A stretch of 64,000 bases of DNA from Halichondria panicea (lineage: Eukaryota > Porifera > Demospongiae > Suberitida > Halichondriidae), in assembly GCF_963675165.1 (NCBI RefSeq), contig NC_087380.1:3773803-3837802 (forward strand), written 5' to 3'. Position numbers and translations under genes: made by a program. Positions within the stretch are counted from its first letter, which is position 1. Each line of letters begins with the position of its first letter. Below the pieces are notes generated by a model that did not search any database, was not told where the DNA came from, and worked only from the letters and a program-made list of their open reading frames with translations. This document shows, piece after piece, positions 1 through 64,000 of this stretch.

Positions 1-90
1 GATCTTCTTAGGCGACGGTGCACTTTGCGCACCGCCACATTTCCCCCTCCTACATGTACTTCAAAATCCTGTATATCACCCTGACTAAGC
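1..90. repeat. End of a small inverted-repeat element cut by the window edge
   Basis: The stretch rich in CCCCCTCC followed by 'cctgtatatcaccctg' matches the right end of the complete element at 57973-58230 and a second fragment near 2640-2695. The family has ends of the type CCAGGGT..TACAG. Only the terminal part is inside the window. Confidence 0.4.
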
Positions 91-140
91 CAGTTTCTAC
101 AGTATGATTTGTTGTTTAATTATATCTGGCGTTATCTTAC

Positions 141-3100
141 CTCTGCTCCCTGCATTTTGTGCAGGCTTGGTTTGGGTGTGACTTGAATGCTTTGTCTTGG
201 AGTTGATTGTAAATCGGACTCCTGTTGCTCCTAAGCAAGAGTGAATAACATCAAATTTGCCTGGACTGTACATGATGTGCTGCATTTATCTATGTGAGTA
301 CATACACGTAGTAAATGTGTATAATATTATATATAATAGGATCGTTTACTCAGCTTGTGTTGTTTACCTTCTCCAGATCAGTGGCGTCTTTTTGAGAGAG
401 GCTGTCGTCAATTTCCTCCTCCTGAAAGTCAAAGTAATGGTTGCATGTACATGTATGGTGTTTGCTGATTAGTTTAGGATTACCCTATACAACAACATAA
501 TTATATTACATAATTATTGTCTGTACAATTATATGCAACCCTGTTGTGTATATGTATTTGTAATCCTACAAAGATACACTTGAGTTTCATACTGTGATTA
601 CAAATGTTCTTGCACCTGTTTCAGGCAAGAATCTTCATCTGAATCTTCATATGGAGTGAGGCTGTGGGTAGGACTCTGCGACAGGAGGTCAAAGGCACTC
701 TCCTCCTGGGTAACACATTGCACTATTCGATAGCATACGTACGTACTACACTAGTACACGTTGCCAATGTGTGCATAACCACATTATCTTTAAGTCTAGA
801 CCTGTATAATTATAGTCTCGTCGCCAAGCCAATTTTTTGAGAAATAGGCCTGAGATAGATTGTATCTGGGCATGTCTATGTGTAAAACATGCTCCTATTA
901 ATTGAGTAAGTCATTGCAATCACATGACATGTACGTGGAATACGATTCGTTCTAATTTTCTGTAAAGATGCACGTAACTTTCATACTGTGATTTATTTAC
1001 CTGTTTCAGGTCAGAATCCTCCTCTGAACTGAGGCTGTGGTTAGAACTCGGCCACGGGTCGAAGGCACTCTCCTGTGAAGGTGAGTAAGTCCTTGCAATT
1101 ACATGACATGTACGATCCGTTTTAAATTTCTATGTATACCGTATATGTGACAGGCGGGGAAATCAATATAATTATAAGTATCTACAGTCCTTCTACTACC
1201 TCTCTGTAAAATCTGATGCCCTCAAATAAAACAGCCCATATTCAGTGCAATAGAGCTACTCGTATAACCTCAGTTAAATTTGAGGCTACATGAGGTATAT
1301 ACGTATAGTGCTTTTATGAAAGATTTTCTCATGGCAGAATTTGAGTTTGTGCAGGTGAAAATTACTTACGATGACCAAGTACATACCAACAAATGCTGTG
1401 ACGTTAATCCCTAGTACATGTACATGTATAATAGTTGTGTGTGCTACAGGGTTAGGACTGAAAGATTGATTCAATTTGAATTGTAAAGGGTTGAGGTGTT
1501 AGTAAACGCCTCTCTCGAATTGTATACCGTAAACGTTGAAATTTTCGACGGGTGTTTAATTTCGTTTTTTTGTCCTTGGACTCAACGCACGAAATTAAAT
1601 ATATACGTGGGTGTACGTGTACGTGGTAGCCACACCTATGTTAATATAACGGACGAAAATTTATGCGCACGAAATTTAAGAATTGTGGGCCTAGTGCAGA
1701 AAGTGCGAAATTTTGATGCGTCGAAAATTTCAACGTTTACGGTAGCTTACTCTGCCAGCAAAATGAAACATTTAGTAGCCAGCAGCCTCTGATCAAGCAT
1801 ATACTGCACAAGACTTTTATACCCTGATTGCATAATTTACCTGTTTCAGGTCAGAATCCTCCTCTGAACTGAGGTTGTGGTTAGAACTCTGCGACCGACC
1901 CTCCTCCTGTGAAGGTGATTAATTAGTAATTGCAATTAGTGTGGGTGTATTCTAGCATACTACATGCGTACACTGTGGTTGTGCTTTGTTGTAACCATCA
2001 CTCACCTGTATCTCTCGCAGACATCTCTTCTTTGGAGTAGGGGTGGAGTCGGACTCTTGCAGCCTGGCCTGTTCAGAGTACTCCTGTAGTTAGTATCTCG
2101 TAAGTATAATAATTATAACCACTCTAGCTATTACAATGCATATAATATTACAATGTATATACCGTATATTTCAAGGGTGTAAATGTTTGCGGGAATGCCT
2201 TTTGAAACGTTTTTGCGTGAGTTATCAATGTCCTATAATGTAATAAAGCGCTCAATTATATATAGGTAGGATCGATTCACATAAGTTTGACTGATTAATT
2301 CGTTTCCAATTCCTCTCCACACTATCTACGTGTATGCTAATTGTTGTTTGTGGTGAATGTGCCCAACAAAATAATTACATGATGTCCATAGCAAGCACCA
2401 AGCACTCTTATAAAAGCAAAATAGTGTACGTACTATATATTTATAGCGACAAATTATGTCATGCAGGATGTAAGGACATACACACCTGATATGGGTCTTG
2501 ACGGCAGAAGCTGGATGGCTCGGTGTCATCAATGTCCTATAATGCAATAAAATATATATAGGTAGGATTCACAAGGCATGCTTTTGCTACATGTAGCTAA
2601 AAAACGGTCAATTGTATTTTCGATTGCCAGCTATGGACATGCAAATTTGGAGCCAAAGGGGCCCCTTTCCCCCTCCCCTGTATGACATCCTGAGTATCTA
2701 TGCTGTAACGTGTCCGACTGTAACGTGTCCGATACGACAAAGTAAATAAAGGGCTTCTAAATCCACATGGACACACAGTGTCTAGATACTACTGCTCTGA
2801 GGCACTTTTCCCATGTACTTCCCACGTATATCTTATCAACTAGTGTCTAATTACATGTATATAGCTCAAATATAATTATATAGCGACAAATTGTGTTTAA
2901 TCATGCAGACAGCAGACGTACATGTACAAACCTGATATGGGCTGGATGGCTCGGTTGTTGGGGTGAGAGGTGAGTCCTATAATGTAGCATATTTTTCTAA
3001 GCTCAGTTATATATAATTATAGGATTCACATAGACTGATGATACTGATTAAGGAACCTGTGAATGGGGAAATAAAACAACGCACCATGCGTTTTATTTCC

Positions 3101-5368
3101 TTGTTGTACATACTGTATACCGTATATGCTTGATCAGGAGCCGCGGCTACTAAATGTTTCATTTTGCTGGAAGAGGAGGCTACAATTCAAGAGAGGCCAC
3201 TGTTCAAGAGCGGCGTTTATTAGCTCCAGATAATTTAGTTTGTCATCTAAAGTTGTTTTCACCTGCATAAACTTGAACTCTGCCATGAGAAAGTCAGCAC
3301 TAACAAGCTGCTACTTGTAGCTAGCCTCTACACAGGCTCTCCTTTTTCTGTTCTTTATCACAATCGTTCAATAAGATAAAATACTGTATTAATCGTTCAA
3401 TGAGATAAAATACGGTATTAATTGGAGGAATAAAGAAAGAAATAGACGTAAAGTTAGGAAAAAGGAGAGCCTGTATCGGGAAGTCGCGTGAGGGTAGAAG
3501 GGTGGTAGAAGGGTGAAAATGAGTGTGGGCATGCTGAGCTAGAGATGTTGGACTGCCCACGCAGAGATCTATGACTAATAAAACTTTGCCTGCAGCAAGC
3601 TGGACATGGACTTGGAACTGGAAGTTTGCAAGCACTAGAGCTAGCTATACCTTAGGCTTAGCTAGATGATCTACTAGTCTAGATTGTGTGTTCAGATTCT
3701 ATCCTATTCTATGGAAGTTTGCAAGCACTAGAGCTAGCTATACCTTAGGCTTAGCTAGATGATCTACTAGTCTAGATTGTGTGTTCAGATTCTATCCTAT
3801 TCTATCAGACTATCACCTTTTCTTGTGTCTTTCTACATGCTATAGTCTATACAGGTTAGATCAAGAATAGCTTAGTCATCATTATCATATAGCAGGTAGC
3901 TACTGCCACCGGCCAGAGCTGGCCACGCTGGTTCTCTGATCTGACTTGCAGCACAGCTTGGTGGTTGTCTCAGTACAGTCTTATTAAAACTCTGAATGCG
4001 TGGGAGAATATCTTATGTCACGATTGTGGGCTACATATCGCCCACGTTCATAAAAATCCTTGTGGATCACGCGATTTCCCAAACCAGGCCTTACTTTTTC
4101 TTAACTGTATGCCCATTTCTTTCTTTGCTGCCTCACTATGTCTTTCTATGATTTATGGATGAACAGTGACAACAGCAAGAAAAAGTAAGGCCTGGGAACG
4201 AGGCTAACTTGTAGCTACGTACATGTAGCTAGCTGCTAGTAATAATTTTTTGGCTGCCACATGCAGAAATGCTAGAGTCAAAGTTCACTGAGGCTACTAT
4301 TTGAGAGCGGCTACTAAATGTTTCATTTTGCTAGCAAGGGAGGCTACTATTTGAGTGCGGCCTTTATACAAGAGCGGCCTCTGATCGAGCATATACGGTA
4401 TGCGTAAAAGAGGCTACAATTCTACAATTCGAGAGAGGCGATTAATACGCTGGCCTATAAAACATTCCAGCACCTTCAAGTTGCTCTTTTCACCTGCACA
4501 AACTCAAACTCTGCCACAAGAAAGTTTTTGTAAAGCACTAACAAGCTTCTACCTAGCTAGTATTAATATGGCTGCCACGTGCAGCCTCAACGTTCACTGA
4601 GGCTACTATTTGAGAGCGGCTACTGTACAAGGATCGGTACAGAACTGACATAAGCGTTCTACATGTATTGTCGCTCAACAGTTTTTAATCGAAAGTGCAA
4701 CAAAACGTGCAATCGTACGGTACGGTAAATTTCTACGCTTCGTATGGTGCCAAAACGGTTAAACCTACAGTAGTACACGTTACCGATGTGTGGCACCTTC
4801 AGGAACTACAATTGCCTAGTTTACCTTGGAAACGAATTTCAACCACGCCCCCAGGTACCCCAGGCCTATTTTTCGACCTACCATTCCATTTTAAAGAGCA
4901 ACTGGGGACACTAGACCGAGTTTATTGTTCATTACATGTATGCATGCAACCCTCCGATTGAGAGCATACAAATAGTGTTAAACTTCTGCAATCCTACAAA
5001 GATGCACATGAGTTTCGTACTGTGATTGCTTACCTGTTTCAGGTAAGATTCCTCCTCTGGAGTGAGGCTGTGGTTAGGACTCTGCGACAGGTCAAAGGCA
5101 CTCTCCTCCTGTGAAGGTGAGCGAGTCATTGCAATTATTATGGGTGTATATTTGGTATTTGCTAGCATATACATACATGTACAATCATTTCTCACCTGTA
5201 TCTCTCGCATCATTGGAGTAGAGGCCGAGTCGTACTCTGGCAGCCTGGCCTGTTCTTCAAGTTTCTGTGTAATAATTATCGGAAAGTGTACATTATGTAT
5301 ACTTGTTGTGACAAAATAATGTGTTCACATGCCACTCTATTGTACAGGGTACAAACCTCTTCGTCCAT
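141..5368 (-). CDS. Acidic Ser/Glu-rich protein of tandemly duplicated micro-exons (5' part, gene continues left)
   Basis: I do not recognise the family. Reading the minus strand, the exons are 5357-5368 (ATG at 5368, residues MDEE), 5196-5264, 5034-5108, 2932-2976, 2486-2536, 2006-2083, 1841-1906, 1001-1072, 616-705, 368-421 and 141-230. Each has GT/AG borders, and every length is a multiple of three (12 to 90 nt), so all are phase 0 and can be skipped or duplicated without shifting the frame. Together they encode 234 residues, and the reading frame continues past the left edge. Three exon types recur: 'EEQARL.E.DS.PTP..REIQ' (two copies), 'EESAFDL..SPNHSL..EEDS.LKQ' (four copies) and 'D..TEPSS..PYQ' (two copies). 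The product is acidic, with Ser-Pro/Thr-Pro sites and no visible membrane segment, and is probably disordered. The 2.06-kb intron 2977-5033 contains only repeats. An alternative is a decayed gene, but the preserved frames and splice sites argue against that. Confidence 0.7.
1525..1744. mobile_element. MITE, about 220 bp, with perfect 26-bp terminal inverted repeats
   Basis: Positions 1525-1550 and 1719-1744 are exact inverted copies beginning TACCGTAAACGTTG. TA at both outer edges suggests a TA target duplication, as in Tc1/mariner-type elements. It lies in an intron of the tandem-exon gene. It has no coding capacity: the 98-residue frame across it is just the element. Confidence 0.8.
3117..4600. 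repeat. Two copies of a dispersed repeat, about 3117-3330 and 4280-4600
   Basis: Both copies share 'ctactaaatgtttcatttt', a run of 'gaggctac..gagagcggc' motifs, then 'cacctgca.aaact..aactctgcca' and 'gcactaacaagct'. A third fragment is at 1745-1805. The copies lie in the largest intron of the tandem-exon gene and carry no gene. Outer ends include 'accgtatatgc', so this is probably a MITE family. Confidence 0.6.
3620..3805. repeat. Perfect tandem duplication of a 93-bp unit
   Basis: Units 3620-3712 and 3713-3805 both run from 'ggaagtttgcaagcactag' to 'atcctattctat' with no difference seen. The identity implies a recent duplication or an assembly artefact. It is intronic. Confidence 0.9.
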
Positions 5369-5665
5369 GCTGATTGCACTGTGAAATCTTGCTTTGCACT
5401 GAAATCTTGCTCTCTGATACAGCTTGGTGAGATGTGAATAGCTTCCTGTTCTGTGTAACCTTTATAGCTGAGCTCTGTGGTTTCTGTGGTTAGTATGACC
5501 ATGCAGCCCCTTACTATTTTTATCATACATCTTGCTTCATCATGTCCAGCACCCTTTACTATTTTTATCATACATCATGCTTCATCATGTCCAGCACAGG
5601 TACATTGTGGTTCTAAATTATTGCTCAATTTCTATTCAAGATCTATCTTGTTTATTTAAGACCTA

Positions 5666-6304
5666 CTGCCCTTTGCAGCTCACTTGGAAGTTTGGAGCAA
5701 ATAGTAAATTGCAAAAAACCACTTGAGATAAGTGTAACAGTTTACACAAGTAAACCACAATACTATAGAACAAGGGACAAAGTATAAATTTTGGAACAGA
5801 AGATTCAGATCTTTATGTGGATATTAAGTATATACCTTAGTACAGTTTTCAGCATAAACTACTATAGTTGGGTAACCATGAAAAACTAATCCTTATCAAG
5901 AGGGCGTACTGTGTCATTGTGGCAGAGAATTGGAGACTGGTTCAGTAGCAGGCTGTTTCTCAGCCAATAAAAAATAGCTAGACGAACAGGCAGTTATGTC
6001 ATAATCAAGCTACTCCTACAGCCCAAACTTAGTACTTATAGATAGAGATTTGGCCAAGTTGTGGTTTAGCTGTAAACTGTTATACAGTGGTTTTTTGCAG
6101 TAATACTATTTGCCAAAACTTCACGTGAGTTTACGTGAGCTACAACAAATAGCGTGAAAAACTACAACAACAAAACATAAAGATCTGGTCTATTCCAAAC
6201 TCGGTCCCTTAGAGGGCTCTATAGTATTGTGGTTTACTTATGTAAACTGTTACACTTATCTCAAGTGCAATTTACTAAACTTCCTAGTGAGCTGCAAAGG
6301 GCAG
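5666..6304. mobile_element. Fold-back/MITE element of 639 bp with long inverted ends and TA target site duplication
   Basis: The ends are inverted copies: CTGCCCTTTGCAGCTCACT at the left and its complement at the right. Similarity between the arms extends roughly 100-155 bp inward with small indels. TA flanks both sides (5664-5665 and 6305-6306). The duplicate unit has the unoccupied site 'gacctaccaggac' around 7711-7722 with a single TA, which fixes the element borders. No open reading frame is visible inside. Confidence 0.85.
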
Positions 6305-6411
6305 TACCAGGACTTAGCATAAACTTCCCTGTAATGTGTGGTTAGCTATTTTTAGGTTGTGATATCATACCAACCAGTTTGCAAGTTCACCTCCTACATG
6401 TATGTACATGC

Positions 6412-7296
6412 AGGCTTATACCTAATATACTATACATAGCCCCCCCCCCCCCACACACACACAGGCTTATACCTAATGGGACCACCCCTATGTGCAAGGT
6501 GTGCATACTGTACACAACTTCTTCCCCCCCCCCCCAACACACACACACAGGCTTATAGCTAATGTAGTGTATACAACTCCCCCCCCCCCACACACACAGG
6601 CTCATAGCTAATATACTGTATACAGGCTTATAGCTAATATACTGTACACAACCTCCCCCCCCCCACACACACGTACAGGCTACACTGTACACAACCTCCC
6701 CCCCCACACACACACACTCATGGCTAATATACTGTACACAACCTTCCCCCCCCCCACACACACAGGCTCATAGATAATGTACTGTACACAACCTCCCCCC
6801 CCCCACACACACACACACTCATGGCTAATATACTGTACACAACCTTCCCCCCACACACACACACTCATGGCTAATATACTGTGCACAACCTTCCCCCCAC
6901 ACACACAGGCTCATAGCTAATACACTGTACACAACCTCCCCCCACACTCACACAGGCTTATAGCTAATGTACTGTACACAACCTCCCCCCACACTCACAC
7001 AGGCTTATAGCTAATGTACTGTACACAACCTCCCCCCCCCCACACACAGGCTCATAGCTAATGCACTGTACACAACCTCCCCCCCCCCCACACACACAGG
7101 CTCATAGCTAATATACTGTACACAACCTCCCACCTCCCACACACACAGGCTCATAGCTAATATACTGTACTCAACCTCCCCCCCCCACACACACAGGCTC
7201 ATAGCTAATGTACTGTACACAACCTCCCCCCCCCCACACACACAGGCTCATAGCTAATGTACTGTACACAGGCTCATAGCTAATATACTGTACACA
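6412..7296. repeat. Minisatellite array 1, unit about 48-60 bp
   Basis: Each unit is a (CA) run, then GGCTCATAGCTAATATACTG, then TACACAACCT, then a C-run of about 6-11. Roughly 16-18 units are present, with variable CA and C tracts. Open frames on the minus strand (Val-Cys-Gly-Gly repeats) are translations of the repeat, not genes. Confidence 0.9.
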
Positions 7297-7300
7297 GTGT

Positions 7301-7532
7301 AGAGTAGCAACACTCAGTGAACAGGTTTTGCTACGAACTCTTCTGAAAAGGCTGCAATGGCACTCGAAGTGAGCAAAACTAGCCATAACTCGAGAATGAA
7401 GCTTTATTTTATAAATCCACGAATTGAAATCCAAGAAAACATGATTAGAAGCCTATAGAAACTGCACTTCATTGATCCTTGAGCGGCTGTAGCAGTCTAC
7501 ATACACACACACGGACACACTACCGTATAGCT
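7301..7532 (+). repeat. Dispersed repeat family D, copy 1
   Basis: Shared body: 'gagtagcaa.actc.gtgaac', 'ggctgcaatggca', 'cataactcgagaa.gaagct', 'atccacga', 'atccaagaaaaca', 'agaagcctatagaa', 'gcagt..aca', a CA run, then 'taccgtatagctcgctt'. Other copies in the window are 17262-17606, 20815-21200 (reverse), 54175-54345 (partial) and 59085-59415. A partial 3' end is at 8830-8895. No coding frame or tRNA-like promoter boxes were recognised, so the class (SINE or MITE) is open. Confidence 0.75.
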
Positions 7533-7924
7533 CGCTTCCTGTTCTGTGTAACCTTTATAGCTGAGCTCTGTGGTTTCTGTGGTTAGTATGACCATGCAGC
7601 CCCCTTACTATTTTTATATCATACATCATGCTTCATCATGTCCAGCACAGGTACATTGTGGTTCTAAATTATTGCTCAATTTCTATTCAAGATCTATCTT
7701 GTTTATCCAAGACCTACCAGGACTTAGCATAAACTTCCCTGTAATGTGTGGTTAGCTATTTTTATACTTATATATTTTTTATACCTAATGTACTGTACAT
7801 ATTGAACTGTGTTGCTAAATATCCCCCCCCCCCAGCTGAGGGCACCCGCCTTAGACACGACTGACGGCTAGCCACAGGGATCACTCGATTATGCAGGAGA
7901 CGATATTGGGACCACCCCTACGTG

Positions 7925-8712
7925 CAAGGTGTGCATACTGTACACAACTTCCCCCCCCCAACACATACACAACCTTCCCCCCACACAGGCTCATAGCTAA
8001 TATACTGTACACAACCTCCCCCCCCACACACAGGCTTATAGCTAATATATATACTGTACACAACCTCCCCCCCCACACACACACAGGCTCATAGATACTT
8101 TACACAACCTCCCCCTCCCCACACACACACACACACTCATGGCTAATATACTGTACACAACCTTCCCCCCACACACACAGGCTCATAGCTAATATACTGT
8201 ACACAACCTCCCCCCCCCCACACAGGCTTATAGCTAATACTGTACACACACCCCCCCCCCACACACACACAGGCTCATAGATACTGTACATAACCCCCCC
8301 CCCCACACACACACACACTCATGGCTAATATACTGTACACAACCTTCCCCCCCCACACACAGGCTCATAGATAATGTACTGTACACAACCTCCCCCCCCC
8401 CCACACACACACACTCATGGCTAATATACTGTACACAACCTTCCCCCCCCCACACACAGGCTCATAGCTAATACAATATACTGTACACAACCTCCCCCCA
8501 CATTCACACAGGCTTATAGCTAATGTACTGTACACAACCTCCCCCCCCCCCCCCACACACACAGGCTCATAGCTAATATACTGTACACAACCTCCCCCCC
8601 CCACACACACCAGGCTCATAGCTAATATACTGTACTCAACCTCCCCCCCACACACACACAGGCTCATAGCTAATGTACTGTCACAGGCTCATAGCTAATA
8701 TACTGTACACAG
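7925..8712. repeat. Minisatellite array 2, same unit as array 1
   Basis: This is the counterpart of array 1 in the second duplication unit, with the same CA-run, core and C-run architecture and about 14 units. Shortened units occur near 8090-8110 and 8270-8295. There is no gene in it. Confidence 0.88.
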
Positions 8713-8979
8713 TGTAGTTGAGTGACTAAGTTCTGTGATTAGTCATAATGAAGGCTAATGAAGGTAGTAGAGCCTCACACCTATTTAGTAGCATTTTTGA
8801 GAGCATGTTCAATTCCTAAACTAATAATATTGAGCTGTAGCAGTCTACACACACACACATGGACACACTACCGTATAGCTCGCTTGCGCATGCGCACTGG
8901 GGCATAATGATGTGCTCAGATATTGGTTTCTCTGACAATGTGCCCTCCTCCCCTATTGTACAGATTGAGGAGCGTCTCA

Positions 8980-9315
8980 TCAAGTCTCCACCTGTCCATT
9001 ACTGCGTGGACAGTGCTTGTGTGGGGTCTCGTCAGAAGGGAGCGGGGTCGACACCTCTATGGACACCATACCCCTCACCACTATCAAACTAGGGGGCACT
9101 CCACAACTTGAGGTACACACCTCCTACACATTTATAGCATTTTATATTTTTTCTGAGTGTGGATCAGCTGTCACTATATAACCTACCCCCCACAGACTGT
9201 TCGGAACGAGCTACACATCACTAATCAGGTGATGCATCTGAGACCCCCCCCCCACAGATATGACATACCACCGTCACTGCGGACATTAAGACAAGCAACT
9301 TCACCATTGTGAAGG
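8980..9315 (+). pseudogene. Exon-like fragments of an unidentified gene, frame broken
   Basis: Segments with splice-like borders follow each other: after 'tattgtacag' near 8960, a frame starting IEERLIKSPPVHYC and shifting to 'VDTSMDTIPLTTIKLGGTP' before a GTACAC at 9110; after 'cccacag' near 9195, 'TVRNELHITNQ'; and 'ADIKTSNFTIVK' before GTAAAT at 9314. The frame must shift between parts of the first segment, so this is read as a relic. I cannot name the parent gene. Confidence 0.35.
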
Positions 9316-9507
9316 TAAATAACACATCTCATGAGCTAGACCAAGACCACGCTCATTTCTCTACGCTAGCTGTAGAACATAAGCACCACCATAATTTAGG
9401 CGCCAGCTAGGCTTATTCCCAACCAGTTTGCTGTATGTACTGGCTTCCCCCCCCCACACACACACACGCAAGCTTCAACATCGTATGACATGTACCACAA
9501 TTCTAGT

Positions 9508-9632
9508 TCATACAGACACAGACATTATACAGACAAAGGTGCAAAAGACATTATATACAGACACAGACATTATACAGACAAAGGTGCAAAAGACATTATA
9601 CAGACACAGACATTATACAGACAAAGGTGCAA
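9508..9632. repeat. Short tandem repeat, three units of about 41-48 bp
   Basis: The units share 'cagacacagacattataca' followed by 'gacaaaggtgcaaaa'. The 82-residue frame over it is repeat translation. Confidence 0.85.
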
Positions 9633-9774
9633 AAATCCAGCTTTATGCCTGGGAGCACTATAGCAAGGGCATGTAATAGAAATCATCTGCAATAAATAGT
9701 TCCAAGTTCTGAATGTATTACTCTTTAATCTTCGTCTGTCTCATCTTCAACTGTCCATGTGCTTACCCTACGCA

Positions 9775-10854
9775 CTACGTAAGAGAGTGCACAATATTAT
9801 TAATGAGGTGGGCATAGGAAGGTGCGTCTGGGTGACGAAATAGCTCTTCAAACTGTAGTGTGTTGTTTTCGAAATCTATTATTAGTTTATACACAACAAT
9901 CATCGAATGTACACCAAATGTGATGCCCAAACAAGTAATTTTTTTTGTTTTTGCTAAACACGTTTCGATATGGAGAGGAGGAGTCTCCCACAATGCGGAA
10001 TAGAATGAGTGGGTGGCTGATAACAGCATGTTTGCTCTCAGCTGCGAATCGATATCTGGTTGAGATTTCGATGTTACTGATTTCAACACTAAGTTGCTGG
10101 GTCCTCTATATTCTCCTACACCCAGAGGACTGTCCGTGCAATCTGCCTCATCAAACTCATCTTTCAAATGAATTACTAATCGACCAGATCTAGTTAGTTG
10201 CCCAAGCTTTTCAATGTAGAAGTCCCCACCACCTGTAAAGGGGCATATATTCATATTCGGAACATGAGGTATACTCGGAACATGAGGTATACTCGAAACA
10301 GTTCGACCGACTCACAAACCGTTCTTTGTAACTAGATCAAGTGCGGCAAGATCTGATTGTAAATGGTCAGCACGCACAGATTCCAAAACAGTGCTACCCC
10401 CCCAACTCGTCAAGGTTGCTCCATCCTGTTGTTCACTTAGAAGAAGCTTTCCATCTTGTTGGGGTGTAAATTGGTGAGGGTATCCAGGATAATGATAATG
10501 GCCCGCAGAATTATTCATTTATTCTGGATGACAGCGTGCGAGAAAGTTAACGCAGTCATCTTTGTTAGCGTGTACAGTGACACAGTCTGTGATTTGGTGA
10601 TTTAGGTGATCTGTGTTAGAGCACCCAGCAGTCGAAGTGTAAGAAAAAGCATACACATTAAGTGGTGGCCCTGAGAAAGATTTGATACGACCAAACTTGC
10701 CGGATATGAATTGTCGTGGCACAGCCACATGTTGTTTTCTTAAGTCCAATACCGAATACATACTTTTATCGGAAACGGAATATGGTTTCAATATCCATGG
10801 AAATGGTCCCATGGCAATGAAGTAGGCTGTGACTTTTCTACTTGTATTGACCAC
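9775..10854 (-). other. Block of unidentified minus-strand reading frames, probably mobile-element derived
   Basis: Three consecutive minus-strand frames abut or nearly abut: 10519-10854 (111 residues), 10312-10518 (68) and 9775-10254 (159). The last contains 'FTGGGDFYIEKLGQLTRSGR' and 'EFDEADCTDSPLG'. The middle contains 'YPHQFTPQQDGKLLLSEQQD'. They could be pieces of one frame broken by stops. Between the last two is a direct repeat of about 17 bp ('ggaacatgaggtatactc', 10260-10293). I do not recognise the product. The position directly downstream of the gag/protease remnant suggests element origin, but no pol motif is visible. Confidence 0.4.
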
Positions 10855-10934
10855 CTGCAGGTGTTAACAGTTTGATTCATAAGTACTAGCAAGGGCGGAT
10901 AAATAAAGCTAGTGGCAGTGTATAAAATCTTGTT

Positions 10935-12556
10935 TATGTAGACGTGCTACTTTCGTGAACAACTCAGCCCCTATAATGGTTAGGTCGGAGCCACTATCTA
11001 GCACACCTACTGCTGGGACTCCTTGAATCTGGACTGTGGCTCCTTTAGCACTACTACCCTGTGTACCAGTTGAACCTGTTCTCCGTCTGAGTCAGAGAGA
11101 AGCATTTCTAACATGTCCTCCATCCTATCAGATGCCTCAGGTTCTAACCCACTCATAGTCTGCACCGGGGCTGATTTCTGGCTGCCTGGTAGATTTCTAC
11201 CTCAGCTCTCTAGCTGTGCGTCTAGAGGGGCAGTTGTTGGCAAAATAACCGGGTTGATCACATACAAAACAGGTACGCTTATCGCTCTTACCATCACGTC
11301 TCTTCTCATTGAGGGTGTTGGTAAACCCATATCCTCTAGCTGGGAAGGTCTGGGGGGGTGGCTTCTGATACTGTTTCCTCTTCCTCAATTCCTGGAGCCT
11401 ACGCTCCTCACTCTTTGCTGCAATGCATAAAGCTGAATAGGAGTCAACGCCAGATACGCCTGGTGCTCTCATTATTTTCATAACGCAACCCCTCATGTAG
11501 TTGATCGTACAACAGGGCATCTCTGGCCTCTGCATTGATACCATCCCGCCCATAAGCTATGCGGAAAATCCGTTCTAGTCTGCGTATAAAGTCTCCGACA
11601 CTTTCTGTTTCTGACTGGACCGTGTGGCGAAAATCCTGTGCTGCTAGGGTTTTACTCCCTGGATCCAGTCTACACTTCAAAGTTTTTACAGCTAGTGAGT
11701 AAGTTGTCTTATTACTGTCGCTGATTAGCTCCCACTCCTGCAGGGCTCTACTTCGTAAGTGGCCTGCCAACTGGAGTAGGCGATCGCCTTCCGCCCATTC
11801 ATTCCACGTGGCTGCACGTTCTAGCGAAGGGAGCCAGTCGTCAAACCTAATGGCTTCATTCTCCCCAGTAAATGGTTCCACTGGTGGGGCCTTGCCTCGT
11901 CTATGGGCGTTACTTCTACGGGGTTGCTCAGTAAATATGTCCGATACAGTGGGAGATTCTCTTTCTCTTTCTCCGGTTATGCTAGGGGGACTGCCTGTAC
12001 TAGCAGCCCTAAGATGCTCAATCTTAGCTTCTGCTTCGGCTAATTGTTCATCAAACTCGGCCAACAATGCACATTGCTGGCCCCACAGTTCCTTGACCCT
12101 AGTGTTGGCTTTAGCAAGCCGTATCTTAAGTTCACTCACCTCTCTCTGAAGGCACTCGTTCAGAGAGCAGGCTTCGTCTAGTTGAGCGCGCAGGTCTCCG
12201 CCTCCTTCGCGTCCATCCTCTTCGGCAGGATCCTCTTCAGCAGGGACTTCTATCTGCAGAAACACTCCTTCAGCATCCATCAGCTCAATGGAGTCTTCAT
12301 CCAGCCTCACTTGAACGTTCCTTGGTTCGTGTCCCAACTCTTCCAGCTTGCCCTCCAGCATAGGGTAGGTGTCTGCCCTCGAGGCAGTCCCAGGTAGCCT
12401 CAGCTCCACGGCTATGCGTTTGATGACATCAGTCGGGAGCCTCGAGGAGTTCAACGAGTACAGTCTCCCTCGAGGTCTAGCACTTGGCAATAGCCCTTCG
12501 TCTCCAGTCGTCTCCTCGACGATTTCCGTGATCAGGCTCTCTGAGTCGTCTGCCAT
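10935..12556 (-). mobile_element. LTR-type retroelement remnant: gag with zinc knuckle plus aspartic protease, rest of pol missing
   Basis: The minus-strand frame 11444-12556 (370 residues) has an N-terminal helical SAP-like stretch, an acidic region, a Leu/Glu-rich coiled coil (about residues 120-185) and a gag capsid-like region containing 'FDDWLPSLERAA' and 'ESVGDFIRRLERIFR'. The frame then shifts near 11500 and continues to 11200 with one knuckle, CFVCDQPGYFANNC, in which the usual His is Tyr. A further shift leads to a protease active-site segment 'VGVLDSGSDLTIIGAELF' near 10965-11030. No reverse transcriptase, integrase or LTRs were found, so it is a broken fragment. Related gag/protease order is known from Ty3/gypsy-type elements; the clade is not determined. 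Confidence 0.8.
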
Positions 12557-12944
12557 CTTGTTACTTAGCTCTAAAAGCTAATATCCTTGTGTAAGGTTAG
12601 TCTCGGCAGGTACCTCCACTGTTAAATAGCTCAATCACTCTTGATCATTAATGTCCATTTTCCACATGGCAAGACTATCTACACGCATGCGCACAACATT
12701 ATAATAGGAAGTCAACTATGTACACCCACACTAAGTGGGTGTACCTAATAACAAAGTACTATTACTATAGCGTTCATCGTTACATCACTTTGTTACATAC
12801 ACATGTACTTGCATACTATTTTTCCATAATTAATTTAGCCAATTTCTTATAATGGGATGTACACGTATTTACAAGGGATGAATATTATCATACCTTTAGC
12901 TTTGCTTCTTACTTGAGAACATGAATTGCCGCCAACAGATATCT

Positions 12945-13325
12945 TAACCTCTGTTAAGGAGGGAATGTAAAATTATGATGTAATGTCGAAAATAAACTCT
13001 CACCTGTTTCTGTGGCCGGACGCTCCGATGAAGCTGGGAAATCTTATGAGCGTGGGCAGTTCTGACTCTGCAACAGGCATGATAGTACAACGAGTGTGTG
13101 TGTGGGTATATAAATTCATCCTTACTGACAGTAGTCTCAAAACGCAAGTTGACAGGCATCTCTACCTCTGTTAAAGAGGGAATGTAAAATCATGGTGTAA
13201 TGTCCCAAAATAAACTCTTACCCGTTTCTGTGGACGGACGCTCTGATGAAGCTTGGAAATCTTGGAGGCTAGTGGGCAGTTTTGACTCTGGACATGGTTG
13301 ATACAACAAGCGTGTGTACATGTAC
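12945..13325. repeat. Tandem duplication, period about 216 bp
   Basis: Copies at about 12945-13110 and 13161-13325 share 'cctctgttaa.gagggaatg', 'tttctgtgg.cggacgctc', 'gatgaagct.ggaaatctt' and 'gtgggcagtt.tgactctg'. On the minus strand each contains a stretch followed by GTAAGAG or GTGAGAG, resembling an exon end, but the two copies do not keep the same frame. The rest of 12580-13860 shows no gene. Confidence 0.7.
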
Positions 13326-13866
13326 ATGTATGTTTAAGTTGAAACCCTGAATATCACCCAAGTTGTCTGGACATAATTATATGTGCGTGTGCTTGGGAAA
13401 CGGCATTATCACTATACACGTACTTACTGTACATGTACACGAGATCATACCCAATAGACTTATAATCTATAAATGCACATTGTTGTTAATTGTACTGTAT
13501 TTGCAGATCATAATATACAGTACGTGTAGGTACACTGTAAACATGTACAGCTAGTGCACTATTAATGAGGTACCGTCAATTCAATATGAACTTTGCACTC
13601 AAAGCATTTCTTCATCCTCTTGGAGCATTCTACAAAACAAATACATGTAATAGTGTTCCACGAATATTATGTTCTGTAATTTACAGCGGGTATATTATAT
13701 TTTTATTAGCTGTATTGTACCTCTGCAGAAAGAATGGCCACACGGTTTAATTGCAAAAACACGTCCTGGTTTTTTAGTCATCACACATGAGGCACTGTAT
13801 CGCAAAACTTTTCACAGGTTTCTGGATATAAAAAAATGTATAATAATAAATTATAGAATGAATACA

Positions 13867-15090
13867 TCATAATTCAGCTGACCTTGCAACCTTTGCACAC
13901 ATTCCACAAAGAACGGAATGATTACATGGCTTGAAAGTAATAACACCACATACGAAACATTGCACTTGGGCAGACTTAGAGGCTATATATATAAAAAAGA
14001 CAAAATAATAGTGACAGTCATACGGTACGTGTATATGTACATGTACACATGAAAATAAAATGACAGAACAAGTACACATGTACAAAATTGGCTTACGTTT
14101 AGTGATTCCCTTTGGTGCTTGTTTTTTCCCCTGGTCAGATGTTTCATCACACTTCAAGCCTACACTAGCATGACTCGAGATAACTCGGTTAGCAATTGTG
14201 TACAATGGCACAGTTTTTAGCTTTGGTGTAGGTAGATCAGCTACGTTACGCAGTGCTTTGGGAGGTTGTGGAACACAAAAGGTTGGAGAGGCCAGGAGAC
14301 GTAAATCAGATGAAGACATCATGTTATCAGAAACAGCATACCGTTTGAAAGGTGTGAATGTCACATTAGGAACAACATTGTCCCTAGGTTTCCTAGCCCC
14401 AGGGAAATAAATTGCTGTTCGGTCTAGTGGGTATATGCCTGTAATCGCAAATCCTGTGGCAATATTAGAGGCATGCAGTTATAGACTCTATCCATGCTTT
14501 CGAAAATAGTTGAACAAAGTTGTATGTATTGATTACGTAATCGTGGCACACTAGTTCCAATGGGCTTTAAAAGGCCCAAATACACCTTTGTCTAATGGTT
14601 GACTCAAATGCGTTGTGTTTGGGGGTAGTGTGAATAGGATCACTTCATTCTCGGTAGACAGTTGGATGGTATCTGTACAGTAGTGTGAACTGTGGCCGTC
14701 TAATAACAGCATGAGTGGTCGGCTTGCAGGAGCGTATCGAAGAAATATCTTTCGGAACCATGAATGGAATAAAACACTGTTCATCCAGCCTTTGTCCGAT
14801 AAACCATAATCAGTTCCTGGCAGTTCTCCGATGGTCAAATCAGGAGACAGAGTTTTTCGTCTCCATATTATGTATGGAGGTAGGCTCTGACCTGCAGCAC
14901 TGACACAAGCAGCAATTGATACTTGAGATTTGGAGCCACTCGACACACAATATGGGTTCTTTGATCCACGACAATTAACACTTTTGAGAGGTTTCAGATT
15001 CAAAGGAAAACCCGACTCATCCATATTATAGATAAGATCAGGGTAATCACAAAGGCCAGTTTCTTTCAACGTAAGACTCAGCGTAATTTT
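13867..15090 (-). pseudogene. pogo/Tigger-type DDE transposase, 5'-truncated and frame-broken
   Basis: The minus-strand frame 14551-15069 contains the three acidic blocks of the DDE_1 superfamily: 'YNMDESGF', 'LLLDGHSSHY' and 'PPNTTHLSQPLDKGVF'. The frame breaks just after 'FKAHWN', and the following conserved region ('FSKAWIESI', 'ATGFAITGIYPLDR') is in other frames with at least one further shift. A frame continues at 13867-14364; a possible intron at about 13984-14092 leads to a C-terminal cysteine cluster (CFVC..PCNH..CGMC). The N-terminal DNA-binding domain is absent: homology stops near 15090 in unrelated sequence. Not functional as it stands. Confidence 0.85.
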
Positions 15091-16205
15091 TGAGGTCCTA
15101 AAGCATAGCTCTAGCTAGCTAAGTGAAAACTGAGCTAGACCACACCCATTTTCTCTAAATGTCTATACTAGCTGTAGAACATAAGCGCCACCATATTGGC
15201 TGAACGAATTTTGGGGGTTCTAAAAGATGCGACCCTTGGATTCGGAAGTGGAATTAATTTTGTTGGCACTGTAATTACATCAACTATGGTAGTGGTTAAT
15301 CTTTTCGTGGTTGCTGCTTGCAGGTAGGCAAGGTCGCTTCATTCATGGCTAAAATATAAAGACGAAAACCAACCGCTATACGATATTTTAATGCAGCAAA
15401 AATTCTTGGTTCAGTGCAGTATGGTGCTAAAATTAGAGTCAGTGGCGCCTTTTAATATGTTTTATAATCCACACACATCATTTAAAATGACACATAGAAA
15501 TTGCTAGGGAGTAAAACATACCTTGATCCATTGTTCAATACCTGTAGAAGATTGGCCATCTTCTGTCTTCTTCTAGATTCGAATATTCTGGCTCATGTGT
15601 GCATGTGGTCAGATCAGAGATTATGTTATAGGCCTATAGCTATAAGCGCTATAATATTAGCGCTTATAGCTGGAGTATTGCTGACTCAGCACTTTACAAC
15701 CCTCACAAAGAAATGAGTGTAGCTCCGCTTTGCAGGGTCGCCTGATTCTGGGAATTGCTCCACTCTGTACTGCATTCTATCTACATTGTACTCAGCTTGT
15801 GTCAGTTTGTGTAGTTTGGCAGAAATGGGGATCGGTACGTTCTGGCGCAAATCGAATTATTTAGTAGTTTTTTCAAGTGATCACTGCTCGGACTGGAAGT
15901 GACTTGGCCTATCCAAGTTTTCGCTAGATAGTAGTCCCATAGCCATCTGTTAGTGTGTGTAATTAGTTTGAATCTATCTTGTTTTGTTCGTGCACTACAC
16001 GCCCTTTTTCCTGGCGCACTTTGATGTCTGACGGAGTTCGGCGACTTACTCTAACTGTTATGTGCATTTGTAAGTAGTATACAAGCTGACAAACGCATTT
16101 TCTTTTGTGCTCCTGAGTATTAAGTTAATTATTATACATACCTTTGGGAGAATAGCCATCTCGCAATAGTTTTCCAATCTTGCGACTGGGCTGGAGTTTC
16201 CGATC
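15091..16205. other. No gene seen
   Basis: The region is AT-rich and without supported exons. It contains 'ctagctgtagaacataagc' (15169-15187), repeated at 9368-9386, so it is partly dispersed-repeat sequence. A strong palindrome at 15638-15671 is listed separately. Confidence 0.5.
15638..15671. other. Perfect hairpin, 14-bp arms and 6-nt loop
   Basis: AGCTATAAGCGCTA, loop TAATAT, TAGCGCTTATAGCT. The arms are exact complements. No flanking gene explains it. Confidence 0.8.
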
Positions 16206-16413
16206 TACCTTAAGGTGACATATTTTAACAGGTAGATTTGTTTGCGTTTTTACAGTTTTGTACATTTTGCTGGTATAATTGTTTGTGAATGTCGATCTGG
16301 ATACATTAAACAAGAGGGCGGCCAATTATTTGCGAGTACTAATTTTTGCGATTTTACTCCATTCGCAGAAATAGCAGAAATTAATACACGCGAAAATATG
16401 TCACCTTAAGGTA
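16206..16413. mobile_element. MITE of about 208 bp with perfect 21-bp inverted ends
   Basis: 16206-16226 and 16393-16413 are exact inverted copies (TACCTTAAGGTGACATATTT and one more base). TA at the outer edges fits a Tc1/mariner-like target duplication. A related half-element with the same terminus occurs at about 25903-25960. Confidence 0.85.
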
Positions 16414-16689
16414 TGTCATATATATCAGTGCATAATTATAGTCTGGAGCGACAAGCTTCTACTGTATCCGGTCACCCTCGAGGTGGCTGTATCTCAGGAA
16501 ATAGCCGCGGCTTAAAACGACCTTACCTCGAATTTAATGACTACTTTTGCGGTTCTTATCTCGAGGATAATGCAATTTTATTTGCTAAACCACTGTCACC
16601 GTACTCTGTGACTCTCCTTCGGTGAGATCGGCCACCCCGAAAGGAAGTAAGAAGAGTTCATAAAGAGTGAGCATTTTTGGAGAATTTCA

Positions 16690-17183
16690 TCAGCACACAT
16701 TTTTGAGAATTAAAAGAGAGATTCCATTGTTGCTCCAATCATTCAGCCATTGTAGTTCTATTGTATCGGAGGTTGATTTCATCTGATGAGAGCATTTGGT
16801 GTCATCTGCAAAGATATGAATACTAGAGAAGTTAATGCTAAGAGGTAGATCATTGATATAGACCAGGAAAAAGCATATTGGCCCAAGGATACTGAGTTTG
16901 AAGAGAAGTTCCTCATGGGGTATATACTCGATCAAATGCTTTTAAGATAAAAAAGTATATTGTGTCATGCTGGCATATTTTTTCTAGGGACTCTTCAACG
17001 CATGACAAACAAGGTTGCAGGTCTCTCAGGAATCCATGATTGGCCATGCAATGAACCCAAACACCTTATCATAATAGCATATACTTCTACAATCCTTTCA
17101 AGAATCGAGCATAGAAGGGAGATTGGTCTGTAGTTTGAAATAAGGCTTTTGTCTCCAGACTTAAATATTGGTGTAATTTCCAC
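16690..17183 (-). pseudogene. Non-LTR retrotransposon reverse transcriptase fragment
   Basis: Minus-strand frame 16995-17183 has 'ITPIFKSGDKSLISNYRPIS', the finger region of LINE reverse transcriptases. After frame breaks, 16690-16935 has 'ILGPICFFLVYINDLP' and 'IHIFADDT', the catalytic FADD block. The segment between these blocks is mostly deleted, and no endonuclease domain is seen. It differs in sequence from the LINE at 30.15 kb. Confidence 0.85.
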
Positions 17184-17261
17184 TCCTTGGGAGCTTGCAG
17201 CTAGCCAGGCTTATTTTAAACAAAATAATGGCTTCAAATGGCTGCAAGTCAGCAGAGCCTT

Positions 17262-17606
17262 GCAGCTCTCTTCTCACTCTTGCAGCTATACCAATAGCTA
17301 GCGTTCTAGTGCAGAGCTAACTGCTAAGTAGAGTAGCAATACTCGGTGAACAAGTTTTACTACGGACTCTTCTGAAAAGGCTGCAATGGCATTCCAAGTA
17401 AGCAAAACTAGAAAACATGAAAAACTAGGCATAACTCAAGAACGAAGCTTTATTTTGCCAATCCACAAGTACGAATCCAAGAAAACATGACTAGAAGCCT
17501 ATAGAAACTCTTACTTGCACTTTGTTGATCCTTGAGCAGCTATAACAGTCTACACACACACAAACACCGGCACTAACGTATACATTGCTTGCGCATGCGC
17601 ACCGAG
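17262..17606 (+). repeat. Dispersed repeat family D, copy 2
   Basis: Longest copy. It includes the 5' part 'gctagcgttctagtgcagagctaact' absent from copy 1, then the shared body, and ends in a CA run followed by 'cgta..ttgcgcatgcgcac'. Confidence 0.75.
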
Positions 17607-17609
17607 GCA

Positions 17610-19079
17610 TAAAAACTTCCTCCATTTCTTTAGTAACATGAATTGTTGACAAGATATTGGCCACATAAAGTGGTGTATGTCACTATTACTCCCCAGTCAA
17701 CAACACTGTCTGAAAGAAGAAAAGACAATATTGTGTGGTCAATTATGGCTTTATTTATGCTTTATGTGGTTGACAAGTATGCCAGGGACTTCTTATAATT
17801 ATTATATTATGACGCGAGGCCACACCTATCTATCCTATCATCTAACCACATTTCCTTGTTTGTAATGTGCCAAGTTGATATAACGTGTTTGATCTAAGTA
17901 TGTTTGACATAATAATGGCAATGTTTTGTACATTGGCAGGACGATACAGAATCTGCGTAGTAAAACACTCCATCATCTAGCGCTTTTCATGACCATGAAC
18001 TCATATTTCACTTAAAGAGACAGCTTTGCATGTGTCATGTCACGTGACCATTTGATGGGTGGAGTTGATTGAAAACCGCTTGTCTAAAAAATACACCTCT
18101 ATATTATTACAAAACTCACCTCCTAAAAAATTGCGTCACCTATTTTTTCAAAAAGCACCTCTGTAAAAAAAACCGGCACCACGGCGCACCTCGGGTTAAT
18201 AATTGTGTGATTATGTGCAAGTACTAACAGTGATTCTGTTGTGTGGGGAGTATTATACGAGGTAGTCAATCTACAACCTCTATGTTTAGTTCAGTTCACC
18301 ATCCAATTCTCTGACTCTGGTTTCCTGTGGAGATACAACCATAGAACTAAAGGTATATGCTTGCAGTGGCGCACCATGTGATGGTGTGCAGTGTAGGCAG
18401 CCTCTCAATACACAGGCCTTCACTGTATACATGCATGCAATGCACTCTACCCCACCCACCCCACACTTACCCCCCTCCCCCCACCCACACACATACACAT
18501 GCACCCCCATGCACACACTGGAGTTGGAGTCTCTCCTGCCCGCATGCGTACGACCTGACCTACCAGCACTGGACCCAGAGGCAGAGGAAGTGGATTGATA
18601 GAGAGTGAGGGGACGAGGGGAGTGGGCGGGCACAGAAGGTGGGCGCTCTCTACAGTGACACCCTTAGGTCTATATTCACCACTTTATTGTATTTATGGAC
18701 TGATTTTGTGTGCTTACTGCTATTAAATTGTTCGTATAACGTTATTGAATTATTGTTATTTGTGAACGGTAATACCGTATAGCTGGTAATCTTCGTGGGG
18801 CAAAATATTCGTGGTTTTTGTGGTTGGAGGTCTGACCATGAATATTTTACCCACGAATAAAGCGACCTTGCCTACCTTTACCTACAATCCAAGCAGCAAC
18901 CACGAAAATATTACCCACAAAATGTCTCAGTATTGCTGAACTACGAATATTTTGCCCCCCGAAAATTACCCGCTATACGGAATTGATTAGCATGAGATCA
19001 TAATAGGATAGTGCAAAGAGATATTACGAAAGCCAAAGCCAAAAAATTCCATAAAAAGAAAGTACTTTCACGTTTATAG
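17610..19079. other. No supported gene; contains one MITE
   Basis: An inverted-repeat element lies at 18773-18981 (ends TACCGTATAGC.GGTAAT; same family as 25160-25372, in the opposite orientation inside). Minus-strand stretches at 18286-18350 and 18500-18620 look weakly exon-like ('SMVVSPQETRVRELDGELN' then a stop), but no consistent model could be built. A CA/CCCA-rich tract lies at 18455-18530. Confidence 0.5.
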
Positions 19080-22000
19080 TTAAAAGGGTGCTATTTTGTT
19101 CAGTTTCACCATCACCTGTGCCATGCTGGGTCGATGGCTGGGCTCTCTCTTAGTGCAGTGGAGTATCAGCTCGTACACTGCAGGACGCTGCCTCTGTACT
19201 TGAAAAATCATGTCTCGATAATGTTCAGTACTAGGGAATCGACTAGCGGTCACCTCACAGAGGACAATACCGTAGCTGTACACATCGATCTTGACAGACT
19301 GTTTCAGAGGGGGAGTGAGAAGATCAAAGGCTTGAGGGATGACTTCAGGAGGGGAGTAGATTATGGCCCCCTCTCCCATCGTATGAGCATGCTGCAGGAA
19401 GTTGGCTGAGCCGAGGTCAGATACCTTCCCCTTCCACTGGTGGTTGGACATTCGCTGGAGGAGGACGTTTGGGGCACTTACATCGCGGTGGATAATGGGA
19501 TCGTAGCGCTGGTGCAGGTAGTCCAGAGCTAGGGCAATGTCCATGAAGATCGAGAGACGGTTTCCTGGGTCCAGTTGATTTCTCTCGTACGCTTGTCGGA
19601 GATTCATGTCCAAAAGCTCGGTGATGATGAGAGGAGGGGATCGATTCTCTCGGTTTTGATCATTAAAAATAGCACCAATGAATTGCACGAGGTTTGGGTG
19701 TCGCACTTCAGCCAATAGCCTCATTTCTCTCTCCATTTTCTCAATGTGAATTGGGTAGGCAATTTTTTCATGTAGTCGCTTGATAGCCACACTCACTGTT
19801 CCCTCCAGCACCTCCCCCCACCCTCCTTCGCCAATCCTCCTGCCAATTATCACTCTGTTGGCTGGAATCCTCCACACCTCTGTTTTGTGTGCTGCCAACT
19901 CTTTTGTCTTGCCTTCTAACTCACTCACTAGAGCTGTGATTCGAGCAGACAAGTCAGCTTCTCTTCTGTTGGCCTCAGCCAATTCACGATCTTTCACTTG
20001 TAAAAGTAATTGTGTAGCTTGCTCTCTTTGCTCTGCCAGCTGTGCTCTTTCCTCCGCATCTCCATGACGACGGTTAGCCTCAATCAAATGTTGATTTTTT
20101 CTAGCCAATTCATGATCTTTCTCTTGCAATTGTAGTTGGTGGCGATGTTCTGTGTCGTGCTCTCTCTGCTCTGCTGGTCGTAACTGTTGTTCCAGATCTA
20201 GAGCCCTCACCCGGCTGGTCTCACTGACTGATGAGGCATGAGCAGTTGCTCGTCTAATCTTCTTCTCACTCAGTCGCTGGGCGGAGCCTCTAGTGTCATT
20301 GTGGGCCACATTCATGAGATCCCACTTCCCAGCCGAGGTTTCAGCAACAGACGCTGAGGGTCCAGTCAACTCTGCATGTATAGGGAGGGATTTAAGGAAC
20401 AAATGTAACAGTATACGCCTTTGACACATGTATTGTGTGTACGCAGAGGAGGTTGGTCACATTCCAACGAAAGAATGTGCGTGCACGGAGAAAAAAGAAA
20501 AGTACACGGAAATCTACAGAGACAAGTATGAAAAGTAGCTATCCTAGCTAAAGCTAAAAGGCTGCAAACGATTGTAGCACTCTAGCAAATTATGCTAACA
20601 ATACCCAGTCACATTACAGTGGTGGATGCAGGAAATGTAAAAGGGTGGTTCCTGAAGGACAATGAGCCCGAAGGGTGAGTTGTATCCCCGCGCAGTTACG
20701 CCCACTTCCGGTCTAACCTCCGCCCATTTCTGGTCACGCGAGAGCCCTGTACTCCCGAGCAGGCTGCAGTAGAGTTAGAGGAAAAACTTGAGACTGCTGA
20801 TATTACATCCTGCTGTGACTCTGAGCCTATTATTATGCCTTGGTGCGCATGCGCAAGCGAGGTGTACGGTAGTGTGTTTGTGTGTCTGTGCTGTATGTCT
20901 GTGTATCTGTGTGTGTGTGTGTGTAGACTGCTACAGTTGCTCAAGGATGAATCAAGTGCAAGTAAGAGTTTCTATAGGCTTCTAGTCATGTTTACTTGGA
21001 TTTTAATTAGTGGATTTGCAAAATAATGCTTTGTTCTCAGGTTATGCTTAGTTTTGCTTACTTGGAATGCCATTGCAACCTTTTCAGAAGAGCACGTAGC
21101 CAAACTTGTTTTCCGAATGTTGCTACTCTACTTAGTAGTTAGCTCTGTACTAGAACGCTAGCTATTGGTAGCTGCAAGAGTGAGAAGAGAGCTGCAAGGC
21201 TCTATGGCAGCCTAGCCATTAATTTTAGACTTGAACTTTTGGCATCAATCGCTTTTAACAACAATCATGGTCGATCATTACCCACTCTTTAAGTTTGCAT
21301 GCATGATTGGACTCCAGAGGAGGTTGGCCACGCGTCATCAATCATGTGACATTCCTAAGGTCTCTGCTCACGTTACCATAGATACCGAATAACTGTAATA
21401 AAAAAGCTATGGATACTTTTGCTTTGCTGACTTGTAACACCGGACTAGCTGTGTCTGTTGTCTGGCTGGACCAAGATTAGCTAGACTATAGGGTAGAGTA
21501 TAGTTCAGCGGTGCTGTATGCAGCTTGCATTGTACTGGCTGGCAAGAATCTAGTAAACACTGTATGCACTGATAACTCGCCAGAATAGAGGGGATCGGTG
21601 GGGATCGGGTTAGTTAATGAAAGTTTTATACCAAAAGAAGCCAGAGAGGCACATAAAGTTTGCCTTCAGTCTCTAATGACCGTGCAACATCAGCTAGAAG
21701 TTTACATAGAACTCATTGTCAATTTTTGTGCCAGCTCAGCAAAAAAAGTGGTGCACGTGATCGTGTCCAACCTCCTCTGATTGGACTCTGCTATTAGTAG
21801 CTTTATCATAGTGTTATGTAGCTTTGGCATCTCCACTGAGGAATCAGCACCTGCGGTGCTTTTTATTTTAGTTTTTGTATATTGTTTTAGTGTCTGTTGC
21901 ATTTGAAACTTTATTTGCTTTGAGATTGGCATTAGCTACAACACTTGGTCTCTTCAATGTTTAAAGTCTTCTCCTCATTTCATTGCTCATAATAATAAAT

Positions 22001-25000
22001 CATAGAAGCTAGAGCTAGCTAGTCTGGTCTGGCTGAATGACCACCACATGATATCGGAAATTCCCATCTCTGTTCAGGGAGCTTCCCTCAATTTTGCTGT
22101 TATTGCATCATTATTTGCAAAGCGATCCAGTTGAGAAAGACTGAAAAGCTGCCACTGGATTTAGCTATATAGCTTCTGTTTGTTCTAGCAGGTATTGACC
22201 TTACTACATCTATTCATTAGAATAGGTAAAATATGACTGTAAATGACTGTAGATTGCTAAACATCAATCCGAGCAAAAGGGGGATTCCTTTGCTCCCCCC
22301 CTGGATCCGCCACTGCACTAAATATATATAAAGTGAATAGCATATAGTCGAAGCAATGAGCTAGAAACTAAGTTAATCACTTGTTGCAGCACTTTCCTTG
22401 GTTCTTTGACTTCTGTCTTAATGTAGCACCTGTCTTAATGTAGCATGCAGGTATAGTGATTTACACTACTACTATAATCCTAAACTACAGGCCAGAGGAG
22501 ATACGACACTCGGTTAAGCTCACGTGGCTGTTATTTCTTGATTGAAGGCAAGAAAGACAAAGAAGTCGTTAAAAATACATTCCAATGACGACATTCAGCT
22601 GGGACATTCAGCTAGGCAAATAAGCACCATATATATAGTTTAGAGCATAAAACTCAGTGAATTTGTTGCTGGCTAGTAGCTATAGAGTTTTACAAGTAGA
22701 AATTAGATTTGTTGTATAAGAACCAAGGCTTAGATGTTGGCGGTGATCCTATCCTGAATGCAGGCACAGAATACTTACTCTAAAACAGAATTACAATAAG
22801 TGGTGGTTGAAATTGGTTGAAAAGCTATTTCACATCAGCATAAGCCCAACCGTGACAATCAACCAGCCTGATCCAAGCGTATTTCTTGAAAGATACATGC
22901 CAAACTATATCCACTATCAAAGTACATAGTCTTGAATGATATTCATACAAGATTCATAATCCTTTTGGCTGGTCATGTGACTGTCGTACCTCCTCTGCTA
23001 ACAGGAGATGTAATACAAGAGAGATAACATGAGATAATGACAAAAGTGCTGACCCGGCAGGTTGAAGAAAGTTGAAGGCGAATTCGAGGCCAAACACTAG
23101 CATGTTTCGCCGCGGTTTAAATCATGACCAACCTCTTCTGGTGTGTACGTGTCTATCAGACAATATAGTTGCTATGGCTGCATGTACTAGTAGCTGCTCA
23201 CCAAATCTCAGTATAGTGGTCTCAGCAAGGTCATTTCCCCCCCACTCCCGATGGCCTCCAAACACGAGGACCTCTGTGAGTCCTGGTCCCAGACTGGTGG
23301 CAGTGATGGAGTGGTAGTAACGTGGTGTCATTGACTCAGGAGGTGTCACCTGGAAGTAAAAGTTCTGTTCGACGTGTATACTGTATACTGGAGATTGCAG
23401 AATCTTTGCAACACATAAATAGAAGTGTGTAGCACTGTGGTTCCTTATATGGGGAATGCTTATACATTTAAGTAGTAAAACAGACCACAGTGTGTACATA
23501 AAATCCATATAAGGAACGCGTAACGCTCTACGCTTTTACTGGGGTGTTGCAAAGATTCTGCAAACTCCAGTAGTCACATAACATAATAGCCTCCTAAAAT
23601 TTCAATTAAGACTTGTAAACGTATGCCACGCTGCACCGACAGTTCATAATCAATTGCCAGTGTGGATGGGGTATACACAGTATACATGTACATGCAGCAC
23701 ACACAATAAAAATTTATCCATACGCATGTGTGTACAATATGTTACAACTAAAGTGTTACAACTATAGCAGCCTCACGTGAAACAGCAGTTGTGCATTGTA
23801 TCATGGTATCAATGCTGCTGCAGGTTGTATTGTAGGTCTAAACCACCATCCTCACCTCCGTCCACTTGCCAGTGTCAACATCAAACATCCACATGTCCCC
23901 CAGTGTATTGCTGCCATTATCCACTCCTCCGTACACCAGTAGTTGAGGGTGGTCCTGGTCATAGTTGAGACAACAAGTAGCATGGCCTGACCTCCCCACT
24001 GGCCATGGCTCTCCCTGTACTGGCTTCACCTTAGTCACCTCCTACACACAGTGAACACACAGTATTGTGCATTTCAATGTGGCAGTACTATAATTCCAAC
24101 TCACCATAGTCCTAAAGTCAAACAGGTAGACATCATTGACCCTACCACCACGGCCAGGTTGTTTCCCTCCAAAGAGAACTGCCCTGTGCTGGTCTACCAT
24201 AGTGAAGGTGAAGCTACTACAGGGAGGAGGTCTCTCTCCTTTGAGCACAGGGGACGACCAGACACCTGAAAGTGGGGGTGGGGTAATTTAGAGAATGATA
24301 CAATGTTACACCATCCTTGAATGATATGAAAGCAAGAGACCAATTCGTTGCCTATAATGGTTGTAGGCAACTTTGCCTACAAATGATAGTTGAAAGATTA
24401 ACTATCATTTATTTGCATACAAAACGACACTACCTTAATTATCTGAACACGTATCAATCAAAATGGCCATTTGTGAGTGGAAGAGTTTAGTGAACTGCTG
24501 AATGTGTTTGAAGAGAGACCATGCTTTTACAATATAAAATTAATTTTGTATCCATTTAATTTTCTGACTCTATTTTGATGATTTCCCCTCCTTTCCCCTT
24601 ACAGGATTTCATCTAGGGAGGGGGGGGGGGGCAGGGATACCTTCCCCTCCAAAATGTTTGTAAAATAATGACATCATCACATTAGTACTGTCTATTATGA
24701 TGGGCAATATGTAACTAGATCTACTGTGATACACTAACACTAGCATGTATTAAATAGGGGGTGCAGTCAACAAATGTGGGAGTGGCCAAACATTTTGCGA
24801 CGTGCTTACACGCGCCCAAACCTTCCCCCCCAAACGTTTAATCCTAGATGAAACCCTACCTTAGTGTCGTAACCTTATGGGTAGTAATTTTCAGATTTTT
24901 TAGGGTACTAATTTTGGTAGATTCATTAGCACAATATTCAAAAGATTATGTAAAGTATGAGATTTAAGGTCGAATGTAGCCTCGAATCCACGCCGATTAA

Positions 25001-26901
25001 AATATGTATTTTAATCGGCATGGATTCGAGGCTAGGTTGAATGGAAAGTTTGGAGTCAGATACAGATCGATGATAAAAGGGCTATCTTGCTTATATTATG
25101 TACTCTCAAAAGTACATCATTTCTTTAATGAGATTCATACTTTTTTTAATCTGTTTTATTACCATATAGCGGGTAATTTCGGGGGGAAAAATCTTCGTGG
25201 TTCAGCAATATTGAGACATTTCGTGGGTAATATTTTCATGGTTGGAGCTTGCCAGTTGCCAACTTGCCACTGCAAGGTTGCTTCATTCGTGGGTAAAATA
25301 TTTGTGGTCAGATCTTCACAACCACGAAAACCACGAATATTTTGCCCCATGAAAATTACCCTCTATACGGTATTAGCGCGTACTTAATTTAGCGTTAATT
25401 ATAAATTCGCTAAATTATAATACAGTGGAACCCCTCTATAACGGACACCTTTGGGGAACAATGTTTTGGCCTTTATACAGAGGGGTGGCCTTTGTTGAGA
25501 GGTTGTTTTGTACACAAACTGTTCATTTGGGACCTGGGTGCCTGGCCGTTATATAGCAGCTGGCCTTTATTCGGAGGTGGTTGTTAGCAGAGGTTCCACT
25601 GTAGTAACAATAAGCTTTTAACAAGATCACGGTACAAGTATTGTATGCAAAAAGTTGCTTGCTGGTTGCGTGCAAATTTGCAGACAATTCGTTGCTTACA
25701 ACCATTGTAGGAAACGAATTGCCTGAAAGTTGCCGGGTGTATGGTTGCCTTATTTTCACAAGTAGAGATTTGATGCAATTTCACTGTTTATAGCTGGTAT
25801 TAAATTCTGCTAAGCTCAAGTTGTGTGTTACTTATAGCATTTCTAATTACTCGCAAGTGGTTTTAATGAGATTCATTGCATTTTCCAATTTTCTGCGAGT
25901 ACACATTTTTGTGAAATAGCAGAAATCAATACCTGCGAAAATATGACACCTTAAGGTAGATAAGAGTCAAAGGATGTACGACAGGCGCGGTGCAGCTCTA
26001 GCAATTAGTCTTTGATTGAGCAATAATTATCCACCCACGTCGTATGTTTTTGATGAGTGTAATCAAAGGCTAATTGCTTGAGCTGCACCGCGCCTGTCGG
26101 ACCTCCTCTGAGTGAGAGTGTTGAACTGACATGATGTGCCTGATACTGCGTCATCACTTGATGCTATGTTAATAGCAACACTTCCCAGAAACCGCAGGCA
26201 GTGCTACAAACCACAGACACAGTTTACTCATTATAGTGACAGACAGTGATGACGCACATTATGCATGTATCCACGTTTACTAGTTCAACACTTAATATCA
26301 AGATATTGATGAAAGTGAACATGGTTTCCTGCATGTATGTGAGTGAGGGTGGGACTCCGCCCACCAGCAGAAAACATACAGCAAATGTGCAAATTGAAAA
26401 GTTACCATTTTGTGTGTCAAAGAAATGGAACTCGTTTGTCCATCCACTGGTGAATGTTGATCGTGGTTGTGTGGGGCCCTTAATACCTTCTCCTCCAAAG
26501 CAGCACAGAGTGTTCTCATTCACACGGACAAGTCCACAACCAACCTTTTTCATAGGCTGACTACCAAAATATTGAATTTTGGTCCACTGGAAAGTGTCCA
26601 AATCAAGCTTGCTCATGTCATTGAAGTAAGAAGACCTATACTGACCACCGAAGGTGTACAGGCAACGACCTACACAAACAGAGCGACCACCCCACTCTCC
26701 AGGGGGTAGAGGTCCAGTAGTGGGGAAGAAGCTCCACTGCTCAGTGCTTGAATCACACACAGCAATGATATTAGACCCCTGTTCTGGACCAGCCCCCCTC
26801 CACACATAATGGCGTCCGTCAGCTACAGCTGAGGAATGCCACCAACAAGGTGGTGGTTCAACTGGTTGTAGACCAAGTAAGGAACGAAGCCGAGCTTTCA
26901 T
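19080..26901 (-). CDS. Kelch repeat - coiled coil - protein kinase fusion
   Basis: Five coding exons on the minus strand: 26406-26901 (ATG at 26901), 24105-24265, 23856-24041, 23202-23349 and 19080-20371. Phases agree at every junction, giving 760 residues. Residues 1-330 carry kelch repeats, with blocks such as 'LYTFGGQYRSSYFNDMSKLD', 'AVLFGGKQPGRGG', 'LLVYGGVDNGSNTLGDMW' and 'EVLVFGGHREWGG'. Residues about 370-497 form a Gln/Glu/Arg-rich coiled coil. Residues about 505-755 are a kinase domain with Gly loop GEGGWGEV (510-517), VAIK lysine 528, HRDVSAPN (catalytic Asp 628) and DLG (649-651) in place of DFG. The catalytic residues are present, so activity is likely; the HRD loop and hydrophobic pattern fit a TKL/TK-like kinase. 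A likely non-coding or short upstream exon would join at the acceptor near 26908. The introns (2.1 and 2.8 kb) are packed with MITEs. The fusion rests on phase and splice sites across the 2.8-kb intron; two separate genes remain possible. Confidence 0.75.
20617..22315. mobile_element. Candidate DNA transposon, about 1.7 kb, ends CAGTGG.GGAT.CAGG
   Basis: Left end CAGTGGTGGATGCAGG (20617) is matched by the inverted right end CAGTGGCGGATCCAGG (ending 22315), both followed by G-rich sequence. It contains a reverse copy of dispersed repeat D (20815-21200). No transposase frame was seen, so it would be non-autonomous. The flanks show no clear target duplication. It sits in the kinase-gene intron. 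Confidence 0.5.
24602..24857. mobile_element. MITE, about 256 bp, ends AGG.TTTCATCTAGG
   Basis: 'aggatttcatctaggg' at 24603 is inverted at 24842-24857 ('cctagatgaaaccct'). A G-run (about 13) sits next to the left end and a C-run near the right. It is intronic in the kelch-kinase gene. Confidence 0.65.
24977..25034. other. Near-perfect 58-nt hairpin
   Basis: TAGCCTCGAATCCACGCCGA.. folds onto ..TCGGCATGGATTCGAGGCTA with one mismatch and an almost absent loop at 'ATATGTAT'. A weaker related hairpin ('cctcgatccc..gaatcgaga') is at 27618-27670. Confidence 0.75.
25160..25372. mobile_element. MITE with TACCGTATAGC-type ends
   Basis: Left 'taccatatagcgggtaattt' and right 'aaaattaccctctatacggta' are inverted. 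The interior matches 18773-18981 ('cacgaatattttgcccc', 'tcagcaatattgagacatt'). Confidence 0.75.
25421..25603. mobile_element. Tigger/pogo-type MITE, about 183 bp
   Basis: The ends TACAGTGGAACCCCTCTATA and the inverse of 'gttagcagaggttccactgta' match the well-known CAGTGGAACCTC-type termini of pogo/Tigger elements, with TA target sites. A half copy lies at 40228-40303. The decayed DDE gene at 13.9-15.1 kb is of the superfamily that mobilises such ends. Confidence 0.75.
25976..26102. repeat. Hairpin element with about 40-bp inverted arms
   Basis: 'gtacgacaggcgcggtgcagct' (25976) is inverted at 26081-26102, and the similarity continues through 'agcaattag.ctttgat'. It is preceded by the MITE half-element ending 'gacaccttaaggta' (25903-25960). 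Confidence 0.75.
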
Positions 26902-27187
26902 TGTCTGTAGGAGTGAGGAGCAATATGCATACACACACGCAATCATTGGTTGAGCCTGGACTGAGATGCTAGCTATAGGATAGGAGTCATAGGACCTAAC
27001 CAGATCAACAACCATCATGAGACTGACATGAACTCAGTATATATATAGACTATCTATCTAGTACATTGTAGCAATGAGGCACAGCATTTCAACTTACAAG
27101 TAGAACACTCCCTCAGATCTAGAGATATCAGAGAGCTGCTATATTGTTGTTGGAGTTCTCAATAATTATTGATCTTGCATACCCGCC

Positions 27188-27602
27188 TAGTTGGGCGTGG
27201 CCCCACCCTGGACGCGAACGTAGGGTTGGGCACCACTGCAATGTCAGGTTTGTTCCACCGGCACTTATCTTTAGGGTGTGGCTAAGCATGAATACGATTA
27301 ATTCCAAGTGGGCGGTAACCGCAAAGCTCAGTTAGAATGCTACTGCAGGAGTCATTTTTGCATACCACTAGCTCTAACTGACCTGGCGTGTTCCTGGATC
27401 AAGCTGGCTTGTCTACTATTGTTGCATTTTGATTTGACTAAAGAGAATTACTAGTTACTGACTCGTTCATTAATGAGCCACGCCTTCACACTTGAACTCT
27501 GCAATCTGATTGGGCTGCAAATTTTTTGCAGCAGACACAAACCTGACATTGCAGTGGTGCCCAACCCTACGTTCGCGTCCAGGGTGGGGCCACGCCCAAC
27601 TA
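27188..27602. mobile_element. Fold-back element with perfect 66-bp inverted repeats
   Basis: 27188-27253 and 27537-27602 are exact inverted copies (begin TAGTTGGGCGTGGCCCCACC) around a 283-bp centre. TA is at both outer edges. It lies upstream of the kelch-kinase gene. Confidence 0.85.
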
Positions 27603-27899
27603 ATACCCGCCAAAGGTTTAGCCTCGATCCCAGCCCCTTTCTCAATTGAGAGCGGCCTGGAATCGAGACTAATGAGGAGCCCACTCTCAAAATGGCTGCA
27701 TGGAGGAGCTGCAGTAGTATAGGTGAGTGTAACTATAGGAATACTAGCATGTTGCACATACAGCATGCATAGCTATAATATATATAGGCCTGTCAATGCA
27801 TGCATGCATGGACAATATATTATTATAGGTCTAGGACAAGGTCTAGTCTAGTTGCTGAGCATGTCACACAATTTGTAAAGATAGCGATCATCTATTATC

Positions 27900-29300
27900 A
27901 TTCTGTACAGGAGATGTGTTTGTTCAGTGGGAGTATCCTTGTCACCACCACTCAGATTATATATCTCAGGAATGCTCAGGACAGGAATGGAGATGCAGCT
28001 CTACACATTGCCATGAGAATTGCTAGATCTCCTCAAACTATGAGCCTGTTACTAGGGGGAGGGGCTGATGATAGCCTCTGCCACCACCATGAACCACCTC
28101 TCACTGTGTTTAATGCAGGAAGACAATGCTATATATACCCAGCTACTAGCTGCATTCTTGAAACACCCAGTATACCTCAACATGATAGTAGAACACGGAT
28201 ACACACCCGCACATGATTACATATCAGAAGCTCTTGAAATGATTTGGCCGGTAATTACCCGGGAAGCCTGCAAATTGGTTCCCCAAAGATGCCTGTGTCA
28301 AGACACCTCTTTACACTGCAGCTATATTCATGCAAGGCTTCCATAGAACACTTGCACCCCCTACACATGTACACTGCAGTGGAACACAATCACACAGCAT
28401 CAGTTGAGGTTGTCCTCAAGCATAGAGCCTCCCCCACAAGAAAGGACAAACTCCCTCCCTGTCATACCGGTATATGCCCTGTCAGCAAGACAAAATGGAT
28501 ATCATAGTAGCTATGGTGGAACATTGCGGGCCTGAGATTATGTCTATCGAGATGCTGCTAGATTCACCCCTCTGTTCAGTAGCAAGAGCGTGTGCGATCA
28601 ATTGTTTTCAATTGTCATCGATAATGGAGCTAATATATCGACAGTCAGGACAACCGCGGCAACACATGCACTGCTATACACACTGCTGTAACAACCCAGG
28701 ATAGTGGCTCTACTGGGAAAAGTTGCCGATCCATCCATTTGTAACGAGCGTGATTACAACCCCTTCCACCTCAGCCTATACGGAAGGGAAGTGTTTAGGA
28801 TGCTAATCTAGTCAGAACATGCCCACATGCACACTCTGCACATCACCCGATACAAGAGGATCGGATCGGATCGAGACTTTACAGTTCATTTAGCAGCATT
28901 CTGATGTCAATGTGATGACCAGTAATAGTCAGGGCAACAATGTCTTCGATCCATGCAGCGGAATCTGGAGATATTAACAGTCTATATATTATATTGCACA
29001 TCCTCTCTCTACCGTGCTCCAAGTATCTACTAAACGGTCTCGACTCAGATGGGATGACTCCACTACATGCATTATGGCCGCCTATAATGGCTCTGTTGAG
29101 CTAGTTGATCACGGTGCTATCATGCAACACTGTATAGTCATGGACATTGGACCATGGTGATACCCCCTTTATGTTAGCCTGTCTCAATGGCCGGGACATC
29201 TACTGTACTCTGCAATGCATCACCATCTTCGAGGGACTCAGTACTCAACAATTGAGAGGATGCCTTACACTTGGCAACAAGAAGCAAGAACATTGACGGT
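27900..29300 (+). pseudogene. Ankyrin-repeat protein pseudogene
   Basis: The frame at about 27964-28080 reads 'LRNAQDRNGDAALHIAM' and 'MSLLLGGGADDSL', a typical ankyrin pattern. Further ankyrin-like pieces ('VEHGYTPAHDY', 'MDIIVAMVEHCGPEIM', 'GNTPLMLACLNG'-like near 29155) are in shifting frames separated by stops. No continuous model is possible, so it is judged dead. Confidence 0.65.
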
Positions 29301-30149
29301 ATAACAATGTGCCTTGATAAAGGTAACTTTGAACAAATCATGTCAAGCTACTGGTCAATGGACAGGAGAGGCACCAATATTTATTTGTCCATGTGAGTTG
29401 ACAAAATAATGGTGGCCATATAAGGTGCATGAGATTGTATTTGATATCCCCACAGCTGTTGGCTGTGGTTCCCTTGATCCTCTGGAACCACCACCTTTTA
29501 TGATTACTGCTACCGATACTGGATACAACATTGTTGGTAGTGAAACAAGAACTTGTGGAGCAAATAAGCAACTGGACCAACTGATGGAGTTTGGAGTTGA
29601 ACTGCACCAACTTTGAAGTATATGTTCTGTAATCATCAAACAATTACTGAACCATAATTATTATGCATTGTTTCCCTACAGTCCTGCATGTGTCCTATTA
29701 CTGATCCCTTCTCGAATGGAATGGTAATTAATCTACTCTGACAGTCGAAGGCCTATATAGAAGCTAGAACAGTGGCCACTTACTCTTGTAACCTGGCTAC
29801 CACTGAGTGGTACTACAGTGACGAGGGTTTGTGTGGATAAAATCTTAGGTGGATGGTGTTCAATTCAGCCAAATTGCAATTATAGTGAGTGTAACAAACA
29901 ATGCTACTGTAAGTTTAATATAAAAAAAAGTTATTGACTGTGGTTCCTGGACAACCCCTCCAACGAGCAGTGAACACATCCTCTGCATGTGATGACAGCT
30001 ACCTACACCTGACGCTGTACCCCTGGATACAATCTGGTGGGATCAGATAGAGATTGTCAAGCTAAATTGAAACAGGAGCTCCAGTGAACCTGCCTGTGAA
30101 TGTGAGTGTGACCTACACAGCTTCAATACTACTCACTGCTCCCCTACAG

Positions 30150-32064
30150 TCAAATCCAAATTCTTTAAGTGCCTAGCAGGAAAACTGAATTCCCCTAGAG
30201 ATTTCTGGTCAGCATACAACAAACTCTCTCCGTCAAAAAACAGGACACCAGCTGAACTGAAAAACAATAATTCTACAGCAACAACCTCGCTCGAAAAAGC
30301 TGACATGCTGAACAGTGCATTTGCCTCATTCTTTACCTCACCAACTGCATCCTGCAGTACTCCTGAGGAAATGTCAACACCTAACTGCTCACTCAGTGAC
30401 ATTGAGTGCACCCAAGAGGAAGTCCACCATCTCTTATCTTCTTGCAAACCAAACACTGCCTCCGGTCCGGATGGCATTTCTAGCCAGATGATCCGAGGGA
30501 CTGCTACTGCTATTTCCCCAACAATCACCAAGATATTCAATAGATCGCTCAAGCAAAGCAGAGTCCCTGACCTGTGGAAAGTCTCCAATGTTACTCCTAT
30601 TCCGAAGGATGGGGATCCAACTTCTCCTAGCAACTACCGACCGATATCTCTCCTATCATTAATCTCAAAAGCTCTGGAAAGGATTGTACACAAGAGAATC
30701 TCAAAGTTCTTATACTCAAACAAGCTCCTGTCAAACTGCCAGTTTGGCTTCAGACCAAAATCTTCAACTCAAGAAGCCCTCCTATCTGTCACTAACGACT
30801 GGCACAAACTTCTAGAAAATGATCACCAAGTGGCAACTGTGTTCTTTGACGTCAAGAAAGCATTTGACTCAGTACCCCACCCACAGATCATATCCTCTCT
30901 CCAAGTCGTAGGCATTTGTGGCAACCTACTGCATTGGATAAAAGACTATCTTACCAACAGAGAGCAAAGGGTAGTCCTGGAGGGAACTATGTCAGACCCT
31001 GTTGCAGTGACCTCAGGTGTCCCACAAGGGTCAATCTTAGGACCGCTATTATTCAACATTTTCATGAACTCAATTGCTAACATCAACCTGTCCACCAATG
31101 CCAAACTCATTCTATACGCAGACGATATCCTTCTCTACAAGCCCATAAACTCGACAATTGAAACTCAGGACCTACAGGGAGACGTCAATGAAATAAACTC
31201 CTGGATGCAATCTCACGGCCTCACAGCAAACCACTCCAAGACCAAACTGCTTACAATAACTCGCTCTACACGCACTATCCCAATGAATATAGATATAAAC
31301 AACCATCGGATCTCCCCATGTGATACTGTAAAGTACCTTGGTGTTACTATCAATAATGATCTAAAATGGGCATGTCACATACACAACACCTGCAAGAAGG
31401 CCAAACAACATCTTGGCTTCATCCATCGCAAGTTCCATAAATCACCACCTCAGATCAGGAACCAGATCTACCGCACGGCTGTTCTGCCTAAGTTAGACTA
31501 TTGCGGTGCAGTCTGGGACCCTCATCACCACACAGATATAAAAAAACTGGAAAGCGTCCAAAAATTTGCAGGGAAAATTGTAACGAAGCAGTGGAGGGCA
31601 GAATACCCTGACCTGCTTGCCTCCTTAAACTGGAAACCTCTGTCATCTCGAAGGAAAAACCAAAAACTGAAAGTCTGCTTTAATATACTTAATAATTTAT
31701 CTATAATATCTCCCAATGTTTTCACCCTCCATCCTCGCCCTTCCCCCCGTCACCCTCATAATCAAATTATTTTTAAACCATATGTTAAAACCCTAGCCCA
31801 TAGACATTCCTTTTTTGTAAGCGTAATCCCCATTTGGAATTCCCTTCCCCTAAATGTTATCAGTAGCCCTAGCCCATCTGCTTTTAAATTATCCCTGTCA
31901 AAATTATAGCAATAAGTTAAAATTTTTTTCCTTTTTTCTTTTTTTCACTTAAGTACACCTGCACCTGCACCTTTACTTTTTGGTTATGGACTGACTTCAT
32001 TATTAGCTTCATTTAGCTACCTTGTCATATCCTGTATGCTTCCTCTGCATCAAACATTATAAAG

Positions 32065-32092
<28 letters not shown>
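30150..32092 (+). mobile_element. 5'-truncated LINE ending in poly(A)
   Basis: An open frame enters from about 30150 and runs to 31909, followed by a short 3' UTR and a 28-bp A-run ending at 32092. The endonuclease and any ORF1 are missing, as in incomplete target-primed reverse transcription. A target duplication could not be identified confidently. It sits inside the receptor-paralogue relic. Confidence 0.9.
30305..31909 (+). CDS. LINE reverse transcriptase, open over 534 residues
   Basis: From the first in-frame ATG: 'SGPDGIS' (53-59), 'NYRPISLL' (110-117), 'FFDVKKAFDSV' (180-190, catalytic Asp182), 'GVPQGSILGPLLF' (238-250) and 'YADD' (271-274), followed by thumb and a C-terminal region with 'LPKLDYCGAVWDPH'. 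The frame is open upstream to about 30150, so the ATG is not necessarily a real start. The motif set fits the CR1/L2/Jockey group of non-LTR elements; clade not decided. No stop or frameshift is present, so the insertion is young. It is truncated and cannot be a complete element. Confidence 0.92.
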   Translation: MLNSAFASFFTSPTASCSTPEEMSTPNCSLSDIECTQEEVHHLLSSCKPNTASGPDGISSQMIRGTATAISPTITKIFNRSLKQSRVPDLWKVSNVTPIPKDGDPTSPSNYRPISLLSLISKALERIVHKRISKFLYSNKLLSNCQFGFRPKSSTQEALLSVTNDWHKLLENDHQVATVFFDVKKAFDSVPHPQIISSLQVVGICGNLLHWIKDYLTNREQRVVLEGTMSDPVAVTSGVPQGSILGPLLFNIFMNSIANINLSTNAKLILYADDILLYKPINSTIETQDLQGDVNEINSWMQSHGLTANHSKTKLLTITRSTRTIPMNIDINNHRISPCDTVKYLGVTINNDLKWACHIHNTCKKAKQHLGFIHRKFHKSPPQIRNQIYRTAVLPKLDYCGAVWDPHHHTDIKKLESVQKFAGKIVTKQWRAEYPDLLASLNWKPLSSRRKNQKLKVCFNILNNLSIISPNVFTLHPRPSPRHPHNQIIFKPYVKTLAHRHSFFVSVIPIWNSLPLNVISSPSPSAFKLSLSKL

Positions 32093-32095
<3 letters not shown>

Positions 32096-33009
32096 CCCTG
32101 TCCATTGGTATAGCCTCGATCCCAGGCCGCACTTCATCAGGGGGCCAGTAAAGGACCATTGGAGGCATCGTCTATACACTAACACTACACAGCTCTGCCT
32201 TTCTGTGATTGGAGAGGGATCCTCTGCCCTCACCTGTCATACTGAGCTCACCACCTCCTGCAGAGGAGAGGACAACAACGGCAATGCAACAACACAATTC
32301 TCTCGGAAGGTGGAGAGGACCAAATGAGGATGATATAAACTACTGGTGATGGGCACTACATAACCAGATTTACCAGCTCCTATCAGTCGGCACTGACCTA
32401 ACAGGACAGTTGTGCATGCCCTGAGCTGGTGTGGGGGTGTCCAGACATGTGTTCAAATGCAAGGTTTCATTGTTTGTGTGTGTGCTTTTTTATTGTTACC
32501 CCCCCCTCCCCCACAGCTATTGAGCTGAGTGAGCGCCCAGCGTACGCACCCACTGAATCTTAAATCGTAATGACTACTGATTACTCACCTTTTGTACTTC
32601 TATTTGTTTATGTGCCTTTAAAAAAAACCATGCATGAATATACTTTATTGAGGAATTAAGTGTTCAAGCACGTATTTGAAATTCATAGCTGCCAGTGTTG
32701 CGTAACAATTGAGTGGGGGTGTATAGCCATTTCAGCCTCCTCTGCACTTGCTTATTGCATGTTCCCAAAAAGTAGTGTGCACTGTTTAGGAAATGGCTGT
32801 TTAGTATTCATAAGGCAATGGTGGCATTAATGCACATGCACACGCACACACGCACATGCATATATATAATAAAAATTATGCAAGTGCTGTCTGGGATTGA
32901 TCAAGAGGGGAACAAGGTGACCATGCATGCATTCTGCAGTACGTGTCCAATAGTATCCTGTGCATGCAGGCATCAGTTAACAGGCAGGTATATATACGAC
33001 CCATCTGTA

Positions 33010-33230
33010 TACCGTATAGCTAGACATTTCTGCGGCCCAAAAATTCTGCAAATTCTGCGAATGAATGAGTAAACGCAGAAATATTATCCGCAAAATAATG
33101 CTTATTAACTACGTCTAATTTAACAGTTGAAAGTTTAATTCGCAGAAATATTATCCGTATAAGGTCTGATCGATCTTTTTACAGCTATTTCGATGAATTT
33201 TTGGCCGCAGAAATTTCTAGCTATACGGTT
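33010..33230. mobile_element. MITE with ACCGTATAGC ends
   Basis: 'taccgtatagctagacattt' and the inverted 'aaatttctagctatacggtt' bound an interior of 'cgcagaaatattatccg' motifs in both orientations. The terminal decamer is shared with 18773, 25160 and 49501, but the interior differs. Confidence 0.75.
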
Positions 33231-33408
33231 AGTCATGTAACTTTGAACTCATTACAAACAATCTTTTAATAATAAATATATACATGTATTATTTTAAAAC
33301 AATCTTGGCCTTACATTATGAAATTGACAGAAACAAATGAATTGCATGAGCTAAAAAACCAAGACCAACAATCACAACAAAAAAGGCAGAGTCATGTGAC
33401 AGTTCAGT

Positions 33409-36400
33409 TCAGTTATCGTATATTCCTCCAGCTGGAGCCTCTGTGTTGCCACGCCCACCCACAGTCAAGTATGAATCGTTATGCGTTAAGTTGGAGATGG
33501 AAATCTCTTCTGGAATCTCTTCATAAACACCGCTGTTCTCAAAGGTATTGGCTGTACCTTGATCCAGGTAAGCGAGGGGGATCCCATGAGGAACAGTCCT
33601 GTGTGTAAAAAGGTAATATTACGATAGCTAACACCACCAGTTTGTCTACTGTGGATGCGGTGCCAAAACACAATCCAAGCCACAATTAAAATGCAGACAT
33701 GAATATCATAGTTGTAGTCATTCTAGCCTTATCGTGCAGAAAAACCTACTAGATTCCCCGCTTGAAACTATCGTCATTCAACAAGGTAAATAAGTGATGC
33801 ACTTGACCAACAATCGTATACAACATAGACTTCCACTAGTCTCGGATCCAGGCTGTGCTTTAGAAAAAAACGTCTGGTCAAGTTCCTATGTGAAACTCGT
33901 GCAAAAGTCGAGGAATTTTTTGGGCCAGTAATTAACCGTACCAGACGTGCTTGCCCACGATCAGTCATGAATATAATTATGAATCACGATTACAGAATTA
34001 GGCCTGTAATCAATAATGGCTGATTGTGGGCGAGCACATCCGGTGCGGTTAATTACCAGTCCAAGAAATTCCTGGACTTCTGTTTCACATAGGAACTTGA
34101 CCAGACATTCTTTTCTAAAGCGCAGCCTGGACCCGAGACTAGACTCCCGCCGGAGTCTAAAAACTTGCACTTTTGTTAGGGGCAAACTGAAACGCATGGT
34201 AACCCCTTTTTTTTAACCCATCACAACTATTAATTGCCAAAGAACTAATTCAATCAGGCCAAAACCGGACCACTTTTCGTAGTTAGCTAGGTATTGGTCG
34301 TCATTATATGTAATATAGCTTCTTGTTATTTCTTGCCTCCAAACCATGCATGGCCTGACCACTATCAAATTGATTCCTATATTTATGTAGCTGCAACTTG
34401 GTACTACCATAGATAGAAGAGTAAGAGGGAGTCTTGTATTACTAAAACGTGTAAGCGCCCATCTACAGCTTTAGCTTGTTGACACAGCCTCGATTAAACC
34501 GCGGGTAAAGCGGATGTTACACGAGGGTACTTCCGTTACCAACCCCTCTTCCTCTTCTAACTATGGTACTACCAACCCAACTCACATTTTCCCTCCTCTC
34601 TTGTACCGGAGCACTAAGTAGGTCACTATCACTACACCAGTCACTACCACAACTACCAGGGCCACCACCACTCCTCCCACCACAGCACCAGTGTTGTCAG
34701 AGGGAGAGCTCTCATCAGTAGAGGAGGCTGTTAATGGAATGTATATGGAATGTATGAGACAATGATTGTTGTTAGCACTAACCTAACACAATACACGCTG
34801 TGCTCATCCCACCACTAGTAGGCACCACACAACAGTAGAGGCCACCAGGAGCAGTAGCTGTTCCGCTCATCAGACTGACACTCATATGACCTCTTCTAAC
34901 ATACAACGCTCCATCCTCCATAACAACAGAACCGTTAGGATAGTACCAATCTCCTGTGTTCCCATCACAGCAGCCAGCAAGGTCAGTATGACAGACGAGG
35001 CTACGCCCCTCTCCCACGGAGGACAGGGGGATTTCGGAGAGCCCAGACAGGTAATTGGTGGAGGAGAGAGACAAGTACACAGGGGGAGGGGCTATAGGGG
35101 GGTTGTGATAATTTTAGTTATTACAGACATAACATTTTAGTCCTTACTCTGACAGGATGGTAAGCTGCTCCAGTTGCCAGTATTCAAACATGTGATCATT
35201 TCAAAGCCAATAAAAATAAATCCAGTTTCACAGGTGTAGGTCACCTCTCCTCCGATCATTGTGTTGGTTGGCTGTCCGGAAGAACCGTTGTCAATAGAGG
35301 GAGGAGGCCCACAGGAAACTGCACCATATCCTTATAGAGTCAATTAACCAATTAGCGTATTTTCTTACCTCGACAAGTTGGAGTTGACCCGCTCCATGTT
35401 CTGTCATTTTGACAAACTCTGACACTGTCTCCATTGAGAGTGTAGCCATCGTTGCAGCTGTGTGTAGCTATAGTGTTGATAGGTCTGATGTCAGTGGATC
35501 CCATGCTGTAGGAGATCATCCCATTGGTCAGTGGGAGCAAGTCCTCGCAGATTACTGCACAGGTACAGTCACCAAACAAACAGTAAATTCATACCACTTA
35601 CGCTGACAAGTTGGAACTGACCCATTCCACACTCCATCACTTCCACAAGTCCTGGTGGTGTCTCCATTGAGAGTGTAGCCATCGTTGCAGCTGTGTGTCG
35701 CTATGGTGTTGATAGGTCTGATATCAGTAGATCCCATGCTGCTATAGGAAATGGCTCCATTAGGCAGAGACAATAAGTCGGAGCAGATAGCTACAAGGGA
35801 ATAGATACATTCAACAAACAACAGTTAAAATTCATTCCACTTACGCTGGCATACTGGAACTGACTCACTCCACACTCCATCACTCCCACAAGTCCTGGTA
35901 GTGCCTCCATTAAGAATATAGCCAGGGTTACAGGTGTAGGTGGCCACAGTGCCAACTGGTTTAGGACTAACAGTACCCATATTGTAGCCAATCATTCCAT
36001 TAGTCAGAGCAGTCAGGTCAGAACAGGTGGTGGGTGGAGGATCAGTGGGTCCAGTGTTTGCTGTAGGGTACGTTGTGAAATCCTCAACATAACTACACAT
36101 ACTGTAACTATCAACCGAAACTATCGATCCAAACAATCTTCATTGGCGCAATACTCACATAAGTTAAAAGCCACATAGTATACTACGGTTACAGAACTCA
36201 CCATGACAAGTTGGAGCTGACCCACTCCATGTTCCATCATTCTGACAAACTCTGAAACTCACTCCAATCAGAATGTAGTCATTGTCACAAGTGGAAGTAG
36301 CAGTGGTATTAATAGGTCTGCTGTCAGCAAGTCCAGCGTCATAGGCAATGGCTCCGTTTATTAGTGGTTGTAAATCAAAACAAGTTTCTGAAAAATTAAT

Positions 36401-39400
36401 AATAGTGAGCTTATAATTATTATAATTATTAAATTCAATTCTACTTACGCTGACACACTGGAGCTGATCCACCCCAACTTCCTCCACTCCCACAAGTCCT
36501 CATTGCCTCTCCGACCAGACGGTAGCCATTGTTACAAGAGTGAGTAGCTGTACTGCCCACTGGTCTGGTGTTGATGGATCCAGCAGTGTAGGAGATTATT
36601 CCGTTGATCAGAGAAGGTAAGTCAGAGCAGATTACTACATAGATACAGTCACCAATTTAAACCAGTCAATCCATACCACTTACGCTGACAAGTTGTAGCT
36701 GACCCACTCCACATTCCATCACTGTCACAAGTCCTGGTGATGTCTCCATTGAGAGTGTAGCCAGTGACACAGGTGTAAGTGGCCACAGTGTCCACTGGTC
36801 TCAGATTAACAGTCCCTATATTGTAGCTGATCATTCCATTGGTCGGAGCAATCAGATCAGAACAGGTGGTGGGCGGAGGATCAGTGGGTGGGAGATTAGT
36901 GGGTCCAGTGTTCGCTATAGGGTGCGAGATCCTCAACATAACTATATTATCTTCACATACTATACCAAAAATTTGATCCACACAGGGTTTATGCGAGTAA
37001 TTATTAGTTGAAACACACACTGTACAAGAGTTATAGAACTCACCTTGACAAGTTGGAGTTGACCCACTCCACGTTCCATCATTCTGACAAACTCTGAAAC
37101 TCACTCCAATCAGAATGTAGTCATTGTCACAAGTAGAAGTAGCAGTGGTATTAAGAGGTCTGTTGTCAGTAAGTCCAGCGTCATAGGCAATAGCTCCGTT
37201 CATTAGTGGTTGTAAATCAAAACAAGTTTCTGAAATAGTGAGCTTATAATTATTAGCAGTATACAAATTCAATTCCACTTACGCTGACACACTGGAACTG
37301 ACCCACTCCAGCTAATCCCACTCCCACAAGTCCTCATTGCCTCTCCGACCAGACGGTAGCCATTGTCACAGGAGTAAGTAGCTGTACTTCCCACTGGTCT
37401 GATGTTGGTAGATCCACCAGCACTGTAGGTGATCATCCCGTTGGTCAGAGAGGGTAAGTCAAAACAGGGTATCTCTGCATGATATGGGAGTCGATGCACT
37501 CAACAAACAAACAGCACAATGTCCATTACACTTACGCTGACAAGTTGGAGCTGACCCACTCCACATTCCATTATTTCCATCAATCTCACATGTCCTGGTA
37601 CTGCCGCCATTGAAAGTGTAACCAGGATTACAGCTGTAGGTGGCCACAGTGTCCACTGGTCTGTTGTTAGTAGATCCAGCACCATAATCAACGACCCCAT
37701 TTGTCAGTGAGGGTAAATCAGAGCAGGTTATCACTATGGTAAAAGGTACACACTCAACGTACACATTATACACAACCAGCCATTCCTTACGATGACACAC
37801 TGGAGCAGACTCAGTCCAGCTCCCTCCACTCCCACAAGTCCTCATTGTCTCTCCGACTAGACGGTATCCATTGTCACAGGAGTAAGTAGCTGTACTGCCC
37901 ACTAGTCTGCTGTTGATGGATCCACCAGCACTGTAGGTGATCATCCCGTTGATCAGAGAGGGTAAGTCAGAGCAGAGTATCTCTGCACGGAAGTCGATGC
38001 ACTCAACAAACTAACAGTACAAAGTCCAATCCACTTACGCTGACAAGTTGGAGCTGACCCACTCCACACTCCATTATTTTCATCACTCCTACATGTCCTG
38101 GTGCTGCCGCCATTGATAGTGTAGCCAAAGTTACAGCTGTAGGTGGCCACAGTGTCCACTGGTCTGCTGTTAGTGGATCCACCACCACCATAATCAACAA
38201 TCCCATTTGTCAGTGAGGGTAAATCAGAGCAGGTTATCACTATGAGAACAGGTACCGTCAGCGTACACATTTTTACACATCAGTCATTCCTTACGCTGAC
38301 ACACTGGAGCTGTTGATGAGCTCCAGGTTCCATCACTCTGACAAGTCCTCACTGGCACTCCAACCAGAGTGTAGGGACTGAAGCAGCTGTAAGTAGCCAC
38401 TGTTCTGTTGTTAATGGATCCACCAGCATAGGTTATGCCTCCATTAGTGATGGCTGGGAGATTATCAAAGCATGTGGCTGAACCAACATTGACTGCGGAA
38501 GCGGTGAGAACAGGTCAGTTTATATGGCCGGTTTTAACAAACTGTTATAGATCATCTTACTTACACGTTAGGTAAAACACATAAGCGCTAAGAAATCTTT
38601 TACTAACATGATAGTACCTTGACAAAAAATTGGTGCAAGTCCACTCCATATTCCATCACTTCCACAAGTCTTGGTGGCGTCTCCATTGAGAATGTAGCCA
38701 GTGTCACAAGTGTAGGTGGCCACAGTACTCGCACCCAGTGTTAGGGCAGAATAGGAGATCATTCCATTGGTGATAAGAGGAAGAGACAGACACACCACTA
38801 TCAGGGATATTGTAAATATTATCAGTATAGTCACATCCAGATCCATGCACTCACCAAGGTTGACACAGAGGGTCATATCTCCTTCTGTAGTTGGTATGGT
38901 GCAGCAATAGGACCCTGTTGGAGAGAGGGGGTTGTTTCCATCTCTACGAGACAGCCTGATGAGTTGGGGACCATTCCTCACCATGAAGAACTGTTGTCCA
39001 GCAGACAACGAAGCGCCATTTCCCACTAGCTCACTCCCATCAGGATACCTCCACTGTCCTAGTCCACCCATACCATTGTTGTCAGCAACACTTCTACAGC
39101 AGGCAGTGAGGTCAGTGTGACAGGCGAGAGAAGGGAGACCACCCAGAGCATCCTCTCCAATATCAGTCATGAGGATCTCAGTATTGTTATTAGTGATGTT
39201 CGGACCCGATCCCAGTGTCAGATAGACTGTTTAGTGATACAAGGTTTAAAATGTTATAAAGCCATACCCCTGCATGTACCAATATTAAAGCATACTTATA
39301 GCACTGCAGTCTGCAGTCCACTAGCTGATATACATTACATGATTAGATCTAGACCTACCTTGCTGTCCCCAGCAGGTGGACACAACATACAGCAACAGCA

Positions 39401-39428
39401 GAAGTTGAACACCACCTTGAGTCTCCAT
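33409..39428 (-). CDS. Ig-sushi(14)-Ig type I membrane receptor with tyrosine tail
   Basis: Minus-strand exons: 39359-39428, 38855-39226, 38618-38797, 38295-38492, 38039-38239, 37791-37982, 37536-37733, 37283-37474, 37044-37229, 36684-36914, 36449-36634, 36202-36387, 35845-36060, 35602-35790, 35369-35554, 35148-35318, 34783-35091, 34586-34727 and 33409-33598; 1264 residues. Residues 1-22 are a signal peptide (METQGGVQLLLLLYVVSTC). An Ig-like domain follows (24-147). Fourteen CCP domains (148-1051) each occupy one phase 1-1 exon of a length divisible by three, with the CCP pattern C..L.NG..Y....ATYSC..GY.L.G...RTC..DG.WSGSAP.C. A second Ig-like domain is at 1052-1154 and a TM helix at 1169-1194, then a basic stop-transfer and a 70-residue tail with Tyr 1212 (YLDQ), 1227 (YEEI), 1245 (YLTV) and 1262 (YDN). 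Sushi domains usually bind complement-type or adhesion ligands; the ligand here is unknown. The domain order matches no family I can name. Confidence 0.88.
33836..34142. mobile_element. Long fold-back element in the last receptor intron
   Basis: The two arms, each about 135 nt, are imperfect inverted copies (outer end 'ctagtctcgg.tccaggctg', inner 'gtctggtcaagttcctatgt'), meeting near 33985. It lies between the TM exon and the tail exon. There is no coding frame of its own. Confidence 0.85.
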
Positions 39429-39669
39429 TGCTGCAACTCCAAGCACCTGACACACCTCCAAAACAAACATATGTTTGGAAGTTGTTTAAGTAATGATCTT
39501 TACCCACCTACAGTCACAGTGTTCACAGACCGATTTTTCTCTAATGTAGACTACTAGAACAAAAGCGATCGTACTTTAACCCTTTTGACACTGAATATTA
39601 TTTCAAACACTTTTCAAGTTTAAGTTTGAATGGTTGGAGCATAGTGCAAGTGGAGGGTCTGCTTGCAGA
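39429..39669. promoter_or_regulatory. Shared divergent promoter between receptor and EFCAB7
   Basis: Only about 240 bp separate the two start codons (39428 on minus, 39670 on plus), so both 5' UTRs and promoters must fit here. No TATA box is evident. Start sites cannot be placed from sequence. Confidence 0.55.
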
Positions 39670-42600
39670 ATGGAGGGTACTCCACTACTGGATGACTGCA
39701 AGAGTGGCTGGCTAATGGTAGAAAAAGACTTCTCTGCTCGTCTATTCAAGCAAGAACAGCTCAAATATGGTAAGACTACGAGACAGCCACATATTAATCT
39801 AGTCTGTCGTGTCTGACAACAAATTGATCTCATAGTAATGCACCATGCTACGTGTACTTTGCAATGGTACTATAAGCAGTGGTACTATAACTCTCCCCAT
39901 CCTCAGCTCTCCAGTGCATGGGCCGTGACCCGTCAGACAAGGTAGTGTCTCGCTACTGGGCTCAGTGTGGAGGGTCCATGTCCTACGAGCAGTTCACACT
40001 GGTCATGAAGAGAGAGCGTAAAACCACCATGAGGGATCTCATGAGTTCATTCAAGAGAATTGACCTGAATGGAGACGGCTACATCACGGCACATGAGCTG
40101 CACAGGGTGTTGACCAAGGTGGGTCCTACTCGTTGCTATGGTAAAAACACTACATTTTATTTACAGTTTAAAACACCGTTACAAATGTGCATTGCAAATA
40201 CCATTGGTAAGTACATGTGTCTGCAATCTGGACCTTAGCTTTTGGCCGTTATACACCGGATGGTGGTTATTCAAGGGTGGCCGTTAAGAGGGGCTCCACT
40301 GTATGTATATGGTGGTCCAAGAATGGATGCTACAGTGTATGTACACGTACTATATACATGTAATACCGGTCTGTAGTTGTGAGCTTCTAATAATATAATG
40401 GTTGTTGAGCTCATGTACTCCTGGCTCTGACAATTGACAATGTTATTAAGAGAATACTGAGTCACTCAGTATACACTTACGTACATATTTGTTTGTTCCC
40501 TGCTGCAGCGTGGGGAGAAAATGTCACATGATGAGGTCCAAGCTATTATTGACGAGGCCGACCAAAACGGAGATGGAAAGTTAGACTATGCTGAATTTGC
40601 TCACATGCTGTTGAACACGAGTGAGGAGTGTGTCCATGCAGCCAAGCAGAAAGCCGGTCAATCGAGTAAAAGGGCTTCTATCTCCCATAAAAAAGGCATC
40701 CCTAACAAACACAAACACAGGGGAAGCGTGAGAAAGAGCAGCTATGATCGTCAAAAACAACGAGAAGATATCAGGGCTCAGTTATTCCCACAAGGTTCAA
40801 CTAACGGCTATCACAGAGAGGATAGGCTTACATCACAGTCTCCTGTGTCACTAACACCATCCACAATCACACAAGCTGTTTCCCCGCCTCACTCCCACCT
40901 CCCTTCATTGGTTACTCAAAAACCTGTCTCTACAACTGAAAGCTTGTTGGACGACACTCTAACATCGACTGTAACAAATCCCCAACCTCTTTTAGAAAGT
41001 ACTGAGCTAACCAAAACACCTCAAATTGAAGTACAAACTACTAAACTAAAAGCCGAACCTCCACTAGTTGAGAGCAGACCCACGGAAGAAGCTGTTAGCT
41101 CCCTACCTGATCCACTCGAACTCAGAGCCAACTCGTTAACCAAGCTGCCACCATTAAAAAGAACACCTCTACCACCTCTAATACCACCTATTGTGACCAC
41201 TCCACAGTCTAACTTGCCTACTCAAGAACAACAACAACATGAAGTCAATAATGCTCGAAAAGAAGAGAATGGAGAGGAAGATCCTTCTCGTGAACAAGGC
41301 TCGGAAAAAGAAGCAGCAAGTTCTGAGAAAGAGCCAGCTGCTACTGAACCAGATGAACAACCAAAATTTACAGAGCCGCCTGGCAATGGTAGTGAAAGCA
41401 AACCACGAGCGGGGAATGGTGACTCACAACAGGAACACAAGGAGCCATCAGACAACACGGCTGCTGGTGACTCTGAGGGTGTGGATGGAAAACGGCAAAC
41501 CGATCACTTACAAAACGGTGGAAGTGAGGGGGCGAGAAGTGAGACCGCTCCCCCTGCTTCTGTGGTGTCTTCACCACCAAAGAAACCAAAAAATATTCAG
41601 GTGAGCTTGAGCTGACGCTGTGAATACACTAAACTGTTAATATGAGCTTCGATTGAGATTTTGTACGTTGTTAAGGTTACAAGCATGTAATAACTGTAAA
41701 AGTCAATCGCCCTTGAGTTTGTGCCCATACATTTGGCCTTACATACGCAATCTTTTTATACAGTCATGGAATAGTATCACTGGAAAGGGGTGCTTCTACC
41801 TTGACCTAGATGAGAGCCCACCCCCCAACTCACAAGACGAGGATGGTGTCGTACACTGTCATCATTACCGCCTTAGACTGCCCTCCCCCACCAATGTCTG
41901 GATTGAAGTGGGTGTGGCTAAACCTGGTAACCCAGCAACAGACACACTTCTCTTTGTGTTCCACACTGATGAGACTGAGGAGCCCACTGAGATGATAGCG
42001 TACACTCAACACAGGATTGGAGAGGTGGGTAATTATATGCATCAACATGTACACTTTCATGTGATGATAAACATTCATAACCGTTTTAACATTGGACAAT
42101 CTAAACTCTGAACTCAAGCCTAGCAATAGGAGTGTTACCATTACTACATTGTACATGTATTTGCACCAGTGTGTTTTAAATCTGAACTTGGTTACATGTT
42201 CATGCATAATTATACGTAGGTGTCACTTGTGTATACAATAACATTAATACATTAGTGTTACCATTACAACATTGTACATGTATTTGCACCAGTTAAATTG
42301 AACTTGGTTACATGTTCATGCATAATTATACGTAGGTGTCACTGCATGTGTATACAAATACATTAGTGTTACCATTATTACTACATTGTACATGTATTTG
42401 CACCAGTGAGTTTTAAATCTGAATTTGGTTACATGTACATACATAGTGTCACTGCATGTGTATACAACTACACTCGGATGTAGCTATATTTTTACACTGT
42501 ACGTGACATTGTGTGTGTTTCCCTCACCTCACATACAGAGCTGGGTATGCCGGCTTGACCTTGACGCTGGCACCTATGCTCTCATTCCCTTCACCTCTCG

Positions 42601-44265
42601 CTGTTACCTCAAGCCACGAGACGACGAAGGAGCCCCTGGCATGGCACTGCTCTCAGAGGAAGGTGGTTGTGTCTCCCTCTCCCCTGGGTGCCGAGGGGCA
42701 CTGGAAGAGGTGTTCCATCGGATGGACTTGGACGGGAACGGGTTTATCAGTCGCACAGAGTTTGATTTCTTTCAGGAGAAGACTAGTGGGGAGATTTGTG
42801 ACGATGAGGCTTGGAAGGTCATTCAAGGTGGGTACAAAGTACAATAAGAGAATGTGTGTACAGTAACAGCGTTGCAGCTAGTGTACATTGTATGTCTCAA
42901 GCTGACAGATATTTTGCATTTATGAGTGTGTGTTTACAACATCTACTGTAACAGTGTATGCAAAACACTATTCGGTATTGCACAAACTACTTTTAGATTT
43001 GTGAGGCTTCTAGAACTGATATTTTAGATCAAAGCAACAACTCTTATTCATGGTAACCTTATGGTAACCTTACGACTGCTTGACATTGCATGTTTCTGTT
43101 GACCTGCAGACAACTTTGAGCTGACTGGAGAGGATGAGTTGACACTAGGAGGATTCCTGGAGCTCCATGTGATGACAGGACAGGATGAGGAGGGTGGGGA
43201 GGGGGAGCTACGAGAAGTGTTGCAGTCCCTCGGCTACTCTAACCAGCTGCAACTCGACCTGGTACTGTATTTGTGTGATATACACACTGCTGTAATATTG
43301 ACAAAGTCCCAATAATTATGTTCGCAACTAGTCTTTTATAGGCCACTTACGTGTATGTACAGTATACAAGCAGTAGACTACAGCTACCGCAAAACTGCTC
43401 TAAATATGTACTGTGAAGTGTTTATTGAGAACATACATAATTATTATAGTATATAGCTTTCTTGAATTGCTCGAACAGGTCTACACTTGTAAATGTATTT
43501 ACTCTGGAAAATTTTCTCTCGACCTCCAGGCTTGTCCGTTTGTGTTTGATTTGTTCACTGAGGATAATGAGGGAGAGATTGAGATAGTGGACCTCCTGCC
43601 GTCTACCCCCCACATTAACCCCGCCCTTTCTCGGCTCATTAGGGAGAGGGGTGTGTGCAAGGCTGTGAATGAGGGGAGGGGGCAACTGGACACGTACACA
43701 TTCACTACACCACACATGACCACCATTGTTGTGGAAAATAAGGTACAGTCTGATAAGGAGTGTGAGAAATAGTTAATGTGTTTGTGTTATCGTTATTATA
43801 TTGTACATTCACGTGCTAGCGTTGATGTGTGTATTTTTGTATGTAGACTATTATCGCATTATAAGTACACGCGTATCTAATTGATCATCGCTCGTTAATG
43901 AGTATACATCCTGTGATGTAATACTGTCTCTCTTTCCAACGGCAGAGTGATAAGAGTGCGTCAGTCCAGCTCGACTGTAGTGGGAGTGCTAACTGTGTCT
44001 TCAGTAGGGACAGTCCCCTCCATGTTCTCCATGTGCCTGCCAATTCCACTGTGGTGAGTTTATGCTGCTACAAGGAGCTCCTTGATTATGGTCTTTTATC
44101 TTTTCATGTGTGTTACATGTATTATGCATGTACATGTATTTATGTACATTGAAATTTGTTGGTAATAAATGAATGTTTTTCCTGCAGATCGGATTCCACA
44201 TTCAGCTTCTTACTGCTACAGAATCGTATAAGATTGACTGTATAGCCTCAAAAATTCTTTGTTAA
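39670..44265 (+). CDS. EFCAB7: EF-hand calcium-binding domain-containing protein 7
   Basis: Exons 39670-39769, 39907-40118, 40509-41600, 41764-42024, 42539-42827, 43110-43261, 43530-43742, 43946-44053 and 44188-44265; phases agree and the model closes at 834 residues. EF-hand loops: DLNGDGYITAHE (86-97), DQNGDGKLDYAE (122-133) and DLDGNGFISRTE (618-629), all with canonical acidic positions. Between EF2 and the 'GKGCFYLDLDE' region lies a disordered Pro/Ser/Glu-rich stretch (about 145-465) encoded by the large third exon. C-terminal conserved blocks include 'ACPFVFDLF' and 'TSGEICDDEAWKV'. In vertebrates EFCAB7 anchors the EVC-EVC2 complex at the base of the cilium for Hedgehog signalling; whether that role holds here is inference. 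The protein is about 200 residues longer than I recall for the vertebrate one, owing to the disordered exon. An in-frame upstream ATG at 39634 is a less likely start. Confidence 0.9.
40228..40303. repeat. Half copy of the Tigger-type MITE
   Basis: 'gttaagaggggctccactgta' ends at 40303 and the interior 'ggccgttata' and 'ggtggttattcaa' resemble 25421-25603. The left end is missing. It is intronic in EFCAB7. Confidence 0.65.
42120..42440. repeat. Three tandem units of about 115-125 bp
   Basis: Each has 'gtgttaccatta', 'tacattgtacatgtatttgc', 'accagt', 'ttggttacatg' and 'catgcataattatacgtagg' (the last is shortened in unit 3). It fills an intron of EFCAB7. Confidence 0.85.
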
Positions 44266-44520
44266 AAGATATTGTCATTTTTAATTTGTGTGTACCAGAC
44301 ATGTACTGTACATTTTGGTTGATCCTGTGATTTGCTGTGATTGGCTATTAAAAGAAACATTGAAATAGTTGCTCTATTTTGTTCAATTAGAGCATGCACT
44401 TTAAGTTGTTACGGTCAAGTACTTTAGGCCATGTGTGTTATTTCTGCAAATGGCCGCAAGTAGAAGATAGCCAATTGACAGATAATCCGATCCAATCCAC
44501 AGTCAGTGAGCAAAGCAGAG

Positions 44521-47363
44521 ATGGAGTCTTTTAGCGTGAACGTCAACAATAGGTTTGCGTTGTTTCTGGACGATGAAGATGACCCTGGTGATGTCATTAT
44601 GCCAGCTCCCGTCAAGAAAGAAGAGTCCACCAAATCTACTAAGATTTCGAAGCAGCCAGTTGGCAAGGGTGTGAAAGGCAAGGAAAATAAAGATAAAATC
44701 TCTCAGCAAGCCAACAAAAAGCCTGCTGAGAATGGAAACAAAAGTAAGTCTTGGTATAATATTAGGGTGTGACTGCAAGAAGCCTTGGGACCTGCATGCA
44801 TTGTCTAGTTGATTTTGTTTCTATCTGCCCACCAATGGCAATTGTTTTGTAGGTGCAGATCGCCCCCTGTCTAACTCGAAGGGTCCCCAGCGTTCAACAG
44901 GGGGTCGTGAGAGAATGGATAATCGACGAGATCGAGAGAGAGGTGACCGGGACGACAGACCCCCCAGGGCACCAAAAACTGGACGACCAAGACTGTCATC
45001 AAAGGAAAAGGTAAGAATGGAATTCCAACTGACAGTGTGAATGACTAGCTTTATGTTCCTTAGCTTCCAAATTGCATGAAGTTTGATGATCATGCATGGT
45101 TCTTAATTTCACTTGCTATCTGCAATGGTTGTTGTGTATGGATATTGAGAAGTTGGTTGCTTGGCTTGAACAACTGTCGTATAAACTATGATCTATGAAT
45201 ACGGGCGGGCGTGCTCATGAATTTACTTAAACCATGTCCATAGTTTGTTTTTGCATTACTCTCGTAATGGCAGCAATCAAATGAATATCCATATATGTAC
45301 CTAATACTAACTTGCCAACTGCTGTACTTTAAATTCGGTTGAATTATCAAACACACACAGGACGGTGAGGGTGGTTTTGGTAATCATAGTCAAGGTGACC
45401 AGAGAGACGAACGCAGTTCAAGAGACCGAGGAACGCGACCCTTCCGAGGGGGGAGAGGGGGGAACACTGGTGGTGGTGGCGGTGGGCTCAGAAAGAGAGA
45501 ATTTGAAAGACACAGCGGAAATGACAAGAGGTGTGACAATTTTCTTTTTGCAGCAACATTAATGCTTAATAATTTGCGTTCTTTTCTACAGTTCAGTAAA
45601 GCCGACTGAAAAGAGAGAAGGGGGAGGGGCCCACAACTGGGGACGTCAAGAGGACCAACCAAAGTAAGTACATCTTTAGTATGAACTATTGTGACTATAT
45701 AAAGGCATGTCCTAAACAAGCCATATGTGGTTTTACGTTGACAGTCAGTCCTCTTTTGCACTGCAATTCTCACCCCCTTTTTGTGCACACACTTACTTTG
45801 TACAGTCTCTCCACTCCACACACACACAGTGATGAGTGGACCAATGAGGAAGAGCCTCCGCAAGAGACTGAGCCTGTAACAAATGGCGAAGCCACCGAGG
45901 ACAAAACGTATGCCCACAAACCAATTGTTTAATTGCCAATAATATAATGCAGTGTATGGTTACATCAGCTACTGTAAAGAAGTACATTGATGTCTCACGT
46001 TACTACACATTGTTCTATGTAGTGGTGAGGAACAGGCCGATGAGGCGGCACCGGTAGACGAAGAGCCAGAAGAAATGACCCTTGAAGAATACAGAGCCAA
46101 GAACCCGACTGTAAGTGTCCTTATGTACTCGCTGTGTGTAGCCCTTGCTTGCACTAAACTAACAAATCTTGTAGAGCAACAGTATGAAACGGCTAACCTA
46201 CATACACGTGTAGTTGTTTTGCACACCTAACCTATAGCCTTATTCCCCCCCCTCCCCCCCTTGTTTCAGGGTCGAGTGAAAGCTGAAGTTGCGGAGAGAA
46301 AGGCAGGAGAGAATGTGGACAACACTCAGTGGAAGAACACCTTTCAACTGGAGAAGACAGGCGAGGAGGAGTTCTTCTCTGGAACCAGGGTGAGTGTCTC
46401 GTATTTCTCAAGGTACATGTACTGTACGAATTGAATTGAACTGATCAACTGTACAGAAAGTTTTAAGTAAGGGTACTCCCCTTAAAGAGTTGAGTGTTGC
46501 CCTAATAATAATAGCCACACTTCCAGGTGTTAGTCGTTGAGTGGCTCTTTTAGACCATGTTTTTGCTGACACCAAGTGCTTAGATTTGTTTAATCTGCAA
46601 CACATTAGTAGCTTTCATAACAATCCCAACTTGTTTACTTTGAAAGTAAAAAGGAAACCTGTTTATATATAATTATGTAATACACTATGAAGCATGTTGA
46701 TAATCAGCTGTGTTTCTGCAGGAAGTGATTGAGAAGCCCAAGACATCTGGACGAATCAAGACAACAATTGACACAACTGGCTTTTTCTTTAAGGATCAAG
46801 CAAGACGTGGACGTGGCCGTACCGCAGGGGGTCCAGGGGCCAGTAGGGGAACAGGACGTCGAGACGGAGAGGAACGTCGTGATGACGGAGATCGAAGAGT
46901 AGGCCGTGGAGATGGAGACCGAAGAGGTGATCGTGGAGATGGAGACCGACGAGGTGATCGTGGCGATGGGGACCGAAGAGGTGATCGTGGAGATGGGGAC
47001 CGAAGAGGTGATCGTGGAGACGGGGACCGAAGAGGAGAACGTGGTGATGGGGAGAGACGATTTGGCCGTGGTGACGGCGATCGAAGAGGTGGACGTGGTG
47101 ATGGCGACCGAAGGCGTGGCCGTGGCGATGGCGATCGAAGAGGTGGCCGTGGCGATGGCGACCGAAGAGATGGACGTGGAGATGGCGACCGAAGAGTTGG
47201 GCGTGGAGATGGCGACCGACAAGTTGGGCGTGGAGATGGCGACCGTAGAGATGGGCGAGGGGAGAGGAGACCGTTTGGTGGCGGCGGCGGCGGTGTACGA
47301 AAGCGTGACTATGCCCCTAATGTCGAAGATGAGAAAGATTTCCCATCACTGGGCGCTCAATGA
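44521..47363 (+). CDS. SERBP1/HABP4 family RNA-binding protein
   Basis: Exons 44521-44743, 44853-45010, 45361-45530, 45592-45663, 45830-45907, 46023-46110, 46270-46389 and 46722-47363; 516 residues, phases consistent. The start 'MESFSVNVNNRFALFLDDE' resembles the conserved N-terminus. 'EKREGGGAHNWG' (about 190-201), 'MTLEEYRA' and the following 'WKNTFQLEK' are hallmarks of the HABP4/PAI-RBP1 domain. The family binds mRNA and dormant 80S ribosomes in the cytoplasm, with nuclear shuttling through RG-rich tails. The last exon contains a tandem nine-residue array (RGDGDRRGD type, about 13 units) rather than the usual short RGG box, and ends 'EDEKDFPSLGAQ'. Its ortholog status (SERBP1 versus HABP4) predates the vertebrate split, so no symbol is given. 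Confidence 0.9.
46893..47262 (+). repeat. Coding minisatellite, 27-bp unit
   Basis: Units of the type 'cgtggagatgg.gaccgaaga' encode nine residues (RGDGDRRGD or RGDGDRRVG). Neighbouring copies at 46920-47030 are almost identical and later ones more diverged. Long frames in the other two phases (Met/Glu/Val or Ser/Thr rich) are by-products. Confidence 0.9.
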
Positions 47364-48066
47364 GTGACTATACCTCTCGAGGTTTTGCGCTAAACTCTGC
47401 TTGCTTTACTGTACTGTGGCAATAGTGATCGTGCATGTTGTACAATTATGTGTTTTGATTTGTGTCTGTATGTATCACTGCTGATACTTGTGTTGCACTG
47501 TACCTCATGTTTGTATCAATATTTTCCGCATACATTGATCATCGTTGAATACCACTGTGATAATTATAAGTCATAATTATTAGTGTTATAAAATTAATTT
47601 TAGGCCGAAGCTAGTCTCCCAGACCCTGAAAGAGAAAGAGATGATATATATCGGCTGGTCTCACGAGACTAGGCCGAAGCTAATTATAATCCACTGATCG
47701 CATGCCTTAATTGAGTGGGTGGAGTTTATATTTGTATGACTTGGGAGGAAATGTGTTGTGGTTTGCAGTGCACTGGATACCAATTAATAATCATAGTGGA
47801 TTTTTAGCGGTAGCGGTCGAGACCTTTTTTTTTTTATGAACTACCCGTGATACCATTCAATGTTTCGTGTTCCACATATTCATAATAATTATTGGCAGAG
47901 AACTATTGCGCGGTAGAATAATTTCGCAGGTATAATTTTCAGATGGTGCTCTACCAATAGGAAATTTCCACCGTCATTATAAGTTGCGGTATGTTATAAT
48001 AATTCCAGAGTGCATGCATGGCTGGATAACCAGTTTTCACATCGTTGTGAATTTACAGATGAATAA
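47364..48066. other. Convergent intergenic region, no gene seen
   Basis: It separates the 3' ends of the SERBP1-like gene (plus) and CCDC24 (minus). It contains AT-rich sequence and a direct pair of 'aggccgaagcta' (47602-47613 and 47672-47683), perhaps bounding a small insertion. Polyadenylation sites were not assigned. Confidence 0.5.
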
Positions 48067-50580
48067 TCAGGTACAATTATTTGAGTGAAAACTTAGTGTC
48101 TTTGTGTGAAGTTCTAATTGACTATCTCTTGTTCTTGGCTGTGAACTTCTTGTCTTGTGTGAATGAGATAATGCGCGATCACATACCTCAGTATGGGTTA
48201 TGATATTTTGATCTGTGTGTAGCTGGTTATCACAACCAGTTGCTAGACATTGTTCTGCTGTGCTCGAAGCACTTTCATTTTGACATTGATAAGTTCCTTG
48301 AGCAGTATCTTCGATTAACGCTGGGTTGGTTTTAGAGTCTTTCTTTCGAACTTGAGAAGCCCTAACGAGTGCTTGACTGCTATAGTTAGCCTTAGAGGGT
48401 GGTCTAGGTTGTAGAGTGGGTAATGGTGGGAGCTTGGTCTTTTGGGGGTGGACGGTAGGCCGTGGGGTAGCTTGAGATTCCTCTAACATAGCATGTTCCA
48501 GCTGGGTGCCAAAGGTTCGTAGCTCTGTGTGTGTGTGGGTATGTGTTAAGTTGGGACACATAATAAATAGTTGGCAGTTAGTAAAAAACTAGAACTATAG
48601 TTTTAGTATATAAGGCCAATTGTTTCCTTTGACGTCCTATATCTCAAGACAAATAGCTGCAGGAGACTTTGTGAGACCTAATAGGTACACCAGACTGCCA
48701 GTACATGGGAGTTTGTGCTTGAACGTGTGATCTACATCTACATGTACATTACTAACATTACGGTAGTTTTCACAACAACTGCATGTACATCACGTTGTCT
48801 ACAATATAGTATGTTTTGGAACCATTCTAACATTTTGCAAATGTTTTTGTTGGCTTGTGGTCCAGTACCTTGTACTGTAAGTCCTTATAGGACATAATCA
48901 ATGTATTACCTTTGATAGTCGGCTGGGTGTACACTGTGCGTGTCTGTTCGCCCTCCAGACAGCTTTGTAGGAACTCAATGTCCCTCTGATGCTGAGCACA
49001 CTCCTCTTTGAGAGCTTGCCTGTGTGAGATCAAAGGTATAGGTATAAACATGCAGGTATCTGTAATTAGCAGGTGTATGATTGTAGTGAATGTTCCCACT
49101 AATTTAAACCACCATCTATTCAATGTGTGTGAAGTGTGGTGAGTGCTACAAGGATGTACGTGTTTCACTCACTGAATCAATGTGTACACCCAAATTCGTA
49201 TGGGGTACTTTGCTTATTGGTTACATATAAAGTAACATGATACTATAATTACTGGAACTATATACATGTAAATGCAAAAGAAGGAAGTGTAGGTTGATAC
49301 ATTTGTACCACAAGTATGTCAACCAGTATGTCAACCTGAGATGACTGATGACAAGGTCAATGTCCATTGCATTCACACACTCGCTTTTCTCAGCTAACAC
49401 AGATGCTTGGCTGTGGAGGAAAGACACAACCCAATTAGTACAACAAATAATGCACACAAAACAAGGAACAGAAATGACTGTTTGCATACCACAAACCAGC
49501 TACCGTATAGCAAGTAATTTTTATCGGGTAAAAACTTTATTTGCTGATAATGAATTCATCACGTGCACTGTATTGCGTGCATTCTGGTAAAACCATGCCT
49601 AAAAGTTTTCATTAGTTCGTCAAGGCCCACTTGCCCACAAAAATAACCCACTATACGGTATAAGCCAAGGGTAAGTAAGGTATAAAAATGATTGTACCTT
49701 CCATCATGGCTTCCCGGGGTCAGCGATCGTAGAGGTGTCTCCCGTCCATCTTGTGAGCTGACAGCACTGAGTGGGCGGCTCCTCACACTCACGCAGCTCC
49801 CAGCATCACTACTGTCACAGCAACTACTCCTCCCACTCTTAACAGCCTCGCTCTCTACATAACGCAAAATATTTTCGTTTTTGTCTTGTCCTACACGGTC
49901 ATGTTTCGATTTTTTTTTTAGATACTCGATAAAGAAGATAATCTCTTGTATGAGTCTTTGTCTCAGTTCAGGTGGTTCTGCCAGGTGTCTGTGTAGTAAG
50001 GATGGGTTAGTGGTCTGCTCCTCTCTGTATTGCCTCCATATCTCAAGCAAGGTGGATACCTGTGGAGGGAAACACATTATAATTTTGTACAACATAAATT
50101 TTATAACTTTAGTGGCAGTACATGTAAGGCCAGACACAAAGTCACTTGCATGGTTCTAGCAGGCACTAAAAAGGTCACAAAGTTCAAAAAAGTGTTGTCG
50201 TTATGTTTTCATGGCCTACATGTAAAGCTGAAGCAGGCGGGCCTGAGAATCAATTAATTAACTTTGTTATGGCCATCACCTTAATTTGATTGTCATTGAA
50301 ACATTCCCTAACCTTAACCCTTCACCATTTACATGCGCTATGCCTTCCTACACCTACACCCAGACTATCATTATGTCTAAATACGATGTGTGAAATCACA
50401 CTAACCCAAACCTCTCACCTCTTCCCTGAGGTCAGCCACCTGTTCGATGAAGGATGCCCCCAGGACCCTCCGCACCTCGCCCACCTCTTTAGGGGGGCAA
50501 TGGCTCAGAACCAAACTCCACACAGAGAGACACAATTCAAAGGCTTCTAGAGAATCATCAGGACTGTCTGACAACATCAT
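48067..50580 (-). CDS. CCDC24: Coiled-coil domain-containing protein 24 homologue
   Basis: Exons 50419-50580 (start MMLSDSPDD), 49698-50059, 49336-49410, 48910-49019 and 48067-48524; 388 residues, phases consistent. The N-terminus 'LCLSVWSLVLSHCPPKEVGE' then 'VRRVLGASFIEQVADLREEV' matches the start of vertebrate CCDC24, and 'AMDIDLVISHLRQALKEEC' then 'QRDIEFLQSCLEGEQ' matches its central coiled coil. Between them are 'HLAEPPELRQRLIQEIIFFI' and a Ser/Arg-rich segment. The C-terminal exon is poorly conserved and Ser/Thr/Gln rich. The function of the family is not established. It starts about 370 bp from the divergent gene at 50952. Confidence 0.8.
49501..49660. mobile_element. MITE with TACCGTATAGC ends, 160 bp
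   Basis: Starts 'taccgtatagcaagtaattt' and ends with inverted 'aaaataacccactatacggta'. It lies in the CCDC24 intron between 49411 and 49697. Interior is unlike the other copies. Confidence 0.8.
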
Positions 50581-50951
50581 GACATGCTAATCAAGAAGAT
50601 CAAAGAAACGTTTACCTCTGTACTCACTTGGAAGGTTTATCCAGAGGTCGTTATGGAGATTAACTGTGGAATGTATCTAATTATGACTGTGTAAAAATAT
50701 TGCTGACAGATTCATTCCGTCTGCCGGTACAGTACAGTGGCACCGTGGAGGACAGGTGCTTGTAGTATAGCTAGTTATGTGACAGAGCTGCTACTGTTGT
50801 AGTGGTCGCCTCAACACTCTCTACATCAAGAGAAAAGAACTATAGCTACGCTAGAACTACTACCACCTTGGGCCCACCTTGGACACCTAGTACCTGGACC
50901 TTTGATGCCTACTTAATATCTACAGGCTCTTCAGTTTATATATCACAGGCC
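50581..50951. promoter_or_regulatory. Divergent promoter between CCDC24 and the Ser-rich gene
   Basis: About 370 bp between opposite start codons (50580 minus, 50952 plus). No TATA-like element is clearly placed and no repeat was seen. Confidence 0.45.
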
Positions 50952-53900
50952 ATGGCTGAATCTTGGAGACAAAAGCAAGTGGATATTGAACACTGGCTGC
51001 AAGGCATTCAGGTGTGAGCAAACTTGTGATAACCTTCATACTGTGTAAGGTGCCCTTGCATGTTGTGTTTGTATTTTATATGTAGACACGTACACCAGAC
51101 CTTTGTATCACCGTGCGTATGTACATTTTGTTGGGTGGGACATGAATATTTTGTATAAATGTTTTTGTAGAAAGTCTCGCAAACAGTTATTTTTTAGTGG
51201 CGCTTTAATTATACATGGCGTGGAATTCAATGCCAATGGTATTGCAATATTCACTATCACCTGCTACTGTGTCTGTTCTGTAGCTTGCTGCTTCTTTGAT
51301 CCCTTGATCATATTTTCAGTCTATACAGTCATGTAATTGCAACATTACGTACGTGGATCAAATAACCGACACTAGCTACAATGCCATTGCCTCAGGCATG
51401 TTGACCACTATCGACAGTAATTATGCAGTGTACACAGATAACGATTGGTACATGTAGTTAATGCCCACAGCATAAGGTGCCAACACCACAGCATGCTACA
51501 ATGTGTAATGTTTGTGCTTGTACAGAGTATGATTGCTTCTTGACTTCTGCCCACACAGCCCCTTATGAATCCGCCATTGTTGCTTTACACGTACACACTG
51601 TCTGCCAAGCTGCTACTTTAATTGCTGTTCGTGTACATGTATGTAGCAGAACAGGAACCTTTTGATTGCTAATTGGATAATATAATTAGAGACTCAATTT
51701 TATACAACGTAACATGTAAGTATGCATGTACCTCTTTTCTGTAGGCGCCTGACAGGGAGCTAACTTCTAGCTCTGACATTTTAACAACAGACCAGACCAC
51801 AATATCATCACCAATCGTCACACCATTCTCCTCTCCCCCAAACAACACAGAACTCTTATTCTCACCTCGTCCACAGCCCACTCCTGTCAATGAATCGTTG
51901 GCTTTCATCTCCATTCAATCCAAACTCACAGTATCTCCTCCTGCTATGAGCGACCCTATCGGCAGTACCAATAGTCCATCGTATGACACTGTGTCCAAAG
52001 GTAATTCTCCAGAATTTGGATACACTCAAAGCAGGAAAACCCAGTCTCCATTGCCAATGGCTACTCCAGAACAGAAGTTACCAAGTTTTGGCACATTTGA
52101 CGAAGATGACGACCCTTCACAAGATGTTGATATAAAGCGTGTTAACAAGTGGATCAACAGACCTCCAAGTAACCCAATGAGATATTTCGGTCGTGCTTCA
52201 ACCTCACCCGTTCTATTGCATAAAGACCATAATCCTATTAAGCGCAAAGAATCTGCTCCAATTGCCTTGTTCAGAGGCACTGCTGTCCCTAGATCAAACC
52301 TGGCACAAACTCTTACCGTGGCTACCCTTTCCCGTAAGAAAAGCCTCAGTGAACAAGACGTCAGTCAACTTGTGGAGAAAGAAAAAGAAAGACGAACGAG
52401 TAAAGGAGGGTATTCCTCTGATTCTGAAGTGAAAACAAATAATCCTGAGCCTCTAAATGATGACTCTAGTGACTTACAAAGCTCCACAGGTGCCTGTGGA
52501 CTTGGCAGTGACCTGTCTAGCTCTGACGGAGGGTGTATTAGTGACAAGAGCGCAGTATTACGGCGGGCACGACTTGCTAATGGTATGTTGCTGTCGGCAG
52601 AGAGTGTGGACGTGATTGAGACTAGACTGAGAGAAAGAAGACTCGGACTGGGGTAAGGTGTCATGTATAGAAGTGTATGAACACAGTATAAAGATACAGT
52701 GTACTACAATGTATACCAGGAGCACATAACACCCTATGCCGTGTATGTGCTCGTAATACTATGCTTTTCAAGAAATTGGTTTGTGCAAGAACCAGTTCCT
52801 ATTGAGTATCAACTCTGTTGTTGTTTTCTCAAAGCAATTCTTAGAAAAACAGTATTGTGCGTTCCTAAGCTTTGACATTAATGTAGCAGGTGCTCTGCAA
52901 TATCCTATATCTGCATCTGAGTGTCACTACCTGTGTAGCCAACTACCTAGATTAGTACCATGGTTACGCTTCCATACATGTAACCCCCAACAACTATTGA
53001 AAGAGTTGCCATGCAACAGCTACTGTGGAAGAATGAATCAAACCTTGTTATCGGTTTCCCCAGGCACAATATTGAAAGATGATACTGAATCTTAGCCATG
53101 TATACATGTTTACTAATAAATGTATTCAAGAGCGCTGTTGATGCATTACATGTGTATGTATACGTACTGTTTCTACGATCAGTGTAATTATTGACTCTTA
53201 CTCTCCATAGACCTACAGGGGGTCGAAATGATGATGCATGTACGTCCCCAGCACTGCTACTCTCCCCGACATCGCCCCCTCCACACCTCTCACGCCAATC
53301 TCGTCTCTCACGCAGTCCCACGCCCACTCCACCCACCTCACCTTATCACCTGTCCATCGTCCCACTCACTGTGCACTCAGGGACACCACCTCATACGAAA
53401 GCAACTCGAGTCACCCGGGAGAACGAGCTAGGGATATCCAAGAAGCAGCTGACACAGTTCAATATGTCCCAGCAGTTTAGCTTCGATACGACCAATGATG
53501 AGGACTTCAATAAACCTGCCAGACACCCTAAGTTCCTTAAGAGCAGGTTAGTGTGAGCAGGTCAGTCAGATTATTAGAGCTTTAATTTACAACAGTGTGC
53601 ATTGGCAAGTATTTGTGTGCACCATGATTATGACATGGTGGTTAAACCTATGAAGGAAGTAGAATAACTTTCATATGGTAACGTGATCTGGGTATTATAC
53701 ATGTAATAATGATAGGCTAGAGAAAGAATTTGAAGCATCTTGTTTCCATGCTTTCTCAGAGTGTTTGTTTAAATTGTGTTAGCTTTTAGTTCTGTTTCCC
53801 TTTATTTAGAACTTTGATGTTGTAAACGAACTAGCAAATAGCTAGTTGGTTTACAACAGCAATCTGTGATTTTTGTTTTAGCTCTGAAGCCTTAGTGAAA

Positions 53901-55112
53901 ATGTTTAGGTGTCTAAGCAGATCATGGGGTTTAGATTAGGAGGTCAGTGGAACAGAGGTCATTAATCCTACATGTACATCCTTCGATGTACATTATTATG
54001 GAAGCTGCATGAATAATTCAAGTTTGCACGCAGGGAACGATGAATTGAGTAGGAAATGATTGACATGATTGTTGCTAAAAGGTATGCAAAACATGTAACA
54101 CATGGTAAACCAGTTGGGCATGTGCAGCATTGATGCAATAATTGATGCAATGGCTGCTCTTAGACGTTGGCAGTGTGCAGCTCTTTTATCACTTTGGCAA
54201 CTAAGAACTAAACTTTAGTTTGCAAATCCACGAGTCAAAATCCAAGAAAAGGTGTCTAGAAGCTATCACTTGCACTTGCATTGCAATGATAGAGCAGTTA
54301 ACACACACACACACACACTACCGTATACCTCGCTGCGCATGTGACGCCAAGGGATAATGTCAACCATATCTCTGTATTGTTTACATAAGGCTGTCTGCCA
54401 TGGGACATGTTGTTGCTAAGTAGTTAATGAGCAGCTGAAAGCATTTAATTTAATGTTTACACCTGTAACCATAGTGACTATTTACCCAGCTCCAGTGAAT
54501 GTGCCTTGTTGATAATAGCCCACCTTTGAGTTGTAGGGATACAGGCCCCAACTTGGCTGTGTGGGGGAGAGACTTGATAATATTTGTACTCTGTTGCTAC
54601 ACAAACTTCTCTTCACCTCAAAAATGTAGACGTCCTTGAACGACTTTGTGTACAGTAAATAAAAGACAATTTGGGGCAAAACACAAGAAGCACATTCGTC
54701 CTTTGTAGAGCTATCTTTTAACTAAAGCCATGATATCAAAGGTTGTAATTATTTTTCCCCATGCAGTTTTCTGACCGGCACATCTCTCTCGAGCCTTGGT
54801 ATGGCCACACACCATCGCTCACATTCTGATATGAGCTTAATCAAATCACAATCCAATTCTAGACACGGCTCACTTCGCCACGACACTACAAACATTTACA
54901 GTGCTGATCGTCGATACAAGTCACAGCTTGATCTATCATCATCTAAAGTACATTCCGAAGTTGACGGAAGTAAACCGCTGACAATATATGAGCAGGTTCA
55001 GTTGAAGAAGTTGCAAACAGAGGGAAAAGAGGGAAGGACAAGTGGAAGCTTGAAAAAGACAAAAGTATTTAGACAGGACTCGGGATTGGGTACTCTCTCT
55101 ACTATTTCATAG
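50952..55112 (+). CDS. Unidentified Ser/Pro-rich, largely disordered protein
   Basis: Exons 50952-51011 (MAESWRQKQVDIEHWLQGIQ), 51745-52652, 53211-53546 and 54767-55112; 549 residues with matching phases. The first exon encodes a short amphipathic helix. Ordered-looking islands are 'VNKWINRPPSNPMRYFGR', 'RRARLANGMLLSAESVDVIE' with following 'TRLRERRLGL', 'QFNMSQQFSFDTTNDEDFN' and 'KPLTIYEQVQLKKLQTEG'. The rest is Ser/Thr/Pro with many SP/TP sites, including a run 'SRSPTPTPPTSP'. There is no signal peptide or membrane segment. I do not recognise the family; it could be a cytoskeletal or scaffold protein. Intron 3 (1.2 kb) holds a partial dispersed repeat D. The next gene on the same strand starts only 162 bp after the stop. 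Confidence 0.75.
54175..54345 (+). repeat. Dispersed repeat family D, partial copy
   Basis: Contains 'ttgcaaatccacgagtcaaa', 'atccaagaaaaggtgtctag', a (CA) run and 'taccgtatacctcgctgcgc'. The 5' part is missing. Confidence 0.65.
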
Positions 55113-55274
55113 CATTTTCTTTTCCTGTTTTGTCTGATTGTTTGTTTATGAATACATGTACAGCAGTGTTAATGACTGGGGATAATTTTAGGATAAATTC
55201 GAATATTATAAAGCGGTTTTTTACTTTCACAGTTTCAGTCAATACTAAGATATTTCTTTAGCGACCGTTGCAGA

Positions 55275-58200
55275 ATGTTTGTACAGTGCCAGAGGTTGTT
55301 GGCTACATCTCTGAGCAGATTCTCCCCTTCACTAACGGTCAGGTGCATCAGCTCATGCTCCCCTCTCTTAGCCAGGAACACAGGCAACAACAGAGGAGAA
55401 AAATTACTGCCCCCAGAAGAGAGATTAGGCTATTTGAAGGCTGCTGAGAAAAGGTATTCATGCTATATATTATTATTAATTTTTATAGGTATATCTACAC
55501 ATGCATGCTTTGACAATGTATGTGGGTGTAGTTATAGTGGATATAGATGGTGCTGGATTGTATAGGATTTAATTAACAGTGTGTGTTTGCAGGGTAGCGG
55601 TATTTGCTGGTCTGTCTTTGATTGTGGGTTACTTTGCTCTAAAGTCTGCTTTTTCGAGTAAGTTGGACTAGACTAGACGTGCTAAATCTCGAAGAAAAGC
55701 TTATTTATTGATTGAGGGATGTCTCACTTTTCATGTACTATTTCCAATGTCTGCATAAAGAGCTACACAGTAATAGATCTATATAAAGTAGACCCAATAA
55801 AGTCTGTATTGTCCACTGACTACTGCAGAGCTGGTGGATAATTGTTAGTAGTGCCTCTCTTATTTTTGATGTCTCAGATGCTCTTGTAATGCACCCCTTT
55901 GGCTGTACAACAAAATAATAAGTGGTGTTGATGTTGTGACTTGCACCCTTGTAGAAATGTCCTCGAGGAAGGAGGAGCAGGATAAGAAGAAAGCAGAGCT
56001 TGCTAAGGCCTCTTTGCCACGCCCTCTAGTAGTGGCGGGACCCTCCGGCTCTGGCAAGAGCACTCTACTCACTCGACTCTTCAGTGATAACCCAGACAAG
56101 TTTGGATTCAGTGTGTCACGTGAGTCAGCATGTAATTGACTCTATAGTATTACGAAGTGATAACCTAATCCCTTTGATGATGAAACAAAACTACTTACTA
56201 ATGATGATGTGTGTTTGTGCAGATACCACAAGGAAACCTCGTCCTGGAGAGGAGAATGGGAAACGTACGTATTTGTTTATCGTGTGATCTGCTTGCAGTA
56301 TTGTATTGAGCCATATATAAGCAGTGCCACTGTCGTGCATGGCCATGCTTTGTGCGTGAAATTGAGTGTACAGAATGTGTAGTGTAGGTATGGGTTTTCT
56401 TTTGTTATTTGATCATGCATGGGCACATGATTTGTGGTAGTGTTATCTATTCTTCTATTACCCACACAACCCACACACTGGTACAGATTATCACTTTTCC
56501 ACGAGGGAGTCCATGCAGAAGGGCATAGATGCTGGAGCATTCATTGAGTGGGCAGAGTACTCAGGGAACATGTACGGAACAAGGTACGCAGCAACTCATA
56601 ATCTAATTTGGCTGTACATGTAATAGTTTTGTTAGTACATGTAGAAGATTCATGTTGCAATTAAGAGTAGTTGCTAGTGCTGTGGTTGTATTAAGTTAAT
56701 GATTATAATTATCCGTACACCCTTACCATTGCAGTATGGAGCAATAGCTAGGCTGTTCATCTCTTGCTTTACGGTATACTCGGCACTCCTTGTGAGACTT
56801 TTATCATACATTATACCAATTCTCCGTGCAGCAAGAAGGCAGTGAGAGATGTGCAGGAGCAGGGTAGAGTGTGTGTGCTGGACATTGAAATGCAGGTGGG
56901 TGGTGTTTGTCAGGTCGTTTCTATGGGTGCGTGGTAGTGGGTAGCCCAGTTACGGTATAGAGTATTGTTGTCACAATTCCCCATGTGCTGCAGGGAGTGC
57001 GTAACCTCAAGAAAACAGACCTGAACCCTGTCTATGTGCTCATTCGTCCTCCCTCCATTGAGGTAAGTTACCATACTGTATAGCGAGTAATGATGAACTA
57101 CCACCTAAAGTTAATACGGTAGACTCTCGCTATTCCGGCTCTCTGAAGTACGTCCACCTTGATATACCGGCCATTTGGTTTGGCACAGATTCCTAGCTAT
57201 ATGTTTACTGCACAAAACTTGCCCTGAAATGTAGCCACTCGCTATTCCGTATACTGGCTAGTACTGGCTGCCCTAAACTAAGTAATTTGATTAGGCCGGA
57301 TATGACATTTTGGATGAGGTTTGGCAGATACACTTAAAGAGAACATTATATCCTTTATTATCCTCGAGACAGAACTGCAAAATTAGGGTCGTTTTTAAGC
57401 CGCGGTTATTTTCTGAAATGCGACCCCCTTGCTATTCCGGCCAAGCTGCACCGCCCCAAGGGTGGCCAGATTAACGAGAGTCTACTGTAGTTCGCGTATT
57501 TTAAATATTCGTACAGCTCAGGATAATAACATTAAAGCTATTGATTATTGAGCCAGAACATTTCGCAATTTTAATTTTCAGATGATGATCTACAATATGA
57601 AAAATACAAAAATAACCTGCTATACGCATAACGGTACGCGTAACGGTATACCGGTAGACACACAAGTTGATCTGAAAGTATTTGATCTAAGTGTGCAGGT
57701 TCTTTTGTTGCCAGAAAATTCCTTTCAGACAATGTACATTACCCCTCTGCCTATATACAGGCACTGGAGGAGAGACTGAGAGCGAGACAGACCGAGACTG
57801 AGGAAAGTCTCGAGAAGAGGCTGACAATTGCCAGGGAGGAGCTAGACTATGGTATGTAACAATAGTACTGCATGTGTGTGCGGATATTATTAACAAGATG
57901 TAATTAGTCATAGTGTGTGTGTGTGAGGTCTCTCTATACACCGATCTGCAATAATTAATTTCGTCACTGGTTCCAGGGTTATACAGGGGGGAGGGGGATC
58001 AGATATCCCCCTGGCACTTAAATCTAAAATTTGCATTCAGGTACTGTAGTTGTATGACAAGTCAACCCCAAAACCCACCAGAATTCACCTAAGACTATGC
58101 ACCTCATTAACAACATTTCCAGGGGGGGAGGGGCATGCCCTATAGCTTGGGTTCCCCTAGCCGGCGACACATGCATGCACGTACTCTGTGTGCCTTTATT

Positions 58201-59920
58201 TCTACTTTAAAATTCTGTATGACACCCTGGCTAATATAACATTGTTTCCACTGTGGTACCGGTAATACAATTAATGTTGTTATACCAATAATATTTATTG
58301 TGTACAGCTGAGGGCCCTGGGGTGTTTGACTATGTCGTGATGAACGATAAGCTGGAAACTGCTTACGAAACCTTTATTGGAGTCATCAAAAAGGTAATTA
58401 TAATGACTTAATTATAATGTACTAACAATAATTAAGCGTACGTTGTTGTACACTTGTAATTACAACTTGCTGTATAAATTTGTTTGTCGTAATAAATTAT
58501 TATCATGCCATGACAAGTGAATGATATTTTGGCCACACGAAAATAACCCAGTAATTTTGTGCGTTACCGGGTACTTCTCTCAATTGTACTAGTGTTCAAG
58601 CTGGCGCTGTGCTAATGCCTCTCGCCATGTTTTTGCTTTCGCTCAAAAGTATTAGAGTGTTATATTAGTTTCTATTTTATATTAAAGTTAGCTTATCTAT
58701 ATAAAGTCACTGAGAAGAAAAGACTTATTTACATGCATCTATTGTTGTTATTATTTATTGTATTATGTGGCTTACCAGGACCTCAAGAAAGAAGAAAATT
58801 GATTCTTCCAGAATCTGTAGTTCAGTGTATATAATATCTAAGAAGAAAAGACCTGTGTACATGCATAATTATTGTTATCTATATTGTTATATGGTAGTGT
58901 TTTGTGGCTTACCAGGCCCTCAAGACAAAGATGATTCTGCCAGGAGGATCTGGATCTGGATCTTTCTCACACGTACAGGAATGAGCGCGCATGCGCATTA
59001 CATCCATAGGAATAATTAAAGGGTGTGTCCAAAGAGATCAATTTCACAAATGGCTACTGCTAGCTAGCTGTTTTAACAGATATTTTCTGAGTATTGTAGC
59101 TAACAAAAAGCTAGCGCTTTAGTGCAAGGCTAACTCATATGTTGAATAGAAAGTTTGTGCGGACAGATGATGCTATAAAAGATTCTGAAGAGACTGCAAC
59201 AGCCTTCAATGTGAGTCAAACTAGCCATAACTCGAGAAAGAAGCTTTAGTTTGCTAATCCACGAATCAAAATCCAAGAGAACGTGGCTAGAAGCCTATAG
59301 AAGCTGTTAGCTTTCGTCGCATTGCAACCGTTGAGCAGTTACAGCTGGAACAGACACACAGACACACACACACACAGTCAGCTTTACCGGATCCCTTGTG
59401 CGGCTACGCCTCGAGGCATAATAACTGATGTACTTGCATGACCCCATGCACATGTAGGGGTTGGTAGATTATGCTATATAGCATAATTTTGAGCATAATA
59501 TATAGGAACATTTTTTGGTGAGAATTATGCTGGTCCTTTTTCTTAGACGGTTCGTTCTTTCTTTCTTTGTTCCTCTAATTCTGACATAATAGGTACATTT
59601 ATAGTTATGAGAATAGGCAGGTTTCACAGAAATACAATTATCTCCTTGCAATTCTATATTATAGTGTTAATAGATAGAGTCACGTGGCAATGATTTATAG
59701 TTTGATGTTACTTGTGCAACGACATGCATGGGGCCCTACGTTGTGCTTTGGAGGAATAATGTGGGATTTGAAAGGAATAATAGGCTGTTTACTTGAGCAT
59801 AGAATAGCATAATAGGTAATTATCTCGAGCATAATCTACCAACCCCTACCCACATGTTTTCTGTATCACTCCGTGCAGGTTGTAAACCTTGATAAAGATG
59901 AAGGATCAACTCCTCAGTAG
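55275..59920 (+). CDS. GUK1: Guanylate kinase with N-terminal presequence/TM extension and alternative last exons
   Basis: Exons 55275-55453, 55593-55657, 55955-56119, 56223-56264, 56487-56583, 56832-56895, 56994-57062, 57761-57851 and 58308-58393, then one of 58779-58802, 58916-58984 or 59879-59920. All three last exons stay in frame from the same donor; with the third the product is 299 residues. The kinase part begins at the internal 'MSSRKEEQ' and shows the P-loop 'GPSGSGKST', '[18 protein letters not shown]', '[20 protein letters not shown]', '[15 protein letters not shown]' and lid '[13 protein letters not shown]', the signature of GMP kinase (ATP + GMP to ADP + GDP). The first two exons add an Arg/Ser-rich N-terminus like a mitochondrial presequence and a TM-like segment '[20 protein letters not shown]'. 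Initiation at 55957 would give an ordinary cytosolic enzyme. The extension could instead be a separate small gene, but phases fit a single transcript. Confidence 0.85.
57115..57489. mobile_element. pogo-type MITE, 375 bp, ends TAC.GTAGACTCTCG
   Basis: Left 'tacggtagactctcgctatt' and inverted right 'taacgagagtctactgta' with TA edges. The interior repeats 'gctattccgg'. It lies in the guanylate kinase intron between 57062 and 57761. Part of it resembles 16470-16570 ('agccgcgg', 'cctcgag'). Confidence 0.75.
57973..58230. mobile_element. MITE with CCAGGGT..TACAG ends, 258 bp
   Basis: 'ccagggttatacagg' is inverted at 58216-58230 ('ctgtatgacaccctgg'). G-run and C-run tracts are inside. Fragments of the family are at 1-90 and 2640-2695. 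It is intronic. Confidence 0.65.
58670..58930 (+). repeat. Duplicated segment carrying two alternative last exons
   Basis: 58690-58802 and 58830-58930 share 'agaagaaaagac', 'tacatgcat', 'attgttat' and 'tgtggcttaccagg.cctcaaga', that is, an intron end plus the start of a coding exon. Confidence 0.75.
59085..59415 (+). repeat. Dispersed repeat family D, copy
   Basis: Shares the 5' part 'aaagctagcgctttagtgca' and body 'agccataactcgagaaagaa' and 'agaagcctatagaag' with 17262-17606, ending in a CA run. Confidence 0.7.
59455..59849. mobile_element. Inverted-repeat element of about 395 bp, ends TAGGGGTTGGTAGATTATGCT
   Basis: Left end 59455-59475 is inverted at about 59829-59849 ('agcataatctaccaacccct'). 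The interior repeats 'gcataata'. It lies just before the third alternative guanylate kinase last exon. Confidence 0.75.
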
Positions 59921-60356
59921 ACCTTACAAACGATGATGTAACTATTTTTGTCTAGTACGTAATATTACTTGATATGAAAAAGATGATTACTTGCATCGCG
60001 ATGCATGCATGTCCAGAGTACGTATAGGTTGCGGGACAATGTACAGAATGATATAATTACTTATACATAATAATAATAATTATTATGTACATTAATCTGC
60101 AGCACTCAAAACAGGACAATGCATATATTATATATAGTTTCTTCTACCTATATATGGTTGCACTGTGGTATCCCCCCCATTCCATGTACATCCAGACCAT
60201 AATTATTTATGAGACCATGCACCCGGTATAAATTATATTGATTCCATGATTTAATATTATGGTATCAACAATATTAGACAGCAATTAAAACAGCTACGCA
60301 TAATTATACACAGTTCATAGATCTATTATTAAGAGAAATAGTTGCAATGTTCTTGT
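59921..60356. other. Convergent intergenic region, no gene seen
   Basis: AT-rich spacer between the guanylate kinase and SMC2 3' ends, with many 'taattat' strings. Nothing else recognised. Confidence 0.5.
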
Positions 60357-63300
60357 TCATTGGGTGGGGGCGAGCACAGACACCCCTCCTGTGCAAGGCT
60401 TCTTGGACTGGTGGCCACTGGTGGTCTGTTTCCCACGCTGATGACGTCCACTATTTTCCTTGCTTGTTGAACTGGGACCAGCCTGTGACGTTATACTGGG
60501 ATTCACATACCTGCAGGTGTACAGTATAATAGCGTGATTTAATAGAATGTACAAATGAAAATCACTTTGAGCTAGGTAGTACTATACATTTGTTGATACA
60601 TAGCCATAGGCGCAGGCATGTACATGTAACATGGTAAAATACAAGTTAAACAGGGAATCACAGCTAGAGGAGAGGCCCTCCGGAGAGTCATGCAATTATA
60701 TACTACATGAAGTGTTTGTACATATTCCTGTATACAGGCTTAGCTAGCTGTTTTGTCAATGATGTGGCCAAGGTGCACCATACATTAATGTTACAGTAGT
60801 TCAGAGCCCACCTGGTTACTGTGGAGACGCCATCCACAAATTTTGTCTTGTAAAGAACGTTGGCGTTGTTGAACATACCGTCTTTGAGCGAGACTACGAT
60901 GAATTGTGAGTGTTTAAAATGGGTCCTGAGCATCTGGCCGATGTTTTGGGTGTGAGAGAGATCTAGAGCAGCATCTACCTCATCCAAGATGTAGACTGGG
61001 GCTGGCTTGAAGAGGAGGAGGGAAAGGATTAGCGAGAGAGCCACGAGCGACCTGTGTGTATGTGAGTGTGCGTGTATGCATGTACTGAACCCTGTACCCT
61101 AGTTCTGAGGAAAAACGAGTGTAGCATGATCGTAACTAGACGTGATGATACTGAAATGTTAACTCTAGCTGTAGGCACAATTTACGAAACTTATAAACCC
61201 AACTGCTCAATAACATTACTCAGGCTATCTACCCAAACAATTAACTGACCTCTGACCTCCAGACAGCTCCTGCAGACTCTCCTTCCAGACCTCCCCAAAA
61301 CCCACCTTTACCTCTAGTCCATCGAGCACCCCTTGACCCTCGGGTGGGGAGAGCTTGGCCCGTGACCCTGGCAGCAGAGTAGAGAATATGGAGCCAAAAT
61401 CCTGTGCAATGGGTGGGTAATGGCTCATACCAACGTAGTGTAAAAAAAACAGCATTTCTAATTCGATGCATAAGTTAGTTTGAAAGTCGAAACATTTGAG
61501 TTGTCCACTGCCTTACCGTGTTAACTCTGTCGTATGCTCCCTGCAGTGCCTCGTTCTTCTTGTGGTCCAACTGAGTGATGAGCTCGGCAATCTTGAGCTT
61601 GTCGTTCTCCACAATCTCCTTCTTTTTTACCAGATCGTTGTACTGAGAGGGGGAGTGGCGTTTAAATAAAGTAAATTGCTATGTTAATTGTCAATCTACA
61701 AGGGTCTACAGAGAAGAGTAAGGATAACAAAGTCCTTAAATTTGTTAATTCTGGTGAGCAGAGTACGTAAAAACACTTCATATGCAGGAATTCCCATTTG
61801 GTCTAGTGGTTAGGATTCCTGGCTTTCACCCAGGCGGCCCGGGTTCAATTCCCGGAGTGGGAGCAGTTACTTTTATTTTGTAATTACTCACTTTTTCTTC
61901 AGCTTTCCCAAGCATGTTCATTGCACGCATGTTCACATTTTTGCTCAGCTTATCCTGTGGTAAAAAGATTGTTATCAACACAATACATGTGAATAGCTAG
62001 CTCAATCCTCAACAGTGAAAACTGTGCATAGAGGGTAACCCTTGAGTATAGGCCAGCAGTGGCTGTAATAGAGAGGCGGCCTGCTAACACAGGTTGAAAC
62101 ACATTATTCAGTGCAGGCTTAGGTACACATGCATTAACCTGCTGACTGTATAACTATTAGAACGTGAGAGGCTTCATTGTATCGACAAGTCTAGATGGCC
62201 TGCTAACACAGCTAGGTTTAAACACATTATTCAGTGGAGGCTTAGGTACCCATGCATTAACCTGCTGACTGTATAAGTATTAGAACGTGACAGGCTTTAT
62301 TGTATCGACAAGTCTAGATGGCCTGCTAACACAGCTAGGTTTGAACACATTATTCAGTGGAGGCTTAGGTACCCATACATTAACCTGCTGACTGTATAAC
62401 TATTAGAACGTGACAGGCTTCATTGTATCGACAAGTCTAGATGGCCTGCTAACACAGCTAGGTTTAAACACATTATTCAGTGGAGGCTTAGGTACCCATG
62501 CATTAACCTGCTGACTGTATAACTATTAGAACGTGAGAGGCTTCATTGTATCAACAAGTCTAGATATAATCAAGCCATATCATAATTACAGGAAACCTTA
62601 ATAGCAGCAAGCTACACGTACCTTCTGTTCCTGCAGTTTAGCCAGTTTCTTCTCGACCTCTCTCGGTTGGTTGGTAGTGAAGTCATAGGCTGTGTTGGGC
62701 TGACCAAAGTACTGCTTGTCTCTTGCTATCCAGTCGTACTTGGAGAGTAGGGACTCGACCTGCATAAGGTTAAGTACAGGAAGAGTATTAGAGACACCAG
62801 GTTTGACCATGCATAGTATCTAACAACTGCTGTTTTATGTGTGACACTTACAATGCAATGTATACCTAACACTTCGAGTGGCAATACCAAAAGCGTAAAA
62901 GAAACCCAAGCTAATAGAACATTACAGTTATATACATAAGTACGCATCATTCCTATTACAGAATGTCCATTGGAAAATTTTGTAATTGGAGCCCTTACTC
63001 TCTGTGCTGCATCTCGACTGTCCTTGTGGAACTTTGTGATCTTGTGCTCGAGCTCTTTGATTTTGAGAGCACAGCTGACTTTTTCCTTCTCTCTCTCCTT
63101 CCTCTCCTGCTCACACCTTGACAGCTCTTTGTTCCGCTCTCGCAAGGCCACCTTCTGCTCGTCTAACTCCTTTTTGCCTGCCTCCAGTGAGCTCTGGGAG
63201 TCGGTACAATGCATAGCATTATGAGTAGCTACGTAGAACTATAGCAATGTGTGTGTAACAGCAACAATACTGCTAGTGAAAAATTGGGCAGAATCATATT

Positions 63301-64000
63301 GTCAATATAGGTACCAGAAACACATAATTATAGTTATACACATCACTCTCACTTTGGCTTCTTCATTGGCTGTCTTGCGCTCCTCCAAAGTGTCAGTTTT
63401 ACTGGCCATGGTCGCAGCACTGGCATCAATCTGAACGGTGCAACAACGGGGAGCTGCATTCATTCAGTTTTAACTCTCAAAAGACTATACATGCATGCAT
63501 GTTATACAATTAACTCAAGCACATCATAATAATTATACATGTATGACATTTGTAATAGATATAGAAAAGACATTGGCACGGGCGTAAAACACAAGGATTC
63601 GCATGATATGTGTTTTATATCACGATGACCTTTACCATTTGGTACGTGACCACGTAATAAAAATAACATAGCACTGTATGGCGTTTATTAAACGCTGTTA
63701 CCTTGACAACGTGATATCATTTTATGTTACAAGCTGTTTTGTTATAGGCTCTCGGAGCTACTGACCTGTCCCTGCTGCGCCTCCAGTCCTTTCTGCAGCT
63801 CCTCCACCTCCAGAGTGAGTGCCTGCATCTCCTGCTCCCTGCTCTTGGCCTCCTTCACAACACTCTCTGCCTCCTTCTTGGCTCTGGTGATGGATGCTTC
63901 CGCCTCTTTTAGCTCTCTCTCGTGGTGAGACTTGGAGTCCTTCATCTTTTGTTGGATCTCTTTGAGTTTGGCACGGGCACTCTTTTCCATGGCTACAGAT
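60357..64000 (-). CDS. SMC2: Structural maintenance of chromosomes protein 2 (condensin subunit), 3' part
   Basis: Exons on the minus strand: 63766-64000 (runs off the edge), 63353-63430, 62999-63193, 62622-62759, 61892-61954, 61517-61642, 61250-61401, 60812-61051 and 60357-60510 (stop at 60357). The upstream exons encode the C-terminal coiled-coil arm. '[20 protein letters not shown]' and '[14 protein letters not shown]' are SMC2-type positions. The head follows: '[13 protein letters not shown]', the ABC signature '[13 protein letters not shown]' (split over two exons), Walker B '[12 protein letters not shown]' and '[20 protein letters not shown]'. Motifs are intact, so the ATPase should work in condensin for chromosome compaction. 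The tail after 'GVSTVTR' is Ser/Gly/Gln-rich and not conserved. Walker A lies outside the window. Confidence 0.95.
61792..61863 (+). tRNA. tRNA-Glu (anticodon UUC)
   Basis: 72 nt folding as a cloverleaf: acceptor TCCCATT pairs with AGTGGGA (one G-T), discriminator G. The anticodon stem CCTGG/CCAGG bounds loop CTTTCAC with anticodon TTC at 61825-61827. The T-arm is CCGGGTTCAATTCCCGG. Internal promoter boxes TGGTCTAGTGG (A) and GGTTCAATTCC (B) are present, and a T-run follows at 61871-61874 as Pol III terminator. No CCA is encoded and there is no intron. It lies antisense in an SMC2 intron. Confidence 0.95.
62078..62566. repeat. Tandem repeat, four units of about 119-124 bp
   Basis: Units start at 62078, 62197, 62320 and 62443 with 'ggcctgctaacacag' and include 'cacattattcagtg', 'aggcttaggtac', 'cattaacctgctgactgtat' and 'aggctt.attgtatc'. 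Units 2-4 are almost identical. It fills an SMC2 intron. Confidence 0.92.

Follow-up and report, generated by a model that had tools for sequence, protein, structure and literature searches.

A sushi-rich receptor gene of the sponge Halichondria panicea as an outlying member of a large chromosome 4 family with two predicted cytoplasmic classes

Introduction

A gene of 19 exons on chromosome 4 (C4) of Halichondria panicea, predicted to encode a long cell-surface receptor, raises the question of whether it represents a receptor family of its own, as was supposed in an earlier note on this DNA, and what kind of signal such a receptor would give. The locus lies in a window of 64,000 nucleotides (assembly GCF_963675165.1, contig NC_087380.1, C4:3773803-3837802); positions given with no chromosome are those of the window. 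The genome that was searched comprises 131 Mb in 39 contigs.

The note had placed the DNA in an early-branching animal, and silicatein-like signatures elsewhere in the genome do suggest a siliceous sponge, most likely a demosponge. The motif GDCGASYAF occurs at two places on C2, with a serine replacing the active cysteine of cathepsin L, and with that serine it is what we take to be the silicatein signature. At the first of these places an in-frame TAG stands directly before the motif, perhaps at an exon edge, and three other matches are cathepsin-L-like.

Results

The receptor gene runs on the minus strand from 39428 to 33409. Rebuilding it from AG/GT borders and open frames gave 19 exons that encode 1263 amino acids and a stop codon, with the ATG at 39428, the stop codon ending at 33409 and no internal stops. 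The claim that such a model closes in one open frame is thus borne out, and its coordinates were reproduced exactly. All 18 junctions are GT-AG, and the introns measure 38-141 bp except for the last one, of 987 bp. The phase is 1 at 17 of the 18 junctions and 2 at the last, between the transmembrane (TM) and tail exons, so that the 'perfect phase symmetry' reported before holds for the ectodomain and is slightly overstated for the whole gene. The predicted order is signal peptide, a cysteine-rich Ig-like domain (Ig1), 14 sushi modules, a second Ig-like domain (Ig2), a hydrophobic segment taken as the TM, and a tail that bears Yxx[IV] motifs. This is the order that had been proposed from the letters; Pfam supports its sushi modules, and the Ig label comes from a motif pattern. 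A chance origin of the model is excluded because the same exon order is found in tandem paralogs and because the gene shows constraint against its paralogs. From its structure, the gene is predicted to encode an intact type I cell-surface receptor.

All exons lie on the minus strand. Exon 1 (39359..39428) holds the start codon and a signal peptide assigned by eye, METQGGVQLLLLLYVVSTCWGQQ, and exon 2 (38855..39226) holds Ig1, to which 25 aligned paralogs are 70-78% identical. The alignment of Ig1 comprises 25 of 29 loci outside the window together with both window domains, the omitted loci being two with stops and two duplicates or near-duplicates. Exons 3 to 16 each carry one sushi module, placed by the splice model and Pfam. 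Sushi 1 (exon 3, 38618..38797) and sushi 2 (exon 4, 38295..38477) are followed by sushi 3 (exon 5, 38039..38239), which in the DNA self-comparison is 91% identical to sushi 5 (exon 7, 37536..37733), and by sushi 4 (exon 6, 37791..37982), which is 89% identical to sushi 6 (exon 8, 37283..37474) and 88% to sushi 9 (exon 11, 36449..36634). Sushi 7 (exon 9, 37044..37229) is 95% identical to sushi 10 (exon 12, 36202..36387). Sushi 8 (exon 10, 36684..36914), preceded by a short P/T-rich linker, is 83% identical to sushi 11 (exon 13, 35845..36060), itself preceded by a short linker. The array ends with sushi 12 (exon 14, 35602..35790), sushi 13 (exon 15, 35369..35554) and the divergent, membrane-proximal sushi 14 (exon 16, 35148..35330). 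In the Pfam search of the 1263-residue protein the 14 four-cysteine sushi stretches together score above the cut-off (E 4.6e-125). Sushi 4, 6 and 9 share 86-89% DNA identity with each other, and long direct repeats in the window span sushi exons and introns alike; the sequence indicates that the array expanded within the gene itself. The Pfam models cEGF and HRM also score above their cut-offs, at positions that by our reading fall within sushi modules. For the SRCR domain, Pfam gives no match in the protein at E<=1.

Exon 17 (34783..35091) encodes the membrane-proximal Ig2 of type A, and 15 other places in the genome are 85-93% identical to it among the matches listed. Ig1 and Ig2 of the window gene are 43% identical, in keeping with the previous description of the two flanking domains as related. 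A B-strand-like C, a W, the GxYxC motif and extra cysteines are kept in most aligned family members. No Pfam Ig model matches either window domain or any of the 27 family members scanned, and PDB profiles likewise name no fold for the Ig-like domain. The label 'Ig-like' is therefore inferred from the motif pattern C...W...L...GxYxC only. The predicted models of the two domains are weak (mean pLDDT 42 and 50), which limits the fold comparisons made with them.

Exon 18 (34586..34727) encodes the putative TM segment and passes from phase 1 to phase 2, and paralogs have similar TM exons. RIFIN and DUF6476 give weak matches at the TM end, below the Pfam cut-offs. The last intron contains a palindromic MITE-like element (33836..34142), with inverted arms of 61 nt (93% complementary) and 67 nt (82%). 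Exon 19 (33409..33598) encodes the predicted cytoplasmic tail, with the motifs YLDQ, YEEI and YLTV and a terminal YDN before the stop codon. With four tyrosines in 62 residues it is a tail of the phosphotyrosine type, and the description of it as tyrosine-rich was apt.

On the plus strand, the window also contains the remains of a related receptor (29335..32331), made of sushi pieces at 29335-30066 and a broken-frame Ig piece at 32172-32331. The Ig piece is 77% identical to the Ig at C4:966204 (E 3e-15); the best sushi piece, at 29467-29565, has E 5e-7, and the others E 1e-4 to 0.01. The strongest pieces match best a member of a different subfamily near C4:0.966 Mb, to which these remains appear to be allied. 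No second copy of the window receptor gene was found in the 64 kb at E<=1e-3. The 'decayed neighbour copy' of the earlier note is thus a real decayed receptor of another subfamily, and not a copy of the window gene. Within it, also on the plus strand, lies a reverse-transcriptase open reading frame of 534 amino acids (30305..31909; RVT_1, E 1.4e-45). Further downstream are a protein-kinase open reading frame (19080-20429) and a Kelch one (26224-27018), both on one strand, and an EF-hand gene lies on the opposite side of the receptor neighbourhood.

The architecture had been taken for a lone new receptor family, which the genome contradicts. Merging the best 150 scored candidates of each of the Ig1 and Ig2 searches gives at least 204 related Ig-like places, a count of domains and not of genes that includes the two of the window and broken copies. 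C4 holds 179 of these places among the matches listed, all of them from 0.107 to 4.395 Mb. Ig1 matches of at least 141 bits number 68 among the matches listed (59 on C4, six on C14, two on C1 and one on C5). The tail exon has 32 places at E<=10, the window's included, of which 30 are on C4; for 28 of these 30, the 8 kb upstream contain a listed Ig. In a tandem array at C4 1.098-1.148 Mb, successive genes start with Ig1, continue with sushi repeats and an Ig2 (type A or B), and end with TM and tail; Ig2 was not found in two of the genes followed within this array. Stops or split domains occur in some family copies. In nine genes followed from Ig1 to the tail, the sushi repeats number about 3 to 8 per gene by our own reckoning, and the 14 of the window gene are the maximum in this comparison. 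By these comparisons the window gene ranks as an outlying, divergent and sushi-rich member of a very large C4 family.

The tails of this family resemble each other, and the consensus ...TYETVPATYEEIPASREVKGDYSYTQNNAYSTVSGREAPAAGGIYDN recurs among them. In a set of 33 tails, which leaves out one of the 32 tail-exon search places, YEEI is present in 29 and the core Yxx[ILV], a motif also used to describe the Botryllus receptors discussed below, in 31, the window tail being among the latter. A loose pattern of two motifs (Yxx[LIV] repeated at a spacing of 6-20) fits 27 of the 33, again including the window tail. The ITIM and ITSM patterns are each found in two tails, and the ITAM and loose hemITAM patterns in none of the 33. 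The window tail fits no canonical ITAM, ITIM or hemITAM pattern; it has lost the family motifs YETV and YSYTQ and retains YEEI, YLTV and the YDN at its end. YEEI is a favoured ligand of Src-family SH2 domains, and YxN is a Grb2-type site. Three open reading frames on C2 with adjacent SH2 and kinase domains look Src-like, as judged by these two domains.

Two C4 genes with a very similar ectodomain could be read exon by exon from an Ig2 of type B (Ig2B) into protein tyrosine phosphatase (PTP) domains. In the gene at C4:469882 (region C4:468382-478600), the 3' exon chain consists of Ig2B, a TM exon, an I-set Ig, a first PTP domain (D1) with HCSAGVGRTG and a second (D2); Pfam supports the I-set (E 3.6e-14) and the PTP pieces (2.9e-54 and 4.5e-47). 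The gene at C4:364695 (C4:363195-371560) has the matching exons, Ig2B, TM, I-set, D1 with HCSAGVGRTG and D2, in a chained model that contains one stop at a doubtful join. Short exons that lie between the I-set and the beginning of the PTP exons are doubtful in both chains and were kept as read; both chains represent the 3' portion of the gene from Ig2B onwards, with the upstream Ig1 and sushi modules placed outside the chain. Like the window gene, both PTP genes have a TM exon that passes from phase 1 to phase 2. The tandem D1 and D2 of a receptor PTP (RPTP) are thus found at C4:468382-478600 in a relative with a similar ectodomain; the window protein itself has no PF00102 match at E<=1, and its tail exon ends in a stop codon.

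Exact catalytic PTP motifs number 58 genome-wide (53 on C4, four on C1 and one on C7), and the reversed-pattern control gave none. With a cut-off of 4 kb, which was picked after the PTP-Ig distances had been seen, a listed Ig on the same strand is found upstream of 21 of the 53 C4 motifs and downstream of 7. Circular shifts of the 50 motifs at 0.09-2.7 Mb gave a mean of 6.7 and reached 21 in one of 2000. The link is weaker at wider distances: at 9 kb a listed Ig is upstream of 35 of the 53 motifs versus downstream of 27, 18 motifs being left with no listed upstream Ig, and at 8 kb, among the matches listed, 34 of 58 PTP clusters have an Ig upstream versus 24 downstream. The ectodomains of the two classes are close, given that the Ig2B domains of the two PTP genes reach 88 and 90% identity with tail-class Ig2B, and that the Ig1 domains of three PTP-array genes reach 81, 83 and 87% identity with tail-class ones. 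In trees, PTP-class domains are not grouped apart from tail-class domains; since no branch is well supported, the trees speak neither for nor against a division by class, and their class labels are partly positional (the Ig1 at C4:442130 is labelled PTP with no read-through to a PTP domain). From the 30 C4 tail places the shortest distance to a listed PTP match is 21 kb, and from the window gene it is about 606 kb. The two classes are therefore placed in separate sub-arrays, at least 21 kb apart among the matches listed, and no direct tail-PTP gene pairs were seen among the listed C4 tail and PTP places. We also looked for receptor kinases within the family and rejected such a version: there is a cluster of kinase matches at C4 2.52-2.76 Mb, and none could be joined to an Ig-sushi-Ig ectodomain.

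Against its paralogs the window gene has a dN/dS of 0.41 in Ig1 (30 paralogs) and of 0.20 in Ig2 (nine paralogs), values that argue for constraint. For the family, sets of distinct sequences were built from matches above score cut-offs, the tail set being without the window tail. In pairs with dS<0.3 the TM exon (30 sequences) has the loosest dN/dS, 0.81, above the 0.71 of Ig1 (31); Ig2B (17) stands at 0.52, the tail (28) at 0.48 and Ig2A (10) at 0.29. Mean dN over all pairs is 0.151 for Ig1, 0.052 for Ig2A, 0.117 for Ig2B, 0.058 for the tail and 0.093 for the TM exon. In absolute terms, by its highest mean dN, the N-terminal Ig1 thus changes faster than the other Ig-like domains, with type-A Ig2 slow. 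A per-codon counting test of Ig1 found 22 negative sites and 3 positive sites among 124 at p<0.05; given that 3 of 124 is not above chance, positive selection on Ig1 is not claimed here. Gene conversion could blur the dN/dS figures.

Discussion

The main finding is that the window gene belongs to a C4 family with two cytoplasmic classes, tyrosine tails and phosphatases, which from their domains are expected to be of opposite sign. We consider it probable that this is a paired-receptor-like recognition family of the sponge that works through phosphotyrosine signalling. In such a system, the N-terminal Ig1 would bind a variable partner on cell surfaces or microbes, Src-like kinases would phosphorylate the tail, and the phosphorylated YEEI and related motifs would dock SH2 proteins. 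PTP members with look-alike ectodomains would counter the tail signal when the same or similar ligands are engaged, and the output would be the balance between tail and PTP classes, as in paired activating and inhibitory receptors.

The same architecture may be read in terms of defence alone. Microbial pressure is believed to have expanded the SRCR and NLR families of sponges, and a variable Ig-like domain on a sushi stalk could bind microbial surfaces as a pattern-recognition receptor in a family expanded under the same pressure. The large copy number, with some copies decayed, agrees with this, as do sushi- and Ig-containing genes of other sponges that respond to microbial signals, according to passages of PMC6208332 and PMC8242945; in those passages this architecture does not appear. 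A family in which tails and phosphatases give opposing outputs from similar ectodomains would also suit contact-dependent balancing more than mere detection, and we regard pattern recognition as a rather doubtful account of the family.

Adhesion proteins often contain sushi and Ig modules, and surface molecules mediate the reaggregation of sponges. A housekeeping family of variable homophilic receptors for cell sorting in reaggregation, with no immune role, would accord with the strong constraint on the type-A membrane-proximal Ig (dN/dS 0.29) and with the chance-level number of positively selected sites in Ig1. Nonetheless, about 30 tyrosine tails and 53 C4 PTP motifs, with two PTPs read through to the ectodomain, would exceed the need of fixed adhesion, which makes this explanation unlikely. 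It is just as hard to believe that the window copy is a relic on its way out while the working family lies elsewhere: its distance of about 0.6 Mb from the nearest PTP gene among the matches listed, the longest of 16 Ig1 branches in the tree, the missing YETV and YSYTQ motifs and the MITE-like element in the last intron would suit a relic, but all 19 exons are intact and the low dN/dS of Ig2 and Ig1 against paralogs speaks for a maintained gene.

For a paired-receptor-like family, the vertebrate receptors KIR, LILR and SIRP offer a parallel, given that they place look-alike ectodomains on opposing signalling parts. Their inhibitory partner recruits SHP phosphatases via ITIMs, whereas in the sponge relatives the phosphatase is built into the receptor, with tandem PTP domains that these relatives share with CD45-type RPTPs. 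In Hydractinia the Alr genes are clustered and have Ig domains that escape sequence profiles, and to our knowledge they have neither a sushi stalk nor a phosphatase class, both of which the sponge family has; clustering, profile-escaping Ig-like domains and tyrosine-motif tails are common to the two. Among sponge proteins, adhesion molecules with polymorphic Ig domains are known, and the putative aggregation receptor SRCR/SCR of Geodia cydonium is a surface receptor with sushi repeats; unlike it, the window receptor has no SRCR match. Candidate Hydractinia Alr genes carry ITAM/ITIM-type motifs, as a passage of PMC12065747 states.

The same source, in the parts consulted, describes the nearest published layout that we found, that of the fester co-receptors (FcoR) of Botryllus schlosseri, here compared by description. 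These proteins of 520-610 amino acids, encoded at 53 loci, consist of a signal peptide, a variable Ig, one sushi, two C2 Ig, a TM and a tail, which in some carries an ITIM or hemITAM, or the core Yxx(I/L/V); they pair with three-TM fester genes and form large linked multigene families (PMC12065747). As far as that description goes, the sponge family shares with FcoR the signal peptide, the N-terminal Ig, sushi, a further Ig, one TM, the Yxx(I/L/V) tail and the large linked families. It differs in having many sushi modules (14 in the window gene) instead of one, and one Ig on each side of them instead of an IgV and two C2 Ig, as well as in its non-canonical tail and its relatives with attached phosphatase domains. 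The exact FcoR order, SP - IgV - one sushi - two C2 Ig - TM - tail, is not that of the window gene, Ig1 - 14 sushi - one Ig2 - TM - tail; because this order fails, and the comparison is one of layout and not of sequence, the window receptor is counted as FcoR-like and not as FcoR proper. Against the remark that this was no recognisable family stands the near-parallel in the FcoR layout reported in PMC12065747. A sponge Ig-sushi-Ig ectodomain common to tyrosine tails and receptor phosphatases was not found in the literature searched, which consisted chiefly of titles, abstract openings and passages (including PMC6208332, PMC8242945, PMC4704026 and PMC5336234) with few subscription papers.

The layout of the receptor family recalls self/non-self recognition systems, and the self/non-self or pathogen-sensing role supposed in the note is for the window gene a candidate role. 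It is a possible, and so far tentative, extension of the paired-receptor-like reading that C4 houses a recognition complex on the scale of a chromosome, with a single variable library of Ig-sushi-Ig ectodomains that would be mounted on tyrosine-motif tails, as substrates, and on covalently attached phosphatases, as erasers. Such a complex would be the poriferan counterpart of Hydractinia Alr and Botryllus fuhc, and its members candidates for the sponge allorecognition genes that have long been sought. The phosphatase half on a common ectodomain is a signalling design not found in the titles, abstract openings and passages of the literature searched, and, if the proposal is true, the kinase/phosphatase balance would sit in the receptors themselves and not come about via ITIM-recruited phosphatases. 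Sponges gain in this way a concrete and testable candidate set, whose genes are linked, vary in their N-terminal domains, fall into two classes and have an FcoR-like layout, and, if the proposal is true, phosphotyrosine-balanced recognition would extend to an early branch of the animals.

The minus strand of the window also carries an open reading frame for a protein kinase (19080-20429), with the catalytic loop HRDVS and an N-terminal part that by eye resembles a coiled coil, and, on the same strand, a Kelch-repeat open reading frame (26224-27018). A third minus-strand frame (11444-12556) has a weak match to PNMA (gag-like), which lies under the curated cut-off. Protein-kinase matches are also clustered on chromosome 4, the chromosome of the receptor, at 2.52-2.76 Mb.

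The decayed receptor relative encloses a reverse-transcriptase open reading frame of 534 amino acids (window 30305-31909, plus strand), and a MITE-like palindrome (window 33836-34142) sits in the receptor gene's final intron.

Two adjacent genes of the tail class, which carry the short tyrosine-motif tail, are nearly identical to each other (chromosome 4, 2920345-2926561 and 2928508-2934726). Either one gene was recently duplicated in tandem, or the pair is perhaps an artefact of the assembly.

In a PTP-class gene, whose similar ectodomain is joined to a receptor tyrosine phosphatase, an I-set Ig domain is located between the transmembrane segment and the phosphatase (chromosome 4, 473600-478600). 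Given that it comes after the transmembrane segment in the predicted protein, this Ig domain is apparently cytoplasmic.
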